Positions 1 through 64,000 of a stretch of 64,000 nt of DNA are shown here, one piece after another. Every line of letters starts with the position of its first letter. Position 1 is the stretch's first letter. Under the pieces are notes generated by a model. The model saw only the letters and a program-made list of their open reading frames with translations. It searched no databases and had not been told where the DNA came from. This DNA is from Halichondria panicea (Eukaryota; Porifera; Demospongiae; Suberitida; Halichondriidae), in contig NC_087389.1 of NCBI RefSeq assembly GCF_963675165.1, forward strand, positions 1,460,001-1,524,000, given 5' to 3'. The position numbers and the translations under genes are program-made.

Positions 1-974
1 AATTCACCAGTGGTGTTTACCGATGAATGCAAAATGCAGCACGAATCTAATGTTGTGTCTGTTTGTAGAGCAGCTATTAAGTTGTTGTCATCTGTCACAC
101 TGGTAGCTGAACATACAGAGATTCCTGGTCTTATCAAAACAACAGCAAATATGCACTGTGTGTCTGTTAGATTTGTTTGGCATGATCCTGTGATGTTTAG
201 ACTGAAGTAGGTCATATTACAAGAGGCTGCATATGCAGATATTTGAGTTCGGCAAGTTCCTCCACAAAATCGTTGTGAGATGTTGCTATTATTAACTGGC
301 TTTACAGCTTCTTCACAGTCTTTTATTATGACGTCCAATTGGCTTTGGGAGCACTCAATCTCAGCGATAACGTTGTGCTCATCCTCTGTAGATACTGGAT
401 GGCCAAAATCTTCGTAGTAGTGGCTGCAATTGCTCCAAGGTGGAGAAAGAGGTGGTTGAATGGTAGGTCGCATGAGAACAGAGTCAAACTCAATCTGAAA
501 GTACTCTCCTGTTGAATTGTAGGTAGAATACAAAGAGCAAATAGGTGGAATACTTGGGTTGATGGGTACTGTACTTAGCTCGTTGTTGCTGCTGACAGCT
601 GATGCTCTGCATGACAAAACTCCTGGTCTGATTAAAATGACGGCGAATACACACTGAGGGTGGTTGTTGTTCACCAAGCAAGTACCTGTGATGTTGACGC
701 TGAAACTAGTGTGGCTACAGGAACTTGCATAGCTGGCTATTTCATCTTTGCAAGAGCTGCCACAGAATTGTCTTGCAATTGAGCCACTACTTTCGGGGAT
801 CAGACTCTCCTGGCAACTTTGGAAGATGGAGTTAAGGTTTTCATTGGAGCATTCTGCGTCTCTGGTGATCCTCGGGATTTTTTGAAGTTGGTTGACGGGA
901 TTATTGTGAAGTATTCTTGCTTCTGCCAAGCCCAATGCAAGCAGTACAATAATCGATAGAAAACCTGTAGACAT
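1..974 (-). CDS. Secreted protein with two tandem cysteine-rich repeats (3' end outside window)
   Basis: One uninterrupted frame runs from an ATG at 974 down to base 1 (324 codons, no stop), so the gene continues beyond the window. It opens with a signal peptide (MSTGFLSIIVLLALGLAEA), then two homologous units of about 120-130 residues. Shared landmarks in both units are E-C-S near the start, a Q/R-F-C-G-x-x-C motif, A-S-C about ten residues on, N-I-T-G-x-C, then Q-C-x-F-A-V-x-L-I-R-P-G. The even number of conserved cysteines and several N-x-T/S sequons fit an extracellular, disulphide-bonded glycoprotein. I do not recognise the family. There is no intron in the visible part, unlike its neighbours. 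Start chosen because the signal peptide follows directly. Confidence 0.75.
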   Translation of the reverse strand, partial: MSTGFLSIIVLLALGLAEARILHNNPVNQLQKIPRITRDAECSNENLNSIFQSCQESLIPESSGSIARQFCGSSCKDEIASYASSCSHTSFSVNITGTCLVNNNHPQCVFAVILIRPGVLSCRASAVSSNNELSTVPINPSIPPICSLYSTYNSTGEYFQIEFDSVLMRPTIQPPLSPPWSNCSHYYEDFGHPVSTEDEHNVIAEIECSQSQLDVIIKDCEEAVKPVNNSNISQRFCGGTCRTQISAYAASCNMTYFSLNITGSCQTNLTDTQCIFAVVLIRPGISVCSATSVTDDNNLIAALQTDTTLDSCCILHSSVNTTGE

Positions 975-1094
975 AGTCTTTCCACTTGGATGTTTCTTTT
1001 TTCACTCAAATTCTTTCCGTAGAAGTAACTGCATTGGATTTAAATGTAAAATATTTCGGACTGAAGTATTAATATTATGACTACACACTTACAC

Positions 1095-1355
1095 AGAGTC
1101 AACAGGATGGTCACAACAGTTCTCAGAATGCTCTGCAATCAGTCAGTACCACACAGTGTTGCAGTTTGCTCAACAGTCTCTCCAGTCTCAACAACAGCTG
1201 TTTATCTCTCTTAAATATCCAACTGATACTATCAATCCATATTTCCTGAATGCAACAATACATGATTTGATTTGCCAGACAACTGTAGAAAGAATAGATC
1301 AGCCTTGCTTTGTACATAACTACAAGGGTTGGTCCCTTTCTTCATTGTCTAATTG
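1095..1355 (+). other. Unassigned open stretch, possible exon
   Basis: A plus-strand frame stays open for about 87 codons after an acceptor-like cacttacacag and ends in a stop. It is rich in Q and S at first. There is no recognisable domain, no convincing ATG and no partner exon, because the upstream side is occupied by the minus-strand secreted-protein gene. It may be a decayed exon or chance. Confidence 0.2.
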
Positions 1356-1428
1356 ATGCTGGAATTTTTCTAACAATTATATTGGTTCAACCGAAACGAT
1401 TTCTAACATTCATAGATAATAGTACTAT

Positions 1429-2967
1429 CATAGATGATACAGTACTGACGTGGATGTGAAACGGCCTAGTATCCGGAGGGGTCCACGGGAATTGTCTGAA
1501 GCTATCATCGTAACGAGCAGATTATGTTAGAAACCCTGTAACTGTCATGTTTATATAGCAACCAGAGCGTAGTAAACAGTGTTCCGTGTCTGAAAACTGG
1601 TGAAAATGACTGGCACACATTGATACTTGCAGTGGGCTTGTAGGTAAGACTAGTTTCTCTAAGCTCATGGGAGAATATCATATTTTAGCATAAATTTTTC
1701 TGTAAAAATACTTTGTGTGAGATTTTTGGCCTGGACAGTAAATATTCAGGTTACCATTCAGTAGTAATACTTGAAGTACACTGTAAACTACGAGGAGAAT
1801 CTATGTTTGACAACTGTTATGAAAGTTTAAGTGCTATAGAAAGGGCTAAAGCATGAGTTAGTTGCACTTTTTGCGTGAGATTATTTCTAAACCTGTGAGC
1901 CTACTTTTTGCATATTTAGCTGATGAAAACCTTCGTGTATTGATGCAGCAGGAGAATCTATTAACTAAGCATACAGTAAAGTTATTGGAAAAATACAGCC
2001 TCAAGAAAAATATGTAAAATCCATGTACATGTTAAACAAAAATTAATCCTACATTCTTATTACAACTAACTACTATTATGATTTCTATCAATAAGTTCAC
2101 ACGTACATGTACATGTCATTAACTTTCCAAATTGCAGTGTTGTCTTTCGCTGAGCTAAGATATCAATTGCCAAATGTTAGCTAATTATACTATCAAGTGA
2201 AATTTATCCCAGAACCTACTCGAGTGCTACTTCTCTAGGCAACACCATCGGTGAAGACAGCAATTAACGTCCAACCTCTTTTCAAGTGCCGTGTATCTAC
2301 ACTTGTATAGGAATTTCGAACCGGCAAGTTGGAATGTGTCTCTCTCACAGCCACTTTGTAAACGATCAAGAAACAGTTTATCGTGTACTATAAATTAATA
2401 CTCTCAAGACTATTATAATAATTATTAGCATGTACACGTACACGTACAGATCATCAACAATTTCACCCGTTTGCTTATCTCATGCTAGTGTTATGAGTCA
2501 GCCACACTTCTTTTGATCTACATGCATGCTATCAACATTGAGTGACTTGCTTTTTGGATATAATTACATGGGTACAGGGGTAGATCTACTATAAAATAAT
2601 AATTATAGACTATTTACTAGACTAATTATAGAATAGTTAATATCATCTTGCACTGGACTGTACTTCCTCTACTCATTCTACCTCCTCACAGTCACTACTA
2701 CTGTCTTCGCTTAATACACTTGCAGCATCAATATCCTTTCTGTTAATACATAGATTCTCTTTTACTGTCTCTGGCCAGTTCTGCCAACTCACTTACACAG
2801 CTGCTTGGTATAACCTCGATAATTTCCTCGGCGTTTATTTGGAACAAATTGCCTAATTTACGGAAACTAGTAAATTACCTCGGATATGCCCGTTACTATG
2901 ATAGCTTCAAGCAGAATACCGGAATCCGGAAACGTTTCACATCCACGTCAGTACTGTATCATCTATG
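1429..2967. mobile_element. 1.54-kb DNA transposon with 35-bp perfect terminal inverted repeats
   Basis: The ends are perfect inverted repeats of 35 bp beginning CATAGATGATACAGTACTGA (1429-1463 and 2933-2967). Similarity continues inward with gaps for roughly 60 bp more. A 7-bp direct repeat GTACTAT flanks it (1422-1428 and 2968-2974), a target-site duplication. No long frame is present. A short minus-strand stretch near 2690-2860 ends in an acidic Ser-Asp tail followed by a stop and could be the relic of a transposase C-terminus. The element is therefore probably non-autonomous. The superfamily is not settled; TSD length is near hAT or MULE. It shares the CATAGAT start and 7-bp TSD with the element at 39037-39628. 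Confidence 0.85.
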
Positions 2968-2974
2968 GTACTAT

Positions 2975-3199
2975 TAAGCATGCGCAGAAGGAAATTATTT
3001 TTCTGAGCGGCTCTCAATCGAGGATAAGCTAGATCATCGTACAAAAAGAAAACAATCGGCTAATAGAAAACTTTGACCTGTATGTGAATGCTACGTTAGT
3101 TCTATTTAGTGAACACCAGAACAATCATCAGAGTCAAATCTCTCGCTCTAGTTCTTTCTCTCTAAGGCTAGGCTATCTCTGATCTACTGTATTGCCAAG
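2975..3199. promoter_or_regulatory. Upstream region of TXNL4A
   Basis: This 225-bp stretch lies between the transposon's right target duplication and the TXNL4A ATG. It should hold that gene's promoter and 5' leader. I see no obvious TATA box. The transposon insertion now forms its upstream border. Confidence 0.35.
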
Positions 3200-3719
3200 A
3201 TGTCTTACATGCTCGCTCATCTCCACAACGGCTGGCAAGTGGACCAGGCCATTCTATCAGAGGAGGAGCGTGTGGTGGTGTTGAGATTTGGCCATGACTG
3301 GGACCCTACCTGCATGCAAATGGATGAGATGCTCTATAAAGTAGCTGATAGTGTAAGTCATAGATATGTCGTCAATGAATAGCATATAAATGTAATCACT
3401 GTGTCTGATTTTATCCCCCATTGCATTTATTCATTCAACACAGGTGAAAAACTTCGCTGCCATGTTTTTGGTGGACATCAACGAAGTGCCCGACTTCAAC
3501 AAAATGTACGAGCTCTACGACCCATGTACAGTCATGTTCTTCTATCGTAATAAACACATCATGATCGATTTGGGAACTGGTAACAACAACAAGATTAACT
3601 GGGCACTGGAAGATCCACAGGAGATGGTGGACATTGTTGAGACTGTATACAGAGGTGCTCGGAAGGGGAGGGGTCTCGTTGTCTCCCCCAAAGACTACTC
3701 CACGAAATACAGATACTAA
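3200..3719 (+). CDS. TXNL4A: TXNL4A/Dim1, U5 snRNP 15-kDa thioredoxin-fold protein
   Basis: Two exons, 3200-3352 and 3444-3719, joined across a 91-bp GT-AG intron, give 142 residues, exactly the human length. The sequence is nearly that of other animals: it begins MSYMLAHLHNGWQVDQAI, carries the LRFGHDWDPTCMQMDE segment where the thioredoxin active site would be, and ends in KDYSTKYRY. The protein is a core component of the U5 snRNP and U4/U6.U5 tri-snRNP needed for pre-mRNA splicing in the nucleus; that role is family knowledge. Start is the first ATG and matches the family N-terminus. Confidence 0.97.
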
Positions 3720-3803
3720 CCTCGTGAACTTTACATGAACACATAATTTATTATTATTCATTCATTACGTGTCTGTTTTAATCCATACTATTTTTCTCTT
3801 GTG

Positions 3804-3891
3804 ATTGATGATATGGTAGTTGAAAACATTACAGCTTAACGAGTAGTGAGCATTGATGATATGGTAGTTGAAAACATTACAGCTTAACGAG
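3804..3891. repeat. Two tandem copies of a 48-bp unit
   Basis: Copies begin at 3804 and 3852 (attgatgatatggtagttga...), identical over the 40 bases before the spacer tagtgagc. The spacer also follows the second copy as ggtagtgagc. It lies just downstream of TXNL4A and before DARS2. No function is visible. Confidence 0.85.
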
Positions 3892-4048
3892 GGGGGCCGG
3901 GGTAGTGAGCATGTTTTCTCAAAAAGGACAGTCATGCCAAATGACCATTTTTCCCCTAGACAACCGCTTCTTCCATAGACGACCTTTCCCCTACTTTCAC
4001 TAGCTTAATAGTGGGCGTAGCTGAAGCCACGTGGAGGACTCAGTCAAG

Positions 4049-6581
4049 ATGTTGTCTTCTCTTGCTCCCAGGTGGCTAATGGTCAGGAGTGTGCTGTCCC
4101 AGATCCCCTATAAATGCTCTACTATTGCTACTGACACCATCAATAAACTAGGGTCTGGGAGTTGCAGCCATAGCTACAGAAGCCACCTCTGTGGAGAGCT
4201 CACTGAGAGCAACCTCGGGGAGACGGTCACGCTCTGTGGGTGGACCAGAAAGAAGAGGTTTAAACAGTTATAAGTACGTCTTATATTGAGCGAAACAAAT
4301 TTCAGGTTGCTTGGTGAAGGAATTGACATAGCATTCGTTCCCTTGGGTGACCACTCCGGGACGGTTCAGCTGACATGTGACTCAGGGAAGTGGGCTAATC
4401 TCATTGAGTCCCTGCGTACTGAGACAGTCGTCATGGCAAGGGGTGTGGTCAAAGCTCGTCCTGAGAAAGATCGTAACTCCTCTATGCACACAGGTATGGT
4501 AACAATCAATCGTCATGGTAATATTGATGTCTGGTCAGGTGGTGTGGAAGTGGAGGTAGAATCTTTGGAAGTCCTCAACGAGATCTCTCCCAAGCTTCCC
4601 TTCCTACCCTCCACAAAGGGACTGGTTGTAAGTTGTTGTGTTCTGAGTCGAGAGAATAAAATTATAAATGTACGGTTAATTGTGTTCATTAAAACAATAG
4701 ATTTGGCCCGTAACTGATTGTATTCAGTAAAATACATGCAGTGTATGTGATACTTGATATAAATGCGTGTAAGAATTATCTTGACATTAATTTATATAAT
4801 TGTACACCCTCTGATAAGATTTTTACGAGCTATTGAATTCATGTGTTGCTTAGCTACTCCTGTGTCCAGGTGACTGAAGAGCTGAGACTGCGGGAGAGAC
4901 AGTTGGAGTTACGTACACCACACACTCAGCGTAACCTGAGACTGAGGTCTGAAGTTGCTATGGCAATGCGGGAGTACCTCGCACATGAACATGGTGCATT
5001 GTAAAATGTCAATGCATTCGTTGTTGTTACGTACGCTTGATTTCCATACAGGGTTTGTGGAAGTTGAGACGCCAACACTTTTCAAGAGAACATCTGAAGT
5101 AAGCCTTGTAAGGCTGCTCTCTAAACGAATTTAATAAATTAATTTCCACTCCAGGGTTCTAGAGAGTTCATTGTGCCCACTAGGAAACCTGGCAAGTTTT
5201 ACTCGCTAGCACAGAGCCCTCAACAGGTGAGACTGAATCAGATAATTATATTGTTTTGTGTTGAAGTATAATCATACTTTATCCTTCAGTTTAAGCAGTT
5301 GCTCATGGTTGGAGGAATCGACCGCTACTTCCAGTTTGCTCGTTGCTATAGAGACGAGGACATGCGATCAGATAGACAGCCAGAGTTCACCCAGGTATTG
5401 ACCTGCATGATAATTTTGATAATTTATAGTCTTGCTATCATACATCAGGTTGATCTGGAAATGTCGTTTGTGGACATGGAGGGTGTGATTGGAATGATAG
5501 AGGGTCTCCTCTCCACCACCCTCACACAACTCACCCCACACCTCCACATACCGCCCACTCCATTCCCCAGGATGACCTACAACACAGCTATGGAAAAAGT
5601 AGGTAAACAGCAGATACATAACGGCCAGTGTGCCTGTAGTGTACGTACCTATGTGTGTATTTCAATATTATTTTCGTGATCAGTACAAGAGTGACAAGCC
5701 GGATACAAGAGAGGACCGTTCGGATTCCAGCACACTAAACTTTCTGTGGGTTGTTGACTTTCCTCTGTTCACAAGAAACAAGGACACACACAAATGTACA
5801 GATCATCTGTGCCATACCAACTGTGTCACCCCCCCCCCCCCCCACACACACACACACACACACACATACACAGTGGAGTCCACTCATCACCCCTTCACAG
5901 CCCCTCATCCCGACCACCAACAACTTATCTACTCTTCCGATCAGTCCAAACTAGAAAATGTAAATCCCTCTGTATTATGAGTTGAGTTGTACGTGTCACC
6001 CCTTGCATGTAGATACGCAGTTTGCACTATGACCTTGTTGTCAATGGGGTGGAGCTTGGAGGAGGGTCTATACGTATCCACTCTGAGGATCTACAGAGGG
6101 ACGTATTCAAGAATATTCTCAAAGTACAGTTATTGTGTGACAATGCTGCAACTGTGTACCTGTACGCTGCAGGATTTCAATTATCAGTTTGTTGCTTTAC
6201 AGGTTCCGGTTGAAGAATTCTCTCATTTGTTGCGGGGACTGTCCTCCGGCTGCCCACCTCACGGAGGGATCGCTCTAGGTGCCACTACCATAATTACTAC
6301 TATTGCTGAAATCTTAAGTCCAGTGGTTGCGTGCGTATTGTGTGACTACCGTAGTCTCGTCACTAATATTGGAATTTTTTCCTTGCATTGCTGCAGCTGT
6401 AAACTTTTTTTTGTCTGCAGGTTTTGATCGCCTAATGGCTGTACTCTGTCAGAGCAGCAGTGTGAGAGAGGTGATAGCATTCCCCAAATCGTATCAGAGC
6501 AAGGACTTGCTAACTGGTGCCCCCTCTAGTTTGGACAAACAGACATTAGCAACTTATCACATAATACCCAAAAACAATTGA
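4049..6581 (+). CDS. DARS2: Mitochondrial-type aspartyl-tRNA synthetase lacking the GAD insertion domain
   Basis: Thirteen exons (4049-4257, 4306-4493, 4539-4627, 4870-4993, 5052-5098, 5155-5226, 5290-5394, 5449-5598, 5684-5795, 5874-5959, 6013-6123, 6203-6278, 6421-6581) close in frame to 509 residues. Order: N-terminal anticodon-binding OB fold, then the class II catalytic core with [17 protein letters not shown], motif 2 ([20 protein letters not shown]), HHPFTAPHP, and motif 3 ([10 protein letters not shown]). It charges mitochondrial tRNA-Asp by family knowledge. Human DARS2 is about 645 residues; the difference is one block. After DKPDTR (residues 332-337) the sequence passes within ten residues to [10 protein letters not shown] in the same exon, so the roughly 130-residue bacterial-type GAD domain is absent from the gene. 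Its stop lies 5 bp from that of the convergent RASSF gene. Confidence 0.93.
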
Positions 6582-6586
6582 ACAAT

Positions 6587-7910
6587 TCACAAATGTGTTT
6601 CTAGTCTTAGTGTTGCTATTTTTTTGTTGACTTCCTCAATCTCTTGTTCCACTTTCGATACGTTGTTGTTCACCTCTTGCAACTGTTGAAGATGACGAAA
6701 GTTTGATAATTTTGTGGTATGAGCATACCTACTATATAATTATAGGTTACCTTGGAAACCTGGAGCTTGTTGAGTTTAATTCTAACGCTGAGATCATTCT
6801 GTAGCTTAGCAACTTCCTTCTGTGCCCCTTCAAGCTCTGGTGGTCCTGTCGTCTCAATCAGACGTAGTTTCTTGTGTTCTTCATTTTTCACCTATATAAA
6901 AATAATATTGTGTGAGTGAGATGCGTGTGATTGATGAAATACTTACCTTAGCTTCCAGTGTTGATATTGATGTCTTCAAAGTGCCCAACTCGCGTTCCTG
7001 TGATAGAATGTTACCAGTAAGCTCCTCCTTTCTTCTTTGAAGGTCTGCTTCTTCCCTCTCTTCCTCGATCAAAGCTTCTTGTAGAGCGGCAAAATCATCC
7101 TCAAGTTCAGGTGGGAGGGAGCTGATGTCCACCGGAAATGACACCTGCAAGTTAACACAACAAAAACAGGCTGAGTGTGAGCAATGTTTTTTGTTGAGGC
7201 TTCACCTTTTTCTGTGATGGGTGATTTGGTGCTGTTAGCGTCCTGTAGTCGAGCAACTGTTTCCTAAGTCTTCTAATAATAGTGAGAATGTCTCTCATCT
7301 TTGCTTTCTTGGAGCGAGGTTGTAATGGTGTAGGTGGATCCCTCTTCCGTGCCGCAACTTTACAGCAATGGTATCTTCTCTTTGTTCTGGACCAGAAATT
7401 GTTTTTTGTATATTATATGTAGGTAAAAATATCTCTTACCTTCTTGATTTGTACAGTTTACTAGAGCTTTTCTTGATTAACTGTAGCAGAGGTTCATCTT
7501 GGCACCCAAACCCCCAACCGTCCAACACATTCATCACTCTCTCTCTTGGGCGTATCATTCGAGAGCACCCTCCCCATGTCTCCAGGAGAATGTGGGGTGA
7601 ACTGCTCTTGGATTGAGGCACTAGTCTGTAGTAAGAAATGTGAGAGATGGCAACTACACACTTAGACTGAAGTAGTTAACTGTGAACAGTGTTGCTAGCT
7701 AGCTAGAGCTATGTTATAAACAGACTCCGATTTTTATGTATTAAAATTAAATACTGAATAGTTGAAGTAGTCTAGATCTAAGCAGTTAGATCATGAGGTC
7801 AGCTAGAGACAGTCTCACCTCCTGATGACATCCTCAGCTGTATCAGACCAACTGATAGTGCTCACGACTCTTTCATTGCCTCCAACAAGAACAACTATAC
7901 GCCTCTCCAT
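6587..7910 (-). CDS. N-terminal RASSF-type protein: RA domain plus coiled coil
   Basis: Six exons (7910-7819, 7625-7440, 7386-7206, 7144-6947, 6891-6751, 6682-6587) close in frame to 297 residues. The first 80 or so form a Ras-association, ubiquitin-like fold: MERRIVVLVGGNERVVS, then ILLETWGGCSRMIRPRERVM and VLDGWG, which line up with the I-E-K-W-R-G-x-E-R-x-L-P and W-x-x-W-G segments of RASSF7-10. A basic linker (RKRDPPTPLQPRSKK) follows, then about 150 residues of Glu/Lys/Leu coiled coil. Vertebrate N-terminal RASSFs act at centrosomes, junctions and in JNK or Hippo signalling; the exact role here is unknown. RASSF9/10 fits best, at moderate certainty. The start is the ATG that begins the RA domain. 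Confidence 0.75.
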
Positions 7911-8058
7911 CTTTGCAGCACAGCAGCTAGAAGCTACCAGCCCCTCCCCTACCTTGCAAGGTGGAACAAGCCACGCCTCTAAACCTCCCCCATGGAGTTT
8001 TGCACATGGCTTTGCGCTAAATTTTTCTCTAAAGCTAAGAAGCTTCTGAAGAGACAAG
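7911..8058. promoter_or_regulatory. 148-bp divergent promoter of the RASSF gene and DDB1
   Basis: Start codons of the two genes point away from each other across 148 bp, so both promoters and 5' leaders must fit here. The stretch is moderately GC-rich with no clear TATA box. Confidence 0.55.
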
Positions 8059-11000
8059 ATGAGCTGCAACTACATTGTGACAGCCTACAAGCCTACAGCT
8101 GTCACAGAGGCGGTGGTTGGAAATTTTACATCCCCTACTGATCTGAATCTGATCCAAGCCAAGGGCAACAGTCTTGTGGTCAACCTAGTCACCCCTGAGG
8201 GCCTCAAACCAGTAGTGGAGGTCTCTATCTATGGCAGGATCTCACTAATGCAGCTAATGAGGCCTAAAGTAGGCTTACGATTTTCGTTTAAGTATCGTTA
8301 ATTGATTGATTGACTGTAGGAGGAGCCGCAAGATATGCTGGTATTGATGACAGCTCGCTACCATCTCATTGTCATATCTTATGACAAAGCGAGCGGAGAG
8401 ATTATCACTAGAGCTCATGGGGACATTAAGGTATAATTATAATACACAGCACCCGTGCATTGTGAGCATGCAATGCAATGTTCGTTCAGGATCGAGTGGC
8501 TCGTCCGACAGAGGGCCGACAGAATGGAATAGTGGATCCAGAGTGTCGAGTGATTGCTCTCCATCTGTATGCTGGGCTACTCAAGGTGGTACCTCTACAG
8601 TTGGACTCAGGGGATCAGTTGACCGCGTTCAACATCCGATTGGACAATCTCTACGCCATTGATGTCCAGTTCCTCCCCGGCTTCAAGCAGCCTACCATCG
8701 CCTACCTCGCTGAGGCAAGAAATTAATCTCTTTAAGAATATTAGAAACAAAGGTCTATACAGACAGTAATTATGCAGTTTATGGTTGAATAGTTTTGTGG
8801 AGGTAAACTGTGTAAAATTCACTTAGGGGAGGGTAGTGAGCGTACCCCCTGGATCATTATTCCCTCTAAAAATTCACTTTCACCCCTCCCCCTGGATAAA
8901 GGCCTGACTGGTGTTGTATGGTTTTTGATGATGGTGTACCTGTTTCTCTTACCCCAGGAGCCAGACGGTCGTGTGTTGAAGACTTTCACCATCTCCATCA
9001 AAGATAAGGACAGGGAGAACAGCTCGTGGAAAAAGTTCACCGTCGAGTCCCAAGCCTCGCTTATCAAGCCACTCCCACTTCCTGTGGGTGGGGCACTCGT
9101 GGTAGGCGCTGAGACCATCGCATATTATAACAAAGAAGTTCAATACACCATTGATACACCTATCATCAAGGTTTGTCATCACCCCCTTGTTTTGTGCGTC
9201 TTAAAGCTACAATTAATGTGTAATAATTATTACCATCATCGCAATTATTTTATTTAGAGTGCAAGTACAATTGAAATTACATTATTACTGTACATGTACT
9301 GTCTTCTACAATCCTTTGCCTTAGAACTGTACCGTCATAGTATAGTATGATGCATACCGTATAGCGAGTAATGTTCGTGGGGTAAAATATTTGTTATTTT
9401 CGTGGGCAAGCTGACTTCCAATGAAATTTTAACGTAGGCGTGGCTTACCGGAATGCAGGCAGGTAACGAGACTAAACGAAATTTTACTCACGAAAACCAC
9501 CGTTTCTCGAGTTGAACGAATTTTTTACCCCACGAAAATTACCCGCTATACGGTACATCATTATCATCCCTATCAGTATGTGCACTCATGCATAGTACAA
9601 TGGAATGACACGTGTCGTTCTGTGCAGGAGTTGATGGTGAGTTGTCTCCACCTGGTGGACAACACTCGTTGCCTTATCGGTGACTCACGTGGGCGACTGC
9701 TCATGCTGTTTGTGGAGTGTGAGGGTGGGAGAGGTGTGGAGGATGTGGAGCGTGTGAAGGGGCTCAAGCTAGAGCTACTGGGGGAGGTGGTCTCTCCCTC
9801 CACTCTCGCTTATCTCGACAATGGGGTCGTGTTTGTGGGGTCAACCTTTGGAGACCCCCAACTTGTCAAGGTGAGTATGTCAAGTATGTCATCTGTGCAG
9901 TCTAATTGTACCATCTAGAATTACTGCTACATGTATATAAGAAATTATAGGAGATTTAATGGTTGCAATAGTAATTCTGTAGCTATTTTTGTTTTATGTT
10001 GCCAGCTGTTGGCGGATGCAGATGAGAGTGGAGGATACCTCCAGGTGTTGGAGAGTGCCAGTAATATCGGACCTATTGTAGACATGTGCGTGGTGGATAT
10101 GGATAAGCAGGGACAAGATGTGGTGAGGGTGTAAATGAATACTGAAACATCACAGCTGTGATGCCCCCCCCTCTCCCCTCTGTTCAGGTGGTCACCTGCT
10201 CTGGTTATGGGAAGGACGGCTCTTTGAGGGTGATCCGTAGTGGGATAGGAATCAATGAACTGGCCTCCATTGATCTCTCAGGGGTTAAAGGTCAGATCGC
10301 TAGCACAGTGTTAAGCATGTTAACATGTCCTGTATAATAAATTAGAACTTTCTAGTGGTACTGAACACAAATACAAGTACACTGAGTAAAGTTAATAAAG
10401 AGCCCACTGCCAGTCGTGGACTTCTTAAAAGTCTAGCTGTTTACACACTTTTTGTAACCGGCCCTCCCTATTTTGTACCTGCAGGTGTATGGTCAATCCA
10501 CACTGGCATGAGTGATGATTGGACACACAACTGTCTGGTGGTGTCCTTTGTGGGTCAGACAACCTTCCTCTCCCTGAGTGGAGAGGAGGTGGAGGAGGCA
10601 GAGCTTGAGGGCCTCGCTGCAGACCAGCAGACCTATCACTGTGCCAACGTTGGAGGGAAGAGAATACTTCAGGTGAGCGTGACAGGGGATGGATTACGCT
10701 GCAGATATGCTAGCTGCTGACATGAGTCAATGTGAAGCAGATGAGAAACAGCGAAGGCCTCTGGTCAAAAGCGTTGATAGGGAGGAGTGTTCATATGTAT
10801 ATACGTGTATTGAATAGTTGTAACTCGGCTCCCTTCTCCCAGGTAACCTCTCAATGTGTTCGACTAGTGAATGAGGAGTCTCTCAGCTGTGTGTGGTGAG
10901 TGAGTGGTCAGGACAGCTAGTGTGTTATCCTAACCCCCCCCCCCTCCTCCTACCCCCTCGCAGTCAGTGGGAGCCCCCCTCGGGTAAGAACATCAGCACT

Positions 11001-12369
11001 GCCTCCAGTAATGCAGAGCAGGTCGTGATTGCCGTGGGGAAGAAGCTGTTCTACCTGGAGATTACCAACGATGCTATCAAACAAATAACGTGTGTGCAAT
11101 CTGCACTCTATCGTACAAGAACACATCTGTATTATAGACAGACTAATTTATAGTCCTTCCTAAAATTGCAGCTTATGATTGTTGTTGTGTATGTAATGTA
11201 GGTAGGCTATATTACATCCCCCCTGCAGTGAAGCGGTGATGGAGTACGAGGTGGCGTGTGTGGATGTGACCCCCCTGGGAGATGAAAGGAAGAGCAGCAT
11301 TGCCACCATTGGCCTCTGGACTGACATTTCAGTGAGGGTGCTCACTCTACCTTCTCTGGAAACCATTTACACTGAACCTATCCCAGGAGGTAGGTACTCA
11401 CATAACCAGCATGTCACATTCATACGACTTATATTGGGGGATAGAAAGCGGGGGAGAGGGTGAGGAAGAAAGGGGACAGGGAGAGAGTATTCTTGTGTAT
11501 AATCATGTGATTGTCACATGCAGATATTATTCCTCGCTCTATTCTGATGGTTGTGTTCGGGGGAATAGCCTATCTCCTGTGTGCCCTTGGTGATGGTACT
11601 CTGCTCTACTACCAGTTGGAGCCCACCACTGGCCGACTCTTCTCTAGCAAGAAGGTCGTACTGGGTACAAAGCCTGTCACATTGAAGACCTTCAAGTCAA
11701 GTGACAGTCACGTGACCAATGTGTTTGCCTGCTCTAATCATCCAACCATCATCTACTCCAATAATCAGAAGCTTCTCTTTTCAAACGTCAATCTTAAGGT
11801 ACATGTGTGTATGTGTTTGCTTATCAGTCAGCTGAAACCGAATCAACTACATGTACAATTAGCATGAAATGCAAGATAATGCTCAGACGATTTAAAAACC
11901 CTGAGGGGCACCCACTTAACCCCCCCTCCCTAAAATATCATGTGCTATCGCACATGGATATCTAGCTCAACCCCCCTGCATCTTTTTTTTTTTATAAAGG
12001 AAGGCTTGATTTGTGTTTGTATAGGAGGTGAACTACTTATGCAGTCTGAGCTCTGAGGCGTTCCAAGACTGCCTGGCTGTGGTTGATGACACCACTCTCA
12101 CCATCGGCTCTGTCGATGACATACAGATGCTACACATACAGAGTATTCCCTTGGGCGAGTCACCAAGGTAACTCATTAACCAGCTGCTTTTTACGTGTAT
12201 CAAGCACACGCACACCAGAGGAGGTCCGACATGCGTGCACGAATCACTACAAGTTCAGTGCATTGATGTCATTGCGGTCATGTGATAACGTACAGACCAA
12301 ATGTACTAGCACTTGTAGTGATTTGTGCACGCATGCCGGACCTTCTCTGCACGCACACGCACACACACA

Positions 12370-12407
<38 letters not shown>

Positions 12408-15400
12408 TACACAGGCGTATAGCGTACCAGGAGAGCTCAGGAACATTCTTAGTGGCCAGTTCTCGTATTGATACAACCAACAGCGACAACCCCGGTCGCT
12501 TTCAGCCAAGCCGAGAGAGGTGAGTCCTCCAATCAGATTTAAGCTTTGCCTTCATTTACTCCCCCCTTACTTCAGTGTGAGCACGTCATTGGGAAATCTC
12601 ACAGTGGGTGTGGCTCCAGATGGATTGGCTGCACCTCTTCCAGACATATCCGGAGAGGTTGAAGTATTCTCATTGATACTCTATGATCAGAATTCGTTTG
12701 AAGGTGAGGTCAATTTTATTGCCATATTTTAATTTATCCATCTCCCCCCCCCCCCCCTCTCAGCAATCCATGGCTACCAGCTGTGCCCGATGGAGCATGC
12801 TCTGAGCATCACCTCGTGTCCACTGGGGGCGGGGGATTCTCAACAGGTTTATTACATTGTGGGAACAGCTTTCGTTAATCACATGGAGAGGGAACCCACC
12901 CAGGGAAGGGTGCTCGTGCTGGAGGTCACTGAAGGTCAGTTGCCTGTACACTTAATTCTTAACCCCTGTGTAAGCAGCAGCGTTGAAGCTTTGAAACAGC
13001 CATAACTTTGGTTCCGTTGGTCCAATAATGTTAATTTTATGATTTTCTGAAAGCTTAAAGGAGCTCGTTCAGATGGTATGCTCAAATCCCAAATTTTGGA
13101 ATGGGCTATAATTTCCTACCATGGGATATATAATTATAGCCTATAGTATTTTGTCAAAACAGGGCCAACATAGACTTTTAATTTTAACACACCATCTGAA
13201 ATGCCTCTCTAAGCTACATGTGTATCAGAAAATTTTAACGTGATTGGACCAACGGCTAAAGTTATGGCCGTTTCTTTAATTAACGTTATGTATATGTATA
13301 CGAGACATTATTGTCTAAAGAAGTAGTTTTGTAGAGTTTATAAAGACGCTTGGTGGCATGTACTGTATGTTATGTAATTCCCCTCAGGGCGAATATTGCG
13401 ACTGATTCACGAGCAGCTTCGTGACGGGGCAGTGTATCAGGTGGTGTCGTTTGGGGGACAGCTGGTCATCTCTGTCAACAGTCTGGTCTCCGTGGCATCT
13501 TGGAGTGAGGACTCATTGACTCTCTCTGAAGAGGCAAAGTACACAAACAACATTCTCTCTCTCTTTGTTAAGACCAAGGGAGACTTTATATTGGTGAGTA
13601 GTGAAGACCCCCCCCCCCCCACATTGTCACAACAGAAAATGTTGCCTTTGTTGCAGATGCAGTGTACTATAAATGTATGTAGAAACAGCAAATAAAGTCA
13701 TCCCGTACATATGTACATGTAAAACCAGCTAAGTAGATTCTGTTTCTCATCAGCCACAACTGGCGCTGATGAGAAACAAGGAATCACTTTGCCTGGCCCA
13801 ATTTATTATACACATTATGTAGTTTATAATATTCAAACAATGCAAGCCCCTCTCCCATATCCCCAGGTGGGTGACCTCATGCGATCATTGAAGCTCCTCC
13901 GCTTCACTGTGGATGGAGTCAAGAGCTCTCTAACGGAGATAGCACTCGATGTGAACATGAATCCCTCCTTCCTGTCGGCCATAGAGATGCTGGACGACGA
14001 GAATTACATCGGAGCTGACGGTAGACACATCTTCACCTGTCAGAAAAACACGTACGTAAAAATGGACACTCTTGTGATAGTGTTTGAACTCCTTGAACAT
14101 TCATTATAGCGACAGCTAGTATATTAAAGTATGTATATTGTATATAGAGCAGCATTCCCTTTAATATATTGTAATTGCATCTGAAATTCTCGTTTGATTA
14201 TGGGAATGGATGGATGCCTTTTTTTTAATAGCAGACAATTGCATTTTAGTATGACCTATAATCAGCAGTTGTTACCCCCCCCCCCCCCCCCATCCCGCTC
14301 AATACAGTGAGGCAGCTGTGGAACAGGACATGCTGTACATGTCTCAACCATCTCGTATCTACATTGGAGACAACGTGAATGTGTTTGGTAGAGGTGAGGG
14401 ATCTGAGGTTGTGGGTTAGAGCTAGGTACATGTGTTTGGTAGAGGTGAGGGATCTGAGGTTGTGGGTTAGAGCTAGGTACATGTGTTTGAATCTTGACCA
14501 TGCACCTGTCATGTGTGTACAGGCTCTCTGGTGATGGAGCATCCTGGCTCTGGCCCCTCCCCCATTCAGGGAAAGCCCCTGTTATTTGGCACTGTTCACG
14601 GGGCGATCGGTCTCATTGGACATCTCACTCGAGATACGTTCTCCCTCCTCTCCAAGCTACAAGATAACATGGCCAAGGTGGTGACTAGTGTGGGGAGCAT
14701 AGAGCACAGTGTGTATCCTCTCAACAGCTACAAGGAGATTGTTGACCATTAATTATCAATTATTATATTAAAGTTTCCTTGACAATCTTGTGTGATCAGA
14801 TATCGATCATTTGCCAATGATCACAAGACGAAGGTGGCGGAAGGCTTCATTGATGGAGACCTAGTGGAGAGATTCCTTGACTTGTCTCAAGCACAGATGA
14901 ACGACATTGTTGCAGGAATCAAGGTAAACACAAAGCTCGTTACGAACTAGCTACTATTGTATAATTACAGTTTTGTGTAACTCTATATCAATATTGAGTG
15001 TGCTGTCTGCCCTTTGATAATAGAGAATGTGCTTGAGAACTGAGGAAGAATCGTCTATGCATGTCATGGTGTCCTGCTTAATCTACATTACATACCGTCA
15101 AGAGTTTATAAATGAGAGAGTATCGAACGTAGGCATACTGTGTATCAGTATGCGGAGAGTAACGTGACTTCCTGTATCTGTCACAAGCTTAGAATTTGAC
15201 ACTGTCCAATCCAAGTGTGGGTGATGTAATCTATAATACTCTCTCCTCTATTATAAACTCTTAATACCGTACACGAATGACTTTTCAGCTGAGAGTTAAT
15301 TGGGACTCTTAATTGTCTTTATTTTCTTTGGTATATTATGCAGACTATGGACGCCCAGGGACAGGAAGTGGATGCCCAAATCGATGATGTCATTAAACTA

Positions 15401-15427
15401 GTGGAAGACTTCTCCAGACTACATTGA
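8059..15427 (+). CDS. DDB1: DDB1, CUL4 ubiquitin-ligase adaptor
   Basis: Twenty-two exons from 8059-8268 to 15344-15427 close in frame to 1148 residues (human 1140). The N-terminus [56 protein letters not shown]-like and [11 protein letters not shown] blocks, VNVFGRGSLVMEH and the C-terminal DFSRLH follow animal DDB1 throughout, giving three beta-propellers and a C-terminal helical domain. It links CUL4-RBX1 to DCAF substrate receptors and, with DDB2, recognises UV lesions in the nucleus. Intron 3 begins with GC rather than GT (exon ends at 8714; GAG then gcaaga). Introns hold four small inverted-repeat elements, two microsatellite or poly-C tracts and a duplicated 5' splice site at 14381-14482. 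RBX2, a different cullin partner, lies at 31697. Confidence 0.97.
9356..9554. mobile_element. ~200-bp MITE, ACCGTATAGCG family, in DDB1 intron 4
   Basis: Ends are accgtatagcgagtaat and, inverted, attacccgctatacggt. Inner parts are also self-complementary (taccccacgaaaatta against the left arm). The interior carries ggcgtggcttaccggaatgc, also seen in the copies at 55994-56193 and, diverged, 28436-28604. No coding capacity. Confidence 0.8.
12217..12350. mobile_element. ~134-bp foldback MITE, GGAGGTCCGACATG family
   Basis: Left arm agaggaggtccgacatgcgt continues to acaagt and is repeated inverted at 12311-12350 with two or three changes, giving arms of about 38 bp. It lies in DDB1 intron 13 next to a CA repeat. 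The outer ends match those of the element at 53031-53153 in GNL3L. Confidence 0.75.
12351..12413. repeat. CA-rich microsatellite
   Basis: Interrupted (CA)n with gcacatac variants, running directly into the 3' splice site of DDB1 intron 13. Confidence 0.85.
12993..13274. mobile_element. ~280-bp inverted-repeat MITE in DDB1 intron 16
   Basis: The left end gaaacagccataactttggt and the right end inverted (gaaacggccataactttagc) continue as imperfect arms of roughly 90 bp through ccgttggtccaat and cagatggt. The centre is AT-rich. No frame of note. Confidence 0.75.
14381..14489 (+). repeat. 51-bp tandem duplication that copies a DDB1 5' splice site
   Basis: Identical 51-bp units start at 14381 and 14432, followed by the first bases of a third. 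Each unit contains the last 13 exon bases and the donor (ttggtagag|gtgaggg). Use of the second donor would add 51 exon bases that read into an in-frame TAG, so only the first can give full-length DDB1. Confidence 0.85.
15093..15273. mobile_element. ~180-bp imperfect inverted-repeat element in DDB1 intron 21
   Basis: aagagtttataaatgagagagtat on the left is mirrored by atactctctcctctattataaactctt on the right, with accgt-containing ends. The arms are about 30 bp with gaps. Moderate certainty that it is a MITE rather than a chance foldback. Confidence 0.55.
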
Positions 15428-15687
15428 TTACTTAGGACACCACCCTTTCAATTAATGTATTTCTACTGTTTATTGTGACTATATAATATTATGTGCACAG
15501 CATTTAATCACTTCAGTACGCTTATTAATTAAATCAATTTTTGTTGAAGAACTGCATATTGATAACAAAATTACATAATTAGGAGTGATTTGAGAAAAAA
15601 CAACACTAATATAATAATAATGCATGTAGTGTAATAAACCTATACACACTACACACTGCACACCACAGCTACGTGTCAAAATATAGT

Positions 15688-17350
15688 TCAGTCTTTTGCA
15701 TCCCTTTCTTTCATGTGGGAGTAATCAGGGGGGACTAATGCGAGGGGCGGGGGACGTAGCGAGGAGAGGACAGGCATCAGCGACGCTATGTCCGTTTGGA
15801 AGGAGGAGGGGAGGAGGGAAGTGGGTGTGGCCTTGTCGCTCTGCAGGGATGGAGTGTACAGTGGATGAGATGTGTAGAGCTGCGTCTATAGTACATGAGT
15901 GCATATTATATTGCATTGTGTAACCACCTCAAGAAACAGTTGGATTGGAAAATTAATGCCTATAGACACAGTGACTGAAACTGAAACTGACCTTTTGCTC
16001 CTCTGATCCTCCTAATTTGTATGCCCCAAGATCCACCTCCTCGTAGCCGGCCGAGGACATCCTCACATCGTACTGCTCGGGAGGTGTAGTGGGCGGGGCC
16101 ATGGTGGTGGTTGTGGTGGTGGGTGGTGGGTCTGGTTGATGTAGACAGGTCTGAATGAGGGCCTTCCCAGCCTCTGAGGTGATCATGGGTTGTAACTTGG
16201 GTGTGGCAAAGGTGTACACATGACCTGTCTCTGAGGCAACCATCAGCATCACCTGTGGATACAAACAATCTCCATTAATGGTATTGTAATGTTGCTAGGA
16301 GACTACTCTACATACCGCAGATAATAAACACAAGTGTACACAATCTTATTATCTTACTTAGCCACAACAAACATGTTGAGAGCTAATCGACAAAGCAGCG
16401 GAATAATAATAATTTACAAAAATGTCTACACTCACCTGCGTGCCAGTCAGTGTGCTCAACTCGTACGCTTTCTTCATAATGTTCGACTTTCGCTTTGAGA
16501 ATGTTGTGTATCGTCTCAGCTTGTTCTTAATGTACTTCATGGGTATCTTGACACGCCCTCGAGTCTTCTTGCCCGGGGCTGGTTTAGGCTTTGGTTTGCC
16601 TGCGTCCTCGTCACTATCGCTGACCTCTGATCCTACCCCCTCGGCTGACGGCTGCTCGTCACGTGACTACAAACAATAGATAGAGAGTTATATACATGTA
16701 CACAGTGCATCTAAGACATATGTACAGTACATACCATGCACAAACTCTCAGTACAACATAAAACAGGGAGTCCTAATGTTACTGACAGTAAGGGTCTCCC
16801 AAGTACAATGTACAGTACACATACAGTAGTATGCCCTTTTCCTCTTTCCCCCTCTCTCCATTGAATTCAACAGTTACTGTAATAATTATTGTACGATTAT
16901 TGTACTGATACTGGAACACAAACTACTATTGAAACTCCTCCCCTCTACACACTCACGCTTGAGCCGGGTCCATCTGCTTGTGAAGTGAGGAACTGAGTGG
17001 CCAGATCCGACTGACTATACGCCACACTGGAACTTGAGGTGAGGTAACCTTCCCCGTACACTGGGGATCTCAACATGGCGTCGTGGGTGTGTCCATTCTT
17101 AGGAGGGAGGGCAGTCTGGTCATGTACAGTGTGGGGTGGGTTGAGGAGCATTGCTGCTTGTGCCATTGTCAGGTTGTTAAAATATTCAGAAGCATGCTGT
17201 TCGCTCATCTGAAGAGCAGCTGAACTTGGGGAGATGGCAACCTGCAGTATGGAGAGAGAGAATGAAAACTCAGCCTCTAGATTTTCTCTACTCTACATGT
17301 ATTCTCTTTAAACCGAAACCTTATCTTCTCAAAGATATAGAAATACAGTA

Positions 17351-17386
<36 letters not shown>

Positions 17387-18560
17387 CACACACACACATC
17401 ATTGTCAAGTGTACAATACACAACAATGTAGTATAGTATAAGCTAGTAGTACTGTCAACCTCGGTATACACATAACAATGCAACACAAGTGAAGTGCACT
17501 ATGAGCAACAACACTCACCAACACTTGATGAAGTTCCCCACAGTGAATCTCCAATATTCCGCCAGCTTTCAACATTTCCTCCTGCTCCGGAGAGACGGGT
17601 AGCACCTCCTCCCTCACCACCGTCGCCAGGCAACAAACCAGCTCCACCTCTTTGGACAATTGTGGGTAGACCATCTCGACGTGACAGCTTTCTTTCTTAG
17701 ACACCTTCACTAGTTGTATCGAAGGCCGTGAAATCATCAAGAACCCACCAAACCAGTCCATGAATTGAGCGAGTTGGCCAACGGTGAGCTTGGAGAAATT
17801 CTCATCAACTTTTAAGACGAGCTCACAGAATTCTGATTGTGATGGTGGCTCGTAATAGGAAGGACACTCCAACATGTTTCGTTTCGAGAATTCATTGAAT
17901 TGAGTCTTATACTGTTCAAGTTTTGCTTTGTCTGATTCCGAGCCGAGCTTGTTGATAAGTGTATCGAGTAGCGAGTAGTTGAAGAAAGAAGTGAGAGAGG
18001 AGACAAATTGTACCAGTTGTGCGTGAGTGTTGGCTTCTTTGAGAGTGGACAGCTGGTGGGAAAGGAGTGGGGTGTGTGCGTGAGGGGGTAAGAAAGCTTC
18101 GATACCCTGGAGCAGCTGAGAAATAGTATCAACGGGAACACGACGATTAGTTAGCGACTTCAACACAGACGATTCTAAAGTCGAGAACAAGCCGGATATC
18201 TGCTGGTGTTCGAGACAAAGCTTTCCGATTCGAATCAGCCGGTTGGAATCAGAGACACCGTCCATATCGAGGTTAGGGAGAGCCCCTAAGAGAGAAGGGG
18301 AGGGCTTAGGGCAACCTTTCTTGAGGAAAGTGCTGACAGTGCAGTTGCCACAGTCGCAGAGTGTCGACAAGTGAGCTTCGTCGATGGCAACAGAGTGTCC
18401 ATTCTGACTCTTGTCCGAGACTTGTGCTTTCGATCGCTTCTGCCTCTTGGAAGAACTGGGTAGCACTAATTGAGAGAAAGAACTGAATGTAATATATAGG
18501 GTCACACTTAAACAGCTATTTGAATAGAAACTTGGGTACTGATCACTTACAATCTGTCAT
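15688..18560 (-). CDS. SRF: SRF-type MADS-box transcription factor with an extra 319-residue N-terminal domain
   Basis: Six exons (18560-18551, 18465-17519, 17241-16957, 16666-16436, 16252-15992, 15885-15688) close in frame to about 643 residues. Residues about 450-540 are a clear SRF MADS box plus SAM extension: TRGRVKIPMKYIKNKLRRYT, MKKAYELSTLTGTQ, MVASETGHVYTFATPKLQPM, then a Pro/Thr-rich tail with SSAGYEEVDL. SRF binds CArG boxes and controls immediate-early and cytoskeletal genes. Residues 1-319 are foreign to other SRFs: a basic start, a C-D-C-G-N-C-T-V cluster (40-47), GCPKP (54-58), then helical sequence including SFFNYSLLDTLINKLG. I remember similar regions in many sponge proteins of unknown function. 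Phase 0 joins at exon 2 to 3 make a fusion likely. An alternative is two genes, with SRF starting at the ATG at 17208. Confidence 0.7.
17353..17399. repeat. CA microsatellite in the intron between the N-terminal domain and SRF exons
   Basis: (CA)n interrupted once (aacacac), inside the 277-bp intron 17242-17518. Confidence 0.85.
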
Positions 18561-18844
18561 TATGGCATTTACAAAGCCAGAAGTACTTTAATGCTGTATG
18601 ATCCAGGTGACAGTTTGGCACACTGACTCGATTAGAAAGGAGACATCATCAACGAAGTCAAGACGATCTCATGGGCTGGCTAAAGGAGTGGTTTTAGTTG
18701 ACAACATACACCCCTGGTGTTGAGGGGATTTCCCAAACAAGAGATAGAAGAGGGCGTGGCCAGACTAAATGTTATCCAATGTACACAAGAACTTGTCGGT
18801 TGGCTGTCTGTGTACAAGTGTGGTTCACTGTGACCTGTGCTCAG
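18561..18844. promoter_or_regulatory. Divergent promoter region of the SRF and LRAT-like genes
   Basis: The start codons lie 284 bp apart and face away from each other. If the LRAT-like gene starts at an upstream in-frame ATG (for example near 18779), the shared space is shorter. I looked for an SRF site (CC, six A/T, GG) and saw no perfect one. Confidence 0.4.
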
Positions 18845-19529
18845 ATGATAATGGACTTCTCCTACCAGAAAACTGTTATTAAAGATATTAGAACACTAAA
18901 GCCAGGTACGTAGTAGATATATACATGTCGTCAAACCACGAACCAAATGCCTTTCTTTCCTCCTACGTACATGTACAGGCTCCCACGTTAGAGTGATTCG
19001 TATGTCAAGCTCCTCCAGCAAGCATGGCTTATATGACCACCACATGTTGGTAGCGAGTGTCCCGACCCATCGCAAGCAGCTGCATGTCATCCACTACTCC
19101 CAGGCTGGAGGGGAGGGTGCAGGATCACTCAATAGCTTCGGGTTCGGAGGCGGAGAGGAAGGGGGAGCAGCTGAAGTGCTCGAGGAAACTGTTACAATCT
19201 CTGATGGGGACACGATTGAGTTACTCGAGTACCCTGGCAATGTCAAGTGCTTTTCAGCTGAGGAATCAATTCAGAGAGCAAAGCAAAAACTTGGGGAGAA
19301 GAAGTACAGCGTAATCTCAAACAATTGCGAGAGTTTTGTGAACTGGGCCATCACGGATCAAGCTGTTAGCAAGCAAATTCAGGAGGGTTTATTGGGTACA
19401 GCGGCAGGTTTTGTGGCAGGTGCAGCTCGTGGCTATTTCAAGGAGGGTGGAAACTGGTCGACCGCCGTCAAGGAAGGTACCACCGGAGCCTCGAATGCAT
19501 TCTCACGCTACAGGGAAAACAGAAACTAG
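18845..19529 (+). CDS. LRAT/HRASLS-type (NlpC/P60 fold) protein
   Basis: Exons 18845-18905 and 18979-19529 give 203 residues. The LRAT-type catalytic set is visible: His in GLYDHHMLV, a second His in LHVIHYSQ, and the Cys in NNCESFVNWA (about residue 136), matching the N-C-E-H-F signature. The family contains acyltransferases and phospholipases A1/A2 (LRAT, PLAAT) and uncharacterised members; substrate cannot be told here. The tail is Gly/Ala-rich (GLLGTAAGFVAGAARGYF) and might contact membrane, though it is weakly hydrophobic for a transmembrane helix. Start uncertain: two or three upstream in-frame ATGs exist; 18845 was chosen because conserved-looking sequence begins there. Confidence 0.75.
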
Positions 19530-19671
19530 CCAGTGACTATAATTATGTTATGTACTTTATGTTTGTGTTTTAAAAACACTGTAACGTCATGTTCATTATT
19601 TTTAGAGTGTCAGTATGATACAAAAATTGTAAAGCGAAATGTTTAAGCAAAGATGTAGTATTAATGACTGA

Positions 19672-21249
19672 TTAATTTGTTTTCTTTTTCCTTCTCTTAT
19701 CCTTATTATCCTTCTTTTCCTTATATAGTCCTGATTGTTTTGCTGACTGGGCCAGGCGTGCTCCAAATGCATTTTGTATTGGTAGTCTGTCGATTAGGAA
19801 GCGAACCAGGTTGGGTTCACTGAATCCCACCATCATCCCCGTGAATGCCAGACAAACCACACCCACTACAATGTGTAATAGACTGTAGAGCCAGCCATAC
19901 TCACAGCAGAGACTAGCCTAGTGTGAGTGTGTGTGTGGGGGGGGGGGTAAGTACACGCAAGAGTTCATGGTACACGAAATAGGACTTATAATAGTGAACT
20001 CATAGTACTTAATAGTAATATGATTGTGTGCTTATGTGCAATTGAAGTCATACTTCTGAGCCAGTTGTGATGGCCATGGCTGTTAGAAGAGAGCCTATAG
20101 ACCAGATAGAGGGGAGGGCGTCTAGTAGGGGAGTGTGGGGGGTGGCAGCAAAGAATGAGTGAATGAAGTGACAGCTGTGGGCAATTCTAGTTGCCATGTT
20201 GATGCAGTTGGCAAGGATGAAACCCACTCCCCCTATATAGCGAGAGAGGAGGAGGGAAGAGCCGAGAAACACAAACGAGAATAGCAGCATGGAGCGATTG
20301 TAACTACAAGGAGGGGAGAGTTATGATAATTATTGAAACAACAATAAATCATTTACCTGTCGACCCGGGCCTGACTCATGGCAGAGAACATGAAACACTC
20401 AGTCACTCCATTAACGGCCAGCAGGAGTACGTAGACACAGTACCAACGCAGTAAAGTGGGGCCATCTCCATCCGTCAACAGCTCCCCTCCGTATATGCTC
20501 AGTGCCAGATACGAGTAGGCGTATCCAAATGAGAGAATTACGAGAGCAATAATGATGACTAACTTAATGAGAGCCCCGAGGGTGTCTGCGACCAATGGAA
20601 TGTTCTCTGGCTTTTGTTTTTCCACCGGCTCCCCTCGATACAGTGTGTGTGCAAAGAACACATAGAAACTCTCTTCGACAGGCATGAAGATGAAACGCGC
20701 TGCCAATGAACCGAGATTGTTGATGACATCGTACACACCTGAGAGAGAGGTGCGGTCTCTAGCATGGTTAAAGGGGTAAATAATCTCACCTTGTTCGGCA
20801 AAGTTGAGCACAGCAAACAGAGTCATAACGTACTTCTCTCCTGTAGGTATGTTGAAACTAAACTTATCACGTGTGTATCTTGGTTAACTATTATTGTATG
20901 TATCTTATCACTTGTGTGTACCTTAGCAACTGTTATTAGTTATGCTTGCAATCCAATTTAGCTCAATTTCAGTAGCTAGCACTAAAACTGCATGGTATAA
21001 TTATGCCTAACAGTACAAAAGCACGGTTAACGTACCATCAGTGAGTAGTTGTTTGAGAAAGGATTGCTTGAGGAAGCTCCATGACAACTGTGTAAGATAC
21101 GGGTCCATCCAGTGCCCCTGCTCTGGGTCGGTACTTGGCAACAGGTCCCCCACAGTCCGTACTGGCAGCTGCTCACCGTCACACGGAACTTTGTAACGGA
21201 AAATGTAGACGTAGTAGATGACCACGTACCCCACAGAGTAGGCTAACTG

Positions 21250-21328
<79 letters not shown>

Positions 21329-22713
21329 ATGTTGAGTTTATGAGCTGAAATGCTACGGCTTTCTATACTTCTCAATTTGCAACTATAGGAGCACTTGCAT
21401 TTACTTACCTGTCCAGCACAGAATATCATGAGCCCCCATTGTGGAGCTAAGAGGATTCCACTCACGATCACCGCACATCTGAACATTTGAGGCACTCCCT
21501 CGGCCAGTACCTGCACACCACACACACAGTACACCACACACACAGTACACCACACACACAGCACACCACACACACAGTACACCACACACACAGTACACCA
21601 CATACACACACAGCACACCACACACACAGCACACCACACACACAGTACACCACATACACACACAGTACACACCACACACACAGTACACCACATACACACA
21701 CAGCACACCACACACACAGCACACCACACACACAGTACACCACATACACACACAGCACACCACACACACAGTACACCACATACACACACAGTACACACCA
21801 CACACACAGTACACCACATACACACACAGTACACACACCACACACAGTACACCACATACACACACAGTACACACCACACACACAGTACACCACATACACA
21901 TGTACAGTACACCACATACATAGAATCATGTAATCCCATGAATTATTTGGGGGATGGAAGGGACGAAGTTTTACAATACAACAATACAATCTGAAGTTTA
22001 TATTCAAGAATTCGTACCAAGCACACAATACATGTACATGTACACACTTTAGCTAGACTACGTATTTATAATGCATCCTACCTTGAGTGTGACGTACTGC
22101 TGCAGCTGACCCATGATATAGAGTGGTTCAGCAGTGAGCTCCAATAAAGCAGCGAGAGCAAATAATCCCACAGCCAGAGGGTCCCCAGCAATGGCAGGCT
22201 GTTCCAGTAGAGGACTCACCCACAGAAGACCAAACAACAACGAACACACCACTCCAATGGGAATACTGGAATGAGGGGGGGGGGGTGATCACCAACAAAC
22301 AATGGAATAGATACACTCCATTTGGGGGGCTGTAGTTATTTAATATGGGATGAAAACGTGTCAACTTACGAGCACCACATTAGGTTAAGTACATGTCTCC
22401 ACTTCTTAGGCTGTGGTGTCTGAGAGAGACAGGACTTCCTCAGAGCCTCCCGAGATATGAACAGCACGGTATTGTACAGTAGAGTCAATCTGTACCACAA
22501 AACATGATTAAGATCAGTACGAAGGTGTAAACAGTACGCACGTCACGCCCTGCGCAGGTACTCTCACCTTAAGTTTACAACCCCTAATAGCTCAGCTTGG
22601 ATGAATCTGAGGATGAAACCATTGAGGACAAAAGTGCTAGCTCTCATCAAGAGCTGCAGCAGTACATTGTAGGAAGCTGCTCGAGCAGCAGTGTCCAGAT
22701 AATCCTCACTCAT
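19672..22713 (-). CDS. RFT1: RFT1, multi-pass ER membrane protein of N-glycosylation
   Basis: About nine exons between the ATG at 22713 and the stop ending at 19672. Start [20 protein letters not shown], then [16 protein letters not shown]-x-RLTLLYNT, [35 protein letters not shown]-x-[39 protein letters not shown] and [17 protein letters not shown] all follow human RFT1 in order. It has about twelve transmembrane segments and a Lys-rich C-terminus ([14 protein letters not shown]). The family is needed for Man5GlcNAc2-PP-dolichol-dependent N-glycosylation; whether it is the flippase itself is disputed. Two introns carry very long repeats, at 21253-21327 and 21511-21921. Confidence 0.95.
21253..21327. 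repeat. (GT)n microsatellite, about 75 bp
   Basis: An almost pure GT run in an RFT1 intron, plus-strand orientation. Confidence 0.95.
21511..21921. repeat. ~410-bp minisatellite of CACACAGTACACCA-type units
   Basis: Units alternate between caccacacacacagta, cagcacac and cacatacacacacagtac in a higher-order pattern, all within one RFT1 intron. The array keeps long frames open in several registers on both strands by chance; it is not coding. Confidence 0.95.
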
Positions 22714-22896
22714 GGCTAGGCTAGGCTACAGCAACTTGAAGATGCAGAGTGGGAAAATCCCTTACAAGCTAGCTCATCACGGAAGTGATTGCAGCCCGGA
22801 CATGATTTTACACTTTTACAAGGTCTGCTCTGTACTATAACCATACTAGTATACTGTGGCATTATACAAAGCTAAAGTAGCACCAGTGCAGCAAGG
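22714..22896. promoter_or_regulatory. Divergent promoter of RFT1 and the ThiM-like gene
   Basis: Only 183 bp separate the two outward-facing ATGs. No TATA-like box stands out. Confidence 0.5.
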
Positions 22897-25800
22897 ATGG
22901 CTTACAATCTCGCAAACTCTCTCTCTCCGATGATGTTCCAAAAGACCAAGGGGAGCAAGTCTGACCAGGGAGGGACAAGAAACGAGCGATGGCGTTCTAA
23001 AAGCGTGGAGAATATTGCTGAAATCGACGGTGACTCTCGGGTACAAGTGGACAAACGATTTTGGCACAAATCCGGATCCAAGCAGAAGCATGTGAAGGAT
23101 GTGAAGGACACCTGTGAACGTGTGCAATGGAGAGATTTGTCTCGGGTGAAAAGCATACACCCTGTGGTCACCTGTGTGCTGCCTTCTCTTGCTATGGACT
23201 TTGTAGCGAGTGCCCTACTGGCAGTGGGAGCCACTCCACTCATCACAGAAGGTACGTACGATTGCTAGTACAGTGTTCATGTGCATTTATTAGGTGGTGG
23301 GTGTAACATTGACCTTTTCCGTAGCTACGTAGTAATCATCTCGTATTCCTTAATTAATTATAAGGGCTGCATTATTAATTTTATTTACGTATCAAACACT
23401 TAGTAAAATTAATAGCTGTGAAATTGTGGGTTTTTATCTCATAGCTACTTTAATTGCCTAAGCAACTTCTGTAATTCAAGTACGTACAGTTATTATAGCT
23501 GCTTCTATTAAAACACCAGACATACTTTTTTAACGTGGTGGGCGGGGCTCGTTCTCATTAATATATACGACTGCTTGCTTTAGACCCAGAAGACATACTC
23601 AGAGATTTGGACGTTTGCAAGGCAGTGGTGCTGGATATGAGTGCCCCTCAAGTCATCGTGGAAGCCTTCATAGCCAACTTTGAGCTGGGGAGCAAGCCCC
23701 TCGTCCTGGTCGCCTCAGAGTGTGGTACTAACGATCGGAAGAAGGATCTAGCAATGAGAGTGATTGATGAGAGTGGGCCAAATTTCATCACTGGAAAGCT
23801 GGTTGATATATTCACTCTGTCAGGGGCTCGCAATGAAAAATGTGAGTGTATATGCAGTCATTGCTAAATCTCTTAGACTGTTGTATGTTGTTTGTTGACA
23901 GTTGCTTAGTTAACTGGTATTGACAGTTGCTTAGTTAACTAATTGAAATGGTATGCATGTAAAGCAATGTAAAGCAATGTAATAGCTAGTAGAGCAGTTT
24001 AATACTTTCTACCAATGCAACAGTGACATCATTTCTCCCCCGCCCTACATACACAGCCAACTCTCAGTTTGGCAGCAGTGATAGTGAAGAGAATGGAGAG
24101 GGGGCCACTACCAGTCAGACTACCCCTAAAGTGGTGCTCTCCACGGAAAAAAACGAAACAGAACTATCCAGTCTACCCCCGGCTCTGAGAAGGAGAATGA
24201 AGATGAGACGATCCACCAGCCCCAGTGGGAGTCCTGCCGATAGCCCTAAAACCAGCCCTCCGGATAGCACTTTCAGCAGCCCAAAGAATAGCCCTCGATC
24301 GAGTCCCATTCTCAAGAGGAGGGGCATTCAGAAACTAATTAGGAAAAAGCAACGGGTGAGTGATATCAGAATGTGAGATATTCTTTTCGTAGTTAGTGCT
24401 GACTTGGATGGTTGCTATAGTGACTGTGTTGTGCTAAGTCCCTCAGGTCTGTTTGTTACGCTACATTAGCTGAGCCAAGTCACATGCTATTATTTGGGAA
24501 GTATACAAAGTATACGTGACAGGAAATTTGTTTGTAGTTAAGCAACCCTTAATTAGTGAGGGTGTTTTGTGATACCTTTGATTTATGTTTCCTGCTGGAG
24601 TATGTATTGCACTCCCCTGTGTACAGGCTAATTCAGAGGGTGCGTTGAAGAGAGTCCCCACAGTCATACCACGACTACGAATGAAAGGTGAGTAGTGATC
24701 AAACAGCATTGTGAGCTCACTATTGCTTTGTACTTTGTACTTTGTATATGTACCTAGCTGTGGATTTCCTCCTCCTCAAACATTTTTATTGATATGTTTA
24801 TACCGTATAACTGGTGGGTGTTTTAATTTGGTGATTTGGCGAATTTTACCGAAGATCGCCAAATAAAAAATTTCCGTGGACACAATGTCATTGCTGTAGT
24901 AGCCACGCCTGAAACACCAAATTAAAATCGCCAAGGTGGTTTTAATGACTCATTCGCCAAATTATAATACCCCTCAAATTTACCAGTTATAAGATACTGT
25001 CTACCATTGCAGGTCAATTCAGAGACACCAAGAGCCATGACATCAAGCTGGAGGATGCTCTGGATGCTGCTCAGAATCTTGCTGCACACACAACCGCTCT
25101 CATCCACATCTACGAGGCCAACGTGGTGACAAGTGGAGAGGTGATTGTCGAGGTGACCAACAACCAGGTGGGGATGGGAAACCTTCACTCCACCCTTCCC
25201 GTGTGTGCGGCCGTCGTCAGTGCTGTGCTGGCCTGTGTCGAAGGTAATGGAGGTGAGATTTAGTTTGTTACAAGTGTGTGCAGGCAAAACTATATTCATC
25301 ACTAGCAACTTACTGTGAGAGCAAAAACGTAACTACCGTACCCTCGCGAAAATACGCCTGTCTCTTTTTTTGCTTCAAAGTTCTTGCACAAGGGACGATA
25401 ATACGCCCACCCAGAATAATGAATTTGAACATGCGCAGTAGCTAAATGCTCACAATTGAATAAAGCAAGCTTCAGGTAGTAGCTAGTTAGACTCTACTCC
25501 TACTCCTTGCTGGCCAAGATCAGACATATAAGTTTCTCTGTGTGGATTTGACTCATTTCTCCTCCCCCCCCCCTCACAGATGATATAGAGCTCAAGCACT
25601 GTGTCCATGCCTTGGCCCTCTACTATGTGGCAGCAGAGGAGGGAGCAGCTTGTGCTAGTACCTCTGAGAAGGGAGTCATCTCCCCCGGAACACTACGAAC
25701 AAACTTCATCGATGCTCTCCATTACATGCAGGAGTCGGAGGTCAACGCCAAAGCTGAAGTGTTTGCCCACACAGAAGGCATAAAGACAGCTTTTAACTAG
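22897..25800 (+). CDS. Hydroxyethylthiazole kinase (ThiM)-like protein with a Ser-Pro-rich insert
   Basis: Six exons (22897-23251, 23584-23841, 24057-24355, 24627-24687, 25013-25243, 25580-25800) close to 474 residues. Residues 89-118 (VVTCVLPSLAMDFVASALLA...GATPLITE) match the ThiM start, where T-N-x-V-x-x-x-F-x-A-N-x-L-L-A-x-G-A-S-P is usual. Residues about 340-400 match the C-terminal lobe (Asn-Leu-Ala-Ala, TSGEVIVEVTNN). Between them is an insert of about 120 residues with many S-P pairs (SPSGSPADSPKTSPP), plausibly disordered and phosphorylated. Where ThiM has G-T-G-C, this protein has L-P-V-C (386-389): the Cys is kept, the glycines lost. Bacterial ThiM phosphorylates thiazole for thiamine salvage. 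Animals generally lack that pathway, so this may be a pseudoenzyme or have a new role. Confidence 0.7.
24801..24992. mobile_element. ~190-bp MITE in intron 4 of the ThiM-like gene
   Basis: taccgtataactggt on the left and accagttataaga on the right form the ends. Inside, ttggcgaatttta is mirrored by the tcgccaaattat segment. The TACCGTATA start resembles the family at 9356, but the interior differs. Confidence 0.65.
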
Positions 25801-26102
25801 CCTATTTCCCGCACGTGTCTATTAGTGTACCAACAATTTTTTTATCCGGTTGGCTATGTGATACTATATTTTGACCATACATTGAAGCTATTATTTTGCT
25901 CCACCAATCTTTTGTCTTTTGTATAAATTGGCAGGTATCAAGATTGTTACTGTGTAAGTTCATGTGTTGCACAAATGAAGTCTGAAGAGAGTGGGCATGT
26001 GTACATGTATAAGAGAAAACCTACTAGCACAGCTACATGTACTAAGGGTGGGAAAGTCTACATAATTATAGTTCATAAGATGAAACAAAGTTCTACAGGT
26101 TC
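25801..26102. other. Convergent 3' spacer, nothing recognised
   Basis: About 300 bp between the stops of the ThiM-like gene and LAP2. It must hold both 3' UTRs. I see no repeat or gene. Confidence 0.5.
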
Positions 26103-29100
26103 TTATTTCGGTCCATTAGTCTTGGTAGTTGAGGATTTCTTTGTACCTGGCTTCTTTTTAGCAGCAGGCTTATCTGTGGGTGGTGGTGACGCTTGTGTGG
26201 GCTTCTTTGCAGGGGGTGGTGTTGTGGGGGCCTTGGTAGCTTGTGTAGGGGGTGGTGTTGTGGGGGGCTCGGTAGCTTCTGTAGGGGGGGTCTTGGTAGT
26301 AGCTTGTGTGGGGGGCTCGGTAGCTTCTGTAGGGGGTAGAGGAGGCTCTGTGGGAGACGGCCCCATCTCATTAACATTAGCAGGTGTAGATTTAACAACA
26401 TAGTCTTTCACATGGTTCCAGAGACAGCCTGCTTTCCTCCAGCCCTGGGTGACGAGGCTCAGGTCCTCCTTACTGCTGGTGAAGTGCTCGTAGGAGAAAA
26501 AAGCAACAGTGAACATGAGCAGTAGGACCAAGAATCCCTGACAGGAGGTGCTCTGGGGGGCTATGCGACGGTGCGATCGAACTCGTTGTTTCTCTGGTGG
26601 TACCGGTGGAGGCTCTTCCACTTCTTCTTCTTCTTTATTGGCAGGAGCACGCCTCGATCGCTCACGCACACCAGTCTCCCTCCTCTGCAAAGACAGAGAT
26701 AAAAACAACACATTATACTACCACATTGTGTACAGAGATCAAAGGAAAAACTATCATTGACTAGGATCTGCAACTGTAGTAACCACAGATCGTGCCAACC
26801 ACAGATCGTGCTCTGTGGTTGGCATTTTTGGTCATTAGAGCAGGTTAGTGGTCAAAATAATTTATTTTTAAGCCATAGAATTTTATAATTACATGTACAT
26901 GTAGCAACTGCTCCATGGTTGCAATGGAGTACAGCTAAGTGATTATGCCTCGGTGCGCATGCGCAAGCGAGGTATACGGTAGTGTGTTTGTGTGTGTGTG
27001 TGTGTCTGTGTAGACTGCTACAGCTGCTCAAGGATGAATCAAGTGCAAGTAAGAGTTTCTATACGCTCTTGGATTTTAATTCGTGGATTTGCAAAATAAT
27101 GCTTCGTTCTCGAGTTATGCCTAGTTTTGATTACTTGGAATGCCATTGCAGCCTTTTCAGAAGAGTGCGTAGCGAAACTTGTCCATGGAGTGTTGCTACT
27201 CTACTTAGTAGTTAGCTGTGCACTAGAACGCTAGCTATTGGTAGCTGCAACAGTGAGAAGAGAGCTGTAAGGCTCTACTGCACTGATGCAGCCATAAATC
27301 TTGGCTTGAATTTTTGGCATCGATTGTTTTTAATAACAATCATGGCCGATCATTACCCATTCTTTGGGTTCCCTGTGATTTTGGATTCTGCCTGCATGCA
27401 GCAAATTCAATGCAAGATTGTTCATAAAATATAATGTGTGTGTAAAAATGCTATTAGTAGCTTTATGTTATGTAGCTTTGGCACTTCCACCGAGGCATCA
27501 GCACCCGCGGTGCTTTCATTCTATAAGCTTCTAGCAATGCTATCTTGCTAACACAGGCTTTGTTCTCGAGTAAAAGCTAGTTTTGCTTACCAGTACATTG
27601 AAGGCCATTGCAGTCTCTCCAGAATCAGAAATAGCAAAATCTGTTCGTAGAAGGTTGCTATTCTACTTAGTAGTTAGCTCTATACTAGAGCGATAGCTAT
27701 TGGTAGCTGCAAACTACAAACCAGTTAATTCACCAGTTTACGCGAGTGCTCTATGGAGCCGAGTGCTACATGAGCTTCTCAAACTTCCGCTTGGCCAATA
27801 ATATCCATAGAGCACTCGCAACATGCATTAACTAATACTGATATTAATTCTCACGAACAGATACGCTCATGTACAATGCTTACGTCATTGTTCGTTTTGT
27901 TGTTGAAATTATAGGCACAGTAACTAACTGTATTACTAGAACATCTTGCTGGTGAAAAGCCTTTGCGAATGAGCCAAATCAGCAGAAAATTTGACTCTTT
28001 GCAATGTTTGCGTTCTGGAAAGGATCATGTGTATTTTTACTTTAGAATTTTCGGATTTTATTGTTGTGAATTGATCAACCCTCGCAAAGTTCGCAAATGT
28101 TTAATACTCGCAAAACATTATAGTCAAGTACCCCTAAATCAAGCCTATGCAATTATATTAATTGTTGGTTCACCTTGGTCTGAGATGGGGACTTGAGAGG
28201 TGATGGTGTTGGTGGTGGTCTCTCCTCAACAGTATCTTCCTCTTCGTCACTATCTCCACTCGACCACTCCCCCACAAATGACTCACTGTGACCTGCCCCC
28301 TCGTTCTCGTCCTCCTCTGTTGAATCACGAGGCTGGACAGATCGGGACACTGCAGCTAAACAAGGAAAAAGTAATACTAGTGTGAGGAACAACTTAACAA
28401 TTGAACAGCCTGAATTGAAACAGCAACTTTACAGTACTACCGATTTTCGTGAAAAATTTATTCAACTTGAACAGCGGTGATTTTTTGTGAGTAAACATTT
28501 TCGTTGCTTCGATCATCACATGCACTGTATTGCATGCATTCTGGTAAACCACGCCTAGGTTTTTTGAGGGGAAATCTTCCCCCCATGAAAAAATACCCAC
28601 TAGATCTAATAAAATAAATGCAATTTAATTTTGAGTGACTGACATTTTCCAACGGCATTTTCAGCCATAAGTTTGGCGAGCATCCTCTGATAGAGCTCTC
28701 GTGTTGAGTCCAGAATGGGCCCAAGGTCCTTGCCAAAGCTCTCCAGCTCCTCCTTCAGTTCACCATCAGAGAGACTTAGCACACCAGGGAGGTAGGTGTC
28801 CATCTTAATCGTCTTTTTACGCTTTTGGACCTAGGGATGTATGTGTGTGCGAGGAACATTTGTTAACCTTAGTACTAATCACTGTGTGAAGCCACATGTA
28901 GGTAGCTGGTGACATTTAGCAGGTTTGAACATGAGTGTCAGTTTTCAGCTCTCTAAATAAAGTGCACCTGTACACAAGCTAGCTTTTGGTGCGTGAAAAG
29001 CCTACCTGCTGCTTCTTTCCTAGTTTTACAGGTCGAGTGAGCTCCTCATCAGACGAGAATTCGTATCTGGATTGCTCTGTATCCATGATTCGCTTGCGAT

Positions 29101-29218
29101 AGAGGTTCACATAGTACTGCTTGTTTTCGTTCTGATTAAACTTGATTCCATGGCTCTTCAGCTCAGACTTGAGCCTGTCCTTGGAGAGGTACTCGGGGTT
29201 AGTGATCAAAGAAGACAT
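26103..29218 (-). CDS. TMPO: LAP2/thymopoietin-type inner nuclear membrane protein
   Basis: Four exons (29218-29006, 28830-28644, 28355-28174, 26684-26103) close to 387 residues. The start MSSLITNPEYLSKDRLKSEL and a FSSDEE motif match the LEM-like domain of LAP2. A second LEM domain follows (LSDGELKEELESFGKDLGPI, then TRELYQRMLAKLM), then an acidic/Ser region, a basic stretch, one transmembrane helix (GFLVLLLMFTVAFFSYEHF) and a lumenal tail of about 130 residues. LAP2 anchors chromatin through BAF and DNA and binds lamins at the inner nuclear envelope; this is family knowledge. The tail is odd: imperfect PTEATEPP and PTQATK repeats, Thr/Pro-rich and ending in a Lys-rich segment. The 1.5-kb last intron is full of repeats. 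Confidence 0.88.
26945..27498. mobile_element. ~550-bp non-autonomous element, ATGCCTCGGTG ends
   Basis: The left end atgcctcggtgcgcatgcgc and the right end caccgaggcat are inverted over 11 bp. The left end also folds on itself (cctcg...cgagg). The interior shares long similarity with 27540-27711 and 55121-55395. No coding potential. Confidence 0.65.
27540..27711 (+). repeat. Partial second copy of the 26945 element
   Basis: Matches the interior of the preceding element (ctcgagt..agctagttttg..ccattgcagtc..gttgct..ctacttagtagttagct..gctattggtagctgcaa) with moderate divergence, in the same orientation, within the last TMPO intron. Confidence 0.65.
28436..28604. mobile_element. Diverged MITE related to the 9356 family, inverted
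   Basis: Between TMPO exons 2 and 3. Read on the minus strand it contains cctaggcgtggtttaccaga followed by atgcatgc, the same interior block as 9356-9554 and 55994-56193, and a cgaaaa/tttttcgtg pairing at the ends. Confidence 0.5.
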
Positions 29219-29338
29219 TGTTACTGTACAGAGGACCTTTGTAGAATTCTAACACCACTTTGTTTTCAGCTTTTTAGCTTTAAATGTTGAAAATGGGCGG
29301 TGACTCGCGCATGCTCATTGAGTGAAGCATGGAGCAGA
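29219..29338. promoter_or_regulatory. 120-bp divergent promoter of TMPO and APEX2
   Basis: The two ATGs face outward 120 bp apart. The segment contains cgcgcatgctc and a ggcggtgactcgc stretch; no TATA box is evident. Confidence 0.55.
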
Positions 29339-31194
29339 ATGAAGGTACTGTCTTGGAATGTGAATGGTCTCAGAGCCTCAATAAGAAACTCTGCTAAGAA
29401 TTTGAAGGGATTTTTGGACAGCCTAGATGCTGAAGTTATTTGCTTCCAAGAAACAAAGGCAACAAGTGTGTAAATCTATTTGTATCTGATAATATTCACT
29501 GGCATATCGGCTCCCTCCAGGAGATCAACTTGATGAGCCGACCTATTCTGCTGATGGCTACAATGGATACTTTTCTTTCTGTCGAACACGATCAGGATAC
29601 TCAGGTAGATCCCACGTACTGGTTGCATATAAAAGCATACCCCTGTCCCCTCCTCTCCTCCTCGACCTCAGGGGTAGTGACATTTTGCCGAGATGCTGCC
29701 ACCCCCCTGACTGCAGAGGAGGGCCTCACTGGTGTACTATCTAAGGAGAGAGGAGATTCAGTCAAGTGTTATGGATGCAGTGATCATTACACTGAGAAGG
29801 AGGTGTGCTAGAATACGCATGGTGTATGTATACAGTAGCACAAATCCATTTACTACAAAAAACTTAGTTTTATGTGATCATACAGTTTTAACAATTTTCT
29901 TTGTGCAGCTGATTTCATTGGACGCTGAGGGTCGCTCTGTGCTGACAGAGCATGAGTTGAGAGATGGAGGTAGACTGGTAGTAGTGAACGTGTACTGCCC
30001 CATGGTAGAGAGGGGCTCAGACAACCAAGACAGGATGGACTATAAACTAAGATTCTACTCTGCTCTCAAGGAAAGGTGTTCTGCTCTGGAGAAAGCGGGA
30101 AAGTAAGGACAACGTTTAAGTAACAATCACCGTGCTATATAATGTCCTTTGCAGGTCTGTTTTAGTGTTGGGAGATCTCAACTTCACTAGAGAGGTCAAA
30201 GACAGCTCTTATCTACAAGAAGACCCAGTAAGAAGACCTGTACAACATTTTGTCACTAACTCTTGCTTTTTCATAGAAACTGTTTCAAGACTCTCATCCT
30301 CCCCGAGATTTTATGGAGCATTTCATCGTCTCCACACCAACTGACCAACCCTCCAAACACTACACACTGCTGGATACGTTCAGACACCTCAATCCCACAG
30401 TTGACAAATCGTTCACTTGCTGGTCAACTATGTTTGACTGTCGAAAAACCAACTATGGAACGCGCATTGACTATATCCTGTGTAGTATGGCGTTGTCACA
30501 CTCTTTAGTCAAAGCCGAGGTATGGCATGATTTTCACGGCTCCGACCACTGTCCTGTTTTTGCTGAGTTTACATTCTCGCTAACTCCCTCGAGTGTACAG
30601 CCGTCACTAAGTGCAACCTACTTCTCTTTCGGCAAGCAAAAGAAGATATCTGATTTTTTCACTTCAAAATTTAATAGCGCTCACACTTCCAGTGATTGTC
30701 ACCCCCCGCCAACCAAAAAACGAAAGGCTTCTAAACCATCTGGAACGAAGACTCTACTTTCATTCATGCAGCCTCTGCCTCAACAGTTCCAAGCAAGCTC
30801 TAAGCGAACCAAAGAAGAATGTAAACAAGATTCAACACGGTCGAACACTGAACTAATTTCACAGACTGAGAGAGAAACTACAGATTCTAAAGAAGTGTGT
30901 ACTCAAATACAAGTAACAAAAACAGAAGCAGATTGTTCAATGCTGGCTAGTAAAGAACCTCAAGTATCACTGCAGAAGAGCACATCAGGTCTAACTGAAG
31001 CCTGGCAGAGTATTTTCACTGGTCCCCCCAAAGCCCCTCTCTGTCAGGGCCACCAAGAGTTGTGTGTGCTGAGAACAGTCAAGAAACAAGGACCAAATCT
31101 GAACAGGCAGTTCTGGGTGTGTGCTCGACCTTATGGGAGTAAAAGCGATCCAACATCTAGATGCGAGTATTTTAAGTGGGTCAAGAAGAAATGA
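29339..31194 (+). CDS. APEX2: APEX2, AP endonuclease 2
   Basis: Six exons (29339-29465, 29521-29604, 29672-29802, 29909-30102, 30155-30227, 30277-31194) close to 508 residues (human 518). The exonuclease-endonuclease-phosphatase fold starts [14 protein letters not shown], with ICFQETKA (metal-binding Glu), VVNVYCP, VLGDLNF (Asp/Asn), [14 protein letters not shown] and GSDHCPV (catalytic Asp-His). After it comes a PIP box, QKKISDFF, which binds PCNA, a second F-rich motif (TLLSFMQPL), and a C-terminal zf-GRF domain ([36 protein letters not shown]) for single-stranded DNA. The enzyme acts in nuclear and mitochondrial base-excision repair and 3'-end resection. A GTG-TGT donor follows exon 1. ATG 29339 fits the family start. 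Confidence 0.96.
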
Positions 31195-31368
31195 AATGAA
31201 CTGAACATATACAGCCTTTATTTATTTTCGTCATTTCTTGTGATTGTGATTGTGATTGTGTGTTTGTAGAGTCAAATATATTTTTTTGTACATGTACAAT
31301 CATAATAATAATTATTACAAGTTATCTACACTTAAACTTGTATAATTATTGCCATCTTTTTCTATTAT

Positions 31369-31605
31369 GTGTTTTATATTATGATGACCCTTTACCAAAC
31401 CGTTTGTTTACTGGATGAGTCAACAGAATTTCCCTTAGCTAAGAAGTTCAGCACCATCTTGTACATCACAGGCCAGGCCAACTACAGCAGACCCAATAAA
31501 AACCATCAGACAGCCTCATTATTAGTCAAGACACCAACAAGTGAGAACACGTACACCATGATTGCTAAGACTGGAGAGTGTCTCATAATTATGTATATTA
31601 ATTAG
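31369..31605 (+). other. Unassigned small ORF between APEX2 and RNF7
   Basis: A 78-codon ATG-to-stop frame (start MFYIMMTLYQTVCLLDEST) with protein-like composition, but no domain I recognise and no clear splice partners. It could be an exon of an unrecognised gene, a leader-exon remnant of RNF7, or chance. Confidence 0.25.
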
Positions 31606-31696
31606 CGTCCTTCAAGGAAATGTGGCCTGGGATCGATGCTAGTGTCTAATCTGTACTAAAGACTATACATGTACTTGTTTTATTTTTAATAGGGTT

Positions 31697-33450
31697 ATGG
31701 CAGAGGCGGATACCATCAGCATGGACACAGCACCTACCAAGGAAGACACACCAAAGAAGGACGAGAGAGGGAAGGCATCCAAATCCAAGGCACCTTCAGG
31801 GCCTCTTTTCACCCTCAAGAAATGGAATGCTGTTGCTATGTGGCAGTGGGATGTGGAGTGTGACACCTGTGCCATATGCAGAGTACAGGTCATGGGTGAG
31901 TATTAGGCAGCTTGCTGTACTAGAGAGCACCTCAGGCTTTAGATCGGATTGTATCTTGCTTAATATGTGTGCAACCGGAGAAGAACGTACCCTTAATGTG
32001 TGTACAACCCATACATCTGAGCGCCTAGCATACCTACCTTAATGTGTGTGCAACCCATACATCTGAGCGCCTAGCATACCTACCTTAATGTGTGTGCAAC
32101 CCATACATCTGAGCATACCTAGCTTAATGTGTGTACACTGTATACAATTTGTCTTGTCTAACTGCTCATTATGCCTTCCTGCAGATGCTTGCTTGAGGTG
32201 TCAGACTGAGGGCAAACAAGAAGAGTGTGTGGGTAAGTGGGAGCCATGTTTGTGCAGCCTGTATAATAGTTGATACTGTTTAGGAAGTTTCTACATGATT
32301 TAGAAGCCCAAAGGGCTGGTACGTTGTAGTATCCCCAAACGTTGTGAGGGTTCTACTAGCCCTGAGGGCTTCTAAATCATGTGGAAACTTCCAAATTAAT
32401 AGTGTCTAAGCATTTTAGATCATAGCAACCATTTTAGATCGTACCATAAGTATCTAGCCAATCAGATTTGAATATGTTCTTATCACTTGGGGTCTGTATC
32501 ATAGCAACTGGGTGGGGTTTAACTACCATAAACCCCAGCCCTGGAGCACATTCCTCATAAACTCCCTTGCGTTGAGGGCGCACTGATTTTATACTAGATC
32601 TAACACAGCCAAAAAGAAGCTAGACACTTGTGACAAGGGCAGGACAGATGGGTGGAGCTCGCTAAACACCAGGAAGGGTGGGGCTCACTGCTTGACATTG
32701 ACAAGTTAGTGCGTAGAGCTAGAAGCTTAGCACTGGCTAGAAGCTATACGCACAAGCTTTTTAAATAGTTTTTGAGACTGTTAGCTAGTTGTATCCAAGG
32801 TGAGGTAGCTTAGGTAGCAAACTTTTCATTCAAGTGGGTATATAACACTTATTGTCCACTACCTTGGAATTTATATGGCAAACGTAAACCATCCTTGGCC
32901 TCGGGGCTTTGCCCTCGTCCTTGGAGGTTTACTGCCATAAATTCTGATGTAGTGGACAATAAGTATAACCTAATCTTTGCTACATGATTTTCTAAGAGAA
33001 GTATACATTATTTTCTAAGTAAGTACATGATTTTCTAGAACACTTTCTTTAGCCAATCAGATTACAGTATTATTTATGGTAAACATGATCACAAAAATTA
33101 GCTGTTTGAGCGACTAGACTCTAATGAGAAAAATAATAGGCTGGTTATAGTTGAAACTTGTATGATCTTTGAAGGCGACAAAAAATACTTAATTGTTGCT
33201 TTATAGAATCACAATCATTCCCGATTCACGAGCTATTGTATCCGTTTTGCCGCTGTGCAAAGAAACGCACGGGGTGAATGCTCTATGAACATCTTGTTGA
33301 CCTGTTTCTATAACTATGTCTTCCCTTCTAGTTGTGTGGGGAGAGTGCAACCATTCATTTCACAACTGCTGCATGCAACTCTGGATCAAGCAGAACAATA
33401 GGTGCCCCCTCTGTCAGCAAGAGTGGGTCGTACAGAGATTTGGTAGTTAG
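31697..33450 (+). CDS. RNF7: RNF7/RBX2, RING-H2 subunit of cullin-RING ligases
   Basis: Exons 31697-31895, 32185-32232 and 33332-33450 close to 121 residues (human 113). After a hydrophilic N-terminus come [49 protein letters not shown] and [16 protein letters not shown], the complete RBX RING-H2 with its three zinc sites. It recruits E2 and NEDD8 machinery, mainly for CUL5 complexes, in contrast to RBX1. The 1.1-kb second intron is large for this locus because it contains two or more inverted-repeat elements; the first intron holds a 46-bp tandem repeat. Confidence 0.97.
31992..32136 (+). repeat. 46-bp tandem repeat, about three copies
   Basis: Units start at 31992, 32038 and 32084 (cttaatgtgtgtacaaccca...catacctac); the third is shortened to 39 bp and a partial fourth follows. 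It lies in RNF7 intron 1. Confidence 0.9.
32283..32392. mobile_element. ~110-bp foldback MITE in RNF7 intron 2
   Basis: ggaagtttctacatgattta on the left is mirrored by taaatcatgtggaaacttcc on the right, with arms continuing through agaagccc and agggct (about 37 bp). Confidence 0.8.
32846..32965. mobile_element. ~120-bp foldback MITE in RNF7 intron 2
   Basis: cacttattgtccactacctt on the left and its inverse (atgtagtggacaataagt) on the right. The inner parts (ggcaaacgtaaaccatcc, ggaggtttactgcc and ctcggggctttgccctcg) pair as well. Confidence 0.75.
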
Positions 33451-34239
33451 CTAGCTTCATTGTTTTCAGATTACGTATTAATTTCTTCTCATTCTTTATT
33501 ATCATGTATAATTATGTATTCGTGGTTTGCAATTGAAAGTTTTTCAAGAGACCTTTCAAATGGTATCATTATGGTATATAGCAGCCGAACACCGTATAGC
33601 GGGTATATTTCGAGAGTAGTGGTTTTTGCATAAAACATGTACCGTGAATGTTTTTACCCACGAAGTACTAGCGCATGCTGCATGCTGCAAAAAGGCTATT
33701 ATTTTGCGAAAACCTTTCTAACAATCATTCCACGAAAGTTTATACTCTGGTTTTATACCCTCGAAATATACCCGCTTATGGTCCCCGACAAATTTTTGAG
33801 ATCAACGATATACCAAAATTATAGTTGTTGAAAGATGTTCACAACTACACCCCGCCCTCAGTTTATAAATTAATCAATCTCTTTCAGCTGCGAGTAGCCA
33901 TACTTGAATTCTTTGATTTTCTGATTTTCTGAAAGTTTATAGATAGAGACTTTCCCAAAATAATGGTTTCATTAATGGAAGACAAAAGAATTTGCCAATT
34001 TCAGCCAAATACCATCTGGACCTTCTGTTTTGAGACTATCAATTAAGAATTGAATTCGAATTCGAATTCACGTGACAACTAATGCAATTTTCATAATAAT
34101 TAATTTGGATTAAGTGAAATTAAAAATGCGTAGAGATCTGTATCAAAGAACCAATCATAAAAATCCATAATTATTTCTAGAGTAACTATAATTATATACT
34201 ACCTGTGAAGTTAGGCACAATCTAACAAGTCCTAGATGG
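33451..34239. other. Convergent 3' spacer of RNF7 and PXK
   Basis: About 790 bp without a gene. It contains the MITE at 33591-33782, a duplicated ttgattttctgattttctga stretch near 33911, and tandem gaattc motifs at about 34049-34067. Otherwise AT-rich, probably both 3' UTRs. Confidence 0.5.
33591..33782. mobile_element. ~190-bp MITE with accgtatagcgggtatattt end
   Basis: Left accgtatagcgggtatatttc; right cgaaatatacccgcttatgg t, its inverse with one change. The ends resemble those of the 9356 family but the interior differs, so it is probably a sister family moved by the same transposase. Confidence 0.7.
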
Positions 34240-37200
34240 TTACACTTTTGGGGCACTTCGATCTTTTGTCTTAACTTTCTTGAGTTTTCCTTTAGTGAAT
34301 CCTTCAATGGACCCGAGGAGGGCCCCTCTCTTCTCTGTGGGGGGTGGTCTGTCAACCTGGGGGGCCGGAGGGGTTGCAGTTGGAGGGGGAGGAGCTACAG
34401 ATATGTTGGGAAAAGAATTAAAAATCTCCAACTAAACATTGGGTAAAGATCAACACAACGCTACACTGCACTATTGCGTCTATTACCTTTTGGAGTTGCT
34501 GAGGATTTCTTGGTCTTAGCAGTACTGGAGGTGGTGGATGCTGCTGGCTGAGTGGAGGAGCTTTGAGAGGCAGGAGGAGGGGCAGAGTTTGCCTTGCTCC
34601 TCACGGCAGTACTGGCTGTGACCCCCGAGGTCCCAATGGTGTTCTGGCGAGGGAGGGCTTTGGTGGTGGGGTACGATTCAGGCTCACTGGTCTCCTGCAG
34701 TGACAGCTGTTTCTATAGGGGGGAGGGGAGGGGGGACCGTTAGTTACTGAACTAAGTATGGAGCCGCCAGAGTCTATCGCTTACTTTTCTCAACTTTCTT
34801 CTCTTCCTTTTTTCTTCCTCTGACATGAGGCTCTCCTGTGCCTTGGACAGTCTCTTGAGCTGTGAGACCTGTGGGAAGGCAGTAAGAAGGCAGTAAAGCA
34901 ACAACCACACCGTTACTAAGCAACAAGGCAGTAAAGCAAAAACCACAGCAGCGTTACTAGGCACAAGGCAGTAAAGCAACCACAGCGTTACTAAGCAACA
35001 AGGCCACAAAGCAACCAACCTTACTGTCTCGCCTCAGAGTCATAAAGAAATACAACAATGTCATGGATGATTCACCTTTTTCTGCTCCTCGTGCAGTCGT
35101 AGCTCCATCTTTGATATGTGTTCTTTGAGGACCTCCTTGAGTTTACTTGACACCTTCATGAGGGGTTTTCCCCCTGTGGGTGGTAGGGAGACTGTCGAGA
35201 AAAATCTGTGGGAATTTATTTGATAATGAATAATCAGTAGCAGACAATCTGAATATAAGAATGACAAGGTTTCAATTCCCACACAAACTGCACAATGCAG
35301 TCAACCAACTCACACATCATCAAGTAGATTAGATAGACTGGGGAAGTTATCTTTAATCCCATTACTGGTCAGAACCCTCTGAAGTATAGGCACTGGGGAA
35401 GACACAAAATCAAAGTATAGCCACATTGAGCTCGCTAGTAGCTGAGGGTTGTGAGTGTCTCACCTACTCCAGCAGGTAGTGACTCAGGCACAGAGTCCAG
35501 GGTGGCTGTCTTAAGTTCTTGTCCCATGCACATCTCGTACAGCATATGTCCAAAGCTGTACACTGTCTCTGCCTCATGACTCTGTGTCAGGAGGGTTAGT
35601 GATTGTTCCACCCAATACACAAACAGCTACACTGTATAACTACTAATGGTGAATCTATTCCTTGCAAAAAGGCTTGCATTATGACAACATTATAGGGAGG
35701 TGGTGCTGAAACAAGGTATGCAGGCTTTGCTACACAATTTGAACATGTCAGTAATGAGGCACACATGTACAAGTACAAGCCCCTAGAGCAACACAACAAC
35801 AATGCCCTAATTATGTGCTTGTAAAAATGGATGGAGGCCACTTGCAAGCTAAATATATATCACATACATGAATTCTCCTGATGTCGATGAGGTGGTGTCT
35901 GTGTAGTGAGGGCACTCCCACTAAACTGTTCTCAATGTCCACCAGCCTGGAGAGGGGGGATAAGCCAGTGATGGTGGGGGGTGTTGTGTGGGGGGAGTAG
36001 TGGGACTTACTTGCAAGTGCCTCTGTCCAGCAATACATTGCCAGCATGAACCTGACCTGCAAACCAGACAGACAACAAGGCAGCATAGTATATGGTGTAC
36101 CACAGCTGCTTCCACAGCAAGAACAAACTACACACACACTCACCAAGAGGGAAACCTTTCTCTGACAGGAACACCAGAGCTTCAAGCACTTGTCTGCCAT
36201 ATTTGGCAATATCTGGTAGGCTCAGAGCTCTAGACCTAGCTGGCTGGCCATACTTCTGCAAGACAGAGCCTTGGAATCGTTGCCCGTAGATGGTATCTCT
36301 GAGTGACCCTGAGGGCATCAGTTCTCGCACTATCATCATCCCCCCTCCAGTGTAGTTGGCCAGTACAGGGGACAGAATGTAGGGGTGCTGGGGGGATTAG
36401 GGTCAAACATTGTACACATGCATACGGCATTAATGTATATGTTATGTAACACCAGGAGCTCCTAGTAATACCAACACATTCACATATATTTGAAGAACGC
36501 TAAAAATGCAAATAGGTGGTGCACTATGGAATTCAACTTACCCTCAAATCTGTCATGACCCGGAAGCAAGCCTCCATTTCTTTCTCCCCCAGAGAAGAGT
36601 CAGGCCCTGGCTCACACTGTGTGGTAATTAACACACCATGCAGTCAAATAGTAACAGGTGGACAGTACTCTTAGCATACCCATGACAACATGTGTTTGGG
36701 TAGTCTGTGGTCAGTCTTACTGGCAATGACGTAGTACTGCTTCCGTATCCTCCACCCTGTGTCACAGAGGTGAATACACTGCACACACACTGGTATACAC
36801 CTGACTCACCTATATCTTTGAGAGGTTCCACAACTGACCAAGTCGGTTCAGAGCGAAAAAACATGGAGGCATTGCGAAGAGCATCCTCTGAGAAGCAAAA
36901 CATTGTCAACTGGGTATATTTTTGGTGAGCACATAAAGCTAGCCAGCTGGCTACCACATTAAACATACAGATGTTTGTATGTAAGAGCATTGAAAGCTCT
37001 TCTCCCAAAGGCACTGATGATCACCTGATAACCACTAGAGTAGTACACTAAAACTACCATACAGGGGATGCTACTCCACACATCACCCACCATGAAAGGA
37101 AAGAGAGTAGTTGGTTGGATCGAGGAACTTCTTGACCTCAAAGTGTCGCCTGAGTACAGGCGCTGCCATGACCTGGTCCAGGAATTTCTGGAGGCCTTGC

Positions 37201-37859
37201 TGTCTATCATTCAAGAACTGTCTATCTGTGTTCCCAAACATCTTCTTTGAAGGGATATCCAGTGGTATGTTGGACACCTGTAGTCATGGTAAAAGTGTAC
37301 ATAATGAATTCTATGGACACTTCCTGGCAAGAGCAACGAACGGTAGATACAACGTACACTGTATAAAATTCTATCACCAATGGACACACATTTTCCTCCA
37401 CTCTTCCCCCCCCCCCCTCCACTCTCCCCCCCCCCCCCCACCCCCCCCTCCACTCTTCCCCACTATCCACCACTCTCCTCCAATCTCCATCATTAAATGT
37501 GCATGCTAGAGAGATACTCACTTGCAGTGTCTGGTAAAGGGCATAGAAGTTGTTGTAGCGATGGCTGACCTGCACGAATGAAACAATGTAGTAATCTCTG
37601 CACATTAGGTACGTGTGCATGCTGAGAGACACACCCACCTCCCAACTGTCCTCCGGGTTCTGTCCTCTCTGTACACGAACCACATACGCCTGCAGGGGGA
37701 ATACAATAATCAATCTAATGTGCTATAACATTTCTGGGAGCTTACTGCATGGCTTTGCTTCCCAGCCACTTCCATCCTGTGAGTAGTGATGGTGGGGATG
37801 AGGGGGATAGTGTCATCCAGAAACTTCTTCCGCTCTCTCTTCTCCAGCACACTTGCCAT
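34240..37859 (-). CDS. PXK: PXK, PX-domain pseudokinase with WH2-like C-terminus
   Basis: About fourteen short exons from the ATG at 37859 (MASVLEKRERKKFLDDTIPL) to the stop ending at 34240. A PX domain comes first (AYVVRVQRGQNPEDSWE, SHRYNNFYALYQTLQ, FGNTDRQFLNDRQQGLQKFL, VKKFLDPTNYS), then FFRSEPTWSVVEPLKDIGWR and a kinase-like domain. The catalytic loop reads QVHAGNVLLD instead of H-R-D and the DFG position reads LVDIEN, as in human PXK, so it should be catalytically weak or dead. The C-terminus is Pro-rich and ends with RGALLGSIEGFTKGKLKKVK, a WH2-like actin-binding motif. PXK binds phosphoinositides on endosomes and influences receptor traffic. A 45-bp minisatellite sits in one intron and poly-C tracts in another. 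Confidence 0.93.
34877..35010. repeat. ~45-bp tandem repeat, three imperfect copies
   Basis: Unit ggcagtaaagcaacaaccac...gttactaagcaacaa, in a PXK intron (minus-strand gene). Confidence 0.8.
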
Positions 37860-38098
37860 TGTTTTTTAGTCAATAAAACCAACACAATTCATGGACGGTC
37901 CAAACAAAACAGGCAGCTAAATTTAGCTTGCAAACTTCACATGCACAGGCACTGTGTACTTTATAATACTTGGCTTCTGACCACATGACCTCTTAACCTT
38001 TGACCTGTATTGACCCAAAGGGAGAATCGCCTCGATTCCAGGTCTTTGTGTTGCGGCTTAGAATAGAGGTTACAACACTAGCCACATGGCAGAAGAAA
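37860..38098. promoter_or_regulatory. Divergent promoter of PXK and NSMCE3, with a minimal uORF
   Basis: 239 bp between outward-facing starts. At 38085-38105 an ATG opens a six-codon uORF (MAEENE, stop TAA) that overlaps the NSMCE3 start at 38099 in another frame. Confidence 0.5.
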
Positions 38099-41000
38099 AT
38101 GAGTAAACCCAAGAAGCCTAAGCGTGGATCTTCTTCAGGGGGCCCCTCAACCTCAAGAGCCCAGGCATCAAGCCAGCAGGAGGTAGGCTAAATTGAGAAT
38201 ATAAAGCTTTAGATCTATGCATCAGCCTGGGTAGGTCTACCAGGAGACTGTATATACATTAGGCCACAACAAGAGGTAGTTCTGTTTCTGGTCAGGTTGC
38301 TTTCCTGATTACGTGAGGCCAGGAGGGACAACAGCAACTGAGCCACACATATTTGCAGTGTCATCATTTTTTTTATTTTTCACAGTTTGTCTTTAAAAAA
38401 GGTTTACAACACAAAAATAACATCTATAAATAACATACAGGTAGAGGTATTTTATAGGCTTTTGGCAACCAGAACATTGAACTGAGAATTGTCTCTATAT
38501 CAAACACCTATATACATGTACTGTCATTGCACTAGCTTGAGCCATTGTACGTGCTCTGTATCAAAGCAAAAAAGCAAAATGAGACCACATAATTATTGTG
38601 TTAGCATAATAACATCTTTCATTGCAAAATACAAGATAATAATTATATACAGATACAAACACTAGCTTACTGAATATTAGTGTTGTAGGTGCTGTACATG
38701 TAATTATTGTAACACCCACTCAACCTAAAGTGAGTGGGTGTTGTTTGCGCATGCGCATTAGGTGTGTTGCTGAAAAAACAGCCTAGTGAAATATTGAGCG
38801 GCGGATGGACCAGAAACAGAACTACCTCTTGTTGTGGCCTTAATATGCCGACTGTCTATGCAGGATCGGGCTGAGGAAATGGAGTCAACGCAAACTCAAA
38901 CTCAGAGGGACAGTCTTTCGAAGAAGAACTTTGACCAGATGGACCCAAAGCTACAAGAGAAGAAGGTGAGCTAGAGATGCCCATTAATAGGCCAATCATT
39001 GTTTCTCGTCCCCGCCCACTCCTACCTCTATTAAATCATAGATAAAGAAGAGAGGGATTGGCAACGGAAGTTAAAACGTAGACTTTTGTGCAGGGGGTGT
39101 GGCTTAATCCTGAAACGATGCGTGTTGTCCCCTACCGTAATGCCGCAAAACACTTTTTTTTATGTTTGAGGCCTTACACAGAGCTTTCTAAGACCCCCCA
39201 AAACTTCATTTCCATGCTTCTTGATGATGTGTATTATGTGGAAATTCCCAAAATTGTTTCTAGATTGTTGAGAAAGAGCTACAGGTACATAGCGCTTTTT
39301 TCACCTCTTTTCACCGTTTTTTTATGGCCATGTACCAATAGCACCTATAATATAGCTAAGATTGTCTAACTAAGTAGTGTCCTGGATCACATATAGCCTC
39401 AAGCATGGAAATGAAGTCTAAAATTAGCAGCAGGATTGTTATACTGACAGTAAGACAATCAGTTGTCTCCTCAACCATTCCCAGCCTGTGCTTTACTCGA
39501 GGCTGTCTTCCTACGTTGAAGTAGATAGCCTCGAGTAACCGCGGCGTGGTTCGGGGGGCAACACGCATCGTTCAGCAAATTTACATGAAATTTACTTCCG
39601 TTGCCAATCCCTCTCTTCTTTATCTATGATTAAATACCACGGTGGCACCGCTTGCACATTCATGAAGCCATGTGTGAGTAATAGCTTTCTGAACCAAATG
39701 AATTACCGCCCACCCTCATCCTGTATTAGCAGGAAGTGTATGAGAGTTTGTGTGGCCTTTTTTTATTAGGCTAATGAAGTGATCAGTGCTAATTTGTAAT
39801 GTGTCATCTATATAGCTGACTTGTCTTTATTATGTACGAGACCTACTGACTACAAACACCACCTGTCAGCAGTATAAAGTCATGCATAGACTCAGGTGTT
39901 AGGTTGTGATTAAAACATGTGAGGTAGTGGCTCTCGGATTACATTGCTAAGGCATCCTCTTTGACATTGTTTTCTTTGTAAACATGATGAATGTAATAAA
40001 CGGGGGTGTGTGTGTACAGGTGTGTGAAGTTGTCCGCTATCTCCTTTGTGCTCAGGGCAGATCAGTCCCAGTCAAGAAGAAAGGTATGTATGTTTGTATG
40101 CACTGATGCTATCCAATACAGGATGATGCTAAGCCTCATTAAGTCTCAATGGCGTGTGAGGACTCATCTGATTTTTTCGTAATCACCTATTTTAGTATAC
40201 CATTAACGTTGTCATGAATTGTGAATGTAATTTCCTCTCCTGCTCAGAGCTGATTGACAAGGTAATTACTTCACAGCACTCCAGAGCACTGCTTTCCATC
40301 CTGAGCCATGCAAATGATCGGCTCCAGGAGGTAATGCCACCACAGACTGTTGCCTGCTATCTATATACTGAGTCACTCTATCTTTAAAATTTGCAGGTAT
40401 TTGGACTGGAGATAAAGAAGATAAAGAGGGGCTCAGTTGAGTCTATCATTCTCGTTAACAAGCTCCCAGCTAGTCTAACAGGGGAGCTCTTGAAGTGGTG
40501 TGTATGTGTATACTGGGGCTCTCCCGTTGTTTCACTAAAGTGTATTCATTGTATATGCATGTGACTGTACTGTGCATGCGTGCAACCCACTAATTGTCAG
40601 TAATTGACTAGAGGCATTGTTGTGTGGGGTTAGATCTAGTGTAGCAATGCAGTTGTATTGTAGAGCTATATTTAGTTGTCTCCATGGATTATCTCATGAA
40701 TGAAACAAGTGATGGCAACAACCTATCTGATGAGTGTGCTAACAGGACTGCCTCTATTGTGCTACAGTCTACCCTACCAGTCATTCTCATATGCCATGCT
40801 TGTGTACTCACCATCCTAGTTGTCTCCAGTGTTCTCACCAATTCTATTGTGATTCTGTTGATCTGCAAATACAAACTTCTGCAAGTTAGAAATGTCATAC
40901 TTATTGCAAGCCTCACTGCTGCAGATGTTCTGCTAAACATATTCTATTCTCTGCCATCTCTGGTGAATACTATCTCCAAACAGTGGCTATTCACAGACCA

Positions 41001-42777
41001 TGGATGTACAGCATTTGGATTTCTAGCCTATGAGTTTTTGTTAACCCGTTGGATTCTCATGGGAATGCTTTGCTTGGACAGATTCTTTACAGTTCGTTTT
41101 CCATTCAGCTACCCCAGACACAGTAAGAAGATTCTATTGATCCTTGCAGCAGTGGCTTGGATTCTCCCGTTTCTAATTTCGTCGGCTGTTTTGTTTGGAG
41201 TTGGCGAAGGTCGATTGAGAGAAGGAGGACCTACTTGTTTACCGACGTGTGTTGACGATCCCCGTTGTCAGCTCTATTATGCTGTCTGCACTTCAGGTAC
41301 ATTCTTTATCGGAGGTATTCTACCAGTGCTGCTGTATACGTGGATGTTCTATCAGGGAAAGAAAGGGAGGTCTATACTACAAATGGGAGTTATGTCGGCC
41401 ACTGAAACAGGAGGGAGTATGGCCGTGAGACGATCGTTCAGTCATTCACTGGATTACCGAGAAAAACGAGCGCTTGTAACATTTCTGCTTTTGTTAGTAA
41501 CTGTTCTTGTCACCGGCGTTCCCGCTTATATCCTACAAGTTGTCCGTACAGCAAGCGTTTATTATTCGTGTCAGATTCCAATCTACGTTTCGTTTGTAAT
41601 CACTGAGCTCTTAATGTCGGCATCAACCTTAAACGCTTTAGTTATTATGAGAGATAGAGACTTTCGTCATTGTTTCAAACAATTTTTTTGTCGACGGTTA
41701 TCATCTCAAACAAAAGATTCATTTACAGGCAACAGTGTGTCAAAAAGTGCATCAAATCGTCTTAGCAAAGAAACGACAGAGAATGGACTGCAATTGTCAA
41801 GTGACTCTGTAAATAATAGTAATGGCATTTCTTAATCCACTGATACCAATTATTTATTTTTGTGTGTATGTTTCCTTGAATCAACAATGACCATTGTTAA
41901 CCTTAAGAATTGATTTTACTCCATGATTCTAGTTAATTTTAAGTGTCATTTTTTTATTATTGGATGCATGATTCTAATCGTAATTGATCATAGTGCTCTG
42001 TTTCTTACAGGAGCAAGGCTGATAAATCGAGAGTGGGTCTACTCTCTGTTGTTCTCGCTCTCATTATGATGAAACAAGGCAGAATGTCTGAAGGTATGAC
42101 AAAATTGTATTTGTGTGTTGGTGTGATCACTCTTATTAGCATATTTGACCAATTATTATATGTTAAAAGTGGTTGTATCGAATTTCTCTGTTTTATTATT
42201 GTATTTCCTTCCCTAATGCTCCCAGAACATCTTTGGAGTTGTTTGGGGCGGCTAAAGCTATCTCGTGACGGGTAAGAGAAAAGCTATTGATTTCAGAACA
42301 AGGAATTGAATTACGGTACTGTCACATACATGTAGGATGAAACATTCTACTTTTGGAGATGTGGGAAGAATTATCAGCAAAGAATTTGTGGAAGAGCTGT
42401 AAGTTATGCACACACACACACACACACACATACACGCACACACACACACACACATACACGCACACACACGCGCACACTAAACTATAGTGTAACTGTAGGG
42501 CATTTAAGTTGTCTGTAATTAAGCCGTACGTGTCATTCACTTGTGTGGCTTTTTTAAAGTGCTTCTCTCTACACACGCCCACATGCACACACGGCACAGC
42601 TACCTTGATAGGGAGAAGCAAGTGGTGGGGGATGGCCACGCCTTCAGCTATCGGTGGGGACCCAGAGCTAATGAGGAGGTGGACAGAGTCAATCTGTTGC
42701 AGTTTGTTGCCGAGACATATGGGGCCGATGTAGCCACCTGGCAAAGACATTTTGAGCAGACTTCAGGTCAGGACTAG
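38099..42777 (+). CDS. NSMCE3: NSMCE3/MAGE-family subunit of the SMC5-SMC6 complex
   Basis: Nine exons (38099-38182, 38864-38965, 40020-40083, 40248-40330, 40397-40497, 42011-42093, 42226-42271, 42336-42398, 42600-42777) close to 267 residues. A low-complexity N-terminus (SKPKKPKRGSSSGG, TQTQTQ) precedes the two-winged-helix MAGE homology domain: VCEVVRYLLCAQGRSVPVKK, FGLEIKKI, ILVNKL, GLLSVVLALIMMKQGRMSEE, STFGDVGRIISKEFV, and FSYRWGPRANEE with NLLQFVAETYG. A single MAGE gene is normal outside placental mammals. It partners NSE1 RING and NSE4 in SMC5/6 DNA repair. Introns 1 and 2 each hold a TIR element, and intron 5 contains a complete GPCR gene. Confidence 0.93.
38262..38839. mobile_element. 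578-bp PIF/Harbinger-like MITE in NSMCE3 intron 1
   Basis: Ends GGCCACAACAAGAGGTAGTT... form a perfect inverted repeat of about 33 bp (38262-38294; 38807-38839). Flanking TTA on both sides (38259-38261, 38840-38842) is the 3-bp target duplication typical of PIF/Harbinger. The interior is non-coding and includes a hairpin around 38711-38742 (acacccactca/tgagtgggtgt). Confidence 0.85.
39037..39628. mobile_element. 592-bp TIR element in NSMCE3 intron 2, sister of the 1429 element
   Basis: Ends CATAGATAAAGAAGAGAGGG are inverted for about 37 bp, and a 7-bp target duplication ATTAAAT flanks it (39030-39036, 39629-39635). Inner inverted stretches (cttcatttccatgctt; aacgatgcgtgttg) suggest a foldback structure. 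The CATAGAT start and 7-bp duplication match the 1429-2967 transposon. A 93-codon internal frame has no recognisable domain. Confidence 0.82.
40684..41835 (+). CDS. Intronless class A (rhodopsin-like) GPCR nested in NSMCE3 intron 5
   Basis: One 383-residue frame with seven hydrophobic helices. The N-terminus has N-x-T/S sequons (MNETS, CANRT). TM1 has VLTNSIVILL; TM2 has LTAADVLLN, with Asp at the usual 2.50 region; a Trp lies in the first loop (KQWLF) and the conserved Cys follows (GCTAFGF). TM3 ends CLDRFFTVRFPF, a D-R-F variant of D-R-Y. TM5 is GGILPVLLYTW, TM6 VLVTGVPAYIL, TM7 ends STLNALVIMRDRDFRHCF, where N-A-L-V-I replaces N-P-x-x-Y. The tail is Ser/Thr-rich. A plasma-membrane receptor signalling through G proteins is expected; the ligand is unknown. 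It lies on the same strand as its host and fills most of the 1513-bp intron, so it needs its own promoter within about 190 bp. Confidence 0.9.
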   Translation: MDYLMNETSDGNNLSDECANRTASIVLQSTLPVILICHACVLTILVVSSVLTNSIVILLICKYKLLQVRNVILIASLTAADVLLNIFYSLPSLVNTISKQWLFTDHGCTAFGFLAYEFLLTRWILMGMLCLDRFFTVRFPFSYPRHSKKILLILAAVAWILPFLISSAVLFGVGEGRLREGGPTCLPTCVDDPRCQLYYAVCTSGTFFIGGILPVLLYTWMFYQGKKGRSILQMGVMSATETGGSMAVRRSFSHSLDYREKRALVTFLLLLVTVLVTGVPAYILQVVRTASVYYSCQIPIYVSFVITELLMSASTLNALVIMRDRDFRHCFKQFFCRRLSSQTKDSFTGNSVSKSASNRLSKETTENGLQLSSDSVNNSNGIS

Positions 42778-43295
42778 CAAGAGGATTGCAGATAGACGGG
42801 CAAAAAACGCTTATGATTTACAATGTTGCTATTCATCATATCAATTATTTACTAACTGTGTTTGTTTTGGCTATTCATCTGTATCATTAATTAGTTTCTA
42901 AAAACTATATAGCGCGAACATTTCGCAGGTACAAAGTTTCACTATTTGGCTCAAGAGCCCTTAGAAAAAATGTTCGTGGATTAATGGAAACCACACCCAC
43001 CAAAGAGCTTTGCATGTGAAATGGTGCGTGGGATTTTATCCCAGTTTTAATATAATTTCCCGTTAACTACTCAGCCCTCTAAAAAATTTCCCAGCTATAC
43101 GGTAATCATTTATAAGGCTTGTTATTGTCATGTTACTAATGTTTGCGATTCATTGATACTCTTTTGATATTACTCCCGCCTGTTTCTCATCAGCAAAAAT
43201 GTCTTCCTCCCACACAAAGATATGGAATTCAATCTAATAACTCGTTAAAAAAGTTGTGTGTACATAAAAACACTTAAACGTTGCTAGCTAGCTAT
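42778..43295. other. Convergent 3' spacer of NSMCE3 and the SNX gene
   Basis: About 520 bp without a gene. At 42905-43109 a decayed inverted-repeat element is possible (tatatagcgcgaacatttcg against ctatacggt), perhaps distantly related to the 9356 family. The rest is AT-rich. Confidence 0.4.
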
Positions 43296-46200
43296 TCAGT
43301 TGCCTTCTAGTAGTTGGTCTCGAATAGCAGTCAGGTTCTCATGAGCTCGTTTAGAGTGGGCCAGCTGAGACTCAACGTAGCCAATCATATTGCTTCCAAA
43401 AAACTCTGCATACTTTTGCTTGAACAATTCAATCTGTAGAAAACAATTGATATTGATAAGCAAATATTCTGTATAATTATTATAGACATCACATCATGTT
43501 AATTACAACGCACCTCTTTTCGTGCCGTTTCAGTGATATCCTGGAGATCTTTCTGAGCTGCTTCTCTCGCATCTTCTGCCTAGTGTGTGTGCATGTGAGG
43601 TGATGGTGTACCTCTTATGGCCTGGGGTGGTGCTCTTACTTCAGCTTTCTTTTCAGGTTTGGCCTTGCCCAGCTTGCTTGTGCATGTCAGGAGTTTCTGA
43701 AGCTTTGACAACCTTCTGTACAGCATTTCCTGTGTGTATGATTTGTGTACATGTGATTGCATGTGCGTGTGTGCGTGTGTTTGAGAATGGTAGATACAGA
43801 AGTATGGGGGGTGGATCGGGCTTTCTGACACATAAATTACTGACTCAGCCTAAAACTTAGAAACAGCTCAAAGTTATAAATGCTGTATCTAGGTTATTTT
43901 ACATAATCTATCACAGTGTCTGGGAAGCTCTTCAGTAATAGTTAAGGGACTACGGAGCAGACAGCACAAAACAATACAGGTAGAAAGTGCAAACAAATGC
44001 CCAACCTTGAGAGTCGAGAATGATGGGTTAAAGAGTCTTTAACGATGTATGTGTGCGTGCGTGCATGGGTGTGTCTGTGTGTGTTGTGTGTGTGCATGCG
44101 TGTGTGTGTGTGCGTGTGTGTGTGTGTGTGCGTGTGCGTGTGTGTGTGGTTTGTTGTGTGTGCATGTGTCAAAAACAAAATGTAGTGAACATATGCCATG
44201 ACTGCTAATGGGACAAGGTTGACTGACCAGCCAAACAAAAGTGTTTTCCCTAAAACATGTTGCAGTCAACACATTCCCTAAGTAACCCACATAACAGCGG
44301 CCACTACACTCAGCCAAATACATAATTATTATCCTTAACTATCACACTGGCATGCAGTTGATTAACAAGAATAAAAATAAAAAGAACCTTTGCTTGAAGT
44401 GAGTAGCGGTGGTAGAGGTCGAAGGTCATACCAATGGTGTGCCTGCTGTCCAGCGATTTTGAGTGCAGAGATTGCTTCTCCTCATCCAGACCCTCTCCTA
44501 GTCTCTGGAAGGTGCTAAAACAACGAAGAAGACAATCAAGTGATGATTATGCTGAAAACCTGATAGGGAAACAAAGCTAGCAAGCAAATTGACAATCAAT
44601 CGTTGATTTAAACCCACTACGAACTTGTTATAAAACCGCTACAAAAGGTAAACCTATAAATTGACTGTACCTGGAGCATACTTTGTTTCGAAACGTTTCA
44701 AAAGTGGAGTGCTCCTTAAGCATACCTGCAATGAACACCTGGGAGCAGGCCAAACCTGAACAGGTACAACGCATAATTATAATGATACAATCTCCAGTGG
44801 TGTCTTATAAAAATATTGTAGATGGTTTCTAAGCAACTGAGATACATGCAGACTAATTAGTACACAAGTGTGTTACATATGTGTGTACATAAGGATGGTT
44901 TCTAAGCAACTGGGTACATCTAGACACACGTACAATGGTATGTTGTAAAAGCCAGAATGCGGAGAATGAATGAATGAAACGGAATATGGCAGAGATGAAT
45001 TACTATATTTTTCGATGGACACAATACTTATTGCCATTGTAAGTTGAAGTCATAGTTGACTGGTACTACAATAGATTTCCACACACATCATGGGTTGTGG
45101 CAGCAAAATTCACATTTATACCTTCGAACATGTTTCTCATTACCACTGTGCAACAGTGTGTGCAACCTGTTGATCCTGATGTTCACACATGCAGAGTGTC
45201 ATGTGATGATTACAGCCAGCTACATGCTATCTTTTGGATTGAGCATTAATTGATATTCAGTCAAAATGTCTTGTGCGCCTTGTGCAAAGTAGGTTTTATA
45301 CAAATAGAGCAGACTTTAAGCTTCAAATTGATACCAAGATTGCCTAGTTTGCGCTTTCCTAGCTGGGTGAATAGTTGAATAGGTGGTTGGTTGTTCTTCA
45401 ACACGCATAAATTGTTTAAAGGGCCAAAACTGTGCAGGCAGCTAGAAGAAAGGTGGAGTGTCCTATATGCCGCCTAGTTTTGGGCACAGCATAATTATTT
45501 CACTAAGGCTAGGCCCTGTCATGTATGTGTAATTTGTATATTATGTCTCATGTTGAATTAGCTACTGAGTAATCTACTTTTTTACTCTTTGTAAAAAAGC
45601 TTCTGTCACACTTTTCACAAGTCACACTGCACTAGTAATAATTATACAGAGCACCATCAGCAGCTCTCTTTTTATGTCACTCCATATTCCGTTTCGTATT
45701 TCAGTCCATTCTGTATTCCGGCCTTTACAACATGCCCGACACACAATACATTATGTACGTACATAACGATTCTTAAACTCACTGTTTTTAGAGCTGACTA
45801 GTTTGGAGTGATTCTGTATTAAAGAAGAAAGGAGGTAAAACAAAGAAAGTTTTGATGAATGCATATTATGTCACCTGAGCACACTCCTTCAACAGAGGGG
45901 CTAGGTCAGTCACGTACTCCAGGAACCTGTGGAAGTCCTCCTCTGTATCCTGGGAAATGAATACATACAGTCACTCATTAGCTATAGCCAGGCCTTGTAC
46001 ATGCATGTATTTAGCTTGTACATTAGCTTGTAATTAGCTCGTATTTAGCTCGTACTGAGCTCGTACTGAGCCTTAGTTGTTGACCTACCTCAATTTTACT
46101 CAACTGAAACTCTGAGACTATCCCAGTGAATGCATTCCACAGAGTGCCTGTTCCCAACTTGTCCCTCTCGGAAACCTGTAGGGTATGTACTGTACTAAGA

Positions 46201-47195
46201 GATATATTTTTGGGCTGCATCCCTCCCCTTGTACTGTTGGTACATAATTATACTACCAGGAGTGCATGAATACTACATAATTATACTATGACTGTATGAG
46301 CCTAGACTGGACTGTCTGCTATTACCTCATGATTGGCCACATAGGTGTGTACAGTGTCATTCTCAGAAAAAAATCTGTGATCAGCCAGTGTTTGCATAAA
46401 TCTGGAAGAGAAGGATAATGGTTGGGAAATATCTGGCATGACAGGTACGCTTACTGTTCCACTTCGATGCAAGGTAGTCTTGTGACATCACCAAACATAG
46501 CCTGTGAATCATCTCCTAAAATCACCATTTTGGGATCAACTGATTTCACAGAAGGGGGAGGGGCTGGTAGAGGAGGCAGCTAGGAAAGAATGAAACATTA
46601 CATCAACACTCTAATTGTAGCAACGATTGTCTCCTCTCACAATGTATCCTCCGAGCTCCATTTTTCGAGAGAGGTTCCTGTGAAGCCATTGAAGGTCCTT
46701 GTATGAACGCTGCACTGTCTTTGTCTGACCATTCACCTCAACCTGTGCAGGTAAGAGCAGTAGAAATGTTGACTACCATAATAACTAGCCTCCTACGCAG
46801 GTCTCTGAAGAATGAGGAGCAGAAGAGGCCGTGCAAGACTATAATTTTAGCGTAGACTACATGATACAGTAGGTCCACATTAAACTCACTTCCACATTGA
46901 ATATGAAGTCATCTGCAGTAGCCTCATAGCTCTTCACAGACACCTTTATATCATCGTGGGGGGTAGTTGGCTCACTTGCTGCAGGTCCATCATCATCATC
47001 ATCATCAGCAGTAGTATCAGCTTGTGCATTATACTTCAATGGTGCACTGTTCCCAGGTATTGCGTCAGCCCCAGTAGGTGGAAATCCAAAGGACACATCA
47101 TCTTGCTCCACATCCAGAGAGGCAGGTGGATCACTCTGTGTCTCTGCAGGCTCCTCTTGCTTAGAGAAAGGACTGTTGTCAAAAAGGTCATCCAT
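43296..47195 (-). CDS. PX-BAR sorting nexin, SNX5/6/32-like
   Basis: About twelve exons from the ATG at 47195 (MDDLFDNSPF) to the stop ending at 43296. An acidic N-terminus with a run of six Asp precedes a PX domain (DDFIFNVEVEV, VQRSYKDLQWLHRNL, GGYILPPLPAPPP, EVEQFMQTLADHRFF). Then come SERDKLGTGTLWNAFTGIVS and a helical BAR-type region (TFQRLGEGLDEEKQSLHSKS, FDLYHRYSLQAK, LYRRLSKLQKLL, IELFKQKYAEFFGSNMIGYV). SNX5/6 pair with SNX1/2 to form membrane-bending coats for endosome-to-Golgi retrieval. SNX5/6/32 fits best by C-terminal resemblance, but assignment within SNX-BAR is not certain and two or three small internal exons were not placed. A 0.8-kb TIR element and a GT microsatellite lie in introns. 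Confidence 0.7.
44044..44160. repeat. GT/GCGT-rich microsatellite
   Basis: tgtgtgcgtgcgtgcatggg followed by GT runs with cg and cat interruptions, in an SNX intron. Confidence 0.85.
44940..45733. mobile_element. ~790-bp TIR element in an SNX intron
   Basis: The left end atgttgtaaaagccagaatg continues through gaaacggaatatgg. The right end inverted reads atgttgtaaaggccggaata, through gaaacggaatatgg. Arms are about 50 bp and imperfect. The interior is non-coding. No clear target duplication. Confidence 0.65.
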
Positions 47196-47292
47196 CTTTG
47201 ACACTTGTGACAATCCTCCACCACGCCCCCCCCTGGGGTTGACCTCTGACCTGTGTCTCTCTTCGGGATCACACTACCCACATGGCTGATAA
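47196..47292. promoter_or_regulatory. 97-bp divergent promoter of the SNX gene and RECQL, with a minimal uORF
   Basis: The tightest outward-facing pair in the window. At 47282-47302 an ATG opens a six-codon uORF (MADKWK, stop TAG) overlapping the RECQL start at 47293 in another frame, the same arrangement as at NSMCE3. Confidence 0.6.
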
Positions 47293-49563
47293 ATGGAAGT
47301 AGAGAGGCTGTGTACTGAGTTGTTAGAGGTGGATACACAGCTTGCTTCCCTACAAACAGAGCTAGATATTCTATTTCAAAGACAAGAAGAGCTACAAGAG
47401 AGGAAGAGCCTACTGAGTGCCCAGCTAGAGTCAATACAGGCAGTGAAACAGCAAGAGGAAGACACTCAATCTCAGAGGGCAGACTGGGAGGATGGAGTAT
47501 TCCCATGGACGGACAAACTTCAAGCTACTCTGAATTCTATCTTCAAGCTCGATTCGTTTCGTCATCTTCAGCTGTCATCCGTTAATGCCACTCTCTCAAA
47601 AAGAGATAGTATCCTAATAATGCCAACTGGTGGTGGAAAGAGCCTCTGCTATCAGCTACCCACCTGTATGAACAGTGGACTCACTCTTGTCGTCTCTCCT
47701 CTAATCTCCCTCATGCAGGATCAGCTACTGGCTGTGCAGTCTCTCCAGATCGAATCAAACATGCTGAACGCTTCTACACCCAGAGACGAGGTCACTCGTA
47801 TTCATCGAGCAATATCTGTTAAAGGCTCTACTCTTAAATTACTATACGTCACTCCAGAGAGGATTGCAAAAAGCAAACGAATCATGTCATCACTCGAGAA
47901 AGCATACAAACTGAAGCAGCTGTCTCTCATTGTCATTGACGAAGTGCATTGTGCCAGTCAGTGGGGCCATGACTTCAGACCAGACTACAAGAAACTAGGT
48001 GTTCTAAAAACTCAATTTCCTGATTGTCCTATACTCGGCCTCACTGCCACGGCAACCTCAAAGGTACTAGTGGATGTGAAGGAGATGTTATCGCTCCCAC
48101 GGTGCCTGATTTTTAGAGCCTCCTACAACCGGTCCAACCTGTTTTATGATGTGAGATCAAAGTCCAACTCGCACAAGGCTCAGGTTGAGGAGATGGCTCA
48201 GTTGATAAAAACCAAGTACAAAAATGCTTCCGGTAACTGATTTAATGTAGTATTAGTTTATCACTGATACATTGTTTGCAGGAATCGTGTACTGTTTCTC
48301 TCGGAAGGATTGTGAGGAGGTCACTTCTGATCTGACAAGATTGGGAGTTAAGGCTGGATGCTATCACGCTGACAGAACAGGCCAGGAGCGAACCAGAGTC
48401 CACATGAACTGGCTCAAGGGATCTATTAAGGTTAGTTCTGAGTTAGCAAAGAGTCTAGTACTCAAACTACATACTGAAACAAACAAAACTTTCGATAAAG
48501 AAGCTACTTACTCGACTAATCGAAAGCTCCCCTAATAATAATTATGTGATGAAGCCCCTTTAGAATTTTCAAAGAACCCATGTTGTATTATAATTATTGT
48601 TTTACAATGGCAATTGTTGGATGTAAATCATGTGTTTTTTTTCTGCAGGTTATTGTGGCTACCATAGCGTTTGGAATGGGCATAGACAAGCCTGATGTTC
48701 GCTTTGTCATCCACCACAGCCTCAGCAAGTCAATGGAGAACTACTACCAGGAGAGTGGGCGTGGTGGGAGGGACGGTGCCCCAGCCGACTGTGTCCTATT
48801 CTTCAGAGCAGCTGACGTCTTCAGACAGAGCACCATGGTGTTCACAGAGCACACTGGATTGCAAAACTTCTACACAATGATTCGATATTGCCTTAACGTG
48901 ACAAACTGTCGACGCTCGTTAATTGCTCGTAGCTTTGGAGAGAAATGGTGTGAGACTGATTGTCAAGCCGCCTGTGACGTGTGTGTATGGAAGAAACAAG
49001 ATGGTCCCTCAGCCAGCAAACAATCAGAGGCTACAGCGTCCAAGCAAGATGTCACCAAACATTGTCAAGCACTGATTGAACTTATTGAGCATGCCCAGAC
49101 ACAAGATAAGAGGCTCACTTCACAGATGCTGATGGAGAGTTGGCGAGGACAGGGATCTCACAAACTGGCACACATTTCAGCCTCAAAGATGTCTATTACA
49201 GAGTGTGAAGCTCTGCTATTACACTCTATGCTGGAAGGAGTTCTAAAAGAGGACTTTCATTTCACACCCTATAACACCATTTGCTATATCGGACTGGGGC
49301 GAAAGGCAGGGCTAGTCAAGAAGGGAGTTGCTCGAATCACGCAAGCTGTCAGGTCATCTGTGAAGTTGTCCTCATCTCAAAGTGGTTCAAGCTGTAAACC
49401 AGACAAAGTATTGAGCAGGGTGACAAAGCAAACTATAAAGAGGAAGCTACCATCAATGTATTTAAGCTCGTCAGACGATGATGATTTCATGCAAGCACAA
49501 GGTCGTGCTAAGAAGTGTTGTAGTACTAACACTTCTTGTGATGTCATTGAAATAGACTCCTGA
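47293..49563 (+). CDS. RECQL: RECQL (RECQ1-type) ATP-dependent DNA helicase
   Basis: Exons 47293-48232, 48282-48430 and 48649-49563 close to 667 residues (human 649). A Glu/Gln-rich coiled-coil N-terminus precedes the helicase core: Walker [16 protein letters not shown] (I), [10 protein letters not shown] (Ia), [19 protein letters not shown] (II plus the RecQ aromatic loop), GLTATAT (III), [13 protein letters not shown] (IV), [20 protein letters not shown] (V) and [14 protein letters not shown] (VI). A zinc-binding set (C-R-R ... WCETDC-x-ACDVC) and a winged helix follow, and no HRDC domain, as in RECQ1. It unwinds forked DNA and branch-migrates Holliday junctions in the nucleus. The C-terminus is acidic/basic (SSSDDDDF). 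Only two introns, few for this locus. Confidence 0.95.
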
Positions 49564-49902
49564 TGTTTAGCATTTGATTCATGAATGCTACACAATGTGA
49601 TGCTGTATGAATGTTGTTGTTTATAATTATGCTGAGTTTCATTACTGTTGAAAGGTCACTATTACATCATTGTTTGGATAAGCGTATACATGTACATGTA
49701 CATGATGTAGATCTATTACCCTGAAATAGAACTTACAGAAGTATAAGCACTGAAGAAACAGTTATAGATTTATACTCTTGAGTGTCTACTTCTCGATCAC
49801 GTACATGCTTCTACGAGTATAGGTAGGTGTGTATCAATACTTGATATCTGTAAATTACTGTGAGTCTAGAGTGTTAATTAAGATATCGAACAAGTCCTAA
49901 TT

Positions 49903-49941
<39 letters not shown>

Positions 49942-49952
49942 CCCAGCACAGA
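49564..49952. other. RECQL to VAMP7 spacer with CA repeat
   Basis: Holds the RECQL 3' UTR, a tacatgtacatgtacatga palindromic repeat near 49686, and a (CA)n run at 49902-49939 that ends in CAG just before the VAMP7 start, like an acceptor of a 5'-UTR intron. Confidence 0.5.
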
Positions 49953-50615
49953 ATGCCCCAACTCTACTATGCGCTGGTTGCTCGACAGAGAGTCATCCTC
50001 TGTGACTACACCCTGAGGCAAGGCCCCTACGAATCCTCTGCTCTCTCAGCACTGGACAAGGCAATAGCTGACCGAGTATCGAAGATCAGCTATGAAGATG
50101 GCAATGTTGTGTTCCACGTGCTCGTATCTCAAGGATTAGCCTACTTGTGTGCATCAGATTTGGCGTTCGATCGTTCCCTTGCATTTGGTTGTCTCCAGGA
50201 GCTAGAGAACAGGCTGTACAGATCTCCTGGCTTGAAAGACAGAGCCGAATATGTCGGACCCTATGCTCTCAGGGGAGAATTCTCTGTAGACATGAGCCAA
50301 GTTCTCACTCAGTATGGCTCAGGGGATAAGCTTGGAAAGCTACAAACGCACGTTACTGCAGTGAAGGGAGTGATGAAGGACAATCTTGATAAGGTGGTAC
50401 TTCGTGGAGAGACGCTGGATGATTTGGAGGGACGCTCCGAGCAATTGGCTAACAGTTCCACTAACTTTAGACACAGTGCTGTCAAGTTGAGGAGGAAGGA
50501 GCTATGCAGGAGAAACAAATGGTGTTGTTGTGTCAGCTCGGTGGTGTTTATAGTCTTGTTCCTTATCATACTTGGTATCGTCTTGGGAATTCTCAAAGGA
50601 ACTAACGTAATATAA
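49953..50615 (+). CDS. VAMP7: VAMP7-like longin R-SNARE, intronless CDS
   Basis: A single 220-residue frame. Residues 1 to about 115 are a longin domain (LYYALVARQRVILCDYTL, FHVLVSQGLAYLCASDLAF); then a SNARE motif (LQTHVTAVKGVMKDNLDKVV, then LRGETLDDLEGRSEQL) with the zero-layer Arg in L-R-G-E; a Cys-rich juxtamembrane segment (RNKWCCCVSS); and a C-terminal transmembrane anchor (VVFIVLFLIILGIVLGILKG). VAMP7 drives late-endosome, lysosome and secretory fusion. The whole CDS is in one exon, unusual here, although a 5'-UTR intron is likely. Homology is closest to VAMP7 because of the longin domain. Confidence 0.9.
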   Translation: MPQLYYALVARQRVILCDYTLRQGPYESSALSALDKAIADRVSKISYEDGNVVFHVLVSQGLAYLCASDLAFDRSLAFGCLQELENRLYRSPGLKDRAEYVGPYALRGEFSVDMSQVLTQYGSGDKLGKLQTHVTAVKGVMKDNLDKVVLRGETLDDLEGRSEQLANSSTNFRHSAVKLRRKELCRRNKWCCCVSSVVFIVLFLIILGIVLGILKGTNVI

Positions 50616-50869
50616 TAGTTCTGAAAGTTTCGCAATGTTGCATCGCGAATAATATTGTTTGTGTTCCTTCACTTTATATTTTTCTACATATTTATATATA
50701 CTGGTTTGTCAACTCCTAAGGATCTTATGCTGTGTTTTTGATTGAACATTCTCCCTATAATTATACAACATGTACAAATCATTTCTTATTTATGCTTGAT
50801 CAACATGTTATAATTATTATTGCCAACAATTGAAGTAAAAATATATAATTATATAGACATCAACTAAGT

Positions 50870-52459
50870 CTATATAGCAGGATATAAACATACACCGTAG
50901 TGTTCTTCTAAATAGTCCAATACAGCTGGTACGCTTGAGAGAGTATTGAATACTCTTTGCTCTGGTCTAGTGAGCACACGGTCCAGCATGAAGATCAGGT
51001 GGTGGTGGAAGAGGGTAAAGGTCATTCCGGTACGAAGGGCAATCTCCACCCAGTCCTGAACACAAGAGATAGGGGTGTGGTCATAGCCTCCGTACATGGC
51101 CGGGTTGTCAAGGATACCACGAGCTGACATCACTCCTAGAAGAAAGAATGGACACTAATACTGTCAGAATGTTGCCGGACTGTTACATACCATTGACACC
51201 AGTGTGTTCATGCACACGCCTGATGTCCGCTTCATTTTTGACATCTCCATTGGCTACCACAGGAACACCAACACTCTCTTTCACCTAGACACAAGACATT
51301 TGTAATATAATTATTGCACGGAATCAAAAATCAACAAGCTATACTATATTCTATTCTACCCGCTCTATAGTTAAAACAGGCAGCTTAACAGTAGCCAGAG
51401 AATCTCACCAGTTTGATAGCATCCATGTTAGCAGGTTCTGCCCTCTGTTTGCTAGTCCGACCATGAACAGAGATCCAGGCCGCTCCAGCATGCTCTGCTC
51501 TCCGTACAAACTCAACCGTGTCCCTGTTTGTGGGTAAGAGTAAGCATACTTTGAGATGTTAGCTCTCGTAAGTATAGTTGTTTCTGATTGGCTCCAGTTT
51601 GTGTTGTATATGTAAACCAAGAGTAGATAAGGATATAAATCATGTAAACTAAACACATTTCTACAACATTCTCACCACCTATACAAACATTGCTAATGCT
51701 TTTACTTGAGGTTTTTGTGTATTCTCATCTTGACAGAGACTGGCAGCCCACTTCTTGACTTGGCTTGTCTGACCATATCTGTAACCAGCTCTGGCTCACT
51801 CATTAGCTGAGCACCGTAACCATCTGCCATGGCCCACCTGAATTAAAAATCATAATCACAAACAAGATGGCACCGAAACTGAACACACCTTTGAGGGCAA
51901 CCACAGTTGAGGTCTACTGCATCTACAAACGGAGCAATGATAAGTGCAGCATCAGCAAAATCCCTGGCATTGCTGGCAGCAAATTGGGCCACCAGTGGAC
52001 GATCTCCTGTTGCATTTAGCAGGGGAGGGTACAGGGGTTATTTGTACACAATGTAGATAGCAGTGTATGCAAGAGCCAGCAAATTACAATTGTTAGCAAT
52101 AGTAGTAATATTTGTGGAGGCGACAAAAAGTACTTTCATAGATTACATAGCTACCATTGCAAGTTGTGAACTCGACATCTCTTGCTTTGCTGGACTGTAC
52201 AAATGATTCTGATACAATCATGGGAGTGTAGGTGAGGTCACAGCCGTAGCGACGAACCAGCAATCGGAACGGCAGTCTGGGGGAAGTGAATGGGAAGTAG
52301 GGGATGTATATTTGGTACCTAGTTAACCATGGTGTAATTAGATATAGACATCTTGGAGTACTTTGAATAGCGGACCATGGGTGCACAAATCCTGACGACT
52401 TTTTTCTCTTCAAACAGTTCTAGTGGACTTTTATGGACCATTTCTTTGTGTGCAGTCAT
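50870..52459 (-). CDS. DUS4L: DUS4L-type tRNA-dihydrouridine synthase
   Basis: About seven exons from the ATG at 52459 (MTAHKEMVHKSPLELFEEKK) to the stop ending at 50870. Order: VVRICAPMVRYSK (FMN-binding start), LPFRLLVRRYGCDLTYTPMI, then a segment spelling L-N-C-G-C-P-Q with the catalytic Cys near 51900, ISVHGRTSKQRAEPAN, PVVANGDV and MSARGILDNPAMYGGYDHTP. Dus enzymes reduce uridine to dihydrouridine in the tRNA D-loop with FMN and NADPH; the Dus4 class modifies U20a/U20b. Its start lies 154 bp from that of GNL3L, so two RNA/ribosome-related genes share a promoter. Confidence 0.92.
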
Positions 52460-52613
52460 AGCTTGCTTGATCTTGACCTATAGTTTGAGATATACATTGT
52501 TGAGATGTGATGGGCATCACATAGAACACCATGTGGTCAAAAATGAGCTTTATTCGGAACTCCACGTGTTCTCTTTTTAGTGTCCAAGAGAGTTTATAGA
52601 GTTAAGATCAATC
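52460..52613. promoter_or_regulatory. 154-bp divergent promoter of DUS4L and GNL3L
   Basis: Outward-facing ATGs 154 bp apart. It contains gatgtgatgggcatcacata, a near-palindrome that could be a factor site. Confidence 0.45.
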
Positions 52614-55600
52614 ATGGTGCGTACTAAGAAGACGAGCAAGCGGATGCCCTGTAGAAAGAAGTACAAGATTGAGAGGAAAGTAAGAGAACACAACAGAAAA
52701 GTCAGGAAGGATACTAAAGCCAATGGAGGGAAAAGTAAGTCATAATTTAATACCAACAGGACGATTTATATGACATACATTCTGACACAGAGATGAAGAA
52801 AGATCCAGGGATACCCAACCTGTTCCCGTTCAAGGAACAACTGTTAAAGCAGATGGAAGATCGTAAGGCAAGGATTGAAGAAACCAAGGTCAAACAGAAG
52901 GCCCAAAGACAAAAAGAATATGCCAAGAAACGTAGTTTACAGGGACTCACTAACGATGCTCAGAAGAGAACCAGAGAATTCGAGAAAAAAGTATAAACAT
53001 CAATGCATCTACATTTAATACACCCAGACTGGAGGTGCGACACGAGTACCTCAATTAGGCTTGGTCACGTGCAAAATTCAACAGTAAAGTTATTGTTTCA
53101 TGTGACTAATAACCTCAATTTTAGCCTAATCGAGGTACTCATGTCGGACCTCCTCTGCATTACACCATTGTATCTATGTATGTACCACGAGTATGTATGT
53201 GGTTCTTGTTTCTCTGTAGCAACAAGCCGAGGCGACAGACGTTACCTCGACTGAGAATAGTATTGGGGTGGACCAGAGCCTGAGGGCCTACTACAGGGAG
53301 TTCAAAAAAGTAGTTGAGGCCTCGGATGTTGTACTGGAGGTGTTGGATGCTCGAGATCCCCTGGGCTGTCGATGTGTGCAGGTGGAACAAGCCGTGCTGG
53401 ACTCGGGCTCCAACAAGAAACTCATCCTTGTGCTCAACAAGATAGGTATGTCAACATTGATTATCTAAGGCTTTCACTTCATTTTCCATGAACAGATTTA
53501 GTGCCGAGAGAAGTGGTGGAGAAATGGTTGAAGCATCTCAGGAACGAGTTTCCCACTGTTGCTTTCAAGGCCAGCACACAATCACAGAAACATCACTTAG
53601 TGAGTTATCCAGCCGATTAATCACTTTTATAGCTAGTATATCAAACTCTAGCTATAATAAAGAATAATTGTATGCTAGTAACAACCTAAGGCCCCTCATC
53701 AAGACCTATCGTCATTATGCTTTCGTCTCTCTCCCATTATACACACACAGTCACAGAAGAAGTTTCCACTGGGTACTGGCCCCAGTTCCCTCATGTCCTC
53801 CTCTGCATGTCTCGGAGCCGAGGTGCTCCTCAAACTACTCGGCAACTACTGCAGAAATGCCGACATTAAGACGTCCATCTCAGTGGGCGTAGTAGGTCAG
53901 TGCCATAATTATCATAACTTATATACAGACTAAATATCAGCATCATTAATTTAGTACACGTATACATGTTGTATGTAGTACCTAGGTCATGTGATAGTGT
54001 GCTCACCACTGTATGTATGGTGCTGTATTTTAGGTCTACCTAATGTCGGCAAGAGCAGTATCATCAATAGTCTGAAGCGCTCCAAAACTTGCAATGTTGG
54101 GGCCACCCCTGGAGTCACAAAGTAAGCATAACCTCATTACTCCACACATGCATTAACGAGTGCTCTCACTCTTGCAGGAACCTTCAGGAGATTCAGTTGG
54201 ACAAGCACGTCAAGTTGATAGACAGTCCCGGCATTGTTGTGGCCGCCAAGTCCATGGATACAGCCTCCATGTTGCTACGAAACTGTATCAAGGTATGTCC
54301 TCTCTCTAGTCAGTGAGTGTATGACTGGTAACATATTATTATCATTTATATTCTGTGTGTTGTGTGTGTTGTAATTAAGGCTGATTTCTTACAGGTTGAG
54401 GCTATTCCAGATCCCTCACTGCCAGTAGAAGCCATTCTCCGCCGGTGTAACCGACTTCAGGTGAGGGGGGCAATGCTGTATGCTCATGAGGATAATATCA
54501 CATTGATACACTCAGGTTATGGAGTTCTATGGCATCCCAGAGTTTGATGGAGTCCAGGAGTTTCTCTGTCACCTGGCCAAACGACTTGGAAAGCTACTAA
54601 AAGGTGAGACAATTAATATTTTGTGCATATGTACTGTGTGTCTTATAGATGTACTACTCTGGCTGGGGTTCAGTTTGTATTTATACAATTGTATTACCGT
54701 ATTACTACAATGTTTTTCGACGGATCAAACAATGCAAACTTAAATTGCGTGTACTAATAATAACTTACTTATCGTGCTCTGTAGGTGGTGTACCTGATGT
54801 AGATTCAGCTGCTAGATCAGTGCTCAGAGATTGGAACACGTACGTTGCCATCATTTGCCCCCCCCTCCCCCCCATGTAATCTATCTTTGTCGTCTAGGGG
54901 TCGGATCAAATTCTTCACGCACCCCCCTGAACAGAGTTCCCTGCCCAGTCACGTCTCATCTGACATTGTACGAAGCTGGAGTGCTGCCTTTGACATGTCC
55001 GCACTTCATGAGGAGGAGAAACAAGACCTCAGTGGTACGATTAGGGGGAGGATAGTATTTATGTTGCTTTGTAGAATGTGTTGTGTGTGTGTCCTAGCGA
55101 TGCTGCTAGTTATACTTCGGTGTGCGCATGCACAGCGAGATATACCGTGTGTGTAGAGTGTTACAGCTGCTGAAAGATCAATGAAGTGCAAGTAAGCTTC
55201 TAGTCACGTTTTCTTGTGTGTGGATTTGCGGATTTGCAAACTAATGTTTCGTTCTCAAGTTATGCTTACTTAGAGTGCCATTGCTGCTTTTTCAGGATGT
55301 GTGATAGCAAAACAAGGGAAAGACAGACCTAGTGCCAACTCAAGAGGAAATGTTGCTACTCTACTTAATAGTTAGCTCTGCACTAGAATGCTAGTTACCT
55401 TAAGGTGACATATTAATTTCTGCGAATGAGAGTAAAATCGCAAAACTTTGTACTCGCAGATAATTGGAAGCAATCAATCTCATTAAAAAACCACTTGCGA
55501 GTAATGATAAACGCTATGAATAACATTAATTCCACAACTTGATTTAATACCAGCAAAAATGAGCTAACAGTGAAATCGCAGACAAACCTATCTGTGAAAA

Positions 55601-56672
55601 TATGTCAACTGCAAGAGAGAACTGCATGAGTGCGTGTCTTATTATCACCCTATGCATGTGTTTTATTTAACTATGAATGTGCTACCTATATTAATTTTAT
55701 GTAATGTAGCGCTTCAGTTAGAGTGTTCTGTCTGTACTAAAATAATGTGTCATTGCCTGCAGGTCTTCAAAGAGGAGTGCCTGAGATGATGGAGATAAAC
55801 CCGTCACAGCCACTGACAGAGGCTTTTGAGGAGGAGGAGGAGGAGGAGGAGAGTGAACTGGAGGAAGACATGGTGAGTTCTTCGATGGTCGTTGTTCTTG
55901 ATCTTACTTTTTTCACATTTAGTAATAACAGGAGTGCTTGAATATATTCATGTACTCCTGGTAATAAAAATGATAAAGCATGTACATGTATATACCGTAT
56001 AGCTTGTAATTTTCATGTGGTAAAATATTCGTTATTTTCGTGGGCAAGCTAACCTCCACGAAAACGTAGGCGTGGCTTGCCGGAACGCATGGAATGCAGT
56101 GCAGGCAATCAAGTCAAACAAAATTACTCACGAAAACCACCGTTTTCGAGTTGAACAAATTTTTAACCCCACAAAAGTTACCCGATATACGGTATTAATA
56201 GTATGTAATATTAATTGATATACTTGTTTCATATTGGGTTGCAGGATTCTGAGCTGAGTGAGTACAATGATGATGACTCTGAAATGGAGGATGACGAGGA
56301 AACTCCTAATAAGGAGGTATTGTTTATTCTGTGTTATTAACAATTAAATTAGATTCTCCTTTTTAGATGACTGTTGAGTTACCCAAGAGGAAAGCTAAGC
56401 AGGTATTTTGTGTATGGTGTGTTTTTGTCTAATTATCAACAGCTGCTGTTTATTTTGCAGGGGACAAAGACTCCATCACAACCAGGTTGGTGTACACTGT
56501 CATTATGTCCAGTCAGAGTAATCGTCTTTGTCTTCCATGTTAGTACTACACAGCTGTCGCCATTGTATTATATGCATTATAAGCCTTTGATTGTGTGTCT
56601 CTCCTTATAGGGCCCAGCCAGAAGGATGCCACCATGGATGACGACTCGTACAAATTTACTGACTTTTTTTAA
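52614..56672 (+). CDS. GNL3L: GNL3L/nucleostemin-family nucleolar GTPase
   Basis: About sixteen exons from ATG 52614 to stop 56670-56672. A basic N-terminus ([20 protein letters not shown]) and coiled coil ([20 protein letters not shown]) lead to a circularly permuted GTPase: [11 protein letters not shown] and LVLNKIDLVP (G4) precede [16 protein letters not shown] (G1), GATPGVTK (G2) and LIDSPGIV (G3). The C-terminal part is acidic ([30 protein letters not shown]) and ends YKFTDFF. The family acts in the nucleolus in pre-60S maturation. GNL3L is preferred over GNL3, but animals outside vertebrates have one gene for both. Its last exons were copied to 61006-61446. Confidence 0.93.
53031..53153. 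mobile_element. ~123-bp foldback MITE, GGAGGTCCGACATG family
   Basis: ggaggtgcgacacgagtacc on the left and its inverse (ggtactcatgtcggacctcc) on the right, with arms of about 31 bp reaching attaggct. Outer ends match the element at 12217-12350, so both belong to one family. Confidence 0.75.
55121..55395 (+). repeat. Third copy of the 26945-type repeat, in a GNL3L intron
   Basis: tcggtgtgcgcatgca...ttacagctgctgaaagatca...aatgtttcgttctcaagtta...gagtgccattgctgctttttcag...ttgctactctacttaatagt aligns with 26945-27240 in the same order, with one internal insertion. Confidence 0.7.
55994..56193. mobile_element. ~200-bp MITE, ACCGTATAGC family, in a GNL3L intron
   Basis: Ends accgtatagcttgtaatttt and its inverse (aaagttacccgatatacggt). 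The interior aligns closely with 9356-9554, including ggcgtggcttgccggaacgc and ctcacgaaaaccaccgtttt. It lies immediately left of where similarity to the 61-kb duplicate starts. Confidence 0.8.
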
Positions 56673-57086
56673 TGAAACATTTTAAATTGTTCTTGTTGTG
56701 CAATCAATAATGTAAAATGCTCTACACATGTCATGTGATAACCCACAGCTTGACCAAAAATTGGCTGATGTAACGAAACCTAGCAGGAGCTCATTTATTA
56801 TATATAGCGTCTATAATGTCGTAATTCATGTACAGACCAGATTACTTCAGACCAGCTTCACCCCTAAAAACTGTTCCCTCGAGCTGGCCCAGTCAGAGGG
56901 ATGATGCCACCATGCACCATGCATGATAAATTAAAGTTCACAGACAATACGTTTATGACTATAATATTACTACATTGTACTACATCGTTTTATTGTTCTT
57001 GCTGTGTAATAGGCCTATTCAACTAACAACGTCCTACACTGGATTGTTTAGCCATTCTACCTTATCGTACCACACAGAAAACGAAT

Positions 57087-60000
57087 TTATAAAATGTGTC
57101 TCTTTTTTAAGTTGTCCACAAACTGCTTGCCCACTTGCGATCCACTCACATAGAGCACACACGGCTTGCCCTGAGGCGTGTTAATGGACACAAACTGGTC
57201 TGCCCCTGCAACCAGACAAGATATAATCAATATCAGAACTTGCTGCTTATATAATTATATCTTCATACGCCCTTGATATAATAATAAGCAGCAAGTTCTG
57301 ATATTATGTACGTACATTCCACATCGATAGAGTGCATGCTTGTAATTGTATTAGTAATTACAGTACTATAGAGCTATTTGAATTGTTAAGGGGTCGCTGA
57401 TTGAACTCACCATGATAGACGGTGCTGGTCCACACATGCACCCACTCAGTGCCAGCTGGTAAGAACACCCTCACGAACGGTACAAGAGTAGTCGAATCAA
57501 AAGCCTGTAACACTGGTGCCACTAACAACTCTGTACCGAGCATGAACTGATATTTTAGCTCCTCCGACATCTCAAACACTTTAGGGTTGCTAGGAAATAC
57601 GAGCATCATATGCCTAGCAACTGGCCATCCCTTCTCGAAGGCCTCGTCCATGAGTTGCTGACGGTAGAAGCTCCAGCTCTGGAAGACAACGGCCATTTTG
57701 AAGAAGTGTTGGAGAGTGTCGTTGTCAGAGTTGAACTGCCAGTTTTTCTCTGGTAGGGTACCGAGGTGGGAGCGATACATCGTGGTGAAGGCAGCCAACT
57801 CACACCAGCGGATGAACAACTCCTTGGTCCGAACATATCTACAAGTATATGATTAAGTATTACTTTGCAGTGATTGGCTAACTAGATCTAGCGAATACAG
57901 TTTGCACATACCCCGGTAGATATAACATAATTATTAGCTAACTTAGCCTCTCCAGCATTTCTATACCCTAAAACAACAATATTCTCCACTCCCTCACTTG
58001 AATGGTGCCTGGTCAATGGCAGTGTAGCCTCCAATATCAGAATGAGTACTGGTATAGCCAGAGAGCCCTCCAGTCAGCATCCCTATCACCACGGTACCAA
58101 GCCCATCAAACGAGTCCCATAATACCATCTGATCCCCCAGCCAAAACCCACGGGTTACATTTGGGCTCCCCATGTAACCACTACGCATGAAGAAGATGAC
58201 ATCGTCGGAATTACAAAGAGTTTCGTCATTGTTTAGAAATTGACTGGCTCGTTCGATGGCTTCAGAATTAATGCCCGCCCATAGGAAAGGATAGAGGGAG
58301 TGGTACACTGGGCCGGGGACATCATAGGAAATTTTGTAGTTCAGGGGCAAGCTCTCACCAAAGTCACACATCCACCCACACACTCCAGTCTCAAGCATGT
58401 TCTGAGAGAGAGAGACAAGCGATCATTTTCAGTTATAGTATACAACCATGCAACGGTACACGACACAAACATGGAAACAGAGTTATGTAGCTCAAATCTG
58501 TCCAACAAAAATGTACTGTGTTGTGATTACTTAAAGCCACAGACAACAAGGGTGCTTTCATAGGTACCTTGATAATGATGTTTATCATCCACTCATAGGC
58601 CGGCCCCGGTGGTGAGAGGTCTGCCATACAGCTGTTGCCATAGCCCGACCAAACGCTCCCATCCTCCAGTTTAATAAAGTAGTCGTTCTTGAGTCCCTCT
58701 TCCAAGTAGTTGTGTGTGAAGGGGGTCCCTCTCTGAGTGACGTTGCTGAACAGAGGGTTGATGTAAGTGAGAGTGCGAATACCCTTCGAGAGGAGGTCAC
58801 CTATCAACTCGGTCCACTTGGGATAGTGGCTACTGTCAACCTGCGAGAATAGCACCTGACTTTAGACCAGGGTTCTTGAAACTAGCTTAAAATTGTACAT
58901 GTACAGTATAGAATTTGTTAGAATGGCTGCTGACTCACCTCCCAGTTCCACCACAGTCCAGTTCTCGGGAGATCTTTCGGACCACTAAACACTCTCTGTC
59001 CCGTCCAGTCCTGCAGCCACACCCCCACTACGTCACTAAGGTTACCCCACTGGGTCTCCACCTGTGCCAGTGTCTTGTATACTGCATCTGTACCACCCTG
59101 CAGTCCCAGGACTGCCCCCTGACCCACCCACTTGGGGAGGGGCTTCAGTCGACCCACCGAAGGTACAGACGTGTACGTTGTGAGCAGATCGAGAATGGAC
59201 TTGCCTGTACAGTGATGAGATGTGTTGCTAAAATAAACCAAATACCATTTTTGTAGCTACTTGTAACCGAATGTCTATAGTAACTCGTTTTGGCAGCAAC
59301 CATATAACACTAACACTACAATCTACGTTACATTGTCAATCAGAGAATAATGCATAAACTGTATTAATGTGCATCTCATCCCAGGGTCAATAAAGCGCAA
59401 TCAATTGAGTACAACTGAACAGACAGTTTTGTTTACATCCCTTACCAGTTATTATTTGCCCTGTTATTGCATGGCCAGTGAGTTCTATCGTAACAGTGTC
59501 GTTGACCGTCAGATCGAACACTGTGTAGTCGAGGGAGGTGAGCATCAGACCGTGACTATGACTTGTCACATACTGGGGCACGTACGTGTAGGTGGTGTGC
59601 CAGGACCCACCTGTACTCGAGTGACACATAATTTTAATACGCAATTCAATTCCTCCTAAAGCCTTAAAAAAAGAGGTGAATACAGGCTGACAACTAACTA
59701 CGATAATATTATAAGCTAATTTTGAAAGAGCTTTCAAAGAGCTACAATAATTAATTTCAAATTCAAATTCAATTTATGGGGCACTCAAGGTTAGCTACCG
59801 AACACTTCAATTTTTATAACAATTAACATAACGTAACGTACCTGCTCCTGGTGACAGGGTGTCCAGAATGGTGGTGAATGGTTCCAGTCCCCGGCCCACC
59901 CCCTGCTCAGACAGGAACACAGGGAGTCTCCGCCCCTTCATATTAAACACAGAATACTGGACCCCAAAGCCATAGAACTGCTCGTCCTCCTCACACGCAT

Positions 60001-60457
60001 ACGATAGCCTGATCTGATTATAGTAGTCATTTTTTGTCATGGTAACAGAGAAAAATAACGAATTGTCATTTATTTCTCCAAGCTGAACAACGAAACCCAC
60101 TTTACCGCACAACATCCCCTGAAGATAAACAGCTGGTGGCGAATCAGAGCTCTTAACTTCGGCAATCACTGCTTCTGAACAGACTGCCTCAGGGGGTGCA
60201 TCCGAGAAGATAAAGTTGCCACCTATTTGCAATACCGAGTCGTTTACTTTAGCAGCTGTGATAAATTTATTGCTGCTCTTTGGAGAGCTCCAAACAGGTT
60301 GGTCTTCTCCAGTAGGAGTCACAGTGAGGGTTGGCAGGTTGGTCGGGTCGAAATGAATGACAAAGTGGCCAGTTTTAAAGCTGGCTGGGGCTGGGTCCTC
60401 AGAAAGTGTGGGAGCAATCCAGATAGATAGGAACAGCAAGAGCAACTTCCAATCCAT
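57087..60457 (-). CDS. Secreted GH31 glycosidase, YihQ (sulfoquinovosidase)-like, copy 1
   Basis: Seven exons (60457-59842, 59655-59446, 59204-58939, 58840-58568, 58401-57998, 57838-57411, 57205-57087) close to 771 residues. Signal peptide MDWKLLLLFLSIWIAPTLS, a beta-rich N-domain, then a TIM barrel: GVWLQDWTGQR, LTYINPLFSN, ETGVCGWMCDFGESLPLN (nucleophile Asp in C-D-F-G-E), FFMRSGYMGSP, LGDQMVLWDS (acid/base Asp), HSDIGGYT, RWCELAAFTTMYRSH and NWQFNSD. All follow E. coli YihQ in order. YihQ releases sulfoquinovose from plant and algal sulfolipid. Its Arg in K-R-x-x-W-x-W is not cleanly conserved here (RTGLWWNWE), so the substrate may be another alpha-glycoside. Introns and signal peptide show it is an animal gene. 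A second copy follows at 61962. Confidence 0.88.
57230..57304. repeat. Inverted repeat in the last intron of GH31 copy 1
   Basis: atatcagaacttgctgctta (57230-57250) and its inverse (57284-57304), 21-bp perfect arms. The paralogous intron near 62085-62109 keeps only one arm (ataataagcagcaagttctg), so the hairpin arose or was lost after duplication. Confidence 0.85.
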
Positions 60458-60516
60458 TTTCTAGGCTATATCTATAGCATGCAGGCATGTGGGAGACAAA
60501 CAGTGACCTGCTTATT

Positions 60517-60712
60517 TATAGTATCAGGAGCCATAAATATTTATGGGCTCCTGATATAATATAATTATAATATACATGTATGTTGTGCAGTGAATATCAT
60601 TAAAATCAGCCCATGCAAATTAATACATGTACAGGTATTATATCATTAAAATCAGCCCATGCAATTAATACTATTAATTTGCATAGGCTGATTTTAATGA
60701 TATTCACAGCAC
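60517..60712. repeat. Cluster of palindromes and repeats upstream of GH31 copy 1
   Basis: First a near-perfect palindrome, tatcaggagccataaatatt and its inverse (about 60520-60556). Then atcattaaaatcagcccatg occurs twice in direct orientation (near 60597 and 60643) and once inverted (near 60687-60706). This lies 60-260 bp upstream of the GH31 start codon, where its promoter should be. Confidence 0.75.
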
Positions 60713-61005
60713 AACAGATGATTTTTACATGTAGAGGGTGGGTGCCTAACAAGCAGCATTATATTAGATTACATGCATGAGAAATGACTACACAAATTAT
60801 ATATCACTTAATAGCACGCAACTTGAGTCCACACATGCACTCAGTCCTCCAGCAGAGATTCCTTGAGTCGTACAGATCTGAGGAGTGGAAGTTTCCTTGT
60901 CCTTGAAGTGGTGCATGCATGAGCGCAGTGCTGCATACAGTATTAATTGGTATTTGTTTCATGTTTATTGTTTTAATTGGTATTTGTTTCATGTGGTTAC
61001 ATGCA

Positions 61006-61446
61006 GGACTCTGAACTGAGTGAGTATGATGATGATGACTCTGAAAATGGAGGATGACGGGGAAACTCCTAATAAGGAATTATTGTTCATTTTGTGTTAT
61101 TAATTATTAGATTTTCTCCACTTTAGATGACTGTTGAGTTACCCAAGAGGAAAGCTAAGCAGGTATTTTGTGTATGGTGTGGTTTTGTCTAATTATCAAC
61201 AGCTGCTGTTTATTTTGCAGGGGATAAAGACTCCGCCACAACCATGCAGGTTGGTGGTGTACACTGTCATTGTGTGCAATCGTCTTTGTCTTCCATGTTA
61301 TTACCACACAGCTGTCGCCATTGTATTATATGCATTATAAGCCTTTGATTGTGTGTCTCTCCTTATAGGGCCCAGCCAGAAAGATGCCACCATAGATGAC
61401 GACCATAGATGACGACTGGCGTACAAATTTAGAGACTTTTTTTTAA
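61006..61446 (+). pseudogene. Duplicated 3' exons of GNL3L, non-functional fragment
   Basis: Contains the counterparts of the last four GNL3L exons (56245-56672) with splice signals still visible: gactctgaactgagtgagta..., atgactgttgagttacccaa, gggataaagactccgcca and the gggcccagccagaaagatgc block. There is no 5' part of the gene. One extra A in the acidic exon (ctgaaaatggagg versus ctgaaatggagg) shifts the frame, and a 15-bp local duplication (accatagatgacg) disturbs the last exon. It arose by the tandem duplication, not retroposition, because introns are present. Confidence 0.88.
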
Positions 61447-61719
61447 ACATTTTATTGTTGTGCAATCAAAATGCTCTACACATGTCATGTGATAACCCAC
61501 AGCTTGACCGAAAATTGGCTGATGTAACGATACCTAGCAGGAGCTCATTTATTATTATATATAGCGTCCATGTCATTTATTCATGTACAGACCAGGTATA
61601 GTTTAAGTAATTCCTACAACAATGTAGTAATTCAAAGTTCTAATGTTTCGTATATAATAATAATCATGCCAACCATAAATAAGAATTATGGTTATCTTAC
61701 TTCAGACCAGCTTCACCCC

Positions 61720-61831
61720 TAGTCTGGGGGCCAGACCTTTTCTCAGAGGGGGGAGAGGGAAGAGAGAAAGAGATCCTACATGTAGCTCTCTTGATTTTGC
61801 CCCCGAGCTATTAGGTCTGGCCCCCAGACTA
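61720..61831. mobile_element. 112-bp MITE with 9-bp target duplication and a known empty site
   Basis: TIRs TAGTCTGGGGGCCAGACCT and their inverse at the right end (19 bp). The target duplication is CTTCACCCC at 61711-61719 and 61832-61840. The paralogous copy 1 near 56856-56870 reads accagcttcacccctaaaaa without the element. Insertion therefore followed the segmental duplication. A 9-bp duplication suggests a Mutator-like (MULE) transposase. Confidence 0.88.
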
Positions 61832-61961
61832 CTTCACCCCCTCCCTGCAAACTGTTCCCTCGAGCTGGTCCAGTCAGAGGGATTATGCCACCATGCATGA
61901 TAAAGTTCACAGACAATAATATTATATTTATGACTATATAAACAAAAGCATTTCACACAGA

Positions 61962-64000
61962 TTATAAAATGTGTCTCTTTTTTAAGTTCTCCACAAACTG
62001 CTTGCCCACTTGTGATCCACTCACATAGAGCACACACGGCTTGCCCTGAGGCGTGCCAATGGACACAAACTGGTCTGCCCCTGGATAATAATAAGCAGCA
62101 AGTTCTGAAAATTATGTACATGTACGTACATTCCAGATCGATAGAGTGCATGCTTGTAACTTGTATTAAATCAATAATTACGTACTATATAGCTATTTGA
62201 TTGATTAAACTCACCATGATAGACGGTGCTGGTCCACACATGCACCCACTCAGTGCCAGCTGGTAGGAACACCCTCACGAACGGTACAAGACCCGTCGGA
62301 TCAAAAGCCTGTAGCACTGGTGCCACTAACAACTCTGTACCGAGCATGAACTGATATTTTAGCTCCTCTGACATATCAAACACTTTAGGGTTGCTAGGGA
62401 ATACGAGCATCATATGCCTAGCAACTGGCCATCCCTTCTCGGAGGCCTCGTCCATGAGTTGCTGACGGTAGAAGCCCCAGCTCTGGAAGACAACAGCCAT
62501 TTTGAAAAAGTGTTGGAGAGTGTCGTTGTCGGAGTTGAACTGCCAGTTCTCCTCTGGTAGAGTACCAAGGTGGGAGCGATAGATAGTGGTGAAGGCAGCC
62601 AACTCACACCAGCGGATGAACAACTCCTTGGTCCGAACATACCTACAGGTATTAAAAATGATGATCAAGTCATTTAAGTACCATTTTGTAGTGATTGGCC
62701 AACTAGCAACTAACATACAGTTTGCACATAGATCATAGATCTTAGCCTTCTACCCTCAAACAACACTGTCTCACTCCCTCACTTGAATGGTGCCTGGTCA
62801 ATGGCAGTGTAGCCTCCAATATCAGAATGAGTACTGGAATAGCCAGAGAGCCCTCCAGTCAGCATCCCTATCACCACGGTACCAAGCCCGTCAAACGAGT
62901 CCCATAATACCATCTGATCCCCCAACCAAAATCCACGGCTTGACTTTGGGCTCTGAGTGTTACCACTACGCATGAAGAAGATGACATCGTCGGAATTGCA
63001 AAGAGTTTTATCATTGTTTAGAAATTTACTGGCTTGTTCAATGACTTCAGAATTAAGGTCTGCCCATAGGGAAGGATAGAGGGAGTGGTACTGTGGGCCG
63101 GGGATATTTAAGTCGGTGGAAGGTTTGTAGTTCAGGGGCACGCTCTCACCAAAGTCACACACCCACCCACACACTCCAGTCTCAAGCATGTTCTGTGAGA
63201 GGGTCACTTTCAGTTTCAGTAAATGTCATCCAATCAACGGTACAAAACACACAAGCATAGAAACTGAGTACCTATAATTATATGTAGCTCAAATCTTTCC
63301 AACAAAAATACTTTACTGTCATGCCATGTGATTAAAGCCACAGATAACAAGAGTGTTCTCATAGGTACGTACCTTGGTAATGATGTTTATCATCCAATCA
63401 AATACCTTCTCCTGTGATAAGTCTGCCATGCAGCTGTTGCCATAGCCCGACCAAACGCTCCCATCCTCCAGTTTAATAAAGTAGTCGTTCTTGAGCCCCT
63501 CTTCCAAGTAGTTGTGTGTGAAGGGGGTCCCTCTCTGAGTGACGTTGCTGAACAGAGGGTTGATGTAAGTGAGAGTGCGAATACCCTTCGAGAGGAGGTC
63601 ACCTATCAACTCGGTCCACTTGGGATAGTGGCTACTGTCAACCTGCGAGAATAGAGATATCTAAATAAATAATGCACCTGACTTTAGACCGGGGTTCTTG
63701 AAACTAGCTTGAAATTGTACATGTACATGTACATGTACAGTATAGAATATGGCTGCTGACTCACCTCCCAGTTCCACCACAGTCCAGTTCTCGGGAGATC
63801 TTTCGGACCACTAAACACCCTCTGTCCCGTCCAGTCCTGCAGCCACACCCCCACCACGTCACTAAGGTTACCCCACTGGGACTCCACTTGTGCCAACGTC
63901 TTGTGTACTGCATCTGTGCCACCCTGTAGTCCCAGGACCGCCCCCTGACCCACCCACTGGGGGAGGGGCTTCAGTCGACCCACCACAGAGGTGTACGTTG
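61962..64000 (-). CDS. GH31 glycosidase, YihQ-like, copy 2 (5' part outside window)
   Basis: The last five exons are present, with splice sites and frame intact: about 64000-63766 (partial), 63643-63374, 63192-62783, 62643-62214 and 62080-61962. Catalytic motifs are kept: ETGVCGWVCDFGESVPLN, LGDQMVLWDS, HSDIGGYT and NWQFNSD. Differences from copy 1 include a six-base deletion near 63984 and clustered substitutions around STDLNIPGPQ and SGNTQSPKSSRG, beside the active-site loops. Both copies look functional, so they may have diverged in substrate. Signal peptide and N-domain exons are expected just past 64000. Confidence 0.85.

What the first reader, a model, noticed from the sequence alone, without database searches (positions are those of the whole stretch)
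15688..18560. SRF fused to a 319-residue N-terminal domain not found in other SRFs
Exon 2 (18465-17519) encodes a domain with a C-x-C-x-x-C cluster and GCPKP motif, ends at a good donor in phase 0, and the next in-phase acceptor opens an exon that runs directly into the SRF exons with no stop. The whole six-exon chain closes in frame. Animal SRFs normally have a short disordered N-terminus. I remember similar cysteine-led regions in large sponge families of unknown function. A master transcription factor that gained such a domain would suggest a new input to SRF signalling.
Basis: partly seen in the sequence, partly recalled or inferred. Interest (0 to 1): 0.85.

Follow-up and report, generated by a model that had tools for sequence, protein, structure and literature searches.

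The report
Second sponge SRF fused to immune-type module
In what looks like a sponge genome, a second copy of the animal transcription factor SRF carries, at its front end, a module that otherwise occurs in a large family resembling immune and cell-death adaptor proteins, while an ordinary SRF gene is kept elsewhere.

Summary
The fusion is very likely real. The six-exon chain (minus strand, 18560-15688) closes as 628 residues with GT-AG introns. One database protein, P0001 (625 aa, one frame on a 2,020-bp contig), matches it over 100% of its length at 70% identity, begins with the residues made by joining the 10-base exon 1 to exon 2, and runs across the disputed junction. Lacking introns, that contig is most simply a spliced transcript of another species. 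Five further exon-2 orthologues lose similarity at the same donor; what follows them was not seen.

This is not the only SRF: a canonical short-N-terminus SRF (331 aa, like Geodia SRF) lies on another contig, so the fused gene is a paralogue. And the module belongs to a family with at least 107 places in this genome, some with SH2 or ankyrin frames downstream. Its model shows a helical, possibly Death-fold domain plus an RRM-like domain; this best fits the published 'Death-like + TRADD-N' unit of sponges, though Pfam support is below cut-off. The SRF copy lacks the CARD predicted in a relative and has a 16-residue invariant insertion at the TRADD-N contact turn. A signalling role is inferred, not shown.

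The parts
18551..18560 (-). exon 1, 10 coding bases (ATGACAGATT), encodes MTD and the first base of L4
   Evidence: sequence; P0001 begins MTDLLPS
17519..18465 (-). exon 2: N-terminal module, residues 4-319
   Evidence: orthologues P0001, P0002, P0121-P0125
18428..18448 (-). KRQKRSK basic patch, possible nuclear localisation signal (inferred); K6, R7, K9, R10 of exon 2 invariant in 6 aligned sequences
   Evidence: function not tested
18302..18358 (-). four-cysteine cluster CxCxxC...GCPKP, possible metal site (inferred)
   Evidence: C36, C38, C41, C51 of exon 2 invariant in 6 aligned sequences
17888..18202 (-). [not shown]
   Evidence: model, alignment
17531..17836 (-). RRM/ferredoxin-like domain, exon-2 residues 210-311, TRADD-N-like
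   Evidence: model; Pfam TRADD-like_N hits in some relatives, below cut-off
17639..17686 (-). CHVEMVYPQLSKEVEL, 16 residues invariant in 7 orthologues; lies at an insertion in the beta2-beta3 turn absent from the 10 relatives aligned
16957..17241 (-). exon 3, linker; EYFNNLT.AQAAMLLNPPHTVHD conserved in P0001
16436..16666 (-). exon 4, first part of the MADS box
   Evidence: Pfam SRF-TF E 3.4e-13
15992..16252 (-). exon 5, rest of MADS box and SAM region
16130..16567 (-). 85-residue MADS/SAM core (interrupted by intron 16435-16253); 85 of 85 identical in P0001, 73 of 85 to human SRF
15688..15840 (-). exon 6, short C-terminus of 50 aa (canonical paralogue has 145 aa after the equivalent intron)
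17242..17518 (-). 277-bp intron at the disputed junction, GT...CAG, contains a TG repeat
   Evidence: sequence

Best explanation
The locus is a second SRF gene, arisen within the sponge SRF group, whose N-terminus is an exon-borne protein-interaction unit (four-cysteine cluster, probable Death-fold helical domain, TRADD-N-like RRM fold) taken from a large family that resembles immune/cell-death adaptors. Shown by computation: the chain, its conservation in a second species in intron-free form, the unchanged MADS/SAM core, the separate canonical SRF. Inferred: the protein enters the nucleus (basic N-terminus), binds CArG-type sites as a homodimer or with canonical SRF through the intact core, and uses the module, beside a much shortened C-terminal tail, as a switch that recruits or senses partners of the Death-like/TRADD-N network, so that immune or cell-death signals reach SRF target genes directly.
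Against: No Pfam family for the window module even at E <= 10; 16 of the 20 relatives, and L009, L017, L027, L028 and P0001, gave no TRADD-N hit. Whole-genome searches with PF20694 (E <= 0.01) and PF13820 (E <= 0.1) found nothing. The profile of the C-terminal domain did not find TRADD in the PDB. Foldseek gave no match at E <= 0.001 for either model. Models are moderate (mean pLDDT 71.8 and 71.2). Only one fused protein is among the 120 hits listed; P0003-P0005, the nearest other SRFs, lack the module. No RNA from the window's own species; no expression, binding or localisation data.
Confidence: 0.6

Rival explanations
1. The fused SRF works mainly as a brake or decoy: it dimerises with canonical SRF or competes for CArG sites and, having lost most of the long C-terminal tail, fails to activate; the module only tunes stability or location.
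For: C-terminus 50 aa against 145 aa in the canonical paralogue; MADS/SAM core intact and 80/85 identical to the canonical one.
Against: The module is under constraint, with an invariant 16-residue stretch, more than a mere cap would need.
Confidence: 0.2
2. The fusion is real but the module is an independent sponge family with an RRM-like fold, not a TRADD-N/Death-like unit, and its role has nothing to do with immunity or cell death.
For: Pfam support only below cut-off and only in some relatives; RRM-like folds are common (ribosomal S6, ACT, dystroglycan, Nup54 all match); no TRADD hit in PDB.
Against: Order of domains, sponge expansion, downstream ankyrin and SH2 frames, turn motif with Ser-to-Cys, and a CARD in the modelled relative all fit the published TRADD-N description; TRADD-like_N and, once, NCOA6_TRADD-N hits fall in the right domain.
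Confidence: 0.2
3. Two neighbouring genes: an adaptor gene ending after 17519 and an ordinary SRF starting near 17208-17241; the chain is an annotation artefact, or P0001 is a chimeric assembly or retrocopy.
For: Met at 17208 could start SRF alone; exon 2 frame runs on into the intron to a stop; no transcript from the window species itself; P0001 is a single sequence.
Against: P0001 spans the junction and shares exon 1; the 17208 Met is absent in P0001 (IPISD); a separate promoter would have to lie in the 277-bp intron or inside exon 2; five other exon-2 orthologues lose similarity at the same donor.
Confidence: 0.04

Closest known systems
Canonical animal SRF (human SRF, PDB 1k6o/1hbx; Geodia cydonium SRF O62543; this genome's C15 gene)
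   Same: MADS/SAM core: 73/85 identical to human, 80/85 to the C15 paralogue; an intron after a Lys behind the core in both genes of this genome.
   Different: About 320-residue N-terminal module instead of a short one; C-terminal tail 50 aa instead of 145; the intron inside the MADS box sits elsewhere (TGTQ-V against KK-AYEL, read).
NCOA6-clade Death-like + TRADD-N proteins, 357 in Amphimedon (Kaur et al. 2021, eLife 10:e70394, PMC8195603; passages read; authors recalled)
   Same: Predicted helical, possibly Death-fold unit followed by an RRM-like domain with a Cys at the beta2-beta3 turn; N-terminal constant unit with variable C-terminal partner; large sponge expansion.
   Different: C-terminal partner is a complete SRF; neither 'SRF' nor 'MADS' occurs in that paper's main text (supplements not read). 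The window copy lacks a CARD and has a 14-column turn insertion.
NCOA6 (transcriptional coactivator with TRADD-N)
   Same: A TRADD-N-type domain in a nuclear transcription protein (as the paper describes it).
   Different: NCOA6 is a coactivator, not a MADS protein; no detectable match of the window module to PF13820.
L009/L010 paralogues on C7 of the same genome
   Same: Closest paralogues of the module, 32-33% identical; L009 has a phase-0 donor-like site after the module.
   Different: Next downstream frame in L009 encodes an SH2 domain, not SRF.

Membership tests
SRF (SRF-type MADS protein) | SRF-type MADS box | tested here: met
   Pfam SRF-TF E 3.4e-13 on exon 4 alone, E 1.6e-19 in P0001; best PDB matches are SRF chains
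SRF (SRF-type MADS protein) | SAM region continuous with MADS box, placing it with SRF and not MEF2 | tested here: met
   aligned to an SRF chain over 98 residues, MEF2 chains far weaker; tree places it among sponge-type SRFs, 100/97; a MEF2-like gene is separate, on C7
SRF (SRF-type MADS protein) | CArG-box DNA binding and MRTF/TCF cofactor response | not testable with these tools
   sequence only; two RPEL motifs of a possible MRTF-type gene exist on C2
SRF (SRF-type MADS protein) | long C-terminal transactivation region | tested here: not met
   50 aa after the last intron, against 145 aa in the canonical paralogue; activity itself not tested
TRADD-N domain superfamily | RRM-like beta-alpha-beta-beta-alpha-beta fold | tested here: met
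   [not shown]
TRADD-N domain superfamily | uS motif at the beta2-beta3 turn (Ser, sometimes Cys, after a tiny residue) | tested here: inconclusive
   Cys conserved; the residue before it is Gly in 10 of 10 relatives of A7, but Ser in 3, Asn in 3 and Arg in 1 of 7 SRF-type copies (motif)
TRADD-N domain superfamily | sequence profile match over curated cut-off | tested here: not met
   none for the window; TRADD-like_N E 0.0011-0.048, under the cut-off, in 4 of 20 relatives
CARD-bearing sponge adaptor family | N-terminal CARD before the cysteine cluster | tested here: not met
   [not shown]
Death-fold superfamily | six-helix death fold | tested here: inconclusive
   [not shown]

The most novel reading that the evidence does not exclude
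A lineage of sponges has built a dedicated transcription-factor output for its Death-like/TRADD-N immune network: a duplicated SRF permanently joined to the adaptor unit, with a rebuilt, invariant binding turn that recognises one specific partner, so that immune or cell-death assemblies act on CArG genes without MRTF or TCF.
Probability: 0.3. Interest if true: 0.8.

Novelty: new variant of a known kind. Interest (0 to 1): 0.62.

Why it matters
Animal SRFs are usually regulated through partners that dock on the MADS/SAM core (general knowledge). A conserved SRF with an immune-adaptor-type unit in the same chain would be a one-protein path from innate signalling to transcription, in a group (sponges) where MRTF, possibly with SRF, has been tied to contractile tissue (PMC9287330, passages read). 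It would also show a TRADD-N expansion capturing a developmental transcription factor after duplication, leaving the original intact, and gives a single gene in which to test what these large sponge adaptor families do.

Tried and rejected
Tried without result: a genome-contig scan with exon-2 orthologues (25 pattern matches, none confirmed); PF20694 and PF13820 against the whole genome (none; the first rang in 1 of 14 control genomes, the second in none); PDB profile searches with the family (only RNF25, E 0.042 at best) and with its C-terminal domain (only RpfR at E 1.3); Foldseek of both models (no E <= 0.001). TRADD-N entries did not appear among the structural matches listed; this does not exclude them. 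Literature searches for such a fusion (listings) showed none; passages of PMC9287330, PMC8195603 and PMC12909245 (a sponge NLR survey, no mention of TRADD or SRF) were read. Most subscription papers, bioRxiv and all supplements were not covered.

Considered and rejected: two separate genes; a retrocopy or assembly chimera for P0001 (it keeps the exact exon order, including a 10-base exon, and at 70% it is not the window's own gene); the idea that the only SRF was altered (C15 gene found). For P0121-P0125, and for P0002 (98%, exon 2 with intron read-through), only exon 2 is seen; whether they lead into SRF exons was not checked. The tree used 21 database SRFs chosen by hand from the 120 listed, plus the two genes of this genome; P0010, P0064 and P0100, present in the failed first script, were left out, and P0004, lost there by a pattern slip, was put back. 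It rests on 125 columns, is midpoint-rooted, and flags P0003 and C15_SRFA as long branches. The scan covered 19 of the 20 fetched regions (L010, near-identical to L009, left out).

Full report
What is there. On the minus strand six exons (18560-18551, 18465-17519, 17241-16957, 16666-16436, 16252-15992, 15840-15688) join into 628 codons with GT-AG introns. Exon 4 alone hits the SRF MADS family (E 3.4e-13), and the core aligns to SRF chains in the PDB. Neighbours are an LRAT-domain frame on the plus strand at 18903-19526, about 340 bp upstream and divergent, an Rft-1 gene beyond it, and a CPSF_A-type gene (DDB1-like; that name is recalled) converging from the other side. A separate SRF promoter would have to lie in the 277-bp intron or inside exon 2.

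Is the fusion real? One search compared the whole chain with 5.8 billion proteins (7,983 candidates scored, 1,563 at E <= 0.001, 120 listed). The best hit, P0001, is 625 aa and covers 100% of the query at 70% identity; it is the only listed one to do so. Its source 'lgn' (which I take to be Logan read assemblies, from memory) gives one contig of 2,020 bp; about 1,880 bp of coding sequence leave no room for introns. It begins MTDLLPS, exactly the product of joining the 10-base exon 1 to exon 2, and passes HQVM-AAVPQ across the contested junction. The window's possible SRF-only start (Met at 17208) is not conserved there. That P0001 is a spliced transcript is an inference, but a strong one. P0001's module finds the window exon as its best place in this genome (E 7e-125, 68%), far above the next (33%), as expected of orthologues.

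More orthologues. A junction-spanning profile found 6 proteins: P0002 and P0121-P0125. Against exon 2 the latter five are 89, 68, 68, 64 and 56% identical. All five lose similarity at the same donor, the next residue being V (GTN) in each. They show that exon 2 is conserved; they do not show what follows it.

Constraint. Window against P0001, identical over aligned residues: module 215/317, exon 3 62/95, exon 4 before the MADS box 29/33, MADS/SAM core 85/85, rest of exon 5 29/40, exon 6 33/48. DNA binding and dimerisation are therefore very likely retained.

There are two SRFs. The SRF-TF family rings at five places in the 131-Mb genome: the window gene, a MEF2-like gene on C7 (two places, recognised by eye from its sequence), and another SRF on C15 (two places). 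The C15 gene reads as 331 aa in three exons with a short N-terminus (MLGDRTTHSM...) and a long C-terminal tail, like P0003-P0005 (P0005 is Geodia SRF). None of the 107 module places is near it; the only one on C15 lies about 390 kb away. In a tree of 23 SRFs six sequences (window, P0001, C15, Geodia, and the unnamed P0003 and P0004) form one side of a branch (100/97), the two fused ones pair (100/98), and their exact place among the six is unsure (90/17) (125 columns, two of the six flagged as long branches). The fused gene is thus a duplicate.

Naming it. Passages of PMC8195603 describe TRADD-N as an RRM-like domain with a Gly-Ser turn, Ser sometimes Cys, expanded to 357 proteins in Amphimedon, mostly after one to three Death-like domains and before variable partners such as ankyrins and SH2. 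Our family fits this description. Pfam supports it only weakly: TRADD-like_N at E 0.0011 (P0136), 0.019 (L021), 0.04 (L015) and 0.048 (L023) in 4 of 20 relatives, each in the expected domain; NCOA6_TRADD-N 0.09 in P0136; nothing for the window module, nor for P0001, L009, L017, L027 or L028 at E <= 0.1. I therefore call it TRADD-N-like, not a proven member.

A feature of its own. At the turn whose Ser in TRADD contacts TRAF2 (paper), the SRF copy carries an insertion (14 columns). Sixteen residues there, CHVEMVYPQLSKEVEL, are invariant in 7 orthologues, the only run of 5 or more in the module; 0 of 10,000 shuffles of the column states gave a run as long (shuffling ignores the clustering normal in proteins). 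The insertion is absent from the 10 relatives aligned, and the motif searched for occurred in no fetched locus other than the two that hold the window gene itself. This suggests a specific, conserved partner.

Mechanism. Most likely: an SRF paralogue that binds CArG sites (core intact), with a TRADD-N-like and probably Death-fold unit as interaction switch. The CARD seen in P0126 is missing, so recruitment would rest on the helical and RRM-like parts. The short C-terminus (50 against 145 aa) leaves open whether it activates or represses; hence the brake rival. RPEL motifs on C2 suggest that the usual MRTF route exists beside it.

Novelty. The TRADD-N/Death-like expansion and its promiscuous fusions are known. 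A fusion to SRF was not found (listings) nor in the main text of PMC8195603 ('srf' 0, 'mads' 0; supplements not read).

Noticed in passing
18903-19526 (+): LRAT-domain frame (Pfam E 1.5e-10) divergent from the fused SRF, about 340 bp from its first exon: possible shared promoter.
   Followed up: partly
L031 (C15:5890983-5894060), minus strand: Canonical SRF gene of 331 aa with a TATA-like ATATAAAAAC roughly 130 bp before its ATG (by eye) and a tandem repeat of about 35 bp units in its last intron (by eye).
   Followed up: partly
L029/L033 (C7:1487021-1490697): MEF2-like MADS gene whose coding pieces are separated by long CACACA-type repeat, with the piece QITFSKRKAGLLKKAY present twice.
   Followed up: no
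L009 and L010 (C7:82000-90500 and 107400-116000): Near-identical pair of the closest module paralogues about 25 kb apart near a contig start: a recent tandem duplication or assembly duplicate.
   Followed up: no
about 14375-14485: A unit of about 50 bp duplicated in tandem within the region of the CPSF_A-type gene (by eye).
   Followed up: no
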